From contig NZ_JABSNM010000019.1 of assembly GCF_013294065.1 (NCBI RefSeq), positions 1 through 64,000 on the forward strand: a stretch of 64,000 nucleotides of DNA. The letters are read 5' to 3'. The translations under genes were made by a program, and so were the position numbers. A model generated the notes under the pieces. The model was not told the DNA's origin and did not search any database. It was given only the letters and a program-made list of their open reading frames with translations. The stretch comes from Sphaerotilus uruguayifluvii (GTDB taxonomy: Bacteria; Pseudomonadota; Gammaproteobacteria; Burkholderiales; Burkholderiaceae_C). Shown here piece by piece: positions 1-64,000 of this stretch. The stretch's first letter is position 1. Each line of letters begins with the position of its first letter.

Positions 1-43
1 ATGATAGTGCGCATTCGCGTGTGAAAGTAGGTCATCGTCAGGC
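1..43 (+). rRNA. rrf: 5S ribosomal RNA, 3' end (partial)
   Basis: The first 43 bases match the 3' part of betaproteobacterial 5S rRNA, including the GTGTGAAAGTAGGTCATCGT segment followed by CAGGC. The gene enters from the left edge, so the rest of the rRNA operon lies outside the window. An intrinsic terminator follows 12 bases later. Recognition is from memory of Burkholderiales 5S sequences. Confidence 0.93.
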
Positions 44-55
44 TTCTATTCCAGC

Positions 56-89
56 AAACCCCTCTGATCTTCTGGTCAGAGGGGTTTTT
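56..89 (+). terminator. rho-independent terminator of the rRNA operon
   Basis: A perfect 12-bp stem (AAACCCCTCTGA, 56-67, pairing with 76-87) closes an 8-base loop and runs into five T. It lies just after the 5S 3' end and would stop rRNA transcription before it meets the convergent mnmA and transposase genes. Confidence 0.93.
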
Positions 90-195
90 GCTTTGGCGCA
101 TCGAAACGATGAAACCTTGTCTTGGGGGAATTCCTGGGTGTGGCCGCGATGGCGGCCTCATGCCCGGATGTGATTTGCGGGGGATCAGTCGATCA

Positions 196-205
196 CCGTC
201 GTGAT
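196..205. repeat. target-site duplication, left copy
   Basis: CCGTCGTGAT directly abuts the left inverted repeat of the insertion sequence and is identical to 1421-1430 on the other side. Both copies derive from the 3' end of mnmA. An exact 10-bp duplication suggests a fairly recent insertion. Confidence 0.93.
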
Positions 206-1420
206 CAGGGCCGTTCACTGCTCCCTGACGTCCGCATAGTTGAGCACGAGGTCAAGGCAAAGAGCGTTGCGGTAGAGGGCCTGGGAGATGTTGGTCTGGC
301 CATTGGCCCGCAGCAGGTTGAGAGCGAGATGGCGCAGTCCTGCAAAGACGCCGGGATTGCGCCGGATGCGGCAGGCATCCTCGGCCAGGGCCGTGTCGAG
401 GACGTGATGGAGCTGGTTCTCGATGGCCCAGTGGCCGCGGATGGCCTGGGCCAGCTCTTCGGCGCTGGCCTGGCGGGTGCACAGGTACAGGGCGGGCTGC
501 TCGGCGCGGGGGACGAAGGTCTTGCGGGCGGGGTCGAAGATCTCGGTGGTGCGCGTGACCTCGATCAGGCACTGGAAGTGATCGTGCCAGGGCTCCAGGC
601 CGCTGCCGGCGGCCAGGGGCCACACGCGCACGCGGCGCTGCTCGATGCGGTTGCGCCGGCCCAGCGTGGCGCCGTAGTGCTCGTCATGGGCAGGACGGCG
701 CCGGACCTGCTCGCGCAGGCGCGCCAGCAGCCGGGGCTGATTGCCCTTGAGCTGGATCAGCGCGCCGCCGCCGAGCCCGACGATGCGCTCGACCGTGTTT
801 TTTGCAAGTGCAGCGCGTCCAGCGTGTACAGGCAGTCGCTCAGCCCCAGCTCGGCGATCAGGCGCTGGGCGGCCGCGATCTCGTGATCCTTGCTGCCGTC
901 CTCGATCAGCACATGCCCGAGCACCACCCGCTCCTGCACCGCCAGCGCGCTGAGCACCTGGGCCGCTCGCCGGTCCTCGAAGCGCGCCAGGCTGCCGCGC
1001 AGCGTCTTGCCGTCCAGCGCGATCACCGCCCGGCCCACCGGAGCTGTCGTGTGCTCGACCTGCTCGCTGGCCAGCCGGCGCAGCGCCGCCTCCAGCTCTG
1101 CGGCATCGAGCCCCTGCAGGATCTTGCGCAGCCCCGTGTAGGCCGGTGCGCGCTTCCACCGGCTGCCGAACGCCTCGTTGAGAGACTGCCAGTGCGCCTG
1201 CAGGAACTGCTCGATCTTGCGATACGACGTCGCCCCGGACGCCACCGCCAGCACGCTGTACAGCAACACGTGCGGCAGGTCGTAGCGCTTGCCCTGCGCT
1301 CGGCGCGGATCACTCACCTGCGCCAGGCTTTGTTTCAGCCATGACATCGTCGTCCCGTTCCATCTGCCTCGGTCAGCCGCGCAGTTTGCCGCAGGTCAGT
1401 GTTAGCAGTGAACAGCCCTG
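206..1420 (-). mobile_element. ISAs1-family insertion sequence, 1215 bp
   Basis: The ends are inverted repeats. CAGGGCCGTTCACTGCT at 206-222 matches the reverse complement of 1404-1420 with one mismatch, and a further CTGAC is shared inward at a small offset. A perfect 10-bp direct repeat flanks the element (196-205 and 1421-1430). The only gene inside is a DDE transposase read on the minus strand, whose stop codon lies inside the left inverted repeat. The element landed within the last codons of mnmA. Length, terminal CAGGG and the transposase type fit the ISAs1 family. Confidence 0.93.
215..1347 (-). pseudogene. ISAs1-family transposase, frame-disrupted at an A6 run
   Basis: Two overlapping minus-strand frames together make one transposase of about 377 residues. 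The N-terminal frame (from 1347) carries the DDE-associated region, VIALDGKTLRGS and YTLDALHLQK. The C-terminal frame resumes at KNTVERIVGLGG and carries GHWAIENQLHHVLD and the conserved C-terminus. Catalytic Asp, Asp and Glu regions are all present. The join is a run of six A on the coding strand (798-803), and a -1 shift restores the frame. This may be an inactivating indel, a sequencing error in the homopolymer, or -1 slippage. ISAs1 transposases are usually a single frame, so I call it broken. The start codon overlaps the extended mnmA end. Confidence 0.85.
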
Positions 1421-2540
1421 CCGTCGTGATGATGCCGCCGCCCAGGCATACTTCGCCGTCATAGACGACGGCCGACTGGCCCGGCGTGACCGCCCATTGC
1501 GCCTCGTCGAACTGCAGACCGAAGCTACTGTCAGTCGGGTTGCCGGCGTCGATGCGGCAACGGGCATCGGCCTGGCGATAGCGGGTCTTGGCAGCGCAGA
1601 CGCCCGGCGTTGGCGCCTCGCCGGCCACCCAGCTGATGTCGCCCGCACGCAGCTGATGCGACTGCAGCCACGGGTGGTCATGGCCCTGCACGATCCACAG
1701 CGTGTTCTTCTCCATGTCCTTGCGGGCGACGAACCAGGGTTCGTGGTCGCCGCCGCCGCGTGCCGACTTCTTCTCCTTCACGCCGCCGATGCCGATGCCC
1801 TTGCGCTGGCCGAGCGTGTAGAAGCTCAGCCCCACATGTTCGCCGAGCACGCGACCGCGGTCGTCCTTGATCGGGCCGGGTTCCTTGCTCAGATAGCGGT
1901 TCAGGAAGTCGCGGAACGGGCGCTCGCCGATGAAGCAGATGCCGGTCGAGTCCTTCTTCTTCGCGTTGGGCAGGCCGATCTCCTCGGCGATGCGGCGCAC
2001 CTCGGTCTTGTGGATCTCGCCGACCGGGAACATCGTCTTCGACAGCTGCGTCTGGTTCAGCCGGTGCAGGAAGTAGCTCTGGTCCTTGGCCGGGTCCAGG
2101 CCCTTGAGCAGCTCGAAGCGCTGGCTGGTCGGGTTCTCGCGCACGCGGGCGTAATGGCCGGTGGCGATCTTTTCGGCACCGAGGCGCATCGCGTGGTCGA
2201 GGAAGGCCTTGAACTTGATCTCGGCATTGCACAGCACGTCCGGATTGGGCGTGCGGCCCGCCTGGTATTCGCGCAGGAAATCCGCGAAGACGCGGTCCTT
2301 GTATTCGGCGGCGAAGTTGACGTGCTCGATCTCGATGCCGATGACGTCGGCGACCGAGGCGGCGTCGAGGAAGTCCTGGCGCGACGAGCAGAACTCGCTG
2401 TCGTCGTCGTCCTCCCAGTTCTTCATGAAGATGCCGACGACCTCGTGACCCTGCTGCTTGAGCAGCCAGGCGCTGACGGCCGAGTCGACGCCGCCGCTCA
2501 GGCCGACGACGACACGCTGCGGACGCACGTCCGTGCTCAT
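1335..2540 (-). CDS. mnmA: tRNA-specific 2-thiouridylase MnmA with IS-derived C-terminal tail
   Basis: MnmA thiolates U34 of the tRNAs for Lys, Glu and Gln in the cytoplasm. The N-terminal PP-loop SGGVDS (residues 15-20), catalytic Cys104 (VLCNAEIKF) and Cys202 (STGICFIG) are all present. The start overlaps the upstream NUDIX stop by ATGA. The protein is 401 residues. Removing the insertion sequence and one target copy restores an end of GGIITT-Val-Ile-Asp-stop and a 376-residue protein. The current gene therefore has its last three residues replaced by 28 residues encoded by the IS end. The core domains are intact, so activity is likely kept (inference). The stop lies 13 bp inside the transposase gene. 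Confidence 0.95.
1421..1430. repeat. target-site duplication, right copy
   Basis: CCGTCGTGAT, identical to 196-205, lies immediately outside the right inverted repeat of the insertion sequence and within the mnmA reading frame. Confidence 0.93.
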
Positions 2541-3031
2541 GCCGCACCTCCGGCGCCCAGGGCGTCCTCGGCCCAGACCGCGTCCAGCGGGTGGCTGCGG
2601 CCGGCCAGATGGTCCTCGATGCAGCGCAGCAGCATCGGCGAGCGGTGGCGCGCGACGCTGGCGCGGATCTCGTCCGGTGTCATCCAGACGGTGCGCACGA
2701 TGCCGGCGTCGAGCGCCTGGCCGGGAATCGGCTCGCCGACCTGCCCGCGGTAGGCGAAGCGCAGGTAGGTCACGTCCGCAGCCGGGTCGGCCTCGCGGTG
2801 CATGCGGGCCAGATAGACGCCGAGCAGGGTCTCGGGCACGAAGTGGCGCCCGGTCTCCTCGAGCGCCTCGCGCACCACGCCCTGCAGCAGCGACTCTCCG
2901 GCCTCGAGATGGCCGGCCGGGTTGTTCAGTTTCAGACCATCGGGTGTCTCTTCCTCGACCAGCAGGAAGCGGCCTTCCTGCTCGATGATGGCCGCGACTG
3001 TGACACTGGGTTTCCAACGTTGTTCGCTCAT
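2537..3031 (-). CDS. nudJ: NUDIX hydrolase, NudJ-like
   Basis: This 164-residue NUDIX hydrolase would cleave nucleoside di- or triphosphates or thiamine pyrophosphate-type substrates. The NUDIX box is clear: [20 protein letters not shown] followed by TG, fitting GX5EX7REUXEEXGU with its metal-binding glutamates. It overlaps mnmA by 4 bp, and E. coli nudJ (ymfB) also sits next to mnmA, which supports the NudJ assignment. No signal peptide or extra domain is seen. Substrate is not deducible from sequence alone. Confidence 0.85.
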
Positions 3032-3154
3032 GTCGCGATCCTACCGGCTCGGGCTGTTACCGGGGGGAGGCGGGCCGTGTGACGCGCCATGTCTCCGGGA
3101 TCACTCGGGGGTGGTCCCATCACGCGATCTGTGTAATCTGACTCGTTCCACAAC

Positions 3155-3162
3155 GAGGAGGG
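3155..3162 (+). promoter_or_regulatory. strong ribosome binding site of pntAA
   Basis: GAGGAGGG lies 5 bases before the ATG at 3168. It fixes the start there rather than at in-frame upstream ATGs, and gives a protein beginning MLVGVPLETAAGETRVA, as in other PntAA proteins. Confidence 0.75.
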
Positions 3163-3167
3163 GTGAG

Positions 3168-4298
<1,131 letters not shown>

Positions 4299-4309
4299 AG
4301 GAGCAGACC

Positions 4310-4633
4310 ATGGATGTGGTTTCCCACACGATCATCAACCTGATCATCTTCGTGCTGGCCATCTATGTCGGCTACCACGTCGTCTGGACGGTCACGCCGG
4401 CGCTGCACACGCCGCTGATGGCGGTGACCAATGCGGTCTCGGCGATCGTCATCGTCGGCGCGATGCTGGCGGCTGCGCTGACCGAGACGACGCTGGGCAA
4501 GAGCATGGGCGTGCTGGCGGTGGCTCTGGCCGCGGTGAACGTCTTCGGCGGCTTCCTGGTCACGCGCCGGATGCTGGAAATGTTCAAGAAGAAGGACAGG
4601 AAGCCCGCAGCGGCCAAGGGAGAGTCGGCATGA
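4310..4633 (+). CDS. pntAB: NAD(P) transhydrogenase subunit alpha part 2 (PntAB)
   Basis: A 107-residue membrane part of the alpha subunit, contributing helices to the proton channel (domain II). It has about three hydrophobic segments (residues ~10-28, 38-62, 68-88) and a basic, lysine-rich C-terminal tail (FKKKDRKP). It sits between pntAA and pntB, overlapping pntB by ATGA, which is the usual arrangement in proteobacteria with a split alpha subunit. Confidence 0.95.
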   Translation: MDVVSHTIINLIIFVLAIYVGYHVVWTVTPALHTPLMAVTNAVSAIVIVGAMLAAALTETTLGKSMGVLAVALAAVNVFGGFLVTRRMLEMFKKKDRKPAAAKGESA

Positions 4634-6051
4634 GCATGAATCTCGTCACGCTGCTCTACCTGATCGCCAGCGTCTGCTTCATCCAGGCGCTCAAGGGGCT
4701 GAGCCATCCGACCACCTCGATCCGCGGCAACGTCTTCGGCATGACCGGCATGACCATCGCGGTGCTGACCACCGCGGCGCTGATCGTCAAGCTGGCGGGC
4801 TCGCCGCTGGGGCTGGGCTATGTGCTGGCCGGGCTGGTCGTCGGCGGCGGCCTGGGCGCCTACATGGCCAACAAGGTCGAGATGACGAAGATGCCCGAGC
4901 TGGTCGCCTTCATGCACAGCATGATCGGCCTGGCGGCGGTCTTCATCGCCATCGCCGTTGTCGCCGAGCCCTACGCCTTCGGCATCGCCGCCAAGGGCGA
5001 GCTGATCCCGGCGGGCAACCGGCTGGAGCTCTTCCTGGGCGCAGCCATCGGCGCGATCACCTTCTCGGGTTCGGTCATCGCCTTCGGCAAGCTCTCGGGC
5101 AAGTACAAGTTCCGCCTGTTCCAGGGCGCGCCGGTGCAGTTCAAGGGCCAGCACATGCTGAACCTGGTGCTCGGCCTGGCCACCGTCGGCCTCGGCCTGG
5201 TGTTCATGTTCACCGAGAGCTGGCCGGCCTTCTTCGCGATGCTGGCGCTGGCCTTCGTGATGGGCGTGCTGATCATCATTCCGATCGGCGGCGCGGACAT
5301 GCCCGTCGTCGTGTCGATGCTCAACAGCTACTCCGGCTGGGCGGCGGCCGGCATCGGCTTCAGCCTGAACAACTCGATGCTGATCATCGCCGGCTCGCTG
5401 GTGGGATCCTCGGGCGCCATCCTCTCGTACATCATGTGCAAGGCGATGAACCGCTCGTTCTTCAACGTGATCCTGGGGGGCTTCGGCGGCGAGGCGGCGG
5501 CGGCCACCGGCGGCGCGCAGGCGCAGCGCAGCGTCAAGAGCGGCTCGGCCGACGACGCGGCCTTCATTCTCGGCAACGCCGAGACGGTGGTGATCGTGCC
5601 CGGCTACGGCCTGGCCGTGGCGCGCGCCCAGCACGCCGTGAAGGAGCTGGCCGAGAAGCTGACCCACAAGGGCATCACGGTGAAGTACGCGATCCACCCG
5701 GTAGCCGGGCGCATGCCGGGCCACATGAACGTGCTGCTGGCCGAGGCCGAAGTGCCCTACGACCAGGTCTTCGAGATGGAGGACATCAACGGCGAGTTCG
5801 GCCAGGCCGACGTGGCCATCATCCTGGGCGCCAACGACGTGGTGAACCCGGCCGCGCTGCAGAAGGGCAGCCCGATCTACGGCATGCCGATCCTGGAGGC
5901 CTACAAGGCCAAGACCATCATCGTCAACAAGCGCTCGATGGCCGCCGGCTACGCCGGCCTGGACAACGAGCTGTTCTACATGGACAAGACCATGATGGTG
6001 TTCGGCGACGCGAAGAAGGTCGTCGAGGACATGGTCAAGGCGGTGGAGTGA
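4630..6051 (+). CDS. pntB: NAD(P) transhydrogenase subunit beta (PntB)
   Basis: Inner-membrane beta subunit with NADP(H)-binding domain III at the C-terminus. It has 473 residues, with about eight or nine hydrophobic segments in the first ~285. The NADP domain follows, with VVIVPGYGLAVARAQHAV, HPVAGRMPGHMNVLLAEA and ILGANDVVNPAA. It ends with the conserved VNKRSMAAGYAGLDN region and VFGDAKK. Length is close to the family norm of about 460. It is the last gene of the pnt operon, and 144 bp separate it from fadD. Confidence 0.97.
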   Translation: MSMNLVTLLYLIASVCFIQALKGLSHPTTSIRGNVFGMTGMTIAVLTTAALIVKLAGSPLGLGYVLAGLVVGGGLGAYMANKVEMTKMPELVAFMHSMIGLAAVFIAIAVVAEPYAFGIAAKGELIPAGNRLELFLGAAIGAITFSGSVIAFGKLSGKYKFRLFQGAPVQFKGQHMLNLVLGLATVGLGLVFMFTESWPAFFAMLALAFVMGVLIIIPIGGADMPVVVSMLNSYSGWAAAGIGFSLNNSMLIIAGSLVGSSGAILSYIMCKAMNRSFFNVILGGFGGEAAAATGGAQAQRSVKSGSADDAAFILGNAETVVIVPGYGLAVARAQHAVKELAEKLTHKGITVKYAIHPVAGRMPGHMNVLLAEAEVPYDQVFEMEDINGEFGQADVAIILGANDVVNPAALQKGSPIYGMPILEAYKAKTIIVNKRSMAAGYAGLDNELFYMDKTMMVFGDAKKVVEDMVKAVE

Positions 6052-6195
6052 GGTCCGGTCCGGATCTGATCCTGAACGCCGAATGAATGTGGATTTAACG
6101 GGAAATGAGCAACAGAGGTGGCGTCTCTGAATGAATCCCCTGATGTCCGCTGACGGGGCCTCGACCAGAATAGTCCGCAGATTGGAGACATCTGA

Positions 6196-7872
6196 ATGGA
6201 CAAAGTCTGGTTGAGGCATTACCCCGAGGGGGTGCCGGCCGACGTCGAGCTCGGTCGATACGCCTCGCTGGTTGCCCTGCTCGACGAGAGCTTCGCCGCC
6301 TTTCGCGAGCGGGACGCCTACCGCTACATGGGCCAGGTGCTGAGCTACGGCCGCATCGACGAGATGTCGAGGGCCTTCGCGGCCTGGCTGCAGGCCCAGG
6401 GCCTGCGCAAGGGCGACCGCGTCGCCGTCATGCTGCCCAACATGCCGCAGTACCCGGTCGCGGTGGCGGGCATCCTGCGCGCCGGTCTGGTGGTGGTGAA
6501 CGTCAATCCGCTCTACACCCCGCGCGAGCTCGAGCACCAGCTGCGCGATGCCGGCGCGAAGGTGCTGCTGATCCTGGAGAACTTCGCGCACACGCTGCAG
6601 CAGGTGCACGGCACGCTGCCGCTCGAGAAGGTGGTGCTGACCTCGATGGGCGAGCTGCTCGGCTTCCCGAAGGGCCCGATCGTCGACTTCGTCGTGCGGC
6701 GGGTGAAGAAGCTGGTGCCGGCCTTCGAGCTGCCCGGCGCCGTGCGGTTCCGCGACACGCTCGCGCAGGGGCGCACCCGCGGCTTCCAGCCGGTCGAGGT
6801 CGCCGCCGACGACCTGGCGGTGCTGCAGTACACCGGTGGCACGACCGGCGTGGCCAAGGGCGCGATGCTGCTGCACCGCCACCTGGTCGCCAACGTGCTG
6901 CAGTGCGATGCCTGGTACCAGCCGGCGCTGAAGAAGATTCCGCCCGGCGAGCAGCTGGTGCAGGTCTGCGCGCTGCCGCTCTATCACATCTTCGGCTTCA
7001 CCACGAACATGATGCTCGGCTCCCGGGTCGGCGCCTGCAACGTGCTGATTCCCAATCCGCGCGACCTGCCGGCGCTGCTCAAGGAGCTCTCGGGCATCCG
7101 CTTCCACACCTTTCCGGCGGTCAACACGCTGTTCAACGCGCTGGCCAGCCATGCGGCCTTCGGCACGGTGGACTGGAGCCACCTGAAGATCTCGGTCGGC
7201 GGCGGCATGGCGGTGCAGCAGGCCACCGCGAAGCTGTGGCTGCAGAAGACCGGCTGCGCGATCTGCGAAGGCTACGGCCTGTCGGAGACCTCGCCGACGG
7301 TGAGCTGCAATCCGACCGACAGCCAGAGCTTCACCGGCACGATCGGCCTGCCGCTGCCGTCCACCGAGATGTGCCTGCTCGACGACGACGGCCGCGAGGT
7401 GCCGCCGGGCACCGCTGGCGAGATCGCGGTGCGCGGTCCGCAGGTCATGGCCGGCTACTGGCAGCGCCCCGACGAGACCGCCAAGGTCATGACCGCCGAC
7501 GGCTTCTTCCGCACCGGCGACATCGGCATGGTCGACGAGCGCGGCTACTTCCGCATCGTCGACCGCAAGAAGGACATGATCCTGGTGTCGGGCTTCAACG
7601 TCTATCCGAACGAGGTCGAGGACGTGCTGACGCAGATGCCCGGCGTGGCCGAATGCGCCGCGGTCGGCGTGGCCGACAGCCGCACCGGCGAGGCGGTCAA
7701 GGTGGTCATCGTGCGGCGCGATCCGATGCTGACCGAAGCCGACGTGCGCGCCTACTGCGAGCAGAACATGACCGGCTACAAGCGTCCGCGCATCGTCGAG
7801 TTCCGCGACGAGCTGCCGAAGACGCCGGTCGGCAAGGTGCTGCGGCGAGAGCTGCGCGACCGCAGGGCCTGA
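6196..7872 (+). CDS. fadD: long-chain fatty acid--CoA ligase FadD
   Basis: Acyl-CoA synthetase that activates fatty acids with ATP and CoA through an acyl-adenylate before beta-oxidation. It is 558 residues long. The P-loop-like motif YTGGTTGVAKGAML lies near residue 215. YGLSETSP, the A8 region YFRIVDRKKDMILVSGFNVYP and the catalytic lysine region PKTPVGKVLRREL near the C-terminus are all present. The N-terminal FAD/VER signature with a YRYMGQVLSYGRID region fits proteobacterial FadD. It stands alone after pntB with its own upstream gap. Exact chain-length preference cannot be read from the sequence. Confidence 0.93.
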   Translation: MDKVWLRHYPEGVPADVELGRYASLVALLDESFAAFRERDAYRYMGQVLSYGRIDEMSRAFAAWLQAQGLRKGDRVAVMLPNMPQYPVAVAGILRAGLVVVNVNPLYTPRELEHQLRDAGAKVLLILENFAHTLQQVHGTLPLEKVVLTSMGELLGFPKGPIVDFVVRRVKKLVPAFELPGAVRFRDTLAQGRTRGFQPVEVAADDLAVLQYTGGTTGVAKGAMLLHRHLVANVLQCDAWYQPALKKIPPGEQLVQVCALPLYHIFGFTTNMMLGSRVGACNVLIPNPRDLPALLKELSGIRFHTFPAVNTLFNALASHAAFGTVDWSHLKISVGGGMAVQQATAKLWLQKTGCAICEGYGLSETSPTVSCNPTDSQSFTGTIGLPLPSTEMCLLDDDGREVPPGTAGEIAVRGPQVMAGYWQRPDETAKVMTADGFFRTGDIGMVDERGYFRIVDRKKDMILVSGFNVYPNEVEDVLTQMPGVAECAAVGVADSRTGEAVKVVIVRRDPMLTEADVRAYCEQNMTGYKRPRIVEFRDELPKTPVGKVLRRELRDRRA

Positions 7873-7915
7873 ACGCATGCACGCGCAGGGGCAGCACAGT
7901 CGTCAGGCAGGGACC

Positions 7916-8602
7916 ATGGCCGAGTACTACGCCAAGTCGACGCGGGGACGTCAGGTGCTGCGCGACCGGCACTATCCGCTGCCGCGCTCGGCGCGCAACC
8001 TGCTGCTGATCCTCGATCCGTCGCAGCCGGTGCGGCACTGGCTGCACATGGTGCGCGGGGCCGGCTGGGCCGAGATCGGCGTGCTCGAGCAGGCTGGCCT
8101 GATCGAGCCGGTGGAGGCCGAGGGTCCGGCCGAGACGCGCCCGCTCGCGCTGCCCAGCGAGTTCCACACCGACTTCGGCGCCGACCTGGCCGGGGAGGCG
8201 GTGCCGGCGCGTGCGCAGGGCTGGCCCGCGCCGCCGCTTCCGCTCTTCACGCGTGCGCCCGCGCCGGTGCACCGCAATCCGGCGACATCGCCCCCGCCAC
8301 ATCGCGAAGTCGCGCCGGAGCCGGAATCGATCAGCGCCTTCCTGCCGCTGACGACCCAGCCGCGGCTGCACTCCTCGCTCGATTTCTCCGACCTCTACGA
8401 CAGCCTGACCGCGCTGGCGCGGCAGACGCTGGGCCTGCTGCGCGGCTACCGCTACACGCTGCGCATCGAGAAGGCGCGCGACATCGACGAGCTCGAGCAG
8501 GTGGCCAGCGACTTCGTCGCCGAGGTCGAGCGGGTGCGCGGCCGGGTGACGGCGCGCACCGTGGGTCGCGCGCTCGGCCTCGAGGGCTGGTCCGAGACCT
8601 GA
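7916..8602 (+). CDS. conserved hypothetical protein
   Basis: I do not recognise a named family. The protein is about 228 residues from the ATG at 7916; an in-frame ATG at 7877 would add 13. It has a basic N-terminus (STRGRQVLRDRHYPLPRSARNL), a Pro/Ala-rich middle (residues ~95-145) and an amphipathic helical C-terminal region (LYDSLTALARQTLGLLRGYRYT, then DIDELEQVASDFVAEVERVR). No signal peptide or membrane segment is seen. It lies between fadD and mtnN on the same strand. Codon use matches the neighbours, so it is a real gene. Confidence 0.65.
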   Translation: MAEYYAKSTRGRQVLRDRHYPLPRSARNLLLILDPSQPVRHWLHMVRGAGWAEIGVLEQAGLIEPVEAEGPAETRPLALPSEFHTDFGADLAGEAVPARAQGWPAPPLPLFTRAPAPVHRNPATSPPPHREVAPEPESISAFLPLTTQPRLHSSLDFSDLYDSLTALARQTLGLLRGYRYTLRIEKARDIDELEQVASDFVAEVERVRGRVTARTVGRALGLEGWSET

Positions 8603-8640
8603 CGCGCCCGGTCCGGGCGGGGCGTTATGCTCCGTGCACC

Positions 8641-9414
8641 ATGACCGATACCGCCGCCCCGATCCGACCGCTGGCCCTCGTCAGCGCGCTGCACCAGGAA
8701 CTCGCCGCGCTGCTGGCGCGTGGCCGCGAGGCCGACTTCGAGCGTCAGCGCCATGCCGGGCGCGATTTCCTGGTCGGACGGCTGCACGGCGTGCCGGTGG
8801 TGCTGGTGCTGTGCGGCGTCGGCAAGGTCGCGGCGGCGACCACCGCGACGCTGCTGGCCGAGCGCTTCGGCGTCGGCGCCCTGGTCTTCACCGGCGTGGC
8901 CGGCGGCCTGGGCGAGGGCGTGAAGGTGGGCGACGTGGTGCTGGCCGACACGCTGCTGCAGCACGACATGGATGCCTCGCCGCTGTTCCCGCGCTTCGAG
9001 GTGCCGCTGACCGGGCGTTCGCGCTTCCCGGCCGATGTGGCGCTGACCCAGGCGCTGGCCCGGGCCTGCGAAGAGGTGCTGGCGCAGCCGCAGCCCTTCG
9101 GCGCGGCCGCCGAGGCGCTCGGCGTGAGCCGCCCGGCCCTGCATCGGGGCCTGATCATCAGCGGCGATCGCTTTGTCGGCGCCGCCGCCGAATGTGCGGC
9201 GCTGCGCCAGGCGCTGCCGGATGCGCTGGCCGTCGAGATGGAAGGCGCCGCCCTGGCACAGGCCTGCCATGACCTCGGCCTGCCGTTTGCGGTGCTGCGC
9301 ACCGTCTCGGACCGCGCCGACGACAGCGCGCATGTCGACTTCATGCGCTTCATCGACGAGGTCGCCTCGCGCGCCAGCGCGGCGATCGTCGACGGCTGGC
9401 TCAGCGTGCGCTGA
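8641..9414 (+). CDS. mtnN: 5'-methylthioadenosine/S-adenosylhomocysteine nucleosidase
   Basis: Cleaves the N-glycosidic bond of methylthioadenosine and S-adenosylhomocysteine, recycling by-products of polyamine, quorum-signal and methylation reactions. The 257-residue PNP/UDP phosphorylase fold shows the N-terminal ALHQEL glutamate, VFTGVAGGLGEGVKVGDVV, ISGDRFVG, the catalytic VEMEGAALAQ glutamate and RTVSDRADD with the catalytic Asp. It is slightly longer than E. coli MtnN because of an insert around residues 130-160. Its stop overlaps the convergent serine hydrolase gene by 14 bp. Confidence 0.92.
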   Translation: MTDTAAPIRPLALVSALHQELAALLARGREADFERQRHAGRDFLVGRLHGVPVVLVLCGVGKVAAATTATLLAERFGVGALVFTGVAGGLGEGVKVGDVVLADTLLQHDMDASPLFPRFEVPLTGRSRFPADVALTQALARACEEVLAQPQPFGAAAEALGVSRPALHRGLIISGDRFVGAAAECAALRQALPDALAVEMEGAALAQACHDLGLPFAVLRTVSDRADDSAHVDFMRFIDEVASRASAAIVDGWLSVR

Positions 9415-10675
9415 GCGCCTCGACCACCGGCTCGGTGCTGTCCAGGCCGCTGCGCGCGATCCGGCCGAGCAGACCCGGCCACCAGGTGCCGGGCAGGCGG
9501 TCGGTGCCCAGCCGCACGACGACGGTGCGCTGCTGGGGCGCGACGTAGATGTACTGGCCGTGCTGGCCCTGGGCGTAGAAGTCGGTGCCGGGCACCAGCG
9601 TGGCCGGATCGACGCCCGAGGCCGGATCGGGCGCGGCCTCGAGCCGGCCCTGCGGCATGCGGCGCCACTGGCCGGTGTAGAACACCGCCGACGGTCGGCT
9701 CGGATCCTCGATGTTGCGCCGGGCGGCCGCGTCCTTGCCGGGATGCTCCTGCACCGCCAGCAGCGTGTCGATCCAGTCGGACGGGACGACCTGGCGGGTG
9801 CCGACGCGTCCACGGTCGAGCATCAGCTGGCCGATGCGGGCGAAGTCGATCGCGCGCGCGTTCAGGCAGCAGAAGGCCTTGGCCTGGCCGAGCACTGCGC
9901 TGTCGACGCTCCAGCTCGCCTCCATGCCGGCACCGATCGGCTCCCACAGGCCGTGCGCGAGCAGCTGCGGCAGCCGGCGGCCGGTCGCGCGCTCGATCGC
10001 CATGCCCAGCACCTGCGTGTCGCCGCTGCTGTAGCGGTAGCGCTGGTCGGGCGGCTCGGCGATCTTCAGGCCGGCCACCGCGCGGCCGAGATCGTGCGTC
10101 AGGTAGAAGACCGCCACGTCCGACCACGGCGAGCCGTACTGCTCCTGGAAGGCGATGCCGCTGCGCATCGCCAGCAGGTCGCGCAGGCGCACCTGCACGA
10201 AGCGAGGGTCCTGGGCCTCGAGTTCGGGCAGGTAGCGGGTGACCGGATCGTCGAGGCCATGAATGTGGCCGTCGCGGATCGCCTGGCCAAGCAGCAGCGC
10301 GACGACCGACTTGGCCATCGAGAACGAGGTCAGCAGCGTGTCGCGCTGGCGGCCGGCGAAGTACTGCTCGTGCAGGATCCTGCCATCGCGCAGGACGACC
10401 AGCGCCACCGTGCCCTGCTGCTCCAGCCAGGGGCCGAGCTCGCCTCCGCCCGGCGCGGCGGGCAGCTTCAGCGCCTCGGTCGCCGCTGGCAGCACCACCG
10501 GCTGGCGCGAGGCCGGAATCGGAGCGTTGTCGAAATGCAGGTGGTCGGTGATGGTCGTGCGCTGCTGGCCGATGATCCAGGCCGGCGGCATCAGGCTGCA
10601 GCCCGACAGGGCCAGCGGCAGCAGCAGCGCGCCCAGCGCGCGGGACGGAAGAGAGCGGGAAGGTCGGGGGGGCAT
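9401..10675 (-). CDS. beta-lactamase-family serine hydrolase, lipoprotein
   Basis: A 424-residue class C beta-lactamase/esterase-type (CubicO) hydrolase. A basic N-terminus and hydrophobic stretch end in LALSGC, a lipobox, so it is probably a periplasmic lipoprotein. The catalytic SxxK is in TSFSMAKSVVALLLG and the second motif is YRYSSGDTQ (YxS/N type). The third motif appears as HGQYIYV rather than KTG, which favours esterase or amidase over beta-lactamase activity. I chose the start at 10675 because it gives the intact signal peptide. It converges with mtnN and lies 50 bp after the M20 peptidase gene on the same strand. Confidence 0.85.
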   Translation of the reverse strand: MPPRPSRSLPSRALGALLLPLALSGCSLMPPAWIIGQQRTTITDHLHFDNAPIPASRQPVVLPAATEALKLPAAPGGGELGPWLEQQGTVALVVLRDGRILHEQYFAGRQRDTLLTSFSMAKSVVALLLGQAIRDGHIHGLDDPVTRYLPELEAQDPRFVQVRLRDLLAMRSGIAFQEQYGSPWSDVAVFYLTHDLGRAVAGLKIAEPPDQRYRYSSGDTQVLGMAIERATGRRLPQLLAHGLWEPIGAGMEASWSVDSAVLGQAKAFCCLNARAIDFARIGQLMLDRGRVGTRQVVPSDWIDTLLAVQEHPGKDAAARRNIEDPSRPSAVFYTGQWRRMPQGRLEAAPDPASGVDPATLVPGTDFYAQGQHGQYIYVAPQQRTVVVRLGTDRLPGTWWPGLLGRIARSGLDSTEPVVEALSAR

Positions 10676-10725
10676 GGCAGGGACGGCGGACCGCGCAGGG
10701 CGGTCCGCACAGAGGCCGTGGAGGC

Positions 10726-12225
<1,500 letters not shown>

Positions 12226-12298
12226 GCGGACCTCGTGTCGGGCCAGGGGATGGCCGTCCACCGGTCAGTGTAGCCAGTCCGCGTGAAGTTCCGCCAGT

Positions 12299-12790
12299 TC
12301 AGCCCAGCGCGTCGTCGAGCAGCGCCGGCAGCGCCTCCAGGCCCTCGATCAGCTGTGCAGGCAGCGTGCCGTCGGCCAGCCTCGGCAGCTCGTTGAGCGC
12401 ATGGAACTGGATGCGCGAGCCGCCGCCGGCCTCGGCGGTGATGCGCATCGTCAGCGGCAGGCTGACGACCTGCTCCGGATCGTCGCTCTGCACGATCGCG
12501 GTCTCGTCCTCGGCCAGGCCGAGCACCAGCCATTCGCCCCGGCCCTCGCGGTCGTGCAGCGGAATGCGGGCAAAGACGCTCAGGCCGTGCGATTGCGCAT
12601 GCGCGCTGAGCCGTTCGATCGCCTCGGTCGGCGAATAGCGGGTGCTGCGGGCCAGGCGGCCGCTGTGCAGCGGGCCGAGGCTGGTGACGGTCAGCGCGAC
12701 TACCGTCAGCCCGCCGGTGATCCAGCAGCGCCAGAGCGCGGTGCGTCGTCGGTCCTGAGAGAGCCTGTCCAGATCATCGAGTGGATTCAT
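12299..12790 (-). CDS. membrane-anchored hypothetical protein, DUF302-like
   Basis: A 163-residue protein with a single N-terminal transmembrane segment (residues ~22-42, ALWRCWITGGLTVVALTVTS). The soluble domain (SPTEAIERLSAHAQSHGLSVF, LVLGLAEDETAIVQSDDPEQ, VSLPLTMRITAEAGG) resembles the layout of DUF302 proteins. That resemblance is by eye and uncertain. It lies alone on the minus strand, followed by the M20 peptidase 73 bp downstream. Function unknown. Confidence 0.6.
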   Translation of the reverse strand: MNPLDDLDRLSQDRRRTALWRCWITGGLTVVALTVTSLGPLHSGRLARSTRYSPTEAIERLSAHAQSHGLSVFARIPLHDREGRGEWLVLGLAEDETAIVQSDDPEQVVSLPLTMRITAEAGGGSRIQFHALNELPRLADGTLPAQLIEGLEALPALLDDALG

Positions 12791-13003
12791 CGGAACTCCT
12801 CGCTGGAACGGGTGTGGCGAACGCCACGGATGGAAATCACGAATGTACAGGCCCCGCGGCGTCAGGATCGTGAAAGTCGCGCGCCTGTCCGGGTTGATCC
12901 GGGCGGGGATCCTCCGGATTTACACCGATATATGAAACAATGTGTAAGTCGCTTCCGGCGTGAAGACATCGGTTGTCACGGGTGCGACGCAGACGAGACA
13001 CCC

Positions 13004-13711
13004 ATGAGGATCAGCACCCGCATCGATCTGGCGGTGGCCGCGGCCGCTGCGCTCGCGCTGGCCGGGCTGGCCGCGCTGACCTGGCTCGATCATGCGGACT
13101 GGCTGCCACGGCTGATGCCGCGTGCGCTGGCGCTGCTGGCGCTGTTCGTGGTGCTGGACCGGGTGCTCAGGCATCTGGTGCTGCGGCCGGTGCACGAGCA
13201 CAGCCAGGCGCTGCGGCGGCTGGCGCTGCACGACAGCCTGACCGGTGCGGTCAACCGGCGCGGCTTCACGGACCGGCTGCAGCAGGCGCAGGGCCAGGCC
13301 GCGCTGTGCGCGCAGCCGCTGTCGCTGGTGATGGTCGACATCGACCATTTCAAGCGCATCAACGACGTGCACGGCCATGCGATCGGCGACAGCGTGCTGC
13401 GCGAGGTCGCGGCGCGGCTGCGCCGGCAGATGCGCCGCGGCGACCTGCTCGGCCGGCTCGGGGGCGAGGAGTTCGCGGTGCTGCTGCCGGGAACCGATCT
13501 CGAGGGCGCGGCGGTCCAGGCCGAGCTGGCGCGCCAGGCGCTGCGCCGCGAGCCGGTGGCGGTCGCCGGCACGGTCACTGCCAGCCTCGGCGTGGCGCAG
13601 TGGGATGGCAGCGAGCCGGCGGCCGACTGGCTCGAGCGCGCCGACCTGGCGCTGTACGAGGCCAAGCGGCTCGGCCGTGACCGGGTGCGCCTCAGCGGTG
13701 CTCGAACTTGA
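13004..13711 (+). CDS. diguanylate cyclase (GGDEF domain, membrane-anchored)
   Basis: Synthesises cyclic di-GMP from two GTP. The 235-residue protein has two N-terminal hydrophobic segments (residues ~8-25 and ~35-54) and then a full GGDEF domain beginning LALHDSLTGAVNRRGF. The active-site loop is GGEEF (in RLGGEEFAVLLP). An RxxD I-site (RRGD) lies five residues before it, so product inhibition is expected. ASLGVAQW and LYEAKRLGRDRV complete the domain. No periplasmic sensor of useful size is present. The 3' end overlaps the convergent metW gene by 20 bp. Confidence 0.9.
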   Translation: MRISTRIDLAVAAAAALALAGLAALTWLDHADWLPRLMPRALALLALFVVLDRVLRHLVLRPVHEHSQALRRLALHDSLTGAVNRRGFTDRLQQAQGQAALCAQPLSLVMVDIDHFKRINDVHGHAIGDSVLREVAARLRRQMRRGDLLGRLGGEEFAVLLPGTDLEGAAVQAELARQALRREPVAVAGTVTASLGVAQWDGSEPAADWLERADLALYEAKRLGRDRVRLSGART

Positions 13712-14276
13712 AGACGGCGGTGCTGGCGAGCAGGTTGGGCCAGTGCTTGACGACCTCGCCCTCGTGCAGGCCGAAGGCGTCGAGGATGTGCAGGCCGTTC
13801 TTGCGCGCGAGGATCCCGAAGTCGGCGAAGGTGCCCACCCGGATGTTGGGCGTGTCGTACCACTGGTAAGGCAGCACCTTGGTCACCGGCATGCGACCCT
13901 GCAGCACGCGCAGCCGGTTGGGCCAGTGCGCGAAGTTCGGGAAGCTGACGATGCCGATGCGCCCGACGCGCGCGGTCTCGCGCAGCATGTCCTCGGTGTT
14001 GCGCAGGTTCTGCAGCGTGTCGAGCTGCAGCACCACGTCGAAGCTGTCGTCCTCGAAGAGGCTCAGGCCTTCTTCCAGGTTGCGCTGCAGCACGTTGACG
14101 CCGCGCTGCACGCAGGCCAGCACCTTGGCGTCGTCGAGCTCGACGCCGTAGCCGCGGCAGCCGCGCCGGTCGCGCAGCAGCGCCAGGAGGGCGCCGTCGC
14201 CGCAGCCCAGGTCGAGCACGCGGCTGCCCGCGGGCACCAGATCGGCGATCAGTTCGAGGGCCTGGCGGTTGCTCAT
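13692..14276 (-). CDS. metW: methionine biosynthesis protein MetW
   Basis: A 194-residue SAM-methyltransferase-fold protein that partners MetX in homoserine acetylation in many proteobacteria. The glycine-rich motif [15 protein letters not shown] is near residue 20, then YGVELDD, followed by [13 protein letters not shown] and the MetW signature [17 protein letters not shown]. The start overlaps the metX stop by ATGA, so the two are co-translated and under the same SAM-II riboswitch. Confidence 0.95.
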
Positions 14277-15406
14277 GCGCCGATCTCCCGGGCGATGTTG
14301 TCGTAGCAGGCGCGCACGATGCCGTGGTAGCGCGCGTCGTCCAGCAGGAAGGCGTCGTGGCCGTGCGGCGCGTCGATCTCGGCGTAGCTGACGTCGAGCC
14401 GGTTGTCGAGCAGGCCCTTGACGATCTCGCGCGAGCGTGCCGGCGAGAAGCGCCAGTCGGTGGTGAAGCTCACCACCAGGAACTTGGCCTGCGCCCGGGC
14501 CAGCGCCCGCGACAGGTCGCCGCCGAACGCGCGCGCCGGGTCGAAGTAGTCGAGCGCGCGGGTGATCAGCAGGTAGGTGTTGGCGTCGAAGTACTCGCTG
14601 AACTTGTCGCCCTGGTAGCGCAGGTAGCTCTCGATCTGGAACTCGATCTCCTGCGTCGAGTAGGCCAGCTCGGCCGCACGCAGCTCGCGGCCGAACTTGG
14701 CCTCCATCGAGTCGTCCGACAGGTACGTGATGTGGCCGATCATGCGCGCCACCCGCAGGCCGCGCTTGGGCACGACGCCGTGGGCGTAGAAATGGCCGCC
14801 GTGGAAGTCCGGGTCGGTGACGATGGCGCGCCGGGCGACCTCGTTGAAGGCGATGTTCTGCGCCGACAGGTTCGGCGCCGAGGCGATCACCAGCGCATGG
14901 CGCATGCGCTCGGGGTACTGCAGCGTCCAGCTCAGCGCCTGCATGCCGCCGAGGCTGCCGCCCATCACGGCGGCGAGCTGGCGGATGCCCAGCCGGTCGA
15001 GCACGCGGGCCTGCGCGTTCACCCAGTCTTCCACCGTGACGACCGGAAAGTCGCTGCCGTAGGGCCGGCCGGTGTCCGGATCGAGATGCATCGGCCCGGT
15101 CGAGCCGAAGCACGAGCCGGGGTTGTTGATGCAGATGACGAAGAAGCGCTCGGTGTCGAGCGGCTTGCCGGGGCCGATCAGGTTGTCCCACCAGCCGACG
15201 TTCTTCGGGTTGTCGGCGTGGGTGCCGGCGACATGGTGGCTGGCGTTGAGCGCGTGGCACACCAGCACCGCGTTGCTGCGCTCGGCGTTGAGCCGGCCGT
15301 AGGTTTCGTAGACCAGCGTGTAGTCGCGCAGCGAGGCGCCGCTGCGCAGCTCCAGCGGTTCGCCGAAGTGCATCTTCTGCGGGGTGACATGTCCCTGCAT
15401 CGACAT
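14273..15406 (-). CDS. metX: homoserine O-acetyltransferase MetX
   Basis: Transfers an acyl group from acyl-CoA to homoserine, the first committed step of methionine synthesis. The 377-residue alpha/beta hydrolase has the nucleophile motif [12 protein letters not shown], the early [11 protein letters not shown] loop, and C-terminal [16 protein letters not shown] and [11 protein letters not shown] supplying the Asp and His. A second ATG two codons downstream (15400) is an alternative start. It is first in the metX-metW operon, 76 nt after a SAM-II riboswitch and directly after an intrinsic terminator, so transcription should fall when S-adenosylmethionine is abundant. Confidence 0.95.
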
Positions 15407-15436
15407 CGGGAGAACTCCGAAAGGTTTTTCGACCAC

Positions 15437-15473
15437 AAAAAAACCCGGCGCTGCCTGAGGCGGACACCGGGTC
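15437..15473 (-). terminator. intrinsic terminator in the metX leader
   Basis: Read on the minus strand, ACCCGG pairs with CCGGGT around an internal GCCTCAGGC-type hairpin and is followed by seven T. It lies between the SAM-II aptamer and the metX start codon, so it is the likely expression platform. I infer read-through when SAM is low. Confidence 0.8.
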
Positions 15474-15481
15474 GTCGAGTG

Positions 15482-15535
15482 CCCCTCTTTAGCGGAATTT
15501 CTAGAGCGCCCGCAAGCCGGACCAAATCGGCGCTG
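15482..15535 (-). ncRNA. SAM-II (SAM-alpha) riboswitch
   Basis: The minus-strand RNA carries the SAM-II signature in order. A P1 5' strand with GCGCCGATTTGG comes first, then GGCTTGCGGGCGC closing the stem. An A-rich loop follows, and the conserved 3' pseudoknot strand is CCGCTAAAGAGGGG. This matches the GCUAAAAAGGG-type ending and the UUGCAAGCGC element of known SAM-II RNAs. Its position upstream of metX, a classic SAM-II target, supports the call. The motif is recognised from memory; a covariance-model search would be decisive. Confidence 0.85.
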
Positions 15536-15544
15536 TGAGGGGCA

Positions 15545-15550
15545 AGTGTA
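15545..15550 (-). promoter_or_regulatory. putative -10 element for metX-metW
   Basis: TACACT on the minus strand lies about 10 bases upstream of the SAM-II aptamer 5' end, so a transcript starting near 15538 would begin with the riboswitch. The -35 match is poor. The remaining 15551-15731 shows nothing further that I can support. Confidence 0.4.
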
Positions 15551-15731
15551 GCGCGAGCCCGTCCGGGGGGACAGCGGCTGCACGATCTGCGCATTCCGAC
15601 CGCCGCGCCTCCCCCGGCCGGGTGGTCCTCTGGCGATCCGGACCCGCGGCTCCGGGATGCATCGCCGGTGCCGGCCTCGTGACAATCGTCCGGCACCCCC
15701 CTCTTTCGTACGAACCCGACATCCGCCGACC

Positions 15732-16535
15732 GTGAACCCGACTGCTGTATCCGATCTCTCGATCCCGGGCGATGCCTGGCTGCTGGCGCTGGGCACGGTG
15801 CTGGTGCTGGCGCTGGTCGGGCGGCTGTGGCACCGCTGGCAGCAGGGCCGCTCGCAGGACCGGGCGCTGTCGGCGCCGTCGCTGCCGTTCGAGCCGCCGC
15901 TGTCGCGCTGGCCCGGCACCACGCCGGTCGAGCCCGACCTGCAGCGCCTGGTCGGCGAGGTCCAGGACCGCCTGGGCATGCAGCTGCTGAACGCACGCAC
16001 GCTGGCGCGCACCGGCGAGGCGCTGCCGGGCAGCACCCGGCTGATGCATCTGGATCACCAGCTCGCGCAGGCGCTGCTGTCGCTGCGGCTGATGCGCGAT
16101 GCGCTGCGGCCGGAGCCGGCCTCGCTGCTCGACAGCCTGCACGGCATGCAGGCGCATTTCCAGCCGCTGCTGGCCGAACGCGGCATCCGCCTGGACTGGC
16201 AGGTCGACGAGGCGCTCGACCGGATCAGCCTGCCGGCGCGCAGCCGGCTGGGACTGCTGCGGCTGATGCAGGAAGCGCTCGACAACGTCGTGCGCCATGC
16301 CCGCGAGGCCCGGCTCGCGCAGTTCCGCCTCGAGGCGGACGGCGAGGCGGGCGAGCGGTGCCTGCGCCTGCGCGTCGTCGACGACGGCCAGGGCACGCCG
16401 GAGAGCCGGCGCGTCGAGTCGACCGCCCTGGGCATTGCCCGCATGGAGCGCCAGACGCTCGAGCTGGGCGGCCGCCTGGCCGTCGGCCCGGCGCGCCCGG
16501 GCTGGTGCGTCGACCTGCGGATGCCGCTGGACTGA
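15732..16535 (+). CDS. HisKA_3-type histidine-kinase-like protein lacking the acceptor His
   Basis: A 267-residue protein from a GTG start; an in-frame ATG at 15657 is possible but lies in poorly coding sequence. One membrane segment (residues ~15-32) is followed by a NarX/LytS-like kinase core. The H-box position reads [11 protein letters not shown] where ELHDxLGxxL is normal, so the phospho-accepting His is Gln78. The ATPase N-box ([13 protein letters not shown]), G1 (VVDDGQG) and the end motif TLELGGRL remain. It may bind ATP or act as a decoy, scaffold or phosphatase partner (inference). No cognate response regulator is adjacent. Confidence 0.75.
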
Positions 16536-16551
16536 GCGCGGCGCCGTCCGC

Positions 16552-17193
16552 TCAGGCCGGGTTCGCGGGCGCGGCCGGTGCCGGCGGCTGCGTCGCGGCG
16601 AAGCTCGGACGCTGCGACAGGCGCAGCATCAGCTTCGCCAGGTTCGGGTGATCGTCGCGCCAGGCGATGGTCGGGAAGCGGAAGTCCAGGTAGCCCAGCG
16701 CGCAGCCGACGGCGATGTCGGCCAGCGTCGGATGCAGGCCGGAATACCAGCTGCGCTCGCCCAGGCCTTCGGACATCGTGCACAGGCCCGCGTGGATCTT
16801 GCCCAGCTGGCGGTCGATCCAGGCCGGGCAGCGCTGGCTGTCGTCGCGGCCCGGCCAGGTGGCCTCGAGCCGCGCCAGCAGGGCCGCGTCGAGCAGGCCG
16901 TCGGCCAGCGCCTCCCAGGTGCGGACTTCGGCGCGCTCGCGGCCCTTCTCGGGAATCAGCCGTCCGACCGGCGAGAGCGTGTCGACGTATTCGACGATGA
17001 CCCGCGAGTCGTAGAGTGCGTCGCCCCCCTCGAGCACCAGGCAGGGCACCTGGCTGAGCGGGTTGGCCGAGGTCAGCCCGGCCGGGTCCGACCAGGGGTC
17101 CTCGATGACGAGCTTGTAGTCGAGTTTCTTCTCCGCCAGCACGATGCGCACCTTGCGCACATACGGGCTGGTCAGCGAGCCGATGAGTTTCAT
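16552..17193 (-). CDS. glutathione S-transferase family protein
   Basis: A 213-residue cytosolic GST. The thioredoxin-like N-terminal domain starts MKLIGSLTSPYVRKVRIVLAEK, with Ser/Tyr candidates for glutathione activation, then the cis-proline motif NPLSQVPCLVL and the glutathione-binding LYDSRVIVEYVD. The all-helical C-terminal domain contains HPTLADIAVGCALGYLDFR. It stands alone between the kinase-like gene and codA. It could in principle be a maleylpyruvate-isomerase-type GST, but it is 38 kb from the gentisate genes and lacks an obvious zeta-class motif. Confidence 0.88.
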   Translation of the reverse strand: MKLIGSLTSPYVRKVRIVLAEKKLDYKLVIEDPWSDPAGLTSANPLSQVPCLVLEGGDALYDSRVIVEYVDTLSPVGRLIPEKGRERAEVRTWEALADGLLDAALLARLEATWPGRDDSQRCPAWIDRQLGKIHAGLCTMSEGLGERSWYSGLHPTLADIAVGCALGYLDFRFPTIAWRDDHPNLAKLMLRLSQRPSFAATQPPAPAAPANPA

Positions 17194-17298
17194 GAGCGGG
17201 CGAGTTTGTCGTTCTGTCCTGCGGGGCCGGACCATTCTAGCCACGAGTCGCGGCGCGAGCCGGGGCCGGCCTCCTCCCTTGGGGGGACGCTGCGGGCT

Positions 17299-18588
17299 TC
17301 AGTGCCCCTGCGTCCAGTCGATCCGGTCCGGTCGCCCGGGCAGGTCGAGCCGGGCCTCGGCCGGGGCGGTGCGGGCCACGATCCGGCCGCGCCGAACCAC
17401 CGCCAGGCGGGTCGCGCGCAGCCGGATCGCCTCGACCGGCGAGCGGGCCTGCAGCAGCACGACATCGCCGTGGCAGCCGATGTCCAGCCCGTGGCCGGCG
17501 AGCCCGAGCACCTTCGCGGCATTCGTCGTCACCGCGTCGAAGCAGGCGCGCATCTGCGCCTGCGAGGTCATCTGCGCCACATGCAGTCCCATCTGCGCCA
17601 CCTCCAGCATGTCACCTGACCCCAGTGAGTACCACGGATCCATGACGCAGTCATGGCCGAAGGCGACATTGACGCCGGCAGCCATCAGCTCGGGCACGCG
17701 TGTCATGCCGCGGCGCTTCGGATAGGTGTCGTGGCGGCCTTGCAGCGTGATGTTGATCAGCGGGTTGGCCACCGCGTGCACGCCGGCTTCCGCGATCAGC
17801 GGCAGCAGCTTGGAGACGTAGTAGTTGTCCATCGAGTGCATGGACGTCAGGTGCGAGCCGGTGACGCGACCCTGCAGCCCGAGACGCTGCGCCTGATACG
17901 CCAGCGTCTCGATGTGGCGCGAATGCGGGTCGTCGCTCTCGTCGCAGTGCATGTCGACGCGCAGTCCCCGCTCGGCGGCCAGCTCGCACAGGATGCGGAC
18001 CGATTCGGCGCCGTCGGCCATCGTCCGCTCGAAGTGCGGGATGCCGCCGACCACCTCGACACCCAGGTCGAGCGCGCGCCTGAGGTTGGCCAGCGCCGTC
18101 GGGCTGCGCAGCACGCCGTCCTGCGGAAACGCCACCAGCTGCAGGTCGAGGCAGGGCGCGACGCGGCGCTTCACCTCCAGCAGCGCCTCGACCGCCAGCA
18201 GCCGGTCGTCGCAGACGTCGACATGGCTGCGGATCGCCAGCAGCCCCCTGGCGACCGCCCAGTCGCAGTACTGCAGCGCGCGCTCGACCAGCGCTTCCTG
18301 CGTGAGCTGCGGCTTGAGCTCGCCCCACAGCGCGATGCCCTCCAGCAGCGTGCCGCTGGCGTTGACGCGCGGCAGGCCGTAGGAGAGCGTCGCGTCCATG
18401 TGGAAATGCGCGTCGACGAAGGGCGTGCTGGCCATCCAGCCCTGCGCGTCGAGCGTGGGCAGGCCCGGCGGCGTGGCCAGCGCCGGGCCGACCGCGGCGA
18501 TGCGCCCGGCCAGGATCAGCAGGTCCTGGCCGCGGCGGCCGTCGGGCAGCGTGGCGTCGCGGATCAGCAGGTCGTGGGCTTCGGTCAT
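17299..18588 (-). CDS. codA: cytosine deaminase / CodA-like amidohydrolase
   Basis: Hydrolyses cytosine to uracil and ammonia. The 429-residue length equals E. coli CodA. Metal ligands and catalytic residues are in DAHFHMDATLSYG (HxH), HCDESDDPHSRH, ITGSHLTSMHSMD-type His and FGHDCVMDPWYSLGSGDM (Asp). A CodA-style NPLINITLQGRHDTYPKRRG loop is also present. Gene context with uracil phosphoribosyltransferase and URC genes on the same strand supports a pyrimidine role over other amidohydrolase substrates. It lies 35 bp after the degenerate-GGDEF gene. Confidence 0.88.
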   Translation of the reverse strand: MTEAHDLLIRDATLPDGRRGQDLLILAGRIAAVGPALATPPGLPTLDAQGWMASTPFVDAHFHMDATLSYGLPRVNASGTLLEGIALWGELKPQLTQEALVERALQYCDWAVARGLLAIRSHVDVCDDRLLAVEALLEVKRRVAPCLDLQLVAFPQDGVLRSPTALANLRRALDLGVEVVGGIPHFERTMADGAESVRILCELAAERGLRVDMHCDESDDPHSRHIETLAYQAQRLGLQGRVTGSHLTSMHSMDNYYVSKLLPLIAEAGVHAVANPLINITLQGRHDTYPKRRGMTRVPELMAAGVNVAFGHDCVMDPWYSLGSGDMLEVAQMGLHVAQMTSQAQMRACFDAVTTNAAKVLGLAGHGLDIGCHGDVVLLQARSPVEAIRLRATRLAVVRRGRIVARTAPAEARLDLPGRPDRIDWTQGH

Positions 18589-18623
18589 CGTCGCTTCTCC
18601 GCGGGAGGGGCTCGGCGGCCTGA

Positions 18624-20105
18624 TCAGGCCGCGATGCGGGCGCGCCGGCGTCGGCCGGCGGCCATTTCGGCCTCGCAGCGCTGCATCAGCGCCTCGATCG
18701 TGTCGCCCGGGCCGGCCTGGGCATGGCTGATGTCGATCTGCAGCCGGTGGTTGCCGCTCAGGGTCGACCAGTCGCGCGCCTGCACCGCCTGCGCGATGCG
18801 CTGGCAGATGCGCGCGGCATCGTCGGCCGAGGCCTCGGGCAGCAGCACCGCCACCTGCGATCCCGACCAGTGCGCCGCGAGGTCGCCGGCGCGCAGCGTG
18901 CGCCCGATCAGCCGGGCGAAGGCATCGAGCACACGCTCGTCGGGCGGCCCGTTCGACGGGTCGGCCTCGCAGGCGGCCAGCAGCAGCACCGCCAGGTGGC
19001 CGTCCGCAGCCCGGGGCAGCACCTGGCGGGCCCGGGCGAGAAAGTCCGGGCGCGACGGCACCGCCGCGGGCAGGTCCTCGCCAGGGCCGGTCTCGGTCTC
19101 GGGCTGCAGCGCCGGGCGGCGCTCCTTCGAGCGGACCTGGGCCAGGTAGCGCGACAGCCGGGCCGAGGTGGGCAGCGGTGTGGCTTCGGTGCCCAGGCGC
19201 CGCCGTGCTGCCAGCTCGACGCGCTGGCGTGCCTCGAGTTCGCGGCCCTGCGCGGCCAGGCAGCGGGCGAGCCGCTGCTCGGCCAGGTCGCTCAGCGGCT
19301 GGTGGCCGAGGCGGTGCGCCTCGTCGGCCAGACGCCGCGCCGCTTCCTCGAGCGCGCTCGGGTCGTCCTGCGCCTGTGCGATCAGCATCGCGATCCAGAT
19401 GGTCGGCAGCTCCAGGTCCGCACGGTGCGCGGGCTGCAGCGGCCGCAGCGAGGCCAGCTGCAGCCGCGCGCGCTCGGGCTCGCCGGCGCTGCAGTGCAGC
19501 AGCGCCTGCAGCCAGCCCAGGCGCAGCGCCGAGCGCGCCGAGACCGGCCAGAGGCCGGCGGTGGCGTGGGCGGTGTCCAGCGCGTCCTGCAGTCCGGCGC
19601 GGGGCAGCGGCGTGTCGTGGCCGTGCTCGCCGATCGCATGGCACCAGGCCAGCGTCTCGCCGAGCAGCAGCGCCAGATGCAGCTGCCAGCCGGCGGCGAG
19701 CCGGGCCTCGGCGCGCACCGCCGGGGGCGGAGCCGCGCGCAGGCGCTCGACCAGCGCGACCGCCGCCGCGCCCTGGCCGCGCCAGACCATCGCGTCGGCC
19801 AGCGCCTCGGTGGCGCGCAGCAGCGGCACCTCGGCCGTGCGCGCCGGATCGCAGTCGGCCAGATGGTGGGCCAGCAGGCCCGACTCGAGCGCCTCGTCGA
19901 GCCGGCCGAGCCGGGTCGCGGCCCGGCAGGCCCGGGCATGGACCAGGACCCGCTCGGCCAGCGAGCCCGGCGCCGTGCCGCGGCTCAGCGCGTCGCGCGC
20001 CGCTGCCAGGGTCGCGGCCGGGTCGCCGGCCCGACCCGCGTCGTGCTCCTCATCGTCCAGGCTGTCCAGCTCGTCGCTTGGTTCCAGGCGCTCCGGTTCG
20101 CTCAT
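18624..20105 (-). CDS. TPR-like protein with degenerate GGDEF domain
   Basis: A 493-residue cytoplasmic protein. Residues ~25-310 are alanine-rich helical repeats of TPR character (pairs such as LAERVLVHARACRAATRLGRLDEALESG). The C-terminal ~150 residues have the GGDEF-domain layout (LLAACEADPSNGPPDERVLDAFARLIGRTLRAGDLAAHW) but carry SGSQV at the signature, so diguanylate cyclase activity is unlikely. The RAGD position still fits an I-site-like motif, so it might bind c-di-GMP (inference). It sits between upp and codA on the same strand. Confidence 0.7.
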   Translation of the reverse strand: MSEPERLEPSDELDSLDDEEHDAGRAGDPAATLAAARDALSRGTAPGSLAERVLVHARACRAATRLGRLDEALESGLLAHHLADCDPARTAEVPLLRATEALADAMVWRGQGAAAVALVERLRAAPPPAVRAEARLAAGWQLHLALLLGETLAWCHAIGEHGHDTPLPRAGLQDALDTAHATAGLWPVSARSALRLGWLQALLHCSAGEPERARLQLASLRPLQPAHRADLELPTIWIAMLIAQAQDDPSALEEAARRLADEAHRLGHQPLSDLAEQRLARCLAAQGRELEARQRVELAARRRLGTEATPLPTSARLSRYLAQVRSKERRPALQPETETGPGEDLPAAVPSRPDFLARARQVLPRAADGHLAVLLLAACEADPSNGPPDERVLDAFARLIGRTLRAGDLAAHWSGSQVAVLLPEASADDAARICQRIAQAVQARDWSTLSGNHRLQIDISHAQAGPGDTIEALMQRCEAEMAAGRRRRARIAA

Positions 20106-20330
20106 GCATTCCCCGTCTCGTGTCATCCGGTCCGCCGTGGCTGCGGCTTGCACGCGTCCCGCGCCGCCTCTTCTGATCCGGAATCCGCTGATCCGGGCAC
20201 CTCGGGCAGGCCTGCAGGCCGCGATCCGCTCTGGATCCGGCAGAGTCCGGTCGCCAGCACGCCCATTCGTGCCGCTTCCGGATGAAGGGAATTGAACCAC
20301 AGCCGCACCCGGCCCCGACATCGGCCCGGC

Positions 20331-20984
<654 letters not shown>

Positions 20985-21031
20985 GGGGTCTCTCCTCGCG
21001 GGTTGCGGATCAGGTGGGTATCCGGTGGGTC

Positions 21032-22277
21032 TCAGAAGACGGTGCCGTCGCTGTCGATGCGCAGCGGCGGCGCGCCGCCCGGCCGGCGCTCGGCGGCGAT
21101 CTCGCGGCCGGCGGCCCAGCTGCCGCCCTCGAGCATGCACGCCAGCGGCAGCTGCTGCGCATCGACGCCCAGCTCGGCGCGCACCAGCGGCGCCAGGTCG
21201 TCGAGCAGCGCCACCGTCAGCGCCCGCCACTCGATCACCCACGGATCGTCGACCGTCTTCGGCAGGGCGGCGAAGTCGGCCGCCAGCGGCACCAGCGCGC
21301 CGCCGTCGATCAGCAGGCCGCCGTTGCGGTATTCGGGCAGGCCGGTGAGCGCGTCCAGCCCTTCCACCGCGATGCCGGCCCATTCGAAGGGCTCCAGCAG
21401 CGAATAGGTCAGCCACTGCGACAGCTTGTGGAAGGGCACCCGGCCGGCGGCCGGCGCGTCCGGCGCGCTGGCCTGCGGGTGCGGCCAGACATCGCCGATC
21501 GGCCGCCCGTCCAGGCTCTGGCCCGAGGGCCAGATCGGCGCGAGCGACTCCAGCAGCTCGACCAGCAGCTCGGCGGCCTGCAGCGTCGGCGTGGCGCTCG
21601 AGCGCTGGCGCGCACGCGCGGCCAGCCGATCGAACAGGCCGCCGGGGCGGCCGTCGTCGCCGAAGCGCTCGGGCTGCGCCGCCATCACCGCGCCGAGCCG
21701 GCGCAGCAGCGCCGCACGCCCCTCCAGGCCGACGAGCGGATTGTCCGGCCGGACCTGGAAGACGGCCGCCAGCGGTGCGGCCTGCATCCGGCCGAGCGCG
21801 CGGGCGTCGACCCGGCAGGGCTCGTCCGGCCGCGACGAGAAGGCACCGGCCGCGAAGGCGCGCAGCGTCGCCACCGCCAGCCCTTCCGAGCGCGTGAGGC
21901 GCTGGCCGGTCTCGGCCTCGTCGTAGTGCCAGTCGGGGCCGGCGCCGGCATCGAGCAGCACGCTGATCAGCGCCAGGTCGATGCGTGCGCGCGCCAGGCC
22001 GGCGCTGCCGAGCGGGCGCACCTGTGCGTCGATGGCCTCCTGCCGGTCGACGCCGCCGGCCTCGAAATGGCGCCAGCGGCTGTGGTACGGGATCTGCAGG
22101 TCGGGGAATCGCCGGCGCGTCAGGGCGGCGATGCGCCGCGCGATGGCCGGCAGTGCGCCGCGGTCGATGCGGAAATGCGTCGAGTGGCCGCTCTCGACCG
22201 CGGCGGCGATCGCATGGCAGCGCCGGCGCACGGTGGCCGGGTCGTTCAGCACGGCCAGCGGGTCCGGGCGATGGTGT

Positions 22278-22285
<8 letters not shown>
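21032..22285 (-). CDS. uracil catabolism protein URC4 (DUF1688)
   Basis: A 417-residue DUF1688 protein, homologous to Lachancea kluyveri Urc4, which is required for the URC route of uracil degradation via ribosylurea. Recognisable features are the N-terminal [50 protein letters not shown], the [12 protein letters not shown] loop and [20 protein letters not shown] near the C-terminus. Its start overlaps the URC1 stop by 8 bp. The chemistry of URC4 is not settled in my knowledge. No signal peptide is seen. Confidence 0.88.
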
Positions 22286-23558
<1,273 letters not shown>

Positions 23559-23574
23559 GGGGGTTCCTCGGGTG

Positions 23575-24438
23575 TCAGTCGGTGATCTGCAAGCCGCGTG
23601 CCTGTGACGGGGGCGACGGCGGCACCTGTCGCTCCTGCTGCAGCTGCTGCAGTTGCAGCCAGTGCGGCGCGACCGCCGCGCGCAGCGCCGGTTCCGGCAC
23701 GTCGGCGCTGGCGGGCAGCAGGGCCAGCGCGCCGAGGCCGCGCTGCTCGTGCAGCAGCGTCTCGGCGGCGGCGCCGAGCGCGAGCAACCGGCGCAGCATC
23801 GGCTCGAGCGGCGGGCGCTGCGCGGGCGCGCGGATGCGCTCGCGCACGAAGGTGACCACCGGCGCGGCCAGCCCCCAGCTCGCGCACAGCACGCTGCCGT
23901 AGGCCGCATGCCCGATGCCCCAGGCGCTCGTCTCGGCCGCGTCGAGCGCGGCCGGGTCCTGGCCGAGGGCGTCGAGCAGGGCCTCGTAGGGACGTCCCAG
24001 GTGGGCCAGCATGACGGCCTGGCCGCTGCGCGCGAACAGTCCGGCGGTGTGCGCCTGCAGCGGGTCGACGCCGAGCGCGGCCGCGCTGCGGCCCATCAGC
24101 AGCCCGGTCTGGCCGGCTTCGTGCCACAGCGCGTTCATGCGTGGCGACGGCGGAAAGGCCGCGCGCAGCGCGCTGGCATAGCTGATCGCGACGACCTCGC
24201 GGGTGCCGAGGTAGCGCAGCGCCTCGCCGACGGTCTCGACTCGCCGCAGCAGGCCATACATCGCCGAGTTGACGGTGCGCACGACCGCCGCGGCCAGCGC
24301 CATGTCGGACTCGATCAGCGCGGAGATCGACGGCAGCGTGCTGTCGTCGTCGCGCATCAGGGCCAGCAGTTCGAGCAGGGCCCGAGGGCAGGCGGGCAGG
24401 TCGACCTGCAGGGTGCGCAGCGGTGCGGGCAGTGGCAC
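23575..24438 (-). CDS. HDOD-domain protein
   Basis: A 287-residue protein that is essentially one HDOD domain (residues ~5-215). Landmarks are LPACPRALLELLALMRDDDS, ALIESDMALAAAVVRTVNSAMYG, the RVETVGEALRYLGTREVV helix pair and HTAGLFARSGQAVM. HDOD proteins are signalling or regulatory, often linked to c-di-GMP or motility control. The stop is only 16 bp from the URC1 start, so it probably leads the URC1-URC4-upp transcript. A Gln-rich C-terminal tail (LQLQQLQQERQ) ends the protein. Confidence 0.85.
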   Translation of the reverse strand: MPLPAPLRTLQVDLPACPRALLELLALMRDDDSTLPSISALIESDMALAAAVVRTVNSAMYGLLRRVETVGEALRYLGTREVVAISYASALRAAFPPSPRMNALWHEAGQTGLLMGRSAAALGVDPLQAHTAGLFARSGQAVMLAHLGRPYEALLDALGQDPAALDAAETSAWGIGHAAYGSVLCASWGLAAPVVTFVRERIRAPAQRPPLEPMLRRLLALGAAAETLLHEQRGLGALALLPASADVPEPALRAAVAPHWLQLQQLQQERQVPPSPPSQARGLQITD

Positions 24439-24728
24439 GTTCGTTCCCCAAGACGGTGTTGCACGGGGCCGCAGCGTACGCCGCCTCCCTCATCTGGTGC
24501 GTCCGCACGGACCGTGACGGTGCACATTCCAGACGACTTCGGGAATGCGGCGCGCTCCGGTCGTTGCATTTCCCTCTCGGACGTCCCGGGAATTCCTTGA
24601 GCTGCGGCAATGAAAATTGATCGGCACGGGTTTTGCCTTCGTGCTGCCTTCGAAATCTGCTGGAATTCGTGACACTTGTCGCACCTTGTGGTGGGGCAAC
24701 CGGACTGGACACACCCGTGAAACAAGAG

Positions 24729-25550
24729 ATGAACACTTCTTTTGGTGCTTCCCGCCTGCCTTCGCGGGCCTCGATCCGTTTCGATGAGGTTCTGGCCGCC
24801 GCCGAGCGGCTCGCGCGCTGGCGCATGGGCGCCTGCCTGAGCTACCGGCCCGAGGCGGACGAGGCGCCGGCGGACGTGAGCGCGCGCCTGATCGCCTCGC
24901 TCGGGCCGCTGTCGGGGCTGGCGTCGGACACGCAGCTGCTGATGCAGCCCTCGGCCTTCGGCCAGGACGTGATGCTGATGATGCAGCTGCTGGCGGCGGC
25001 GCAGTCGCGCGCGATGCCGGTCACGATCGATCTGGTCGCGCCGGAGGCGACCGAGCGGCTGATGAGCCAGATCGACCTGCTGGGCGCGCACCACGACGGC
25101 CTGGGCCTGTCGCTGTCGAGCGACCGCGAGCGCAGCCTGGGCGATGCCGACCGCGCCTGCGTCGCCGGCCTGCGCCTGCGGCTGGTGCACGAGCGCTGGT
25201 CCGACACCGGTCAGGCGCGGCGCCAGTCGGCCGAGGCCTTCGAGCGCCTGGTCGACCATGTCGCCGGCCGCACCCGCCATGTCACGCTGGCCTGCCACGA
25301 GCCGCAGCTGGTCGACCGCTGCGTCGAGCGGCTGCGCCGTGCCGGCACCGCGGTCACGCTGGAGCTGCAGCCCGACCAGCCGCGCCAGGGGCTGCTGTGG
25401 GTCTCGCGCCAGCGCCAGGTGCCGGTGCGCAGCCTGCTGCACTACGGCCGGCCGGCTGCGCCGGCCCGCCTGGGCACGCTGGCACGCCAGCCGCGTGTGC
25501 TGTGGTGGTCGACGCTGAGCAGCAGCCTGAGCGCGCTGCTGCCGACCTGA
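24729..25550 (+). CDS. hypothetical protein, proline dehydrogenase-fold remnant
   Basis: The protein is 273 residues from the ATG at 24729; a GTG at 24717 is possible. Segment order resembles a PRODH TIM barrel: RMGACLSYRPEADEAPADV, a strand LLMQPSAFGQ where PRODH has a Lys, PVTIDLVAP (the conserved Asp strand), LRLRLVHERWSDTG in place of RLVKGAYWD, and HVTLACHEPQLVD in place of the ATHN strand. The C-terminal YxPYG...RR flavin/proline segment is not found (only RSLLHYG). It is therefore probably not an active proline dehydrogenase. The family match is my reading and needs a profile search. Confidence 0.6.
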   Translation: MNTSFGASRLPSRASIRFDEVLAAAERLARWRMGACLSYRPEADEAPADVSARLIASLGPLSGLASDTQLLMQPSAFGQDVMLMMQLLAAAQSRAMPVTIDLVAPEATERLMSQIDLLGAHHDGLGLSLSSDRERSLGDADRACVAGLRLRLVHERWSDTGQARRQSAEAFERLVDHVAGRTRHVTLACHEPQLVDRCVERLRRAGTAVTLELQPDQPRQGLLWVSRQRQVPVRSLLHYGRPAAPARLGTLARQPRVLWWSTLSSSLSALLPT

Positions 25551-25569
25551 GTCGCGACCTGAATCCGGC

Positions 25570-26382
25570 TCAATCGTCCGTCAGCGGACCGGTCGCCTCG
25601 AGATCGTCGCCGAGCTGCAGCTGCAGGCTGTCGGGCCGCGGCACCGGCGTGGCCCGGGCCAGCGCCATCCAGACCGCAAAAGGCAGTCCGGCCTCGTGCG
25701 GCAGCACGCGCATCGGGGCCGCGCGCCGCATCAGCGGCTGGCCGTCGCGCATCTCGATGACGCCGCACTCGACCGGAATCTCGTCGGTGCGGGCAATGCC
25801 CTCGGCCAGCACGTAGTACAGGCCCGCGGCCATGTCGAGGTAGGCCGCGCGCTTGGCCGGCCGACGCAGGTCGGCGAGCAGGTCGGCGCGGCTGACCTTG
25901 ATCTCGTGCACCAGCGGCTGCAGGTAGCCCGCCACCGTCGTGTGGCGCACCGAGAACACGTCGGGCATGGCCATCTGCCAGGTGCCGTCGTCGCCGGGCT
26001 CGGAGGGCACGGCGGGGGCGCCGGGGCCGGCGCTGGCGGCGGTGTCGGAGGGCGCGCGCGCGCGCAGCGACAGCCCGCGCCAGGCGATGCGGCCCTCGCG
26101 CATCAGCGCCTGCGCCATCTGCTCGACCAGCGTCTCGTGCGCGCTGCGGGCGGCGCGGTTGCGTGCGGCCGACTCGGCCAGCGCCTGGATGCCGGCATCG
26201 GTCACCCGCACCGTGCAGCGGCCGGCGGTGTCATGGCTGCGCTCGAGCAGGCCGGCGGCGAGCAGCTCGGCCTCGAGGATGTCCTGCGCGGGCCAGCCGG
26301 CCGAGCGCCAGACCTCGCGCAGGCGGCGCCGGTGGGCACTGGTCAGGCGGATCGGGGCGGGGCAGGGCTCGGGCAGGCTCAT
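25570..26382 (-). CDS. hypothetical protein with PD-(D/E)XK-like motif
   Basis: A 270-residue protein from 26382; an upstream ATG at 26439 is possible. The N-terminal half is helical (SAHRRRLREVWRSAGWPAQDILEAELLAAGLLER), with a winged-helix look followed by VRVTDAGIQALAE. The C-terminal half carries MPDVFSVRHT, VHEIKVSRADLLADLRR and KRAAYLDMAAGLYYVLAEG. That D...ExK...D order resembles restriction-endonuclease-fold proteins such as MmcB. It has no restriction-modification neighbours. Nuclease activity is only a possibility. Confidence 0.6.
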   Translation of the reverse strand: MSLPEPCPAPIRLTSAHRRRLREVWRSAGWPAQDILEAELLAAGLLERSHDTAGRCTVRVTDAGIQALAESAARNRAARSAHETLVEQMAQALMREGRIAWRGLSLRARAPSDTAASAGPGAPAVPSEPGDDGTWQMAMPDVFSVRHTTVAGYLQPLVHEIKVSRADLLADLRRPAKRAAYLDMAAGLYYVLAEGIARTDEIPVECGVIEMRDGQPLMRRAAPMRVLPHEAGLPFAVWMALARATPVPRPDSLQLQLGDDLEATGPLTDD

Positions 26383-26457
26383 GCCCCCGAGCGTAACAAT
26401 TTCGTGTCCGCGGTGAGCTGCGGCAGGTTCTTCGCGCATCGTCCGTCCCGTCGTCCG

Positions 26458-26742
26458 TCAGGCACCGGCCTGGCGGGCCCGCTCCGACCCCATCGCATGA
26501 AAGACCGCGTGGCACAGCGCCGGCGAGATGGTGTACTCGGTGATCTCGAGTCCGCCCAGTGCCGCCGCAGGTGCGTCGTACCAGTGCCAGCGACCGTCGT
26601 CCGGCAGGCTGCGGCCGTGGCCGCGACCGGATTCCAGGGGCGTCAGGCCGCCCAGCGCGGGGGGCGACGGGGGGGGAATGCGCCGTCCCGGCGTGCGTCC
26701 CAGTTCGTGCAGCAGCTGTTCCAGTGCCTCGAGCGTGGCCAT
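26458..26742 (-). CDS. small hypothetical protein
   Basis: A 94-residue protein of unknown function with a good ribosome site (GGGAGAA, five bases before the ATG at 26742). It begins MATLEALEQLLHELGRTPG, has a Pro/Gly-rich middle and the compact segment WHWYDAPAAALGGLEITEY. No membrane segment or recognisable domain is seen. It lies on the same strand as, and upstream of, the PD-(D/E)XK-like gene. Confidence 0.55.
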   Translation of the reverse strand: MATLEALEQLLHELGRTPGRRIPPPSPPALGGLTPLESGRGHGRSLPDDGRWHWYDAPAAALGGLEITEYTISPALCHAVFHAMGSERARQAGA

Positions 26743-26886
26743 GTTCTTCTCCCTGCGTGAATGAATTCACATCCTTCCAAGCACGGGGTCATTCTTCCAT
26801 CCGGGCCGGGTGCGCATCCATCGCTCCAACAGGTGAGGCGGCTGGTGAATCGTTCACATCGGGCGGGCCCTGCCTGGCACTGATTC

Positions 26887-28227
26887 TCAGCCCGTCACGC
26901 GCAGCGCATGCATGGCCAGGCCGATCAGGCCGCCGACCAGCGTGCCGTTGAGGCGGATGAACTGCAGGTCGCGGCCGATCGCCAGCTCGATCTCCTGCAC
27001 CAGCTGCTCGTCGTGCCAGCCGCGCACCGTGCGGGCGATGTGCTCGGCGGCGACGTCGCGCAGCGCCGGCGCCGCCTGCTCGACCGCGGACAGCAGGTGC
27101 TCCTGCAGCGCCGAGCGCAGCGCCGCGTCCTCGCCCAGCGCCTGCCCGAGCCGCCGGGCCGTCGCGGCGATCTGCGCCTGCAGCCGCGACTGCGGCGTGC
27201 CCAGCTCGGTCTGCAGCCACTCGCGCAGCTCGTCCCACAGGCCGCGTGCATAGTCCTGCAGCGCCGGCTCGTGCAGCCAGCGGTCCTTGGCAGCATTGAT
27301 GCGGGCGGCGAAGTCCGGATCCTGGCGCAGCCGCTCGACCAGCTCGGCGACGCTGCGGTCGAAGGCCAGCCGGCGCGGATGCTGCGGATCCTCGCAGACC
27401 TCGTGCACCCAGCCGGTCAGCCCGCGCGCGGTGGCCGCCGCGAGCTTCAGGCCGAACTCCTCGGTGTCGGCGACCAGGCCGATGGTGCGCAGCACCAGCG
27501 GGTACTCGCGTCCGGCGATCTCGATCAGCACCGAGGCGAGCGTGCGCTGCACCTCCTCGGTGTCGACCTGCTCGGCGAGCTGGCGCAGCGCCTGCTCGAA
27601 GAGCTGCTGGTGGCGGCCCTGCGCGGTCAGCGTGTCGAGCAGGTCGCCGGCCAGGTGCGACAGGTCGAGCCGCTCCAGGCGCCGGGTCACGGCGCTCTGC
27701 AGCAGGCCGCGCACCCGCGCGTCGTCGATGCAGCCGAGCAGGCCGCCGGCCAGCCCGCGCAGGTGGCCGGCGAGCAGCTGCGCGCTGTCCTCGCGCGCGA
27801 GCCAGCAACCCAGCTGCGCGACCGGATCGAGCGCGGCCAGCCGGGCCAGCAGCGTCGGCGTGTCGAGAAAGCGGTCGCGCACGAAGACCGCGAACTGGTC
27901 GGCCAGCTGCGGCTTGCGACGCGGCAGGATCGCGGTGTGCGGAAAAGGCAGGCCCAGCGGTCGCCGGAACAGCGCCACCACCGCGAACCAGTCGGCCAGC
28001 GCGCCGACCACCGCCGCTTCGGCAAAGGCCGCGACCCAGCCCCAGACGCCGTGGCGGCCCTGATGGTGGGCCAGCGCCAGCAGCAGCAGGCAGGCCGCCA
28101 GCGCCAGCAGCGCGAGCCGCTTCATCTGCCGCAGTCGCGCCAGGCGCTCGCCGGCCGGGCGCGTCCCGGAGGACGGGGCGGCGGACGGCGGGGCGGGCGG
28201 CGACGGATCCGGTTCACGCATGACCAT
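26887..28227 (-). CDS. DUF445 family membrane protein
   Basis: A 446-residue protein of the DUF445/YjiN type. After a Pro/Ser-rich N-terminus, a hydrophobic segment (residues ~37-53) is followed by the DUF445 signature WVAAFAEAAVVGALADWFAV and ALFRRPLGLPFPHTAILPRRK. A long helical region follows, and a C-terminal hydrophobic LNGTLVGGLIGLAMHAL ends it. Function is unknown in the family. I chose 28227 because a longer start at 28323 would run through the paired IclR-type operators upstream. Confidence 0.85.
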   Translation of the reverse strand: MVMREPDPSPPAPPSAAPSSGTRPAGERLARLRQMKRLALLALAACLLLLALAHHQGRHGVWGWVAAFAEAAVVGALADWFAVVALFRRPLGLPFPHTAILPRRKPQLADQFAVFVRDRFLDTPTLLARLAALDPVAQLGCWLAREDSAQLLAGHLRGLAGGLLGCIDDARVRGLLQSAVTRRLERLDLSHLAGDLLDTLTAQGRHQQLFEQALRQLAEQVDTEEVQRTLASVLIEIAGREYPLVLRTIGLVADTEEFGLKLAAATARGLTGWVHEVCEDPQHPRRLAFDRSVAELVERLRQDPDFAARINAAKDRWLHEPALQDYARGLWDELREWLQTELGTPQSRLQAQIAATARRLGQALGEDAALRSALQEHLLSAVEQAAPALRDVAAEHIARTVRGWHDEQLVQEIELAIGRDLQFIRLNGTLVGGLIGLAMHALRVTG

Positions 28228-28273
28228 GACCCGATTGTGCTCGGCCGAGGGTGACGCGGCGCTGTCACCGAAC

Positions 28274-28321
28274 AATGTGCGCATGTCGCACGACATGTCC
28301 TGGAATGTGCGCATGCCGCAC
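28274..28321 (+). promoter_or_regulatory. two 18-bp direct repeats, likely operator of the IclR/PobR regulator
   Basis: AATGTGCGCATGTCGCAC (28274-28291) and AATGTGCGCATGCCGCAC (28304-28321) are direct repeats spaced 30 bp, about three helical turns. Each contains an inverted pair GTGCG/CGCAC. They lie between the divergent DUF445 gene and the IclR-type gene next to pobA. Binding by that regulator is inferred from position and symmetry. Confidence 0.7.
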
Positions 28322-28374
28322 ATGCGCCCGGCCCGGCGTGCCGGCCTCCTAACCTTGATTCAGGTCAGATCCCG

Positions 28375-29184
28375 ATGAACCTCCTCGCCCCGTCTTCTTC
28401 TGCCGCGCCCGCCGCCGTCCTCGCGTCCCCGATCGCCGAGCGCGACCTGCTGGGCGCGCTCGAGAAAGGCCTGCGCGTCATCGAGGCCTTCGACCAGGAC
28501 CGCCCGCGGCTGACGATCAGCGAGGTCGCGCTGCGCACCGGGCTCAGCCGCGCGGCGGTGCGCCGCTGCCTGCTGACGCTGGTGCATCTGGGCTATGCGC
28601 GCCAGGACGAGCGCCATTTCTCGCTCAGCCCGAAGGTGATGCGCCTGGGCCAGTCCTACATGCATTCGGCGAAGCTGCCGCGCGCAATCCAGCCGCAGCT
28701 CCAGCGCATCGCGATGGCGATGCAGGAGGCCGGCTCGGTCGGCGTGCTCGACGGCGACGACGTGATCGCGGTGGCGGCAGTGACCGCCGGCCGGGTGGTG
28801 TCGTCGACGCTGCAGCCGGGCACGCGCGTGCCGGCCTACTGCACCGCCAACGGCCGGGTGCTGACCGCCTGGCTGCCCGAGCCCGAGCGCGAGGCCTGGC
28901 TGGCCCGGCAGACGATGGCCGCGCGCACCGTGCAGACCCTCACCGACCGCGACCGCCTGCGCGAGGAGCTCGCCCGCGTGCGGGCCCAGGGCCATGCGCT
29001 GGTCGACCAGGAGTTCGAGCCGGGCCTGCGCACCGTGGCCGTGCCGCTGCGCAACCGCCGCGGCGAGGTGGTCGCCTCGATGAACGTCAGCGTGCACGCC
29101 GCGCGCGTGTCCATTCCCGATCTGCTCGACCGCTGCCTGCCGATGCTGCTGCAGGCGCAGGAGCAGCTCAAGCCCCTGCTCTAG
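28375..29184 (+). CDS. pobR: IclR-family regulator (PobR/PcaR-type)
   Basis: A 269-residue transcription factor. The N-terminal winged helix (residues ~25-85) includes LTISEVALRTGLSRAAVRRCLLTL and the wing FSLSPKVMRLG. The C-terminal IclR effector domain has SVGVLDGDDVIAVAA, GTRVPAYCTANGRVLTAWLP and the PcaR/PcaU-type ending RTVAVPLRNRRGEVVASMNVSVHA. It sits 24 bp upstream of pobA on the same strand, so a 4-hydroxybenzoate or protocatechuate effector is likely. Paired operator repeats lie 54-101 bp before its start. Confidence 0.88.
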   Translation: MNLLAPSSSAAPAAVLASPIAERDLLGALEKGLRVIEAFDQDRPRLTISEVALRTGLSRAAVRRCLLTLVHLGYARQDERHFSLSPKVMRLGQSYMHSAKLPRAIQPQLQRIAMAMQEAGSVGVLDGDDVIAVAAVTAGRVVSSTLQPGTRVPAYCTANGRVLTAWLPEPEREAWLARQTMAARTVQTLTDRDRLREELARVRAQGHALVDQEFEPGLRTVAVPLRNRRGEVVASMNVSVHAARVSIPDLLDRCLPMLLQAQEQLKPLL

Positions 29185-30411
<1,227 letters not shown>

Positions 30412-30511
30412 ACCTCGAGGCGCCGCGACAGGGCGCGCGCGCAGCGGCGCCGGGCGCACCGGCGCGGTGCAGCGGCTGTGGCAGGATACCCCCCTGCCTG
30501 TGCCTGACGCC

Positions 30512-32320
30512 ATGACCGATCCGAACGCTCCCTCCCTGTCGCCGGTCACGCCGGCCCGCGCGCTGGCCGAGCGCCTGTTCGGCGCCTGGGTGCGCATCGT
30601 CTCGCCGGCGACGCTCAGGGCCGATGCGCAGGCCGGGCTGCTGGGCGCGCTGCTGGTGCTGCCGCAGGGCATCGCCTTCGCGTCGCTGGCGGGGCTGCCG
30701 CCGCAGTACGGCCTGTACAGCGCGCTGGTGCCCACCGTGGTGGCGGCGCTGGCCGGATCGAGCTGGCATGTGGTGTCCGGCCCGACCAATGCCAACTCGC
30801 TGGCGCTGGCGGCGATGCTGGCGCCGCTGGTGGCGGCCGGCTCGCCCGGCTACATCGAGCTGGCGCTGATGGTGACGATCATGGTCGGCCTGATCCAGAC
30901 CGCGGTCGGCGCGCTGCGGCTGGGGCTGCTGGCGGACTTCATCTCGCCGGCGGCGCTGCTGGGCTTCACCAGCGGCGCGGCCTGCCTGATCGGCATCCAT
31001 GCGCTGCGAGATCTGCTCGACGCCGGCGTGCCGCGCGGCCTGGGGCCCGGCGGCGTGCTGGTGCAGAGCGCGCAGCACCTGCCGCAGGCCAGTCCGGCCG
31101 CGCTGGCCACCGGGCTGTGCGCGCTTGGGGTGGCCGGCGTGCTGCGCCGGCGCCGGCCGCGCTGGCCCTTCATGCTGTTCGGGCTGGGCGCGGCCTCGGT
31201 GCTGGGCGCCTTGCTGCCGGTGCTGGTGCCGGGCTGGCGCGAGGTGCGCATCCTCGGCCCGCTGCCCTCGCCGTGGCCGTCCTTCCATCTGCCGCAGGTC
31301 GAGTGGTCGCGCCTGCCCGAGCTGCTCGACAAGGCGCTCGCGCTGTCGATCATCGCGCTGGGCCAGTCGGTGTCGATCGCCAAGGCGGTGGCGGCGCGTT
31401 CGGGCCAGCGCATCGACACCAACCGCGAGTTCCTGGGCCAGGGCCTGTCGAACCTGGCCGGTGGCTTCTTCTCGTGCTATCTCAGCTGCGGCTCGCTGAA
31501 CCGCTCGATGCCCAATCTGGAGGCGGGCGCCCGCACGCCGCTGGCCGGCGTGGCCTCGGCGCTGTGGCTGCTGCTGCTGGTGGCGGTGTCGGCGCCGCTG
31601 CTGGCGCACATCCCGCAGGCGGCGATCGCCGGGCTGCTGATGCTGGTGGCCTGGACGCTGCTGGACCTGGCGCGCTGGCGCCGCCTGGCGCGCCTGGACC
31701 GCACCGACCTGGCGATCGCCGCCACCACGCTGGCGGCCACGCTGCTGCTGCGGCTGGAGATCGCGATCCTGATCGGCACCGGGCTGTCGCTGGTGGCCTA
31801 TCTCTACCAGACCTCGCGCCCGGCGATGCGCACGATGGGCTTCGACAGCCGCCGCGCCGACCGCCGCTTCGTCGTGCGCGACGACACGCCCGGCGCGCTG
31901 CCCGAATGCCCGCAGCTGAAGCTGCTGCGCATGGAGGGCGAGATCTACTTCGGCGCCGCCACCCATGTCGCCGAGCACCTGCACGCGCTGCGCCAGAACC
32001 ATCCCGGCCAGAAGCACCTGCTGGTGATGAGCAAGAGCATGAACTTTCTCGACCTGGCCGGCGTCGAGCTCTGGGAGACCGAACTGCGCGAGCGCCGCGC
32101 CGCCGGCGGCGACCTGCATTTCCACCGCCCGCGCCCGCAGGTGATGGCGATCTGGCGCCGCACCGGCTTCCTGGACCGGCTGGGGGCCGACCATGTCTTC
32201 CCGGACAAGCAGCAGGCGATCGCCTCCATCTTCCGCCGGCTCGATCCGGCGGTCTGCGCGCGCTGCCCGGTGCGGCTGTTCCGCGAATGCCAGCCGGACG
32301 ATCCGGGCGCGGTGATCTGA
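30512..32320 (+). CDS. SulP-family anion permease with C-terminal STAS domain
   Basis: A 602-residue inner-membrane transporter. It has about 12 membrane segments (residues ~40-440), with the SulP motifs GLLGALLVLPQGIAFASLAGLPPQYGLYSA and the SGPTNANSLA loop. A C-terminal STAS-like domain follows (residues ~470-560, LKLLRMEGEIYFGAATHV, MNFLDLAGVELWE). The last ~30 residues carry a Cys cluster (CARCPVRLFREC). Substrate may be sulfate, bicarbonate or an organic anion. Position after pobA does not prove a link to aromatic acid uptake. The start at 30512 gives a typical N-terminus. Confidence 0.87.
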   Translation: MTDPNAPSLSPVTPARALAERLFGAWVRIVSPATLRADAQAGLLGALLVLPQGIAFASLAGLPPQYGLYSALVPTVVAALAGSSWHVVSGPTNANSLALAAMLAPLVAAGSPGYIELALMVTIMVGLIQTAVGALRLGLLADFISPAALLGFTSGAACLIGIHALRDLLDAGVPRGLGPGGVLVQSAQHLPQASPAALATGLCALGVAGVLRRRRPRWPFMLFGLGAASVLGALLPVLVPGWREVRILGPLPSPWPSFHLPQVEWSRLPELLDKALALSIIALGQSVSIAKAVAARSGQRIDTNREFLGQGLSNLAGGFFSCYLSCGSLNRSMPNLEAGARTPLAGVASALWLLLLVAVSAPLLAHIPQAAIAGLLMLVAWTLLDLARWRRLARLDRTDLAIAATTLAATLLLRLEIAILIGTGLSLVAYLYQTSRPAMRTMGFDSRRADRRFVVRDDTPGALPECPQLKLLRMEGEIYFGAATHVAEHLHALRQNHPGQKHLLVMSKSMNFLDLAGVELWETELRERRAAGGDLHFHRPRPQVMAIWRRTGFLDRLGADHVFPDKQQAIASIFRRLDPAVCARCPVRLFRECQPDDPGAVI

Positions 32321-32424
32321 CCCGATATCCCCCATTGAATGGAGATCAGGGTTTTCCTGAAGCCGCTAGAGTCGGTGGAACCGTCACCACTCCTGGCGCG
32401 CTGGCTGTCGCGCGCGCTCCTCCC

Positions 32425-33339
32425 ATGCCGTCTTCCCCCTCCCGCCCGCTGCAGGGCGTCCTGTTCGTCGTCGCCGCGGTGGCGCTGTTCGCCTGCTTCG
32501 ATGCCGGCGTCAAGGTCGCCAGCGCGCTGGCCCCGGTCGGCGTCGTCGTCTGGGCACGCTACCTGTTCCAGGTCGGCGTGACCGCGGTGACGGTGCTGCC
32601 GCGCCGCGGCCGCGCGCTGCTGCGCACCGAGCGGCCGGGCCTGCAGCTGCTGCGCGGGCTGTGCCTGCTGTCGCTGAGCGTGCTGGCCTTCTTCAGCCTG
32701 CAGGTGATGCCGGTGGGCGAGTTCACCGCCATCGTCATGCTCACGCCGCTGCTGATCACGCTGCTGGCGGCGCTGACGCTGGGCGAGCGCATCTCGGCCT
32801 GGCGCTGGCTGCTGCTGGCCGGCGGCATGGCCGGCGCGCTGATCGTCATCCGCCCCAAGGGCGAGGCCCATGACCTCGGCTGGGCGGCGCTGCTGCCGCT
32901 CGGGCTGGTGGTGTCGAACGCGCTGTTCCAGATCATCACCAGCCGGCTGGCGCGCACCGAAGACCCGACGACGACGCATTTCTACACCGGCCTGACCGGC
33001 GCGCTGCTGACCAGCGTGGCGCTGCCGTGGAGCTGGCAGCCGCTGTCGCCGGCGGGCTGGGCGCTGCTGGCGCTGCTGGGCGCGCTGAGCTCCTCCGGCC
33101 ACTTCCTGCTGATCCTGGGCTACATGCGCGCCCGTGCGGCGACGCTGACGCCCTTCCTGTACTTCCAGATCGTCTTCGCGACGCTGGTGGGCTGGATCTG
33201 GTTCGACCATGCGCCCGACGCGATGACCCTGGTCGGCATCGCGGTCATCGCCGGCTGCGGCGTGGCGGGCACCTGGCTGGCCAGCCGGGCGACGCCCGCT
33301 GCGGAGCCGGCGCTGCCGGCGCGGCGGTGCTCGGCCTGA
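32425..33339 (+). CDS. EamA/DMT-family transporter
   Basis: A 304-residue inner-membrane protein with ten predicted hydrophobic segments in two EamA repeats (residues ~8-135 and ~150-290). Landmarks are VALFACFDAGVKVASALAPVGVVVWARYLFQ, LRGLCLLSLSVLAFFSLQVMPVGEFTAIVMLTPLL in the first repeat, and a conserved LGYMRARAATLTPFLYFQIVFATLVGWIWF in the second. These families export metabolites or amino acids. No substrate can be assigned. It stands alone after the SulP gene. Confidence 0.85.
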   Translation: MPSSPSRPLQGVLFVVAAVALFACFDAGVKVASALAPVGVVVWARYLFQVGVTAVTVLPRRGRALLRTERPGLQLLRGLCLLSLSVLAFFSLQVMPVGEFTAIVMLTPLLITLLAALTLGERISAWRWLLLAGGMAGALIVIRPKGEAHDLGWAALLPLGLVVSNALFQIITSRLARTEDPTTTHFYTGLTGALLTSVALPWSWQPLSPAGWALLALLGALSSSGHFLLILGYMRARAATLTPFLYFQIVFATLVGWIWFDHAPDAMTLVGIAVIAGCGVAGTWLASRATPAAEPALPARRCSA

Positions 33340-33358
33340 TCGTGCGGGTCCGGCCGGT

Positions 33359-33643
33359 TCAGTCGCCGAAGGTCGACAGGCCGGCGAAGCGGCTGGCCAG
33401 ATGCTCGCGCCGGCACACTGCCGTCGGCCACAGGCAGGGCCACAGGAGCACCGTGAGCGTGCCGAGAATCAGCGCCGAGACGGCGGCGCGCGGCAGCGGC
33501 CGCTCGCCGGCCGGCTGCATCGCGCGCAGGACCTGAGCCTCCTGGACGGCGTCGCCGATCAGCTCGCTCAGCGGACCGCGGAAGACCAGCGTCAGGCCGA
33601 TGCCGAGGTAGGCCCCCATCAGGATGTCGAGAAAGTACTGCAT
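33359..33643 (-). CDS. small membrane protein, hypothetical
   Basis: A 94-residue protein starting MQYFLDILMGAYLGIGLTLVF. Two hydrophobic segments (residues ~4-22 and ~50-70) flank a short soluble loop containing a basic ERPLPRAA. The stop lies 20 bp from the end of the convergent DMT gene. No family is recognised. The start at 33643 is chosen because the upstream extension is not hydrophobic or conserved-looking. Confidence 0.5.
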   Translation of the reverse strand: MQYFLDILMGAYLGIGLTLVFRGPLSELIGDAVQEAQVLRAMQPAGERPLPRAAVSALILGTLTVLLWPCLWPTAVCRREHLASRFAGLSTFGD

Positions 33644-33820
33644 GGTCTTCGTCCTGTCGCGAAGACCGGATGCTGTCATGATCCGGATCTGCCTGGTACC
33701 AAGTCGGGTTCCTGCATTCGCGGGGGGCCTGATCCCGAGCTGCACATCCCGGGCCGTCTTTGCCGCTTCTGGCCGGGAGCCGGGCGGCCCGTCCGGGCGG
33801 GGCGGGCCGGATCGGCGGCG

Positions 33821-34543
33821 CTACACGCCCAGGCAAGCGGCCAGCGCCGGGCTGTCGCGCAGCGCGGCGGCCTCGCCGGCCAGCACGACGCGGCCCTTCT
33901 GCAGCACGACCAGCCGGTCCGACTGGTCGCAGACCTTGCGGTAGTCGCGGTCGACGATCAGCGTGGCGATGCCGGTGCGGCGGATCTCGGCGATGACGCG
34001 CCAGATCTCGGCGACGATCAGCGGCGCCAGACCCTCGGTGGCCTCGTCCAGGATGATGGCGTCGGGATTGGTCATCAGCGCGCGGCCGATGGAGAGCATC
34101 TGCTGCTCGCCGCCCGAGAGCTGGTGGCCCAGGTTCGTCAGCCGCTCGGACAGGCGCGGGAAGGTCGCCATCACGCGCTCGAAGGTCCAGTCCTGCTGGC
34201 CGGCGGTGCCGGCGCGGGCGGCCATGAGCAGGTTCTCGCGCACGGTGAGCGTCGGGAAGATGCCGCGGCCCTCGGGCACGTAGGCCACGCCGAGCCGCGC
34301 GGCCTGGTGCGGCAGGCCTTTCGACAGGTCCCGGCCGGCGACCTGGATGCGGCCCTGGCGCTGGCGCACATGGCCCAGCAGCGTGCGGATCAGCGTCGAC
34401 TTGCCCATGCCGTTGCGGCCGAGCAGGCCGACGGTCTCGCCGCGCTCGAGGCGGAAGTCGATGCCGTGCAGGATGTGGCTGCTGCCGTACCAGGCCTGCA
34501 GGTCCTGCGCGTCGAGGATCGGCGCGTCCGGGAATGTCGTCAT
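33821..34543 (-). CDS. livF: HAAT-type ABC transporter ATP-binding protein (LivF-like)
   Basis: One of two ATPases of a branched-chain amino acid/amide-type importer, 240 residues. Walker A is GRNGMGKST (residues ~40-48). The Q-loop region is AYVPEGRGIFPTLTV, the signature LSGGEQQMLSIGRAL and Walker B AIILDEATEGL. It is the last gene of the five-gene set, one base after livG. Adjacency to the box genes suggests benzoate or another aromatic acid as the substrate (inference). Confidence 0.93.
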   Translation of the reverse strand: MTTFPDAPILDAQDLQAWYGSSHILHGIDFRLERGETVGLLGRNGMGKSTLIRTLLGHVRQRQGRIQVAGRDLSKGLPHQAARLGVAYVPEGRGIFPTLTVRENLLMAARAGTAGQQDWTFERVMATFPRLSERLTNLGHQLSGGEQQMLSIGRALMTNPDAIILDEATEGLAPLIVAEIWRVIAEIRRTGIATLIVDRDYRKVCDQSDRLVVLQKGRVVLAGEAAALRDSPALAACLGV

Positions 34544-34544
34544 C

Positions 34545-35303
34545 TCAGTGGCCTCCCAGGTAGGCGGCCTGCACGTCGCGGTTGCTGCGCACCGCGTCGG
34601 GCGTGCCTGTGGCGATGACCGCGCCGTTGACCATCACGGTGATGCGGTCGGCGACCGCGAACACCGCGTCCATGTCGTGCTCGACCAGCAGCAGGGCATG
34701 GCCCGTCTTCAGCGAGCGCAGCAGCTCGAGCATGCGCTGCGATTCCTCCGGGCCCATGCCGGCCAGCGGCTCGTCGAGCAGCAGCACGCGCGGCTCGGTG
34801 GCCAGGCACATCGCGATCTCGAGCTGGCGCTTCTGGCCGTGCGAGAGGCTGGCGGCCTGGCGCTCGGCCAGCGCCGCCAGGCCGGCACGCTCGATCGCGC
34901 TGCGAGCACGCTCGACGCTGGTGCGGCAGGCCTGCGCCGCCTCCCACCAGGCCCAGGGCCGCTGCACGCGGGCCTGCGCGGCCAGGCGGCAGTTCTCGAA
35001 CACGCTCAGCGGCAGGAAGATGGTGTTGCGCTGGTAGCTGCGGCCGATGCCGGCATGCGCGAGCTTCGGCTGCGGCCAGCGCGTCACGTCCGTGCCGCCG
35101 AGCAGGACCGCGCCGCTGCTGGGCGCGAGCTCGCCGGAGAGCAGGTTGATCAGCGTCGACTTGCCGGCGCCGTTGGTGCCGATGACGGCGTGGATCTCGC
35201 CCTCGGACAGCGCCAGCGACACGTCGCTGACCGCGCGCAGCGCGCCGAACTGGCGCGACAGGCCGCGCGCCTCGAACAGGACCGGGTTCGGGCTGGGGTT
35301 CAT
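34545..35303 (-). CDS. livG: HAAT-type ABC transporter ATP-binding protein (LivG-like)
   Basis: The second ATPase of the importer, 252 residues. Walker A is GTNGAGKST near residue 40, the Q-loop area is GIGRSYQRNTIFLPLSVFEN, the signature is LSHGQKRQLEIAMCLA and Walker B is VLLLDEPLAGMGPEE. A LivG-type C-terminal VMVNGAVIATGTPDAVRSN follows. The start overlaps the livM stop by 4 bp, and livF follows after one base, so the subunits are co-translated. Confidence 0.93.
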   Translation of the reverse strand: MNPSPNPVLFEARGLSRQFGALRAVSDVSLALSEGEIHAVIGTNGAGKSTLINLLSGELAPSSGAVLLGGTDVTRWPQPKLAHAGIGRSYQRNTIFLPLSVFENCRLAAQARVQRPWAWWEAAQACRTSVERARSAIERAGLAALAERQAASLSHGQKRQLEIAMCLATEPRVLLLDEPLAGMGPEESQRMLELLRSLKTGHALLLVEHDMDAVFAVADRITVMVNGAVIATGTPDAVRSNRDVQAAYLGGH

Positions 35304-36319
35304 GCGTGGCGCTCCCGCGGGGTGTCGGTGGCGGTCGGGGTCGGCCGCGCGCGGCGGGGCCGGCGCAGGCGCAGGCCTGCCAGGCCCTGCGGCAGCAGCG
35401 CCACCGCCAGGATGATGAAGCCGCCGAACAGCAGCTGCCAGTGCCGGGTCAGCGCGGAGAAGCCCTCCGAGAGCAGCACGAAGGCAAACGCCCCCGCCAC
35501 CGCGCCGCCGAGGCTGCCCAGTCCGCCGAGAATGATCATCACCAGCGCGTTGCCGCTGTAGTGCCAGGACAGGATCTCCGGCGTCACGAAGCCGTACTGC
35601 GCCGCGTACAGGAAGCCGCCCAGCCCGGCGAGCATGCCCGCCAGCACGAAGGCGCCGAGCTTGTACAGCAGCGTCGGGTAGCCGGCGGCGCGCATGCGCT
35701 GCTCGTTGTGGCGGATGCCGGCCAGCGCATGTCCGAAGCGCGAGCGCAGCACCAGCCCCAGCACCGCCAGCGTCAGCGCCAGCCCGGCCAGCACGAAGCC
35801 GTGGAAGTGGCCGGCCTTCTCCAGGTCGATCGCCTGCCAGCCGGCGATCGAGAAGTCTGGCTTGAAGTAGATGTAGGCGCCGTCGCTGCCGCCGGCGATC
35901 CGGGTGTCGTGGAAGACGAAATAGACCAGCTGCCCGAAGGCCAGCGTGACCATGATGAAGTAGATGCCCTGGGTGCGCATCACCAGCGCGCCGACGAGCA
36001 GCGCCAGCAGCCCGGCGCCGCCGACCGCCGCGGCCAGCATCAGCCAGCCGTTGCCGGCCTCCGACATCGGCGCGAGCATCGCCACCGCGTAGGCGCCGAA
36101 GCCGAAGAAGGCCGCATGGCCCAGGCTGACCAGCCCGGTGATGCCGACCAGCAGCTGCAGGCTCGCGGCGAAGATCGCCATGATCATCACCTTCGACAGC
36201 AGCTCGACATGGAACTTGCTGCCGATCGGCTCGGGCAGCAGCGGAAACACCGCCAGCAGCGCCAGCACGAGCAGCCAGGCGCGCACCGGGCGCACGAGGA
36301 GGGAGGAATGCTTGTCCAT
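35300..36319 (-). CDS. livM: HAAT-type ABC transporter permease (LivM-like)
   Basis: Inner-membrane permease of 339 residues with about nine hydrophobic segments. The family signature is clear: LVGITGLVSLGHAAFFGFGAYAVAMLAP near residue 55, GIRHNEQRMRAAGYPTLLYKLGAFVLAGMLAGLGG in the cytoplasmic EAA-like loop, and LVMIILGGLGSLGGAVAGAFAF. It lies between livH (7-bp gap) and livG (4-bp overlap). Confidence 0.93.
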   Translation of the reverse strand: MDKHSSLLVRPVRAWLLVLALLAVFPLLPEPIGSKFHVELLSKVMIMAIFAASLQLLVGITGLVSLGHAAFFGFGAYAVAMLAPMSEAGNGWLMLAAAVGGAGLLALLVGALVMRTQGIYFIMVTLAFGQLVYFVFHDTRIAGGSDGAYIYFKPDFSIAGWQAIDLEKAGHFHGFVLAGLALTLAVLGLVLRSRFGHALAGIRHNEQRMRAAGYPTLLYKLGAFVLAGMLAGLGGFLYAAQYGFVTPEILSWHYSGNALVMIILGGLGSLGGAVAGAFAFVLLSEGFSALTRHWQLLFGGFIILAVALLPQGLAGLRLRRPRRARPTPTATDTPRERHA

Positions 36320-36326
36320 CGCCGGA

Positions 36327-37193
36327 TCACCCTGCCTTGAACAGACCGGCCGGGCGCCACAGCAGGATGGCCGCCATCAGCACGTAGACCAGCGCGCCGG
36401 CACCTTCCTGCCAGAGCACCTTGCCGAAGGTGTCGACGACGCCGATCAGCAGCGCCGCCACCAGCGCGCCCTTGACCGAGCCGATGCCGCCGATCACCAC
36501 CACCACGAAGCACACGATCAGCACCTGTCCGCCCATGCCCGGATAGACCGAGGACATGGGCGCCGCGATCATCCCGGCGAACACCGCCAGCGCCACGCCG
36601 ACCGCGAACACGATGCGGTACAGCAGCGTGATGTTGATCCCGAGCGACTGCACCATCTCGCGGTTGGTGGCGCCGGCGCGCACCATCATGCCCAGGCGCG
36701 TCCTGCTGATCAGCAGGTACATGCCGAGCGCCAGCGCCAGGCACACGCCCGAGACGAACAGCCGGTAGACCGGATAGGTCATGCCGTTGCCGATGGCGAT
36801 CGAGCCCGCCAGCAGCTCGGGCATCGCCACGCCGTGCACCTCGTCGCCCACCAGCAGGCTGCGCAGCTCCTCGAAGACGAGGATCAGCCCGTAGGTCATC
36901 AGCACCTGCTGCAGGTGCTCGCGCTCGTAGAGAAAGCTGAAGAAGGCCCATTCGAGCAGGTAGCCGAAGGCCACCGCCAGCAGGGTGCCGACCAGCAGCG
37001 CCAGCGGCAGGCTGCCCAGCAGCGAGCTGAGCGCGAAGGCCATGTAGGCGCCGATCATGTAGAAGCTGCCGTGGGCGAGATTGATCACGCCCATGATCCC
37101 GAAGATCAGCGTCAGCCCCGAGGCCACCAGGAACAGCAGCAGGCCGTACTGCACGCTGTTGAGGCACTGGATGAGGAAGGTGGTGAGGTCCAT
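36327..37193 (-). CDS. livH: HAAT-type ABC transporter permease (LivH-like)
   Basis: Inner-membrane permease of 288 residues with about eight hydrophobic segments. It begins MDLTTFLIQCLNSVQYGLLL and carries the LivH signatures ASGLTLIFGIMGVINLAHGSFYMIGAY and RAGATNREMVQSLGINI. A C-terminal VVVIGGIGSVKGALVAALLIGVVDTF completes the fold. A 109-bp gap holding a long inverted repeat separates it from the binding-protein gene upstream. Confidence 0.93.
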   Translation of the reverse strand: MDLTTFLIQCLNSVQYGLLLFLVASGLTLIFGIMGVINLAHGSFYMIGAYMAFALSSLLGSLPLALLVGTLLAVAFGYLLEWAFFSFLYEREHLQQVLMTYGLILVFEELRSLLVGDEVHGVAMPELLAGSIAIGNGMTYPVYRLFVSGVCLALALGMYLLISRTRLGMMVRAGATNREMVQSLGINITLLYRIVFAVGVALAVFAGMIAAPMSSVYPGMGGQVLIVCFVVVVIGGIGSVKGALVAALLIGVVDTFGKVLWQEGAGALVYVLMAAILLWRPAGLFKAG

Positions 37194-37212
37194 GGGGGAC
37201 GTGCGTGCGGTG

Positions 37213-37283
37213 CGTGGGTCCCCGCCTGCGCGGGGATGACGCCCGGTCCTTCTCCGTCATCCCCGCGCAGGCGGGGGTCCACG
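37213..37283. repeat. REP-like inverted repeat between livK and livH
   Basis: Two 29-nt arms (37213-37241 and 37255-37283) are reverse complements with two mismatches around a 13-nt centre. The core is CCCCGCCTGCGCGGGGATGA, itself partly palindromic. Such hairpins in operons often act as mRNA-stability or attenuating elements, lowering expression of downstream permease genes relative to the binding protein. Confidence 0.85.
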
Positions 37284-37302
37284 ACGAGGGCCGGACCCGG
37301 GA

Positions 37303-38481
37303 TCAGAGCTTGCAGCCGCGCGCCGGATCGGCCAGCCCCTTGGCCGCCACGCCGATGTTGCGGTTCACCTTGCCGCCGACCTCGCGCAGGTAGATGTCCT
37401 GCACCGGGTTGTGCGCCCGGCTGAGCGTGAAGGCGCCGCGCGGGCTGTCGATCTTCGTGCTCTCGATGGCCTTGACCAGCGCGTCGCGCTGCTTCATGTC
37501 GCCCTTGACCGCGTTGACGCCGGCGGCCAGCATCTGCGCCGCGTCGTAGCCCTGCACCGCGTAGACATCGGGCTGCAGCTTGTAGGTCTTGGCGTACTGC
37601 AGCCGGAAGGCCTTGTCCTTCGGGTTCGCCAGGTCGTCGGCGTAGTGCAGCGTGGTCAGCAGGCCCTTGGCGGCGTCGCCCTGCGCCTCGAGCGTGCCGT
37701 CGGTCAGGAAGCCTGCGCCGATCAGCCGGATGCTGCTGCCCAGCCCGGCCGCCGCCCAGTCCTTGACGAACTTGACCGCGCCGCCGCCGGCGAAGAACAC
37801 GTAGACCGCATCCGGCTTGAGCGCGGCCACCTCGGTCAGAAGCGCCTGGAACTCGACATTGGGGAAGGGCAGGTTCAGCTCCTTGACCACCTTGCCGCCG
37901 CCGGCCTCGAAGCCCTCCTTGAAGCCCTTGACCGACTCGTCTCCGGCCGCGTACTTCCAGGTCAGCGTCACCGCCGTCTTGATCTTCCTGTCGGCGGCGA
38001 CCTTGCCCATCGCGAAGCCGGGCTGCCAGTTCGAGAACGAGGAGCGGAAGATGTTGGGCGCGCACAGCGGGCCGGTGATCGCGTCCGCGCCGGCGTTGGG
38101 CACGATCAGCAGCGTGTTGCTGTCCTTGGCGACCTTGGCCATCGCCATCGCGACACCCGAGTGCACCGTGCCGACCATCACGTCGACGTTGTCGCGCTTG
38201 ACCAGCTTGCTGGCGTTGTCGGCCGCCTTGGCCGGATCGGACTCGTCGTCCACCTTCACGAACTCGACGGCCTTGCCGCCGAGCCTGCCGCCCTGCTCGT
38301 CGACGTACTGGCGGAAGCCGTTCTCGATCGCCGTGCCCAGCGCGGCGTAGGTGCCGGTGTAGGGCAGCATGAAGCCGACCTTGATGCGGTCCTGCGCACC
38401 GGCCGCGCCGGCGGCGCCGGCCAGCGTCGCGGCCAGCAGCAGCGTGCGCGCGAGGCGCTTCGATCCGTGGGGCGTGTTCAT
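37303..38481 (-). CDS. livK: ABC transporter substrate-binding protein (HAAT family, aromatic-acid type)
   Basis: Periplasmic binding protein of 392 residues. The signal peptide has a basic start (GSKRLARTLLLAATLAGAAG) and a likely cleavage after AGA near residue 29. The mature part begins DRIKVGFMLPYTGTYAALGTAIENGFRQYV, a peripla_BP_6 type, with VDVMVGTVHSGVAMAM and IRLIGAGFLTDGTLEAQGD. It is first in the importer operon. Similar proteins beside box genes are thought to bind benzoate-like compounds, but specificity here is inferred. Confidence 0.92.
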   Translation of the reverse strand: MNTPHGSKRLARTLLLAATLAGAAGAAGAQDRIKVGFMLPYTGTYAALGTAIENGFRQYVDEQGGRLGGKAVEFVKVDDESDPAKAADNASKLVKRDNVDVMVGTVHSGVAMAMAKVAKDSNTLLIVPNAGADAITGPLCAPNIFRSSFSNWQPGFAMGKVAADRKIKTAVTLTWKYAAGDESVKGFKEGFEAGGGKVVKELNLPFPNVEFQALLTEVAALKPDAVYVFFAGGGAVKFVKDWAAAGLGSSIRLIGAGFLTDGTLEAQGDAAKGLLTTLHYADDLANPKDKAFRLQYAKTYKLQPDVYAVQGYDAAQMLAAGVNAVKGDMKQRDALVKAIESTKIDSPRGAFTLSRAHNPVQDIYLREVGGKVNRNIGVAAKGLADPARGCKL

Positions 38482-38503
38482 CGCGTGTCTCCTCGTCGTG
38501 TCG

Positions 38504-39310
38504 TCAGCCGACGTGACGGTGCAGGAAGTTGCAGGTCGCGTCGATCAGGGTTTGCGGCTGGTCGCGGTGCGGGCTGTGGCCGCAGGACGGCAGCTTCAGC
38601 AGCTCGGTGCGCTGCGACGGGCGCAGCGCGGCGATGCGCTCGATCTGCGCCATCGTTCCGTACTCGTCGTCCTCGCCCTGCACCGCCAGCACCGGGCAGG
38701 TGATGCGGGCCACTTCCGCCTCGAGGTTCCAGTCGCGGAAGGCCGGGTCGAGCCAGATGTCGTTCCAGCCGAAGAAGGCCGAGTCGGGATCGGCGTGGTG
38801 GCGGGCCAGCCGGGCGCGCAGGTCGGTGCTCTCGTAGGCGACGCGGGCCTGGCGGATGCTCTCGATCGTCAGGTCCTCGACGAAGAGGTGCGGCGCGGCC
38901 ACCACCAGCGCGGCGACCCGCTCGGGGTGTGCGGCGGCATGCAGCAGCGCGATCGAGCCGCCGTCGCTGTGGCCGAACAGCACGCAGGGCCCGGCCTCGC
39001 CCAGCGCGTCGAGCAGCGCTGGCAGCAGCTCGCGCGCCTGGCGGTGCATGAAGTCGGGCTGCCAGCGCTCGTCCGGCGGGCGCGGCGTCGAGCGGCCGTA
39101 GCCCGGGCGCGAGTACACCCAGCCGGCGCGGCCCAGCGCGGCGCACAGCCGCGCCGGGAAGTCGCGCCACAGCGACAGCGAGCCCAGGCCTTCGTGCAGG
39201 AAGACCAGCGGCGCGCGCGCCGGGGCGCCCGCCGGCGCGTCGATGCGCGCCCACTCGATCTGCACCGGCCGGCCGGCGGGCGCGAGCGTGACGAATCCGG
39301 TGGCGTCCAT
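38504..39310 (-). CDS. alpha/beta hydrolase of the box cluster
   Basis: A 268-residue alpha/beta hydrolase. The nucleophile elbow is LFGHSDGGSIAL (Ser near residue 102), preceded by the HEGLGSLSLWRDFP oxyanion region and YSRPGYGRSTPRP. The acid is in VQGEDDEYGTM and the His in SCGHSPHRDQP. It lies between the CoA ligase and the binding-protein gene. In related box clusters a hydrolase of this type is thought to act as an acyl-CoA thioesterase or enol-lactone hydrolase. A benzoyl-CoA salvage role is plausible but unproven. Confidence 0.85.
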   Translation of the reverse strand: MDATGFVTLAPAGRPVQIEWARIDAPAGAPARAPLVFLHEGLGSLSLWRDFPARLCAALGRAGWVYSRPGYGRSTPRPPDERWQPDFMHRQARELLPALLDALGEAGPCVLFGHSDGGSIALLHAAAHPERVAALVVAAPHLFVEDLTIESIRQARVAYESTDLRARLARHHADPDSAFFGWNDIWLDPAFRDWNLEAEVARITCPVLAVQGEDDEYGTMAQIERIAALRPSQRTELLKLPSCGHSPHRDQPQTLIDATCNFLHRHVG

Positions 39311-39326
39311 GGCGCGGCGTCCGGGC

Positions 39327-40940
39327 TCAGGTCGAGGCGCGGGCCTGCGTCTGTGCCTGCGCACGCTCGCGCTCGCGCAGCCGGAAGCGCTGGATCTTGC
39401 CGGTGGCGGTCTTGGGCAGCTCGTCGACGAACTCGATCTGGCGCGGGTACTTGTAGGGCGCGAGCCGGTCCTTCACGAAGGCCTTCAGCTCGGCCTCGGT
39501 GGCGCCGTGCGGCTCCTTCAGGATCACGAAGGCCTTGGTCTTGGTCAGCCCTTCTGCGTCCTCCACGCCGATGACCGCCGCCTCCAGCACCGCCGGGTGC
39601 TGCACCAGCGTGGCCTCGACCTCGAAGGGGCTGACGTAGATGCCGCTGACTTTCAGCATGTCGTCGGAGCGGCCGCCGTAGGTGTAGGTGCCGTCGGCGT
39701 TGCGCACGTACTTGTCGCCGCTCTTGGTCCAGCCGCCCTGGAAGGTCTCGCGGGTCTTCTCGCGGTTGCCCCAGTACATCATCGCGGCGCTCGGGCCCTG
39801 GATGTAGAGGTCGCCGGGCTCGCCCTCGGGCACCTCGCGGCCGTCGTCGCCGCGCAGCTCGACCCGGTAGCCCGGCACCGGCCGGCCGGTGGTGCCGTAG
39901 CGCACGTCGCCGGGGCGGTTGCTCAGGAAGATGTGCAGCATCTCGGTCGAGCCGATGCCGTCGACGATGTCGACGCCGAAGCGGGCCCTGAAGCGCTCGC
40001 CCAGCTCGGCCGGCAGCGCCTCGCCCGCCGACGAGGCCAGGCGCAGCGCCACCGCCTCGCGCGCCGGCAGCTTCGGATGCGCGAGCATGCCCGCGTAGCC
40101 GGTCGGCGCGCCGAAGAAGACGCTCGGACGCACGCCGCCCGTGCCGCCGAGCCAGCGCTGGAACACCGCCTCCGGCGTCGGCCGATCCGCCATCAGGATC
40201 GTCGTCGCGCCCACGCTGAGCGGGAAGCTCAGCGCGTTGCCCAGCCCGTAGGCGAAGAAGAGCTTGGCGGCGGAGAAGCACACGTCGTCCTCGCGCAGGC
40301 CCAGCACCGCGCGGCCGTAGAGCTCGGCGGTCCAGTAGGGGTTGCCGTGCGAGTGCACCGTGCCCTTGGGACGGCCGGTCGAGCCGGAGGAATAGAGCCA
40401 GAAGCCGGGCGCGTCCGGCCCGGTGGCCGCCGCCTTCTGCGCCGGCGCGTGCGCGGCCAGGAAGGCCTCGAGCTCGACCTCGGACGGATGCAGCGGCGCC
40501 ACCGGCCGCGACACGATCACCCGGCCCACCTCGTGGTCCGACTTGACCAGCGCGGCGTTGAGCGTCGGCAGCAGCGCGCCCGACACCAGCACCGCCTGCG
40601 CCCGCGAGTGCTCGAGCATGTAGGCGTAGTCGTCGGCGGTCAGCAGCGTGTTGACCGCCACCGGCACGATGCCGGCATGCATCGCGCCGAGAAAGCTCAC
40701 CGGCCAGTCGTTCACGTCCTGCATCAGCAGCAGCACGCGCTCTTCCCGCTTGATGCCCAGCCCGCGCAGGCCGCTGGCCAGGCGGCGCACCCGCTCGTCG
40801 AGCGCGCGGAAGGTGAGGGTGCCGAGATCGTCGACGAAGGCCGCCTTGTCCGGCCGGCCGGCATTGAGCGCGAGCAGGTGCTGGGCGAAGTTGAAGTCCG
40901 CGCCGGGCGCGGCGACGGGCAGGTCGGTGAGGTCGCTCAT
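39327..40940 (-). CDS. bclA: benzoate--CoA ligase
   Basis: Activates benzoate to benzoyl-CoA with ATP, the entry step of the box pathway. The 537-residue adenylate-forming enzyme has YSSGSTGRPKGTVHSH near residue 190, the benzoate-CoA ligase landmark FSAAKLFFAYGLGNALSFPL, DGIGSTEMLHIFLSN, YGGRSDDMLKVSGIYVSPFEVE and the catalytic-lysine segment PKTATGKIQRFRL. It is read on the minus strand after boxD with a 15-bp gap, in the BoxR-controlled left arm. Confidence 0.95.
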   Translation of the reverse strand: MSDLTDLPVAAPGADFNFAQHLLALNAGRPDKAAFVDDLGTLTFRALDERVRRLASGLRGLGIKREERVLLLMQDVNDWPVSFLGAMHAGIVPVAVNTLLTADDYAYMLEHSRAQAVLVSGALLPTLNAALVKSDHEVGRVIVSRPVAPLHPSEVELEAFLAAHAPAQKAAATGPDAPGFWLYSSGSTGRPKGTVHSHGNPYWTAELYGRAVLGLREDDVCFSAAKLFFAYGLGNALSFPLSVGATTILMADRPTPEAVFQRWLGGTGGVRPSVFFGAPTGYAGMLAHPKLPAREAVALRLASSAGEALPAELGERFRARFGVDIVDGIGSTEMLHIFLSNRPGDVRYGTTGRPVPGYRVELRGDDGREVPEGEPGDLYIQGPSAAMMYWGNREKTRETFQGGWTKSGDKYVRNADGTYTYGGRSDDMLKVSGIYVSPFEVEATLVQHPAVLEAAVIGVEDAEGLTKTKAFVILKEPHGATEAELKAFVKDRLAPYKYPRQIEFVDELPKTATGKIQRFRLRERERAQAQTQARAST

Positions 40941-40955
40941 GGCGGGTCTCCTGGA

Positions 40956-42544
<1,589 letters not shown>

Positions 42545-42548
<4 letters not shown>

Positions 42549-43018
42549 GCGGCGGCTCCGGTGAACTCGATCGCGCCCTGCGGCAGCAGGTAGAGCACGA
42601 AGGCGCGCCCGCCCGCGACGGTCGGCCGGTGCGCCGAGCCGGGGCCGTAGACGCACCAGCCCGCACCGCGGCCGTCGAAGGTGGCGCCGGCGTCGACCGG
42701 CACGATCAGGTCGATCTCGCCGTGCGGATGGCGGTGGTGCGGGCCGGCGATGTCGGCCATGTCGACCACGTCGACCGAGCAGCCGGCCAGGTCGTCGGCG
42801 GCCTTGAAGATGCGGCCGTAGCGGATGCCGCCGCCCTCGCGCTGGCACAGCCAGCCCTCGGCCACGCCGGTGCGGATGGCCTCGGCCAGCCGGGTGAAGG
42901 TGGGGGAATCTGCACCATGGTGCAGGTTCAGCCAGGCATCGAGCGTGTCGTCGAGCGGCCGACCGGCCAGCTCGGCAGCCAGTTCGCTCAGTGCGGCCCG
43001 GAAGGAGGCTTGTGACAT
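42545..43018 (-). CDS. DUF4863 family protein of the box cluster
   Basis: A 157-residue cupin-like protein. The helical N-terminus contains LDAWLNLHHGADSPTFTRLAEAIRTGVAEGWLC. The C-terminal beta region has GPHHRHPHGEIDLIVPVD, with a His cluster and Glu in cupin metal-ligand spacing, then GWCVYGPGSAHRPTVAGGRAFVLYLLP. Homologues occur in box clusters, with a role not known to me. It is the first gene of the left arm and overlaps boxD by ATGA. Confidence 0.82.
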
Positions 43019-43042
43019 GATGGATTGGCGGCTTCAGTGAGA

Positions 43043-43056
43043 TGCACTATTGTGCG
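43043..43056 (+). promoter_or_regulatory. BoxR-type operator (boxD arm, proximal)
   Basis: TGCA-CTATTG-TGCG fits the TGCA-N6-TGCA pattern described for BoxR. It lies just downstream of the predicted start point of the leftward promoter and 25 bp before the DUF4863 start codon, so binding would block transcription. Confidence 0.7.
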
Positions 43057-43065
43057 TTCTGGAAA

Positions 43066-43094
43066 ACGATAGTTATCACCCTGATCCGTGTCAA
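43066..43094 (-). promoter_or_regulatory. promoter of the DUF4863-boxD-bclA arm
   Basis: On the minus strand, TTGACA (43089-43094) is followed at exactly 17 bp by TATCGT (43066-43071). This is a good sigma-70 match, pointing at the DUF4863 gene. BoxR-type sites flank it on both sides. Confidence 0.75.
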
Positions 43095-43107
43095 GCAATA
43101 TAGTGCA
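43094..43107 (-). promoter_or_regulatory. BoxR-type operator shared by boxR and the boxD arm
   Basis: Read on the minus strand this is TGCA-CTATAT-TGCT, sharing TGCACTAT with the site at 43043. It touches the leftward -35 and covers TATAGT (43099-43104), a likely -10 for boxR whose start point would fall near the ATG at 43111. Confidence 0.7.
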
Positions 43108-43110
43108 TAC

Positions 43111-44082
43111 ATGGTGTTTCCCCTAGGCGCGATGCAGACCTCCCGCAGCCCCGATTCCGGCCGCTCCGATGCCGGCCCCGCCCTTGCCGCCGACGAGGCC
43201 GGCGAGGCCAAGAACCCCTTCCTGGTCGCGCTGGGCGAGCGGGTGCGCGAGCTGCGCGCCCGGCGCGGGCTGACGCGCAAGGCGGTGGCACAGATGTCCG
43301 AGGTGTCCGAGCGCCATCTGGCCAACCTCGAGTACGGCATCGGCAACGCCTCGATCCTGGTGCTGCAGCAGGTGGCGGGCGCCTTGCAGTGCTCGCTGGC
43401 CGAGCTGATCGGCGACATGACCACCGCCTCGCCGGAATGGCTGATGCTGCGCGAGCTGCTCGAGCACCGCAGCGAGGCCGACCTGCGCCGCGCGCGCGAG
43501 GCGCTGGTGCGGCTGTTCGACGGTGCGGCGGCGGCACCGGCGCAGCGCAGCCGCTGCATCGCGCTGATCGGCCTGCGCGGCGCGGGCAAGTCCACGCTCG
43601 GCCAGATGCTGGCCGACGCGCTGGGCTGCCCCTTCATCGAGCTGAGCCGCCAGATCGAGGCCTTCGCCGGCTGCAGCATCAGCGAGATCCACAACCTCTA
43701 CGGCACCAACGCCTACCGCCGCTACGAGCGCCGCGCGCTCGAAGAGGCGATCCAGATCTATCCGGAAGTCGTCATCGCCACGCCGGGCGGGCTGGTGTCG
43801 GATGCAGCCAACTTCAACCTGCTGCTGAACCACTGCACCACCGTGTGGCTGCAGGCCACGCCCGAGGACCACATGAACCGCGTCGCCGCCCAGGGTGACC
43901 TGCGCCCGATGGCGGCCAGCCGCGAGGCGATGGACGACCTGCGCCGCATCCTCGCCGGCCGCTCCGCCTTCTACGAGAAGGCCGACCTCGCGCTCGACAC
44001 CAGCGCCCAGGACCTGGAAGCGACCTTCGCGCTGCTGCAGGCCCGGGTGATGCAGGTGCTGGAGCCTGATCCGGCACGCTGA
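43111..44082 (+). CDS. boxR: BoxR, benzoyl-CoA-responsive repressor (HTH + shikimate-kinase-like)
   Basis: A two-domain regulator of about 323 residues. The N-terminal XRE-type HTH (residues ~40-100) contains RARRGLTRKAVAQMSEVSERHLANLEYG. The C-terminal shikimate-kinase-like domain has Walker A GLRGAGKSTLGQML, with ELSRQIEAFAGCSISEIHNLYG and YRRYERRALEEAI. Known BoxR proteins bind benzoyl-CoA through this domain and then release DNA. The start is uncertain: ATG 43111 could be leaderless, and ATG 43132 is the alternative. It is divergent from boxD and shares its operator. Confidence 0.93.
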   Translation: MVFPLGAMQTSRSPDSGRSDAGPALAADEAGEAKNPFLVALGERVRELRARRGLTRKAVAQMSEVSERHLANLEYGIGNASILVLQQVAGALQCSLAELIGDMTTASPEWLMLRELLEHRSEADLRRAREALVRLFDGAAAAPAQRSRCIALIGLRGAGKSTLGQMLADALGCPFIELSRQIEAFAGCSISEIHNLYGTNAYRRYERRALEEAIQIYPEVVIATPGGLVSDAANFNLLLNHCTTVWLQATPEDHMNRVAAQGDLRPMAASREAMDDLRRILAGRSAFYEKADLALDTSAQDLEATFALLQARVMQVLEPDPAR

Positions 44083-44182
44083 GGCCGCGCCGTCCCCCCT
44101 GGGTCAGTGGTGCAGCCGGGGTTCAGTTTGTCTATTTTTCCTGCTGCTCCTGCTTTCGCGGGAGCGCTTCAGGGAGAAAGAC

Positions 44183-45256
44183 ATGAATCCAGGGCCTTCT
44201 TCGCCGGCCGGCGCCAACAATTTCGGGGCCTTGCGCCTGTTCTTCGCGGCCCTCGTGGTCTTCGCGCATGTGCCGGAGGCCCTCGACGGTGACCGCCATC
44301 GCGAGCCGCTGACCTGGCTGTCGGGCGGGCGGCTGTCGTGCGGCGACCTGGCGGTCGATGCCTTCTTCCTGATCAGCGGCTACCTGATCCCGCACAGCTA
44401 CCTGCGCTCGGGCAGCATCGCCGGCTACCTGCACAAGCGGGTGCTGCGCATCTTCCCGGGCTTCGTCGCCGCCTACCTGGTGACGGTGCTGGTGGCGGCG
44501 CCGCTGGCCGGGGGCGACCTGCGCTCGGCGCTGGTGCCGGGCCAGCTGGCCGAGCATCTGGCGCGCATCGTGCTGCTGCACGGGCCCTTCGTGAAGGGCT
44601 CGTTCGTCGGGCAGCACTATCCCGCGCTCAACGTCAGCGTCTGGACGATTCCCTACGAGTTCAACGCCTATCTGCTGGTGATCGTGCTCGGGCTGAGCGG
44701 GATGCTGCGCCATCGCGTCGGCCTGCCGCTGCTGGCGCTGGCGCTGCTGGTGCTGGGCACCACCGGCCTGCAGCCGGGCATCGAGCTGCCGCCGACGCTG
44801 GCCAAGATCATCGGAACGCCGCAGGACAACGCCCGCCTGCTCGGCATGTTCTGCGCCGGCGCGGTCTTCCGCCTGCACGCCGACCGCATCCGCCTGGACC
44901 ACCGCGGCGCGCTCGTCGCGGCGGGCGCGCTGCTGCTGGCGCTGGGCCAGCCGCGCTGGGCCGAGCTGGCCCTGGCACCGCTGGGCGGCTACCTGATCTT
45001 CTGGTTTGCGCTGAAGGTGCATTCCCGGCGGCTGTCGCGCATCGGCAGCGGCACCGACCTGTCCTACGGCCTCTACCTCTATGCCTGGCCGGTGCAGAAC
45101 CTGCTCATCCGCCATCTGCCCGGCGCCTCGCCCTGGATGCTGGTGCCGCTGACGCTGGCGATCGCCGCCGGCCTGGGCTGGCTGAGCTGGCATCTGGTCG
45201 AGCTGCCGGCAAGCCGCTGGCGGTCGCGCGGCACTCTGGCTGCGGTCCCGGCCTGA
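44183..45256 (+). CDS. acyltransferase-3 family membrane protein (OafA/YrhL type)
   Basis: A 357-residue inner-membrane acyltransferase with about ten hydrophobic segments. It begins NNFGALRLFFAALVVFAHVPEAL with the family His near residue 29. VDAFFLISGYLIPHSYLR follows, and the RxxRI-like KRVLRIFPGF loop, and VWTIPYEFNAYLLVIV. Such enzymes acylate surface polysaccharides. It is an unexpected gene inside the box cluster, between boxR and boxC, with its own GGGAGAAAG ribosome site. The cytoplasmic His is present, so it looks functional. Confidence 0.85.
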   Translation: MNPGPSSPAGANNFGALRLFFAALVVFAHVPEALDGDRHREPLTWLSGGRLSCGDLAVDAFFLISGYLIPHSYLRSGSIAGYLHKRVLRIFPGFVAAYLVTVLVAAPLAGGDLRSALVPGQLAEHLARIVLLHGPFVKGSFVGQHYPALNVSVWTIPYEFNAYLLVIVLGLSGMLRHRVGLPLLALALLVLGTTGLQPGIELPPTLAKIIGTPQDNARLLGMFCAGAVFRLHADRIRLDHRGALVAAGALLLALGQPRWAELALAPLGGYLIFWFALKVHSRRLSRIGSGTDLSYGLYLYAWPVQNLLIRHLPGASPWMLVPLTLAIAAGLGWLSWHLVELPASRWRSRGTLAAVPA

Positions 45257-45347
45257 GTCGCGGGCGGCGGTGCCGCCTGGTCAGCCCGCCGGCTCCGGAC
45301 TTTCCCTGATTTCTGGCGTCATCTCCGGCACATGAACCGGATTGCAT

Positions 45348-45376
45348 TTGCGTCACCTCAAGACAGGCACTATGAT
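45348..45376 (+). promoter_or_regulatory. promoter of boxC-boxB-boxA
   Basis: TTGCGT (45348-45353) and TATGAT (45371-45376) are spaced 17 bp. The -10 matches consensus at five of six bases. A BoxR-type site covers the -10 and another lies downstream before the boxC start at 45430. Confidence 0.72.
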
Positions 45377-45379
45377 GCA
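45366..45379 (+). promoter_or_regulatory. BoxR-type operator over the boxC -10
   Basis: GGCA-CTATGA-TGCA; its reverse complement starts TGCA and has the N6 spacing. It covers the -10 hexamer TATGAT, so BoxR binding would exclude RNA polymerase. Confidence 0.65.
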
Positions 45380-45397
45380 TTTCATCCGCTCACCGAA

Positions 45398-45411
45398 TGC
45401 ACGATCGTGCG
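45398..45411 (+). promoter_or_regulatory. BoxR-type operator in the boxC leader
   Basis: TGCA-CGATCG-TGCG, the same TGCA-N6-TGCG form as the site at 43043. It lies 19 bp upstream of the boxC start codon and 32 bp (about three turns) from the site over the -10. Confidence 0.7.
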
Positions 45412-45429
45412 TCCCGCCAGGAGACTCCG

Positions 45430-47106
45430 ATGACCCAGACCGCTGTTCCCGTCGCCCCCGCTGCCGTCGACTACCAGACCCATCCGTCGCGCTACCGTCA
45501 CTGGAAGCTGTCGTTCGAGGGCGCGGTCGCGACGCTGTCGGCCGACTTTGACGAGAACGCCGGCCTGCGTCCCGGCTACAAGCTCAAGCTCAACAGCTAC
45601 GACCTCGGCGTCGACATCGAGCTCAACGACGCGGTGCAGCGCATCCGCTTCGAGCACCCGGAGGTGCGCACGGTGATCGTCACCAGCGCGAAGGAGAAGG
45701 TGTTCTGCTCGGGCGCCAACATCTTCATGCTCGGGGTCTCCAGCCACGCCTGGAAGGTCAACTTCTGCAAGTTCACCAACGAGACCCGCAACGGCTTCGA
45801 GGACTCGTCGAAGCATTCGGGCCTGAAGTTCCTGGCTGCGGTGAACGGCGCCTGCGCCGGCGGCGGCTATGAACTCGCGCTGGCCTGCGACGAGATCATC
45901 CTGGTCGACGACCGCTCGTCGGCGGTGTCGCTGCCGGAGGTGCCGCTGCTGGGCGTGCTGCCGGGCACCGGCGGCCTGACCCGCGTGACCGACAAGCGCC
46001 GCGTGCGCCATGATCTGGCCGACATCTTCTGCACCACCAACGAGGGCGTGCGCGGCCAGAAGGCCAAGGACTGGCGCCTGGTCGACGACATCGCCAAGCC
46101 GGCGCAGTTCGCCGCCCGCGTGCAGGAGCGCGCGCTGCAGCTCGCCGCGCAGAGCGATCGCCCGGCCGAGGCCAAGGGCGTCGAGCTGACGCCGCTGGAC
46201 CGCACGGTCGAGGCCGACGCGCTGCGCTACAGCCAGGTCACCGTCGAGATCGACCGCGCCCGCCGCGTCGCCACCTGGACGGTGAAGGCGCCGAGCGGCG
46301 CGCAGCCGACGGACGTCGCCGGCATCGAGGCCGCTGGCGCGGCCTGGTATCCGCTGGTGCTGGCGCGCGAGCTGGAGGACGCCATCCTGTCGATGCGCAC
46401 CAACGAGCTGGAGATCGGCACCTGGCTGATCAAGACCCAGGGCGACGCGGCGGCGGTGCAGGCGATGGACGCCACGCTGCTGGCGCACCAGGGCCACTGG
46501 CTGGTGCGCGAGACGACCGGCCTGCTGCGCCGCACGCTCAGCCGCCTGGATGTCTCCTCGCGCAGCCTGTTCGCGCTGATCGAGCCGGGTTCGTGCTTCG
46601 CCGGCACCTTCCTGGAGCTGGCGCTGGCCTGCGACCGCAGCTACCACCTGGCGCTGCCGGACGACGAGGCCGCCGCGCCGAAGATCACCGTCGGCGAGGT
46701 CAACTTCGGCCTCTACCCGATGGCCACCGACCAGAGCCGCCTGGCGCGCCGCTTCTATGACGAGGCCGCGTCGATGGCCGCGGTGCGCGCCGCGATCGGC
46801 CAGCCGCTCGACGCCGATGCGGCCTTCGGGCTCGGCCTGGTGACCTCCAACCCGGACGACATCGACTGGGCCGACGAGACCCGCATCGCCATCGAGGAAC
46901 GCGTGGCGATGAGCCCGGACGCGCTGACCGGCATGGAGGCCAACCTGCGCTTCAACGGCGTCGAGAACATGGTCACCCGCGTCTTCGGCCGCCTCACCGC
47001 TTGGCAGAACTGGATCTTCCAGCGCCCGAACGCCGTCGGCGAGAAGGGCGCGCTGAAGGTCTACGGCAAGGGCGACAAGGCCGCCTTCGACTGGAACCGC
47101 GTCTGA
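45430..47106 (+). CDS. boxC: benzoyl-CoA-dihydrodiol lyase BoxC
   Basis: Opens the ring of 2,3-epoxybenzoyl-CoA to 3,4-dehydroadipyl-CoA semialdehyde and formate. The 558-residue protein is a doubled crotonase-type enzyme. The N-terminal half has VFCSGANIFMLGVSSHAWKVNFCKF and VNGACAGGGYELALACDEI with PLLGVLPGTGGLTR. The C-terminal half has IEPGSCFAGTFLELALACDRSY. The start at 45430 follows CAGGAGA; an earlier ATG at 45397 lies inside the operator. It is followed by a palindromic repeat and then boxB. Confidence 0.96.
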   Translation: MTQTAVPVAPAAVDYQTHPSRYRHWKLSFEGAVATLSADFDENAGLRPGYKLKLNSYDLGVDIELNDAVQRIRFEHPEVRTVIVTSAKEKVFCSGANIFMLGVSSHAWKVNFCKFTNETRNGFEDSSKHSGLKFLAAVNGACAGGGYELALACDEIILVDDRSSAVSLPEVPLLGVLPGTGGLTRVTDKRRVRHDLADIFCTTNEGVRGQKAKDWRLVDDIAKPAQFAARVQERALQLAAQSDRPAEAKGVELTPLDRTVEADALRYSQVTVEIDRARRVATWTVKAPSGAQPTDVAGIEAAGAAWYPLVLARELEDAILSMRTNELEIGTWLIKTQGDAAAVQAMDATLLAHQGHWLVRETTGLLRRTLSRLDVSSRSLFALIEPGSCFAGTFLELALACDRSYHLALPDDEAAAPKITVGEVNFGLYPMATDQSRLARRFYDEAASMAAVRAAIGQPLDADAAFGLGLVTSNPDDIDWADETRIAIEERVAMSPDALTGMEANLRFNGVENMVTRVFGRLTAWQNWIFQRPNAVGEKGALKVYGKGDKAAFDWNRV

Positions 47107-47121
47107 ATCAGTCCTTCCCCT

Positions 47122-47212
47122 CCGTCATTCCCGCGAAAGCGGGAACCCACCCCCGTCACCGTCGTCACCGTCGTCTGCCCCTCGTGGGTTCCCGCTTTCG
47201 CGGGAATGACGG
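47122..47212. repeat. REP-like inverted repeat between boxC and boxB
   Basis: Arms at 47122-47150 and 47184-47212 are exact 29-nt reverse complements built on TTCCCGCGAAAGCGGGAA. The 33-nt centre holds near-tandem copies of CGTCACCGT. It starts 15 bp after the boxC stop and ends 18 bp before the boxB start, so the transcript would form a long hairpin between two cotranscribed genes. Confidence 0.88.
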
Positions 47213-47230
47213 CAGCCCAGGAGTCCTGAC

Positions 47231-48658
<1,428 letters not shown>

Positions 48659-48685
48659 GCTGGACAACCGAGCTGGAGATCCGCC

Positions 48686-49975
48686 GTGGACATGGCCGAC
48701 ATCGCTGACCTGACTGTCATCCGGCAGCACCTGATCGATCCCGAGATCTGCATCCGCTGCAACACCTGCGAGGCGACCTGCCCGGTGGGTGCGATCACGC
48801 ACGACGACCGCAACTATGTCGTCGACGCGGGCCAGTGCAATCTCTGCATGGCCTGCGTGCCGCCCTGTCCGACCGGCTCGATCGACAACTGGCGGCTGAT
48901 GCCGCGCGCCCGGGCCTACACGCCGGCCGAGCAGCTGCTGTGGGACGAGCTGCCGGCCGAGCTGACGCCCGAGCAGCTCGCCGAGGCCGGGGTGGCGGCC
49001 GGCGCGGCGCCCGGGGTCGAGCCGGTGGCGCCTGCGCTGCCGGCCGCGGTCGACGGCACGCCCGCCTTCGGCAGCGCGCAGTGGGGCGCCACCGTGCCGC
49101 CGTGGTCGGCCGCGCATGCCTACACCCACCTCTACGGCCCGAAGGCCGCCACGAAGACGATCACCGCGACCGTCACCGGCAATGTGCGCGTCACCGCGGT
49201 CGGCCGCGACTACGACACCCACCACATCGTGCTGGACTTCGGCGCGATGCCCTTTCCGGTGCTGGAAGGCCAGTCGATCGGCATCGTGCCGCCCGGCGTC
49301 GATGCCCACGGCAAGCCGCACCACGCCCGCCAGTACTCGATCGCGAGTCCCCGCAACGGCGAGCGGCCCGGCTACAACAACCTGTCGCTGACCATCAAGC
49401 GCGTGCTGGAGGACCACCAGGGTCGCCCGGTGCGCGGCGTGGCCAGCAACTACATGTGCGATCTGCAGGTCGGCGACAAGGTGCAGGTGATCGGGCCCTT
49501 CGGCGCCAGCTTCCTGATGCCCAACCATCCGAAGTCGCACATCGTCATGATCTGCACCGGCACCGGCTCGGCGCCGATGCGCGCGATGACCGAATGGCGC
49601 CGGCGCCTGCGCGCCAGCGGCAAGTTCGAGGGCGGCCGGCTGATGCTGTTCTTCGGCGCGCGCACGCCCGAGGAGCTGCCGTACTTCGGCCCGCTGCAGA
49701 ACCTGCCGCGCGACTTCATCGACATCGAGCTGGCCTTCAGCCGCGTCGCCGGCCAGCCGCGCCGCTACGTGCAGGACGCGATGCGCGAGCGCGCCGCCGA
49801 CCTGGCCGCGCTGCTGGCCGACCCGGACGCCTGCTTCTTCGTCTGCGGCCTGAAGGCGATGGAGGAGGGCGTGGTGCTGGCGCTGCGCGACATCGCCACC
49901 CAGGCCGGGCTGGACTGGGACACGGTCGGCGCCGCGCTGAAGCGCGAAGGCCGGCTGCACCTCGAGACCTACTGA
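48686..49975 (+). CDS. boxA: benzoyl-CoA 2,3-epoxidase reductase subunit BoxA
   Basis: Flavoprotein that passes electrons from NADPH to BoxB. It has 429 residues from a GTG start; an ATG two codons later (48692) is possible. Two 4Fe-4S motifs lie at [12 protein letters not shown] (Cys22-Cys32) and [12 protein letters not shown] (Cys51-Cys61). A ferredoxin-NADP reductase module follows a linker rich in Ala and Pro: [18 protein letters not shown] (FAD), [13 protein letters not shown] (NADP), and a C-terminal GRLHLETY. It is the last gene of the boxCBA operon. Confidence 0.95.
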
Positions 49976-50030
49976 GCGGGCGTGCCGAGCCGAGCCGGCG
50001 TTGATCTCCGGCAAATCCCGTATTCATTAG

Positions 50031-50042
50031 CCGACCGGTCGG
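50031..50042. promoter_or_regulatory. TetR-type palindromic operator upstream of the beta-oxidation operon
   Basis: CCGACCGGTCGG is a perfect 12-bp palindrome with GT-rich flanks, a form common for TetR-family repressors such as PaaR-like proteins. It lies 52 bp before the enoyl-CoA hydratase start, beside AT-rich sequence that could be a promoter (TTGATC at 50001). No TetR gene is in the window. Confidence 0.6.
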
Positions 50043-50093
50043 TCTAACAATAAGACCCACGAGACCGATCCGGCCTCTGCCCAGGATGCCCCG

Positions 50094-50903
50094 ATGCCCG
50101 ACACGACTGCGCCGCCCCCGCCGACCCTGACCCTGAGCCGACCGCGCCCCGGCGTCGCGCAGGTCACGATGTCGCGCCCGGCGGTCTTCAATGCCTTCGA
50201 CGAGCAGATGATCGCCGAGCTGGACGCGGCCTTCGCGCAGCTGGCCGAGGACGAGGGCGTGCGCGTCATCGTGCTGGCCGGCGAGGGCCGGCATTTCAGC
50301 GCTGGCGCCGACCTGCAGTGGATGCAGCGCGCCAGCACCGCCTCGCTCGACTGGAACGTCGCCGATGCGCGCCGGTTCGCCGGGATGCTGGCCCGCATCG
50401 AGGCCTGCCCGAAGCCGACCGTGGCGCGGGTGCAGGGCGCGGCGCTGGGGGGCGGCGTCGGCCTGGCCTGCGCCTGCGACCTCGCGGTCGCCGCCGACAA
50501 CGCCAGCTTCGCGGTCAGCGAGGCCCGGTTCGGCATCCTGCCGGCGGTCATCGGCCCCTATGTGACCAACGCGGTCGGCAAGCGCCAGGCCCGGCGGCTG
50601 GCGCTGACGACCACCCGCATCGGCGCGGCCGAGGCGCTGGCCATCGGGCTGGTGCAGCAGGTGGTGGCGCCGGATGCGCTGGACGCGGCGGTGGACCGCG
50701 CGGTCGACGAGCTGCTGGCCGGCGGGCCTGGCGCGCAGCGCGAGATCAAGCAGCTCTTCGCGCAGCTCGAGGTCGGCCCGATCACGCCCGAGGTGCGCGA
50801 GCTCACCGCGCAGACCATCGCCCGGGTGCGCGGCACCGACGAGGCGCGCGAGGGCTTCGCCGCCTTCCTGGGCAAGCGCCCGCCGAACTGGATGCCGCAA
50901 TGA
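50094..50903 (+). CDS. enoyl-CoA hydratase/isomerase
   Basis: A crotonase-fold enzyme of 269 residues. The oxyanion-hole segments are GRHFSAGADLQWMQRAS and VQGAALGGGVGLACACDLAV. FGILPAVIGPYVTNAVGKRQARRLALT follows, a pattern frequent in methylglutaconyl-CoA hydratase-like proteins. In this operon it most likely hydrates or isomerises dehydroadipyl-CoA downstream of BoxD (inference). Leucine-pathway hydratase is the alternative. It overlaps the next gene by ATGA. Confidence 0.85.
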   Translation: MPDTTAPPPPTLTLSRPRPGVAQVTMSRPAVFNAFDEQMIAELDAAFAQLAEDEGVRVIVLAGEGRHFSAGADLQWMQRASTASLDWNVADARRFAGMLARIEACPKPTVARVQGAALGGGVGLACACDLAVAADNASFAVSEARFGILPAVIGPYVTNAVGKRQARRLALTTTRIGAAEALAIGLVQQVVAPDALDAAVDRAVDELLAGGPGAQREIKQLFAQLEVGPITPEVRELTAQTIARVRGTDEAREGFAAFLGKRPPNWMPQ

Positions 50904-52465
50904 GCGCTGCAAGCGATTCTTCCTTCCCGCCCTCGCTGCAGGGCGCGCCGCTGCTGGTGGTCGGTGCCGGCATCATGGGCGCCGGCATCGCGCAGGTGGC
51001 GGCGCAGGCCGGCCATCCGGTGTGGCTGCACGATGCGCGCGAAGGCGCCGCGGCCGAGGCCAAGGCCCGGCTCGCCGCGAGTCTGGACACGCTGGTCGCC
51101 AAGGGCCGGCTGAGCGCCGAGGCGGTCACGCAGACGCTCGCGCGCATCACGCCGGTCGGCGCGCTGGCCGAGGCGGCGGGCGCGCGGCTGGTGGTCGAGG
51201 CCATCGTCGAGAAGCTCGACGTGAAGCGTGCGCTGTTCCGCGAGCTGGAAGGCCTGGTCGCGCCCGACTGCGTGCTGGCGACCAACACCTCGTCGATCTC
51301 GGTGACCGCCATCGCCAACGGGCTGGCGCGCCCGGAGCGGCTGGTCGGCATGCACTTCTTCAACCCGGTGCCGCTGATGAAGCTGGTCGAGGTGGTCAGC
51401 GGCCTGCAGACCGCGCCGGCGGTGGCCGAGGCGATCTCTGCGCTGTCCGCCGCCTGGGGCAAGACGCCAGTGCACGCCAAGTCCACGCCCGGCTTCATCG
51501 TCAACCGCATCGCGCGGCCGTATTACGCCGAGACGCTGGCGCTGCTGCTGGAGCAGGCGGCCACACCGGCGGTGCTCGACGCCTGCCTGCGCGCGGCGGG
51601 CTTCCGCATGGGCCCGTGCGAGCTGATGGACCTGATCGGCCACGACACCAACTTCTCGGTGACGCAGTCGGTCTTCGAGGCCAACTTCTTCGACAAGCGC
51701 TTCATGCCCTCGCTGGTGCAGCGCGAGCTGGTCGACGGCGGCCTGCTCGGGCGCAAGTCGGGCCGCGGCTTCTACGTCTATCCGGACGAGGGCACGGCGC
51801 TGCCGGTGGCGGTCCACGGCGCGCCCGACACCGCCGGCGCCGTCACGGTGCATGGCCAGGGCCCGATCGCCGACGCGCTGGCGCAGGCCGCCACCGCCGC
51901 GCTGGCCGACCAGGGCTGGGGCCCGGCGCGCGTGACCGACAGCGGCTGGACCGGGCTGGAGATCGACGGCGCGCGGCTGATGCTGACCGACGGCCGCCCG
52001 GCCTCGCAGGTGGCGGCCGAGACCGGCTGCCGCGAGGTCGCGCTGTTCGACCGGCCGGTGCGGCTGCCGGTCGCGCCCGGCACTGCGCTGGCCTGGGCGC
52101 TGGCCGAGGGCGCCTCGCCCGCCTGGCGTGCGCAGGCGCCGGCCTGGCTGGCGGCGCTGGGCTTTGCGCCGCTGCCGCTGGCGGATGTGCCGGGCCTGGT
52201 GGTGGCGCGCACGCTGGCGATGCTGATCAACGAGGCCGCCGACGCGGTGCTGCAGGGCGTGTGCACGCCCGAGGGCGCGGACGCGGCGATGAAGCTCGGC
52301 GTCAACTATCCGGCCGGGCCCTTCGAGTGGCTGGCCGCCTGGCGGGCGTCCGAGGTGGTGGCGCTGCTGGACGCGCTCGACGCGCACCACCGCGGCGAGC
52401 GCTACCGCGTCAGCCCGTGGCTGCGCCGGCAGGTCTGGGCACGACAGACGGGAGATGCTGCATGA
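50900..52465 (+). CDS. paaH: 3-hydroxyacyl-CoA dehydrogenase (PaaH-like)
   Basis: NAD-dependent oxidation of 3-hydroxyadipyl-CoA to 3-oxoadipyl-CoA is the expected reaction. The 521-residue protein has an N-terminal Rossmann site VVGAGIMGAGIAQVAAQAG (residues ~19-37), ATNTSSISVTAIA, GMHFFNPVPLMKLVEVV with the catalytic His, and KSTPGFIVNRIARPYY. A second, C-terminal 3HCDH domain is present (KLGVNYPAGPFEW), as in PaaH-type proteins. Overlaps by 4 bp on both sides show tight co-translation. Confidence 0.9.
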   Translation: MSAASDSSFPPSLQGAPLLVVGAGIMGAGIAQVAAQAGHPVWLHDAREGAAAEAKARLAASLDTLVAKGRLSAEAVTQTLARITPVGALAEAAGARLVVEAIVEKLDVKRALFRELEGLVAPDCVLATNTSSISVTAIANGLARPERLVGMHFFNPVPLMKLVEVVSGLQTAPAVAEAISALSAAWGKTPVHAKSTPGFIVNRIARPYYAETLALLLEQAATPAVLDACLRAAGFRMGPCELMDLIGHDTNFSVTQSVFEANFFDKRFMPSLVQRELVDGGLLGRKSGRGFYVYPDEGTALPVAVHGAPDTAGAVTVHGQGPIADALAQAATAALADQGWGPARVTDSGWTGLEIDGARLMLTDGRPASQVAAETGCREVALFDRPVRLPVAPGTALAWALAEGASPAWRAQAPAWLAALGFAPLPLADVPGLVVARTLAMLINEAADAVLQGVCTPEGADAAMKLGVNYPAGPFEWLAAWRASEVVALLDALDAHHRGERYRVSPWLRRQVWARQTGDAA

Positions 52466-52902
52466 AGTTCGCCGAGTTCCATGTCGGCCAGGTCCTCGAG
52501 GCCGGGCCCCATGTGCTGACCCAGGACGAGCTGCTGCGCTTCGCGCGCGACTGGGATCCGCAGTGGTTCCATACCGATCCGGAGGCCGCCGACGCCGGGC
52601 CCTTCCAGGGCCTGATCGCCAGCGGCTGGCAGACCTGCGGCATCGCGATGCGGCTGATCGCCGACGCGGTGCTGGCGGGCTCCGAGTCCTATGCCTCGCC
52701 GGGGCTGGCCTACGTGAAGTGGCCGCATCCGGTGCGCCCGGGCGACGCGCTGAGCGTGCGCGCGACCGTGCTGCAGGTGCGCCGCTCGTCCAGCCAGCCG
52801 CACCTGGGCCTGCTGCGCTGGCGCTGGCAGCTCTTCAACCAGGCCGGCCGCGAGGTGCTCGACCTCGAGGCGACCAGCCTGTTCGACCTCAACCGATCCT
52901 GA
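52462..52902 (+). CDS. MaoC-family dehydratase
   Basis: A 146-residue hot-dog-fold protein. The hydratase-2 motif region is FARDWDPQWFHTDPEAADAGPFQGLIASGWQT, containing the Asp/His pair. AYVKWPHPVRPGDALSVRATVL is the conserved C-terminal strand. It may hydrate an unsaturated CoA ester or act as a thioesterase-like helper in the beta-oxidation operon. The start overlaps paaH by ATGA. Confidence 0.88.
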   Translation: MKFAEFHVGQVLEAGPHVLTQDELLRFARDWDPQWFHTDPEAADAGPFQGLIASGWQTCGIAMRLIADAVLAGSESYASPGLAYVKWPHPVRPGDALSVRATVLQVRRSSSQPHLGLLRWRWQLFNQAGREVLDLEATSLFDLNRS

Positions 52903-52926
52903 GCGGCCTCCCGGCTGCGCTCCGCC

Positions 52927-54129
<1,203 letters not shown>

Positions 54130-54152
54130 GGCCGGCGGCATACTCGCCGCCC

Positions 54153-54557
54153 ATGACTGCTCCCGCACCCGCCTGCCCTCCCGCCATCGTCCTGATCGAC
54201 AACCACCCGGCCACCGCGCCGGCGGTGGATCACCCGCGCGTCGACCGGCGCCTGTCAGGCTGCCCGCGCCGCGAGACCTGGACCGCCTTCGAGGCGCCGC
54301 AGGGCGACCTGAGCGCCGGCGTCTGGACCTGCGAGCCGGGGCACTGGCGCATCGTCTTCCCGCCGCACAAGGACGAGTATTTCTTCGTGCTCGAGGGCCG
54401 GCTGCGGCTGCATGACGCCGCGCGCGGCACCGCCACCGAGGTGCAGGCCGGGCAGGGCGCGGTGATTCCGGGCGGCTTCGAGGGCTCGTTCGAGGTGATC
54501 GAGACGGTGCGCAAGCACTTCGTCGTCGTCGAGCGGCCGCTGCCGGCGGCGGCCTGA
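54153..54557 (+). CDS. cupin-domain protein (cupin_3/DUF861-like)
   Basis: A 134-residue small cupin. The beta-barrel core runs DLSAGVWTCEPGHWRIVFP, KDEYFFVLEGRLRLHD and GQGAVIPGGFEGSFEVIETVRKHFVVVE. Metal-binding His are mostly absent, as in DUF861 proteins. It is 23 bp after the thiolase gene and may be cotranscribed. Function unknown. Confidence 0.75.
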   Translation: MTAPAPACPPAIVLIDNHPATAPAVDHPRVDRRLSGCPRRETWTAFEAPQGDLSAGVWTCEPGHWRIVFPPHKDEYFFVLEGRLRLHDAARGTATEVQAGQGAVIPGGFEGSFEVIETVRKHFVVVERPLPAAA

Positions 54558-54572
54558 GCGCCGCGCACGGGG

Positions 54573-55055
54573 TCAGCCTGCGCCGGGCGTGTCCTCGACC
54601 GTGCGGTGGCCGGCGATCAGCACCGCCAGCATGCGCATGAATTCGCCCCGCTCGGTCTCGGGCAGCGGCGAGAGGATGCGCTGCTGCGCCTGCAGCATCG
54701 CCGGCACCAGCGCGGCCAGCAGCGCGCCGCCGGCCTCGGTCAGCGTCAGCAGCCGCACCCGGCGGTCCTGCGCCGAGGCGTTGCGCTGCATCAGTCCGCG
54801 CGCCTCCAGCCGGTCGATCACTCCGGCGATGGTCGAGGTGTCGAAGCCGATGGTGCGCGCCAGCGTGCGCTGGTCCATGCCGGGCTGGTGGCCCACCGCC
54901 TGCAGCGCCGCGTACTGCACCGGCGTCACGCCGAAGGCCTCGGTCTCCTGCATGAAGATCGCCACCGAGATCTGGTGCAGCCGCCGGATGTCATGGCCCG
55001 GCAGGCCGTCGAGCGTCAGCGGCGGCGACAGGAATGACGGGGCGGAATCGGACAT
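54573..55055 (-). CDS. MarR-family transcriptional regulator
   Basis: A 160-residue MarR protein. The winged helix spans residues ~40-105, with VTPVQYAALQAVGHQPGMDQRTLARTIG, FDTSTIAGVIDRLEARGLM and the wing RNASAQDRRVRLLTLTEAG. It is divergent from the 3-hydroxybenzoate hydroxylase gene, and the 95-bp gap contains inverted repeats. It most likely represses the gentisate operon until 3-hydroxybenzoate or gentisate is present (inference). Confidence 0.9.
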   Translation of the reverse strand: MSDSAPSFLSPPLTLDGLPGHDIRRLHQISVAIFMQETEAFGVTPVQYAALQAVGHQPGMDQRTLARTIGFDTSTIAGVIDRLEARGLMQRNASAQDRRVRLLTLTEAGGALLAALVPAMLQAQQRILSPLPETERGEFMRMLAVLIAGHRTVEDTPGAG

Positions 55056-55108
55056 CGGCTGAGGGTTTTCACGCGAACGGGAACACCGGATCCTAGCATT
55101 ACACTGAT

Positions 55109-55139
55109 CGTCAGCATGCTGATGATATGCGTGCTGACG
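55109..55139. promoter_or_regulatory. inverted-repeat operator between marR-like gene and gentisate operon
   Basis: CGTCAGCA (55109-55116) and TGCTGACG (55132-55139) are exact inverted repeats. An inner perfect palindrome TCAGCATGCTGA (55111-55122) overlaps the left arm. The site ends 11 bp before the hydroxylase start, and a TTACAC/TGATAT pair may be the promoter. Binding by the MarR-type protein is inferred. Confidence 0.7.
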
Positions 55140-55150
55140 AGGAGACTTCG

Positions 55151-56389
55151 ATGGCTGAAACTCGTTCTTCCGGTGCAGACGCGCGCCAGGACACCGTGCT
55201 GGTGGCCGGCGGCGGCATCGGCGGGCTGGCGGCGGCGCTGGCGCTGACCCGGCGCGGCTTCCGGGTCACGGTGCTGGAGCAGGCCGCGGAGATCGGCGAG
55301 ATCGGCGCCGGCATCCAGCTCGGGCCGAATGCCTTTGCCGCCTTCGATGCGCTGGGCGTCGGCCCGCAGGCGCGGGCGCGGGCGGTCTACACCGACTGCA
55401 TGGTGATGCACGACGCGGTCGACGAGACGCTGGTCGGCCGCATTCCCACCGACGAGGCCTTCCGCGCGCGCTTCGGCAACCCCTATGCGGTCATCCACCG
55501 TGCCGACGTGCACCTCTCGCTGCTGGAGGGGGCGCAGGCCAGCGGCCGGGTCGACGTCCACACCTCGACCCGGGTCGAGCGGGTCGAGCAGGACGAGACC
55601 GGCGTGAGCGTGATCGCGCAGGACGGCCGCTGCTGGCGCGGCGTGGCGCTGATCGGCGCCGATGGCGTCAAGTCGGTGGTGCGCCAGCAGTTCGTGGGCG
55701 ACGCGGCGCGGGTGACCGGCCATGTCGTCTACCGCGCGGTGGTCGACCGGGCCGACTTTCCCGAGGCACTGCGCTGGAACGCCGCCAGCATCTGGGTCGG
55801 GCCGAACTGCCATCTGGTGCATTACCCGCTGCGCGGCGGCGAGCAGTACAACGTCGTCGTCACCTTCCACAGCCGCGAGACCGAGCAGTGGGGCGTGCGC
55901 GAGGGCAGCAAGGAAGAGGTGCAGAGCTACTTCCAGGGCATCAGCCCGAAGGCACGCCAGCTCATCGACCTGCCGAAGTCCTGGAAGCGCTGGGCCACCG
56001 CCGACCGCGAGCCGATCGCGCAGTGGAGCTTCGGCCGCGTCACGCTGCTGGGCGACGCGGCGCACCCGACGACGCAGTACCTGGCGCAGGGCGCCTGCAT
56101 GGCGATGGAGGACGCGGTGACGCTGGGCGAGGCGCTGCGCGAATGCGCCGACGGGAGCAGCACCGACTGGCCGCGCGCGCTCGACCTCTACCAGCGCGCC
56201 CGCGTCGCGCGCACCGCGCGCATCGTGCTCTCCAGCCGCGAGATGGGGCGCCTCTATCACGCCCGGGGCGTCGAGCGCCTGGTGCGCAACGACCTGTGGC
56301 GCGGCCGCTCGCCCGAGCGCTTCCAGGACGCGCTGGAATGGCTCTACGGCTGGAACGTCGGCAACTGCCTCGACGCCGCCCGCCGCTGA
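55151..56389 (+). CDS. 3-hydroxybenzoate 6-monooxygenase
   Basis: FAD monooxygenase that converts 3-hydroxybenzoate to gentisate with NADH and O2. The 412-residue group A flavoprotein has [17 protein letters not shown] (residues ~17-33), [15 protein letters not shown], the DG motif [34 protein letters not shown] and [21 protein letters not shown]. These features fit the NagX/MhbM type. The start at 55151 follows GAGGAGA. The gentisate dioxygenase gene follows immediately, which fixes the product. Confidence 0.92.
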
Positions 56390-56416
56390 ATGTCGCAGAC
56401 CCCCGAGGAGATGCAG

Positions 56417-57481
56417 ATGCAAGACGACGCCCCGCTCGGCCGGCTCGAGGACCTGCCGGCCGACTATGTGCAGGCGATGCGCGCGCGCAACCTGGTGCCG
56501 CTGTGGCCCAGCCTGCGCGCGGTGCTGCCGCCCAAGGTGCCGACCCGCCCGACGCAGGCGGTGCACTGGGCCTATGGCGACATCCGCCCGCTGCTGATGC
56601 GCGCCGGCGACCTGACCCCCATCGAGAAGGCCGAGCGCCGCGTGCTGGTGCTGGCCAATCCCGGCCACACGCTGGAGAAGATGCAGGCCAGCAGCGCGAT
56701 CTACCTGGGCATGCAGCTGCTGCTGCCGGGCGAGTGGGCGCCGTCGCACCGCCACACGCCCAACGCGGTGCGCATGGTGGTCGAAGGCGAGGGCGCCTGG
56801 ACCACGGTCGACGGCGAGAAATGCCCGATGTCGCGCGGCGACCTGATCCTGACGCCCACCGGCCTGTGGCACGAGCACGGCCACGACGGCGACGCGCCGG
56901 TGGTCTGGCTCGACGTGCTGGACCTGCCGCTGGTGCATTACCTGGAGGCCAGCTACCACCTCAACGGCGAGCGCCAGAAGCAGCGGCCCGGCCGCGGCGA
57001 CCGCGCCCACACCCGCGCCGGCCTGGTGCCGACGCCGGTCTTCGGGGGCGACGGCCCCGGCCGCCGGCGCTATCCGGTGCTGCGCTACCCCTGGGTCGAG
57101 GCGCGCGCGGCGCTGCAGGCGCTGGCCGAGGACCGACCGGAGCAGGAGGCGGTGCAGCTCACCTACGTCAACCCCGAGACCGGCGAGGACGCCGAGAACA
57201 TTCTCGGCTTCCACGCGCTGATGCTGCGTCCGGGCCAGACGCTGCGGCTGCCGCCGCGCTCGCCGGCCAGCGTCTTCCACCTGATCGAGGGCGCGGTCGA
57301 GGCCGGGATCGACGCGCCGCAGCCGCGCCGCTTCGCGCTGGCCGAGGCCGACACCTGCGTCGCGCCGGGCTTCAGCGCGGTCACGCTGCGCAACGCCCGC
57401 CCCGACGCGCCCGCCTTCGTCTTCATCGCCGACGAGTCGCCGCTGCACCGCAAGCTCGGCCTGCTCGAGCAGCGGGACTAG
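56417..57481 (+). CDS. gentisate 1,2-dioxygenase
   Basis: Fe(II) ring-cleavage enzyme that turns gentisate into maleylpyruvate. It is a bicupin of about 354 residues. The first cupin has [20 protein letters not shown] and [16 protein letters not shown] with the iron-binding His residues. The second cupin (residues ~240-345) includes [23 protein letters not shown] start at 56417 because GAGGAG at 56405-56410 is correctly spaced from it. An ATG directly after the upstream stop (56390) would add nine residues. Confidence 0.93.
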
Positions 57482-57546
57482 GCTGCGACCGGATCCTCCA
57501 TCTCTCGCCCTTCGCTTCTTCTCTCCCACCCCGCACCGCCACCGCC

Positions 57547-58248
57547 ATGACGACCTACCTCTGGAACCCGCCCCCCGTCGCCTCGCTGCCCGTGCGCGGC
57601 ACCGACGCCCGCCTGCCGGTCCACCGCATCTTCTGCGTCGGCCGCAACTACGCCGCCCATGCGATCGAGATGGGCCGCCCGGTCGACAAGTCGGTCGAGG
57701 TGCCGTTCTATTTCACCAAGTCGCCCTCGACGCTGGTGGAGAGCGGCGCGACCATCGCCTACCCGCCGCGCACCGCCAACTACCACCACGAGATGGAGCT
57801 GGTGGTGGTGATCGGCAAGCCCGGCTTCCGGGTCGCCGAGGCCGATGCGGCCGCGCTGATCTGGGGCTATGCCTGCGGCCTGGACATGACCCGCCGCGAC
57901 CTGCAGCTCGCCCTGCGCGACAAGGGCCGCCCCTGGGACATCGCCAAGGACATCGAGAACGGCGCGGTCATCTCCGAGCTGGTGCCGATGCCCGGCGTGG
58001 TCATCGCCTCCGGCGAGATCGCGTTGGAGGTCAACGGCCAGACGCGCCAGAAGTCCGACGTCGACAAGCTGATCTGGAACATTCCCGAGCTGATCGCCGA
58101 CCTGTCGACGCTCTACCACCTGCAGCCCGGCGACCTGATCTACACCGGCACGCCCGAGGGCGTCGGTGCGGTGGTGGCGGGCGACGTCATCACCGGCCGG
58201 GTGGCGGGCGTGGGCGAGATCGCGCTGACGATCGGCGCGGCCGAGTGA
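57547..58248 (+). CDS. fumarylpyruvate hydrolase (FAH family)
   Basis: A 233-residue fumarylacetoacetate hydrolase-family enzyme that would split fumarylpyruvate to fumarate and pyruvate. The catalytic and metal region is [15 protein letters not shown] with the Glu ligands, [15 protein letters not shown] near the N-terminus, [15 protein letters not shown], and the C-terminal [19 protein letters not shown]. Because no maleylpyruvate isomerase gene is adjacent, it might instead act directly on maleylpyruvate. Confidence 0.9.
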
Positions 58249-58259
58249 GGGCGCCTGAG

Positions 58260-59246
58260 ATGAAGCGAAAGACCTTTCTCGCCGCGGCCCTGATCGGCGC
58301 CGCCGCGGCCGCCCACCTGCCGGCGCAGGCGCAGAGCGCGGTCGACTTCCCGCACAAGCCGGTGACGCTGTTCACTGCCTTCGCACCCGGCAGCGGCCCG
58401 GACGCGACGCTGCGCCTGGTGGCCGACAAGCTGGGCCGGCTCTGGAACCAGCGCGTCATGGTGGAGAACCGCCCCGGCGGCGGCGGCTTCATCGCGATGG
58501 AGGCGGCGCGCCGCACCGCCGCCGACGGCTACACGCTGCTGCAGCTCGACAGCGACCACCTGGGCGCGGTGCCGCACCTGTACAAGCAGCGCGGCGCCGC
58601 GGCGGTCGGCGCCTTCGAGCCGGTGGCGTCGATCTTCCGCACCACCTTCCTGGTCGCGGTCGGCACCGACTCGAAGCTGAAGACGATGACCGACCTGATC
58701 GCCGCGGCCAGGGCCGAGCCGGGCCGCGTCACCTACGGCTCCTGGGGCGTGGGCAGCCCCGGCCATCTCGGCGCCGAGCTGCTCGAGGATCTGACCGGCA
58801 TCCGCATGCAGCATGTGCCCTTCCGCGAGGTCAGCCAGCTCTATCCGGCGGTCGGCTCCGGCGACGTGGCCTGGAGCCTGGGCACGCTGCCCTCGAGCTC
58901 CGGCGCCTACAAGGCCGGCAAGCTGCGCTACATCGCGGTGGCCGCGACGAAGCGCCTGCCGCAGATGCCCGACGTGCCCACCGCGCAGGAGGCCGGCGCC
59001 CCCGCGGGCTTCGACGTCAACGCCTTCGTCGTGCTGGTCGCGCCCAAGGGGCTGCCCGCGCCGGTGCGCGCGAAGATCAACGCCGACATGGGCCGCGTGC
59101 TGGCCGACCCGGAGATCAGGGCGCGCTTCGACACCTTCGCCTTCGAGCCGATCAGCTGGTCGCCCGAGGAGATCGCGCGCGCCGCCGAGGCCAAGTCCAG
59201 GGTCTACGAGGGGCTGGTGAAGAAGGCGAACATCAGTCTGGAGTGA
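58260..59246 (+). CDS. Bug/TctC-family tripartite tricarboxylate transporter substrate-binding protein
   Basis: Periplasmic binding protein of 328 residues. A signal peptide (MKRKTFLAAALIGAAAAAHL) is cleaved after AQA near residue 25. The mature part has the Bug landmarks FPHKPVTLFTAFAPGSGPDATLR, VENRPGGGGFIAMEAARR, YGSWGVGSPGHLGAELL, HVPFREVSQLYPAVGSGDV and ATKRLPQMPDVPTAQEAG. Being last in the gentisate operon, it may bind 3-hydroxybenzoate, gentisate or a related acid. No TctA/TctB membrane genes are in the window. Confidence 0.9.
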   Translation: MKRKTFLAAALIGAAAAAHLPAQAQSAVDFPHKPVTLFTAFAPGSGPDATLRLVADKLGRLWNQRVMVENRPGGGGFIAMEAARRTAADGYTLLQLDSDHLGAVPHLYKQRGAAAVGAFEPVASIFRTTFLVAVGTDSKLKTMTDLIAAARAEPGRVTYGSWGVGSPGHLGAELLEDLTGIRMQHVPFREVSQLYPAVGSGDVAWSLGTLPSSSGAYKAGKLRYIAVAATKRLPQMPDVPTAQEAGAPAGFDVNAFVVLVAPKGLPAPVRAKINADMGRVLADPEIRARFDTFAFEPISWSPEEIARAAEAKSRVYEGLVKKANISLE

Positions 59247-59267
59247 GCGCGGTGCGTGTGGCGCCGG

Positions 59268-60152
59268 TCATACGCCCACGGTCAGCGTCGCGGCAAGGCC
59301 GTTCGTCACATCGCCCGTCACCGTCGCCATCTGCGTCGAGTAGCCGTCGCTGAAGATGTTGTCGCTGGCCAGCGTGATCGCGTTCAGGTTGGTCACGCTG
59401 CTGGTGTAGCCGCTGGCGCCGGTGTAGACGCTGCGGCAGACCGACTCGGGCAGCGCCAGCTGCGAGGTGCGCACGTCGCTGTTGCCGCTGGTGGCGGTGG
59501 ACAGGCTCGAGAAGACCTCGAAGTGGATGTGCGGCCAGCGCCCGCTGTAGCAGCCGGGGAAGATCGTGGTGAAGGTGAGCTCGCCGCTGGCGTCGCTCAC
59601 CTGCACGCCGCGCAGGTAGTTCTGCGCCGTCACGCCCGAGGAATACAGCGAGTAGCCGCCGTCGCGGGTGCAGTGCCACAGGTAGACCGCGTAGCCCTCG
59701 AGGCTGGCGCAGGCGGCCGAGACGCTGACCAGCTTCAGCGTGACGGTCAGTGGTACGCCGGCGGCGGTGCCGCTCATCGTGCCGAAGCTCGAGCGGATGT
59801 CGCTGCGCACGATGCCGCTCTGCGTCAGCACGTTGACCACGCCGCTGCTGTTGGAGTTGGTGCCGTCGCCGGGGTAGGGGCCTGCCGTCTCGGACGGAAT
59901 GCTCGAGCACGAACTCACCGTGCTGCCCGAGCCCGAGGAGGTCGTGCCCGACGCGGTGGAGGTCGACGAGGACGTGCTGCTGCCGGTGCTGTCGCTGCTG
60001 CCGCCCCCGCCGCAGCCCAGCAGCGGCAGGGTGCCGGCGGCCAGGCCGCCGAGCAGGCGCAGCGCGCGCCGGCGCGGTGCGGGCATCAGCCCGAGGCGGG
60101 CGAGATCGTGGCGCAGGCCGTGGCCGGGGTCGGAGTCGTGAGCGTCGTTCAT
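59268..60152 (-). CDS. exported intradiol ring-cleavage dioxygenase-like lipoprotein
   Basis: A 294-residue protein, or 307 from an upstream ATG at 60191. A twin-arginine-like stretch (RRRALRLLGGLAAGTLPLLG) ends in a lipobox Cys followed by GGGG, then a Ser/Thr/Gly linker of about 40 residues. The intradiol domain begins ETAGPYPGDG. Fe(III) ligand candidates are the Tyr in WHCTRDGGYSLYSSG and GCYSGRWPHIHFEVF (Tyr, His, His). The enzyme family normally opens catechols in the cytoplasm, so an exported lipoprotein is unusual. Substrate unknown. Confidence 0.85.
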   Translation of the reverse strand: MNDAHDSDPGHGLRHDLARLGLMPAPRRRALRLLGGLAAGTLPLLGCGGGGSSDSTGSSTSSSTSTASGTTSSGSGSTVSSCSSIPSETAGPYPGDGTNSNSSGVVNVLTQSGIVRSDIRSSFGTMSGTAAGVPLTVTLKLVSVSAACASLEGYAVYLWHCTRDGGYSLYSSGVTAQNYLRGVQVSDASGELTFTTIFPGCYSGRWPHIHFEVFSSLSTATSGNSDVRTSQLALPESVCRSVYTGASGYTSSVTNLNAITLASDNIFSDGYSTQMATVTGDVTNGLAATLTVGV

Positions 60153-60215
60153 GACGCCGATTCTTCGGCGGGCGTGTTGCTCCTGCGTCAAGCGGGTGTT
60201 TCGATCCAGGCCACT

Positions 60216-61589
60216 TCAGAAACGGGTCTCGGCGCCGGGCGTGCGCATGCGCACCAGGATCTCGCGGGCGTGGCGCACCCAGCCGTGCGTCTCCCAGCGG
60301 TGCAGCATGATCAGGCTGCGGATGCACTCGTCGGCGGCATAGGCGGCGAAGATGCCCGGCAGGCCGAACATCCGCCCCAGCACCACCGAGCCGACGCCCA
60401 GCACCAGCACCAGCGAGGCCATGCTGGCCAGCGTCGGGTAGATCGCGTCGCCGGTGGCGCGCAGCGCGCCCAGCACCACCATGTTGGCCACCCGGCCGGT
60501 CTCTAGCGCGCAGGCGATCCACAGCAGCGTCTGCGCCGAGGCGATCACCGCCGGGTCGCGGGTGAAGGCGCGCATCAGCCACGGTGCGGTCGCTGCGGCC
60601 AGCAGCGCCAGCGAGCCCGAGGCCAGCACGCCGTTGCGCAGGCCCTTGCGCACCAGCTGGTGCGCGGTGCGGAACTCGCCCGCGCCGACGAGGTGGCCGA
60701 CCATGATCTCGCAGGCCCAGCCGATCGACATGCTGATCAGCAGCACGTACTTCAGCACCTGCAGCACATAGGCCTGGGTCGCCAGCTCGGCCACGCCCAG
60801 CCGCGCGGCGGCGGCCAGCGACATCATGAAGGCGAAGCGGTAGACCATTTCCAGCGAGGCGCCCGGCCCGCCGATGCGCAGCACCGGCCACAGCGCCCGC
60901 GGCGGGCAGGCCCACCAGTCGCGCCGCTGCGGCACCAGCTGCAGGCGCTGGCGCCAGAAGTGCAGGTGCATCGCCAGCCCGACTGCGCGGCTGACGGTCA
61001 GGCCGATCGCATAGCCGGCCAGGCCCAGGCCGTCCCAGCTTCCGACGCCGCGCATCAGCACGAAGGCCAGCAGCAGGTGCACGCCGTGCATCACCATCAT
61101 GACGATGAGCGTCTCGCGGGCGTGCAGGTGCGCGCGCAGCGTCGCGGCCATCGTCAGGTTGAAGGCCTCGAGCAGCAGCGCCAGCGCCAGCATCTGCAGA
61201 TAGGGCCCGGCGAGCTGCGCCACCGCCGCCGGCGCGTTGAGCAGGCCCAGCACCGCGTCGCTGCCGAACAGCACCACGCCGGCGGCGATCAGCCCGGCCC
61301 AGGTGCTCGCGCCCAGGCCGACCAGCGCGGTGGTGCCGGCCGCCAGCGGCCGCTGCGCGCCCAGCGCCTGCGTGACCCCGGCGCCGACGCCGATCGCCAG
61401 CACGCGGAACAGCACGAACAGCGTCTCGAGCACCTGCTGCGACAGCCCGAAGGCGCCGGCGGCCGCGTCCGACTCGTTCGAGGCCAGCCACAGGCCGGCC
61501 ATCGCCACCGTCATGCCGATCAGGAACTCGCCCAGGATCGGGCCGGCGATGCGGTTGAGCCGCGGGCGGGGGGAGGAGGGCGACGACAT
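60216..61589 (-). CDS. MATE-family efflux transporter
   Basis: A 457-residue inner-membrane protein with about twelve hydrophobic segments in two halves. It begins LNRIAGPILGEFLIGMTVAMAGLWLAS, contains GVGAGVTQALGAQ in the first half and YVLQVLKYVLLISMSIGWACEIMVGHLVGAGEF in the second. VANMVVLGALRATGDAIYPTLASM is also typical. It exports cationic drugs or metabolites by Na+ or H+ antiport. The start at 61589 gives a normal MATE N-terminus. It is unrelated to its neighbours by spacing. Confidence 0.88.
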   Translation of the reverse strand: MSSPSSPRPRLNRIAGPILGEFLIGMTVAMAGLWLASNESDAAAGAFGLSQQVLETLFVLFRVLAIGVGAGVTQALGAQRPLAAGTTALVGLGASTWAGLIAAGVVLFGSDAVLGLLNAPAAVAQLAGPYLQMLALALLLEAFNLTMAATLRAHLHARETLIVMMVMHGVHLLLAFVLMRGVGSWDGLGLAGYAIGLTVSRAVGLAMHLHFWRQRLQLVPQRRDWWACPPRALWPVLRIGGPGASLEMVYRFAFMMSLAAAARLGVAELATQAYVLQVLKYVLLISMSIGWACEIMVGHLVGAGEFRTAHQLVRKGLRNGVLASGSLALLAAATAPWLMRAFTRDPAVIASAQTLLWIACALETGRVANMVVLGALRATGDAIYPTLASMASLVLVLGVGSVVLGRMFGLPGIFAAYAADECIRSLIMLHRWETHGWVRHAREILVRMRTPGAETRF

Positions 61590-61855
61590 CGGGAGGCGGC
61601 TCGTGGACGTGCAGGATGGGAACGATTTCGGAATCGGTTCCAGATTCTGGACTTCCGGGGCCCGGATCGGCCAGTCCGGGCATTCCCGCGACGGGTCTTT
61701 CCGGGCTTTCCGACCGTTCTGCACCCCGGCGTGTCGACCGGCCTGTCGTCCTACAGCGGCCACCGGCCGAGGCCGATGCCGCCCCCGGTGTCGCCGACCT
61801 ACAGTGAGCCCATCCCGGACCGTGTCCGACCGCCCGAACCCCGAAGGAAGCCGCC

Positions 61856-62407
61856 ATGCCTGCCAAGACCTCGTCCGCCCCCGCCGCCGACACCCTGCGC
61901 CTCGACGAGGGCGCGATCGACCGGGCCCGCTCGTCGCTCGACGACGGTGCGGTCACGCCCAGCCTGGGGCCGTGGAGCGAGCAGATCGTCGCGCTGCTGA
62001 ACGACGCGCTGGCCACCGAGCTGGTCTGCGTGCTGCGCTACAAGCGCCACCACTTCACCGCCCACGGCCTGGCCTCGCCGAAGATCGCCGAGGAGTTCAT
62101 GGTGCATGCGCAGGAAGAGGCCGGCCACGCCGACCGCCTGGCCGAGCGCATCGTGCAGCTCGGCGGCAAGCCGGACTTCCACCCGACCAAGCTGCTCCAT
62201 CGCAGCCACGCCGACTACGACGAGTCCGACGACCTGAAGGCGATGGTGCGCGCCAACCTGGTGGCCGAGCGGGTCGCGGTCGAGAGCTACCGCCAGATGA
62301 TCGCGCTGGTCGCGGACAAGGATCCGACGACGCGCCGCCTGCTCGAGGACATTCTCGGCGACGAGGAGGAGCATGCCGACGAGCTGGCCGACATGCTCGA
62401 GGGCTGA
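61856..62407 (+). CDS. ferritin-like / bacterioferritin-type protein
   Basis: A 183-residue four-helix di-iron protein. Ligand motifs are in helix order: LLNDALATELVCVLRYKRHHFTAHG, HAQEEAGHADRLAERIVQLGG (ExxH), ANLVAERVAVESYRQMIALV and EDILGDEEEHADELADML (ExxH). About 25 residues precede the fold. It probably stores iron or detoxifies peroxide in the cytoplasm. A haem-binding Met cannot be assigned. CCTACAG-type half-sites lie upstream in the 266-bp gap before it (61590-61855), which otherwise holds nothing I can name. Confidence 0.85.
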   Translation: MPAKTSSAPAADTLRLDEGAIDRARSSLDDGAVTPSLGPWSEQIVALLNDALATELVCVLRYKRHHFTAHGLASPKIAEEFMVHAQEEAGHADRLAERIVQLGGKPDFHPTKLLHRSHADYDESDDLKAMVRANLVAERVAVESYRQMIALVADKDPTTRRLLEDILGDEEEHADELADMLEG

Positions 62408-62465
62408 GCCGGGAGACGAACCGACTGTTTTGATCCCGGAATGACACGCACGGTTCGCGCCGCCG

Positions 62466-62506
62466 CTGTAGGCCTGCTCCTACAGCCAGCGCCAGGGGCA
62501 GGCGCT
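62466..62506. promoter_or_regulatory. two inverted repeats upstream of the response regulator gene
   Basis: CTGTAGG (62466-62472) and CCTACAG (62479-62485) are exact inverted repeats around six bases. AGCGCC (62488-62493) and GGCGCT (62501-62506) form a second pair around seven bases. They lie 75-115 bp before the response regulator start. The first resembles a LuxR/NarL-type operator and could serve autoregulation (inference). Confidence 0.5.
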
Positions 62507-62580
62507 ATGCTGTGCCGAACCGTGACAGTGCGCAGCCGACCTCATGTTGGGAAGAGGTCGGTCCGGCGCTGGAGCGGACC

Positions 62581-62991
62581 ATGATTGCATCTTCGACATC
62601 AACACAACACTTCGACATGAGGACCCTGTCCTGCTTCATCGTCGAGGACAGCCCCGTGATCCGCGACAACCTGATCGAGACCCTCGAAGAGATGGTGCCG
62701 GTCCGCGTCTGCGGCACGGCCGAGAGCGAGAGCGATGCGCTTGACGCGCTGCGCCGGCAGTCCCCGCGGCCCGATCTGGTCATCATCGACATCTTCCTGA
62801 AGGCCGGCTCCGGCCTGGGCGTGCTGCAGGCGGCACGCCAGCACCGCTACGGCCGCCATCTGGTCGTGCTGAGCAACTACGCCACCCCCGAGATGCGCCG
62901 GCGCTGCGCCGAGCTCGGGGCCGACCGGGTCTTCGACAAGTCCAGCGAACTCGAGGAGCTGATCGGCTACTGCGAGACGCTGGACCCTTGA
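62581..62991 (+). CDS. receiver-domain response regulator
   Basis: A 136-residue protein consisting of one CheY-like receiver. Acidic Glu22-Asp23 (FIVEDSPVIR), phospho-acceptor Asp70 (LVIIDIFLKAGSG), Ser in VVLSNYAT and the Lys in RVFDKSSE are all present. There is no output domain. I start at 62581, where GGAGCGG gives a ribosome site; the ATG at 62617 lacks one. The kinase gene follows 4 bp downstream, so the two form a phosphorelay pair. Confidence 0.87.
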   Translation: MIASSTSTQHFDMRTLSCFIVEDSPVIRDNLIETLEEMVPVRVCGTAESESDALDALRRQSPRPDLVIIDIFLKAGSGLGVLQAARQHRYGRHLVVLSNYATPEMRRRCAELGADRVFDKSSELEELIGYCETLDP

Positions 62992-62995
62992 GCCG

Positions 62996-64000
62996 ATGCG
63001 GCTGCGCGAGCAGGTCTCGTCCCTGATGGCCTGGCTGCGCGAGCGCGGCCTGGTGATGCCGCTGGCCATCGTGGCCGCGGTGCTGATGCTGACGGTAACC
63101 GAGGGCGGCTACCAGCGCACCCGCGCGTCGCTCGAGGCTGCGACCGAAGCGGCCCAGGCGCGGCTGGCGCTCTACCGCCTGCTCGGCCTGGTCACGCGGG
63201 CCGAATCGGCCAAGCGCGGCTACCTGCTGTCGAGCCGGCGCGAGTACCTGCAGCCCTACATCGAGGCGGTGCGCGACATCGAGAGCGAGATCAGTGCGCT
63301 GCAGCGGCGCATGAACTCCTCCGGCCTGCATGAGGAGCCCGAGCTGTCGGCCATCGAGCAGGAGCTGATCGAGCGCCTGCGCATGAAGATGGACGAGATG
63401 CACGAGGTGCTGGTGCGCTTCGACCGCCAGGACGTGCGCGGCGCGATGGACCTGATGCTGACCGACATCGGCCTGCGCAACATGGAGCAGATCCGCGCGC
63501 TGGCCGACCAGCTGATCGAGCGCAGCAACCAGCGCATCGCCCAGCGGGTGGGGCGCATGTACGACGCGATGCTGTTCCTGCGCCTGGGCATCCTGGCGCT
63601 GGTGATCGCCAGCCTGCTGGCGCTGGCGCAGTACATGCGCCAGAGCCGCGCGCTGGCGGCACAGCGTGCCGAGCAGCAGCGCGTGGTGCAGGCCGAGCGC
63701 GACCTGCTCGAGATCGAGGTGCGCCGGCGCACCGCCGACCTGCTCGATCTGTCCTGGCATCTGCAGCACGCCCGCGAGGACGAGCGCAGCCGGCTCGCGC
63801 GCGAGCTGCACGACGAGCTCGGCGCGCTGCTGACCGCCGCCAAGCTCGATGCCGCCCGCATCCGCCCGAAGCTGGCCGACGCGCCGCCGGAGGTGCACGA
63901 GCGCCTGAAGCACCTGACGCAGACGCTCAACAGCGGCATCGCGCTCAAGCGCCGCATCATCGAGGACCTGCGGCCGTCCTCGCTGTCCAACCTCGGGCTG
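62996..64000 (+). CDS. HisKA_3 sensor histidine kinase (partial, cut by window end)
   Basis: 335 codons without a stop. Membrane segments lie at residues ~20-38 and ~190-212 and enclose a helical periplasmic region of CHASE3 type (AKRGYLLSSRREYLQPYIEAV). After a coiled-coil stretch the HisKA_3 box RLARELHDELGALLTAAKLD carries the acceptor His272. RRIIEDLRPSSLSNLGL then leads toward the ATPase domain beyond the window. It is the partner of the receiver encoded just upstream. Confidence 0.9.
   Translation, partial: MRLREQVSSLMAWLRERGLVMPLAIVAAVLMLTVTEGGYQRTRASLEAATEAAQARLALYRLLGLVTRAESAKRGYLLSSRREYLQPYIEAVRDIESEISALQRRMNSSGLHEEPELSAIEQELIERLRMKMDEMHEVLVRFDRQDVRGAMDLMLTDIGLRNMEQIRALADQLIERSNQRIAQRVGRMYDAMLFLRLGILALVIASLLALAQYMRQSRALAAQRAEQQRVVQAERDLLEIEVRRRTADLLDLSWHLQHAREDERSRLARELHDELGALLTAAKLDAARIRPKLADAPPEVHERLKHLTQTLNSGIALKRRIIEDLRPSSLSNLGL

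Follow-up and report, generated by a model that had tools for sequence, protein, structure and literature searches.

The first genes of this contig raise two questions: whether an insertion sequence has exchanged the end of mnmA, which encodes a tRNA 2-thiouridylase, while leaving the rest of the gene intact, and how the inserted element encodes its transposase. By the window we mean the whole stretch of DNA analysed, positions 1–64,000 of Sphaerotilus uruguayifluvii contig NZ_JABSNM010000019.1 (contig C19 of genome G000, a draft of 48 contigs). Published work is cited from excerpts of the papers concerned.

Results

An ISAs1-family element lies within the 3′ end of mnmA

The window opens at the contig end, and its first bases are the tail of a 5S rRNA gene as judged by likeness to the same locus of a congener (L011); the gene is cut by the contig end, and the family search returned no 5S rRNA match. 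mnmA lies on the opposite strand to the 5S rRNA gene and its terminator. It starts at 2540, where a Nudix gene identified by domain search (2537–3031) overlaps the mnmA start, and a consensus scan found no sigma-70-like promoter in 1–3200. The features of the locus are as follows.

56–87, plus strand: terminator-like stem-loop of the convergent rRNA operon, from likeness to L011 and a stem-loop scan
185–187, minus strand: former mnmA stop codon, placed by joining the flanks and by the stop of a sibling at the same place; now downstream of the element
196–205, no strand: target-site duplication copy 1, CCGTCGTGAT, exact 10 bp
206–1420, minus strand: ISAs1-family insertion sequence, 1215 bp, recognized by its ends, duplication and transposase domains; sole full copy found in the genome
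206–222, no strand: terminal inverted repeat, transposase 3′ side
1404–1420, no strand: terminal inverted repeat, transposase 5′ side, CAGGGCTGTTCACTGCT on the minus strand
1421–1430, no strand: target-site duplication copy 2, CCGTCGTGAT, exact 10 bp
1335–2540, minus strand: mnmA, tRNA 2-thiouridylase, 401 aa, last 28 codons from the insertion
1338–1421, minus strand: the 28 C-terminal codons that replace the old end, with no structure predicted from residue 376 onward

ISAs1-family elements are H-repeat-like elements with related terminal inverted repeats starting CAGGG and target duplications of 8–10 bp; their usual description includes a single transposase ORF, a trait that is not strictly defining. 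The window element resembles the family in its CAGGG-type ends, which begin CAGGGC and pair at 16 of 17 positions (94%), in its exact 10-bp duplication, and in its DDE_Tnp_1_assoc and DDE_Tnp_1 domains (PF13808 in ORF1, E = 2.1e-19; PF01609 in ORF2, E = 1e-5). The single ORF is missing from the window element and from all 18 scorable copies of its clade, as described below. The transposase is encoded on the minus strand, in the same orientation as mnmA. A second mapping of repeats around IS copies recovered CCGTCGTGAT again, and the original prediction of an ISAs1-family element at 206–1420 between exact 10-bp repeats is confirmed.

Relatives retain the empty site

When the two flanks are joined with one copy of the duplication, mnmA ends GGIITT-V-I-D-stop with the stop at 185–187, as had been predicted. 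Our search of the genus covered 13 genomes including our own, 12 of them with mnmA. The locus L011 (G012) is a natural empty site in synteny, with the 5S rRNA gene, the terminator and an mnmA ending GGIITT-V-I-A-stop. It carries a single copy of the target, one base different, and its flank toward the 5S rRNA terminator is the same as that of the window. The mnmA of L010 (G007) is likewise short-tailed, ending GGIITT-V-M-A-stop. A long tail in IS-free relatives, or the lack of the short end at the empty site, would speak against a replaced C-terminus; since L011 and L010 carry short ends and the element-encoded tail is absent from all 11 other genus genomes with mnmA, neither was found. These comparisons support the view that the insertion swapped the C-terminus and left the rest of mnmA intact.

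The new tail lies beyond the conserved MnmA fold

The element transposed into the last mnmA codons in the same orientation as the gene. MnmA thereby lost three residues and gained 28 that lie beyond the conserved fold and are predicted to be unstructured, because the end of the element stays open for 27 codons in the entering frame. This entry phase is the longest-open of the three (27 codons versus 15 and 5). The present frame reads ...GGGIITT followed by 28 element-encoded residues and stops at 1335–1337, so that, as first described, it ends 13 bp inside a transposase reading frame whose ATG is at 1345–1347.

The HUP, PRC-barrel and C-terminal beta-barrel domains of an MnmA are all present, and the Pfam matches are full or nearly so (PF03054, 1–201 of 202; PF20259, 1–66 of 66; PF20258, 1–77 of 77). 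The Pfam C domain stops at residue 371. Homology to the MnmA of PDB entry 2DER covers residues 7–372 and ends just before the new residues; the window protein differs from it in that the insertion sequence supplies the tail past the conserved GGGII end. In a structure model built from a shallow alignment of 20 sequences (mean pLDDT 66.6, with other stretches also below 50, 101 residues in all), the last strand, 364–374, is kept, and residues 376–401 have pLDDT below 50 and no secondary structure.

The stretch following the conserved CxGG(G/A)xI motif is 30 residues long in the window MnmA. Across 90 relatives (92 loci minus our own copy and L105, a duplicate of L019) it ranges from 1 to 35 residues with a median of 7, and three of the 90 have a tail as long as that of the window MnmA or longer. 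Apparent long tails in L079, L068 and L103 were rejected; there the tblastn matches cross those genes' own stops.

Could the 28 unrelated residues impair MnmA, or alter its regulation, given that the mnmA transcript would now extend into the element? We consider this quite improbable in view of the complete domains, the free variation of tail length and sequence among relatives, and the lack of structure modelled for the tail from that shallow alignment. The proposal that mnmA survived with a replaced tail stands on the empty sites and the complete domains, but the weight it implied is reduced, because the new tail starts only at the end of the conserved part and the tails of relatives are so variable. 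The swap is probably near neutral for MnmA, whose activity is most likely unchanged. It is a real exchange with ordinary consequences, and the split transposase is the more interesting part of the locus.

The transposase is split between two frames at an A-run

The first reading of the locus spoke of one transposase gene and overlooked a frame split. The overlap of 13 bases between the mnmA stop and the transposase start holds, but what starts there is the first of two overlapping frames, not one ORF. The frames join at a T6/A6 run.

757–1347, minus strand: transposase ORF1, 196 aa, with the DDE_Tnp_1_assoc domain and two catalytic Asp (DGKTLRG, DALH)
798–803, minus strand: A6 run, codons CAA AAA A, the ORF1/ORF2 junction
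215–802, minus strand: transposase ORF2, in the −1 frame, with the rest of the DDE domain and the catalytic Glu (IENQLHHVLDTALAED)

Both halves are conserved in alignments with relatives, DGKTLRG and DALH in ORF1 and the IEN...VxDxxxxED region in ORF2. From knowledge of the family, we take the Asp of DGKTLRG, the Asp of DALH and the Glu of ORF2 to be the D, D and E of the DDE triad. As in recoded insertion sequences, the ORFs overlap and the complete catalytic set is found only in the fusion, with D and D in one frame and E in the other. A stimulatory RNA structure, which is common but not universal in such elements, was not found in the window element: the RNA on either side of the run folds no more strongly than shuffled sequences do (z = −0.47 downstream, +0.59 upstream).

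The split is shared by related ISAs1 elements

We assembled 20 run-bearing copies representing about 12 distinct elements: the window copy, L153 (G179), L154–L157 (G689), L165 (G848) and 13 loci from plasmid records (L150–L152, L158–L164, L166–L168; identity at least 43.8%, best place per record). The copies were picked by likeness to the window element and share ancestry; the plasmid relatives carry the annotation "ISAs1 family transposase". Every one of the 20 has a run of A6–A8, always at one and the same codon, and with it a conserved slippery sequence at the junction, as in recoded elements. A6 is the shortest run among the 20, found only in the window and L159.

ORF2 is out of the ORF1 frame in all 18 scorable copies when offsets are scored by likeness to transposase and not by the longest open frame. 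Seven have ORF2 at −1 (window, L158, L160, L161, L162, L163, L165) and 11 at +1/−2 (L150, L151, L153, L154, L155, L157, L159, L164, L166, L167, L168). The other two, L152 and L156, are +1/−2 by eye beside the run and damaged further on; tblastn gave another frame for L152, from a distant piece, and none for L156. Scoring by longest open frame would instead place L159 in frame (177 versus 151 codons) and L156 at −1 (30 versus 27), the likeness to transposase in L156 lying in +1/−2 and both of its frames being shorter than 31 codons. Further damage was found in four of the 20 copies: L152, L156, L157, which has a break near residue 121, and L159. In this last copy, from an Acidiphilium plasmid, the first catalytic Asp is replaced by His, the run is A6 against A7 in the closely related L158 and L160, and the zero frame stays open for longer than ORF2.

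Paired ends with exact 10-bp duplications were mapped for 10 of the 20 copies, and a search for exact 8–10 bp repeats found no such pair for L151, L152, L156–L159, L163–L165 or L167. Near-identical split elements in Skermanella (1043 and 1045 of 1050 nt, same protein accessions) occupy different sites on three plasmids.

A homopolymer in a 48-contig draft genome might be suspected as a sequencing or assembly error. Out-of-frame runs occur at the same place in plasmid records described as complete, which makes an error in the window's A6 very improbable indeed.

At the cut-offs used, the class and phylum samplings found our own copy alone in 369 genomes, and clade members in 2 of 398 and 1 of 48; the family-level search found them in 3 of 399 genomes. 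A scan of viral contigs detected no relative of the element. Weak matches beyond our own copy, G179, a remnant on C9 and a stretch in G006 (E = 2e-7 or weaker, over short spans) were taken as chance.

Selection, codon choice and phylogeny

Among copies that share the split, ORF2 evolves under purifying selection when read in its own frame. Its dN/dS is 0.17–0.19 among L153, L154 and L155 and 0.23–0.61 in the seven other pairs measured; the L153–L156 pair was left out because its ORF2 is too short. ORF1 is more constrained than ORF2 in 10 of 10 pairs.

The A-run is not a product of base composition. CAA AAA A is present at the junction in 11 of 11 elements, whose GC ranges from 0.49 to 0.70, whereas elsewhere in these elements Gln is encoded by CAA in 33 of 141 cases and Lys by AAA in 30 of 121. 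No other A-run of at least six was found in the 11 elements, L152 and L156 being covered in part. Because the elements share ancestry, the product of these codon probabilities is not a p-value. In a phylogenetic tree, one branch (99/98) separates 13 run-bearing rows from seven run-free ISAs1 rows, and the split reads as a clade feature of ISAs1 elements.

These data bear on whether the A6 is an ordinary homopolymer mutation in a dead element, with the split of its relatives reflecting a recurrent mutation hotspot and not recoding. Such a reading would suit an A6 at the short end of the range, a single full copy in the genome and the damage in four of 20 relatives. It fits poorly with the selection on ORF2 and with the near-identical split copies at several Skermanella sites; moreover, not one of the 18 copies that could be scored has ORF2 in frame, and half of the 20 join the run with paired ends and exact duplications. 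On balance we hold it unlikely.

ORF1 and ORF2 might also be separate, cooperating proteins made without recoding. Annotation lists two genes for the elements of Skermanella, Mesorhizobium, Rhodovastum and Acidibrevibacterium, and for the latter two genera it starts ORF2 five bases ahead of the run. Yet L150, L158, L160, L161, L162 and L163 have no ATG, GTG or TTG between the upstream stop of ORF2 and the run, and a single frame contains both halves in L131 and L138, which are related ISAs1 elements. The two-protein model is therefore very improbable.

A proposal for slippage at the A-run

We think it likely that the locus is jointly explained by a tail swap through ISAs1 insertion and by a clade-wide split transposase that is read by slippage. 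In this clade the transposase is divided into ORF1 and ORF2, whose frames differ and meet at the A6–A8 run. A minority of read-outs would slip on the run, most likely by RNA polymerase on the homopolymer, and yield the full transposase with D, D and E. The usual read-out would yield ORF1 alone and keep transposition low. The split and run look like programmed recoding, probably transcriptional slippage, because of the selection on ORF2, the codon choice, the tree branch and the Skermanella copies at several sites. The window copy may on this proposal still be active and may have moved in its present A6 state, but it is the only full copy that its genome contains.

Is the change of frame made by the polymerase or by the ribosome? 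In L158, L160, L161, L162 and L163 the zero-frame reading CAA AAA AAN forms a classical heptamer, phased with a −1 ORF2, and the window has the shorter A_AAA. A −1 offset at A_AAA_AAN suits ribosomal frameshifting equally well. A −1 shift cannot give the +1/−2 change that 11 of the 18 scorable copies need from the same run, however, and the window element shows no significant downstream structure. Frameshifting by the ribosome at A_AAA or A_AAA_AAN, in place of polymerase slippage, thus seems somewhat unlikely. According to the excerpt of PMC3711429, the presence of both offsets in one transposase family is a sign of transcriptional realignment, and because both occur in this one clade we favor that process. 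Efficient slippage is described at about nine A's in the excerpts of PMC1088944 and PMC5009743; with six to eight the yield may be low, as would be fitting for a transposase.

Possible coupling of the transposase to mnmA

Translation of ORF1 could plausibly be coupled to mnmA by reinitiation at the stop/start overlap. Nine other copies, a few of which are close duplicates, have mapped ends, and in all nine every entering frame meets a stop ahead of the earliest candidate start codon of ORF1. The overlap is therefore peculiar to this copy and phase. Coupling by itself could deliver only ORF1, since the transposase is frame-split and ORF2 would still need slippage.

If slippage were partly ribosomal, a change in MnmA level or activity caused by the new tail might tune the transposase output of the element in a feedback loop. 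The slip codons CAA and AAA would be read by tRNA-Gln(UUG) and tRNA-Lys(UUU), which are thiolated at wobble U34 by MnmA, the product of the gene that the element occupies and to which ORF1 translation may be coupled. The tRNAs for Lys, Glu and Gln carry the wobble thio group (excerpt of PMC5372729), and this group improves reading-frame maintenance (excerpt of PMC11784392). We regard the loop as a long shot.

Other mobile-element traces in the genus

Besides the full copy, our genome contains short matches and one 83-bp remnant of the transposase 3′ end (95%; L002:1501-1583, equal to G000:C9:114357-114439), which adjoins a fragment resembling an IS5-type transposase by eye. A 62-bp stretch in G006 (G006:C1:4424808-4424869, L022) matches the element's 5′ end at 85% identity and is perhaps a relic or short derivative of it.

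The mnmA 3′ end has been struck repeatedly in the genus. In addition to the ISAs1 element, the start of an IS3-like element, so called from a reading of its first ORF, occurs soon after the mnmA stop in G007 (L010, from about 2633) and G003 (L015, within 141 bp after mnmA); the two are the same element, with 97% identity over 103 nt. G007, the closest sibling, also has eleven PF13808 matches (L132, L137, L140–L148). Ten lie in open frames of just 96–114 aa; the eleventh falls below the cut-off and spans 62 aa including a stop. These are perhaps truncated or decayed ISAs1-type transposases.

Discussion

Recoded transposases are described in IS1, IS3, IS5 and IS630 (excerpt of PMC5009743), and in the IS427 group of IS5 and the IS407 group of IS3 the complete DDE motif exists in the fusion only (excerpt of PMC3281130). 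Like these, as far as the excerpts describe them, the window element has two overlapping ORFs that would be joined by a frame change. It differs in belonging to another family and in being split between the second Asp and the Glu. The ISAs1 clade also differs in having both offsets in one clade, and its recoding is predicted from sequence. Within ISAs1 the clade is set apart by two frames meeting at A6–A8, a run that the seven run-free ISAs1 rows used for comparison do not have.

Transcriptional slippage is described for Deinococcus and Nostoc IS elements with runs of eight to ten A's (excerpt of PMC1088944). The ISAs1 clade shares with them the A-run at the ORF junction but has six to eight A's. 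Like the DDE_Tnp_1 clusters in the excerpt of PMC3711429, it combines +1 and −1 variants within a family. The name ISAs1 does not appear in the text obtained of PMC1088944 or PMC3711429 (0 occurrences of "isas"). Among the matches listed by a limited search, including the excerpts of PMC5009743, PMC1088944, PMC3711429, PMC3281130 and PMC9569102, we found no description of recoding in ISAs1, which is weak evidence for novelty.

The mnmA locus is a clean natural case in which an insertion sequence has exchanged a protein tail that can be spared, and the empty site is available for comparison. More broadly, a clade of ISAs1 seems to hold the two parts of its transposase in different frames around an A-run, with −1 and +1/−2 members alike, and for this reason annotation splits or misses the transposase. 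If this is true, ISAs1 would join the families that ration transposase by slippage, and the natural variants within the clade could be used to test how such sites are shared between RNA polymerase and the ribosome.
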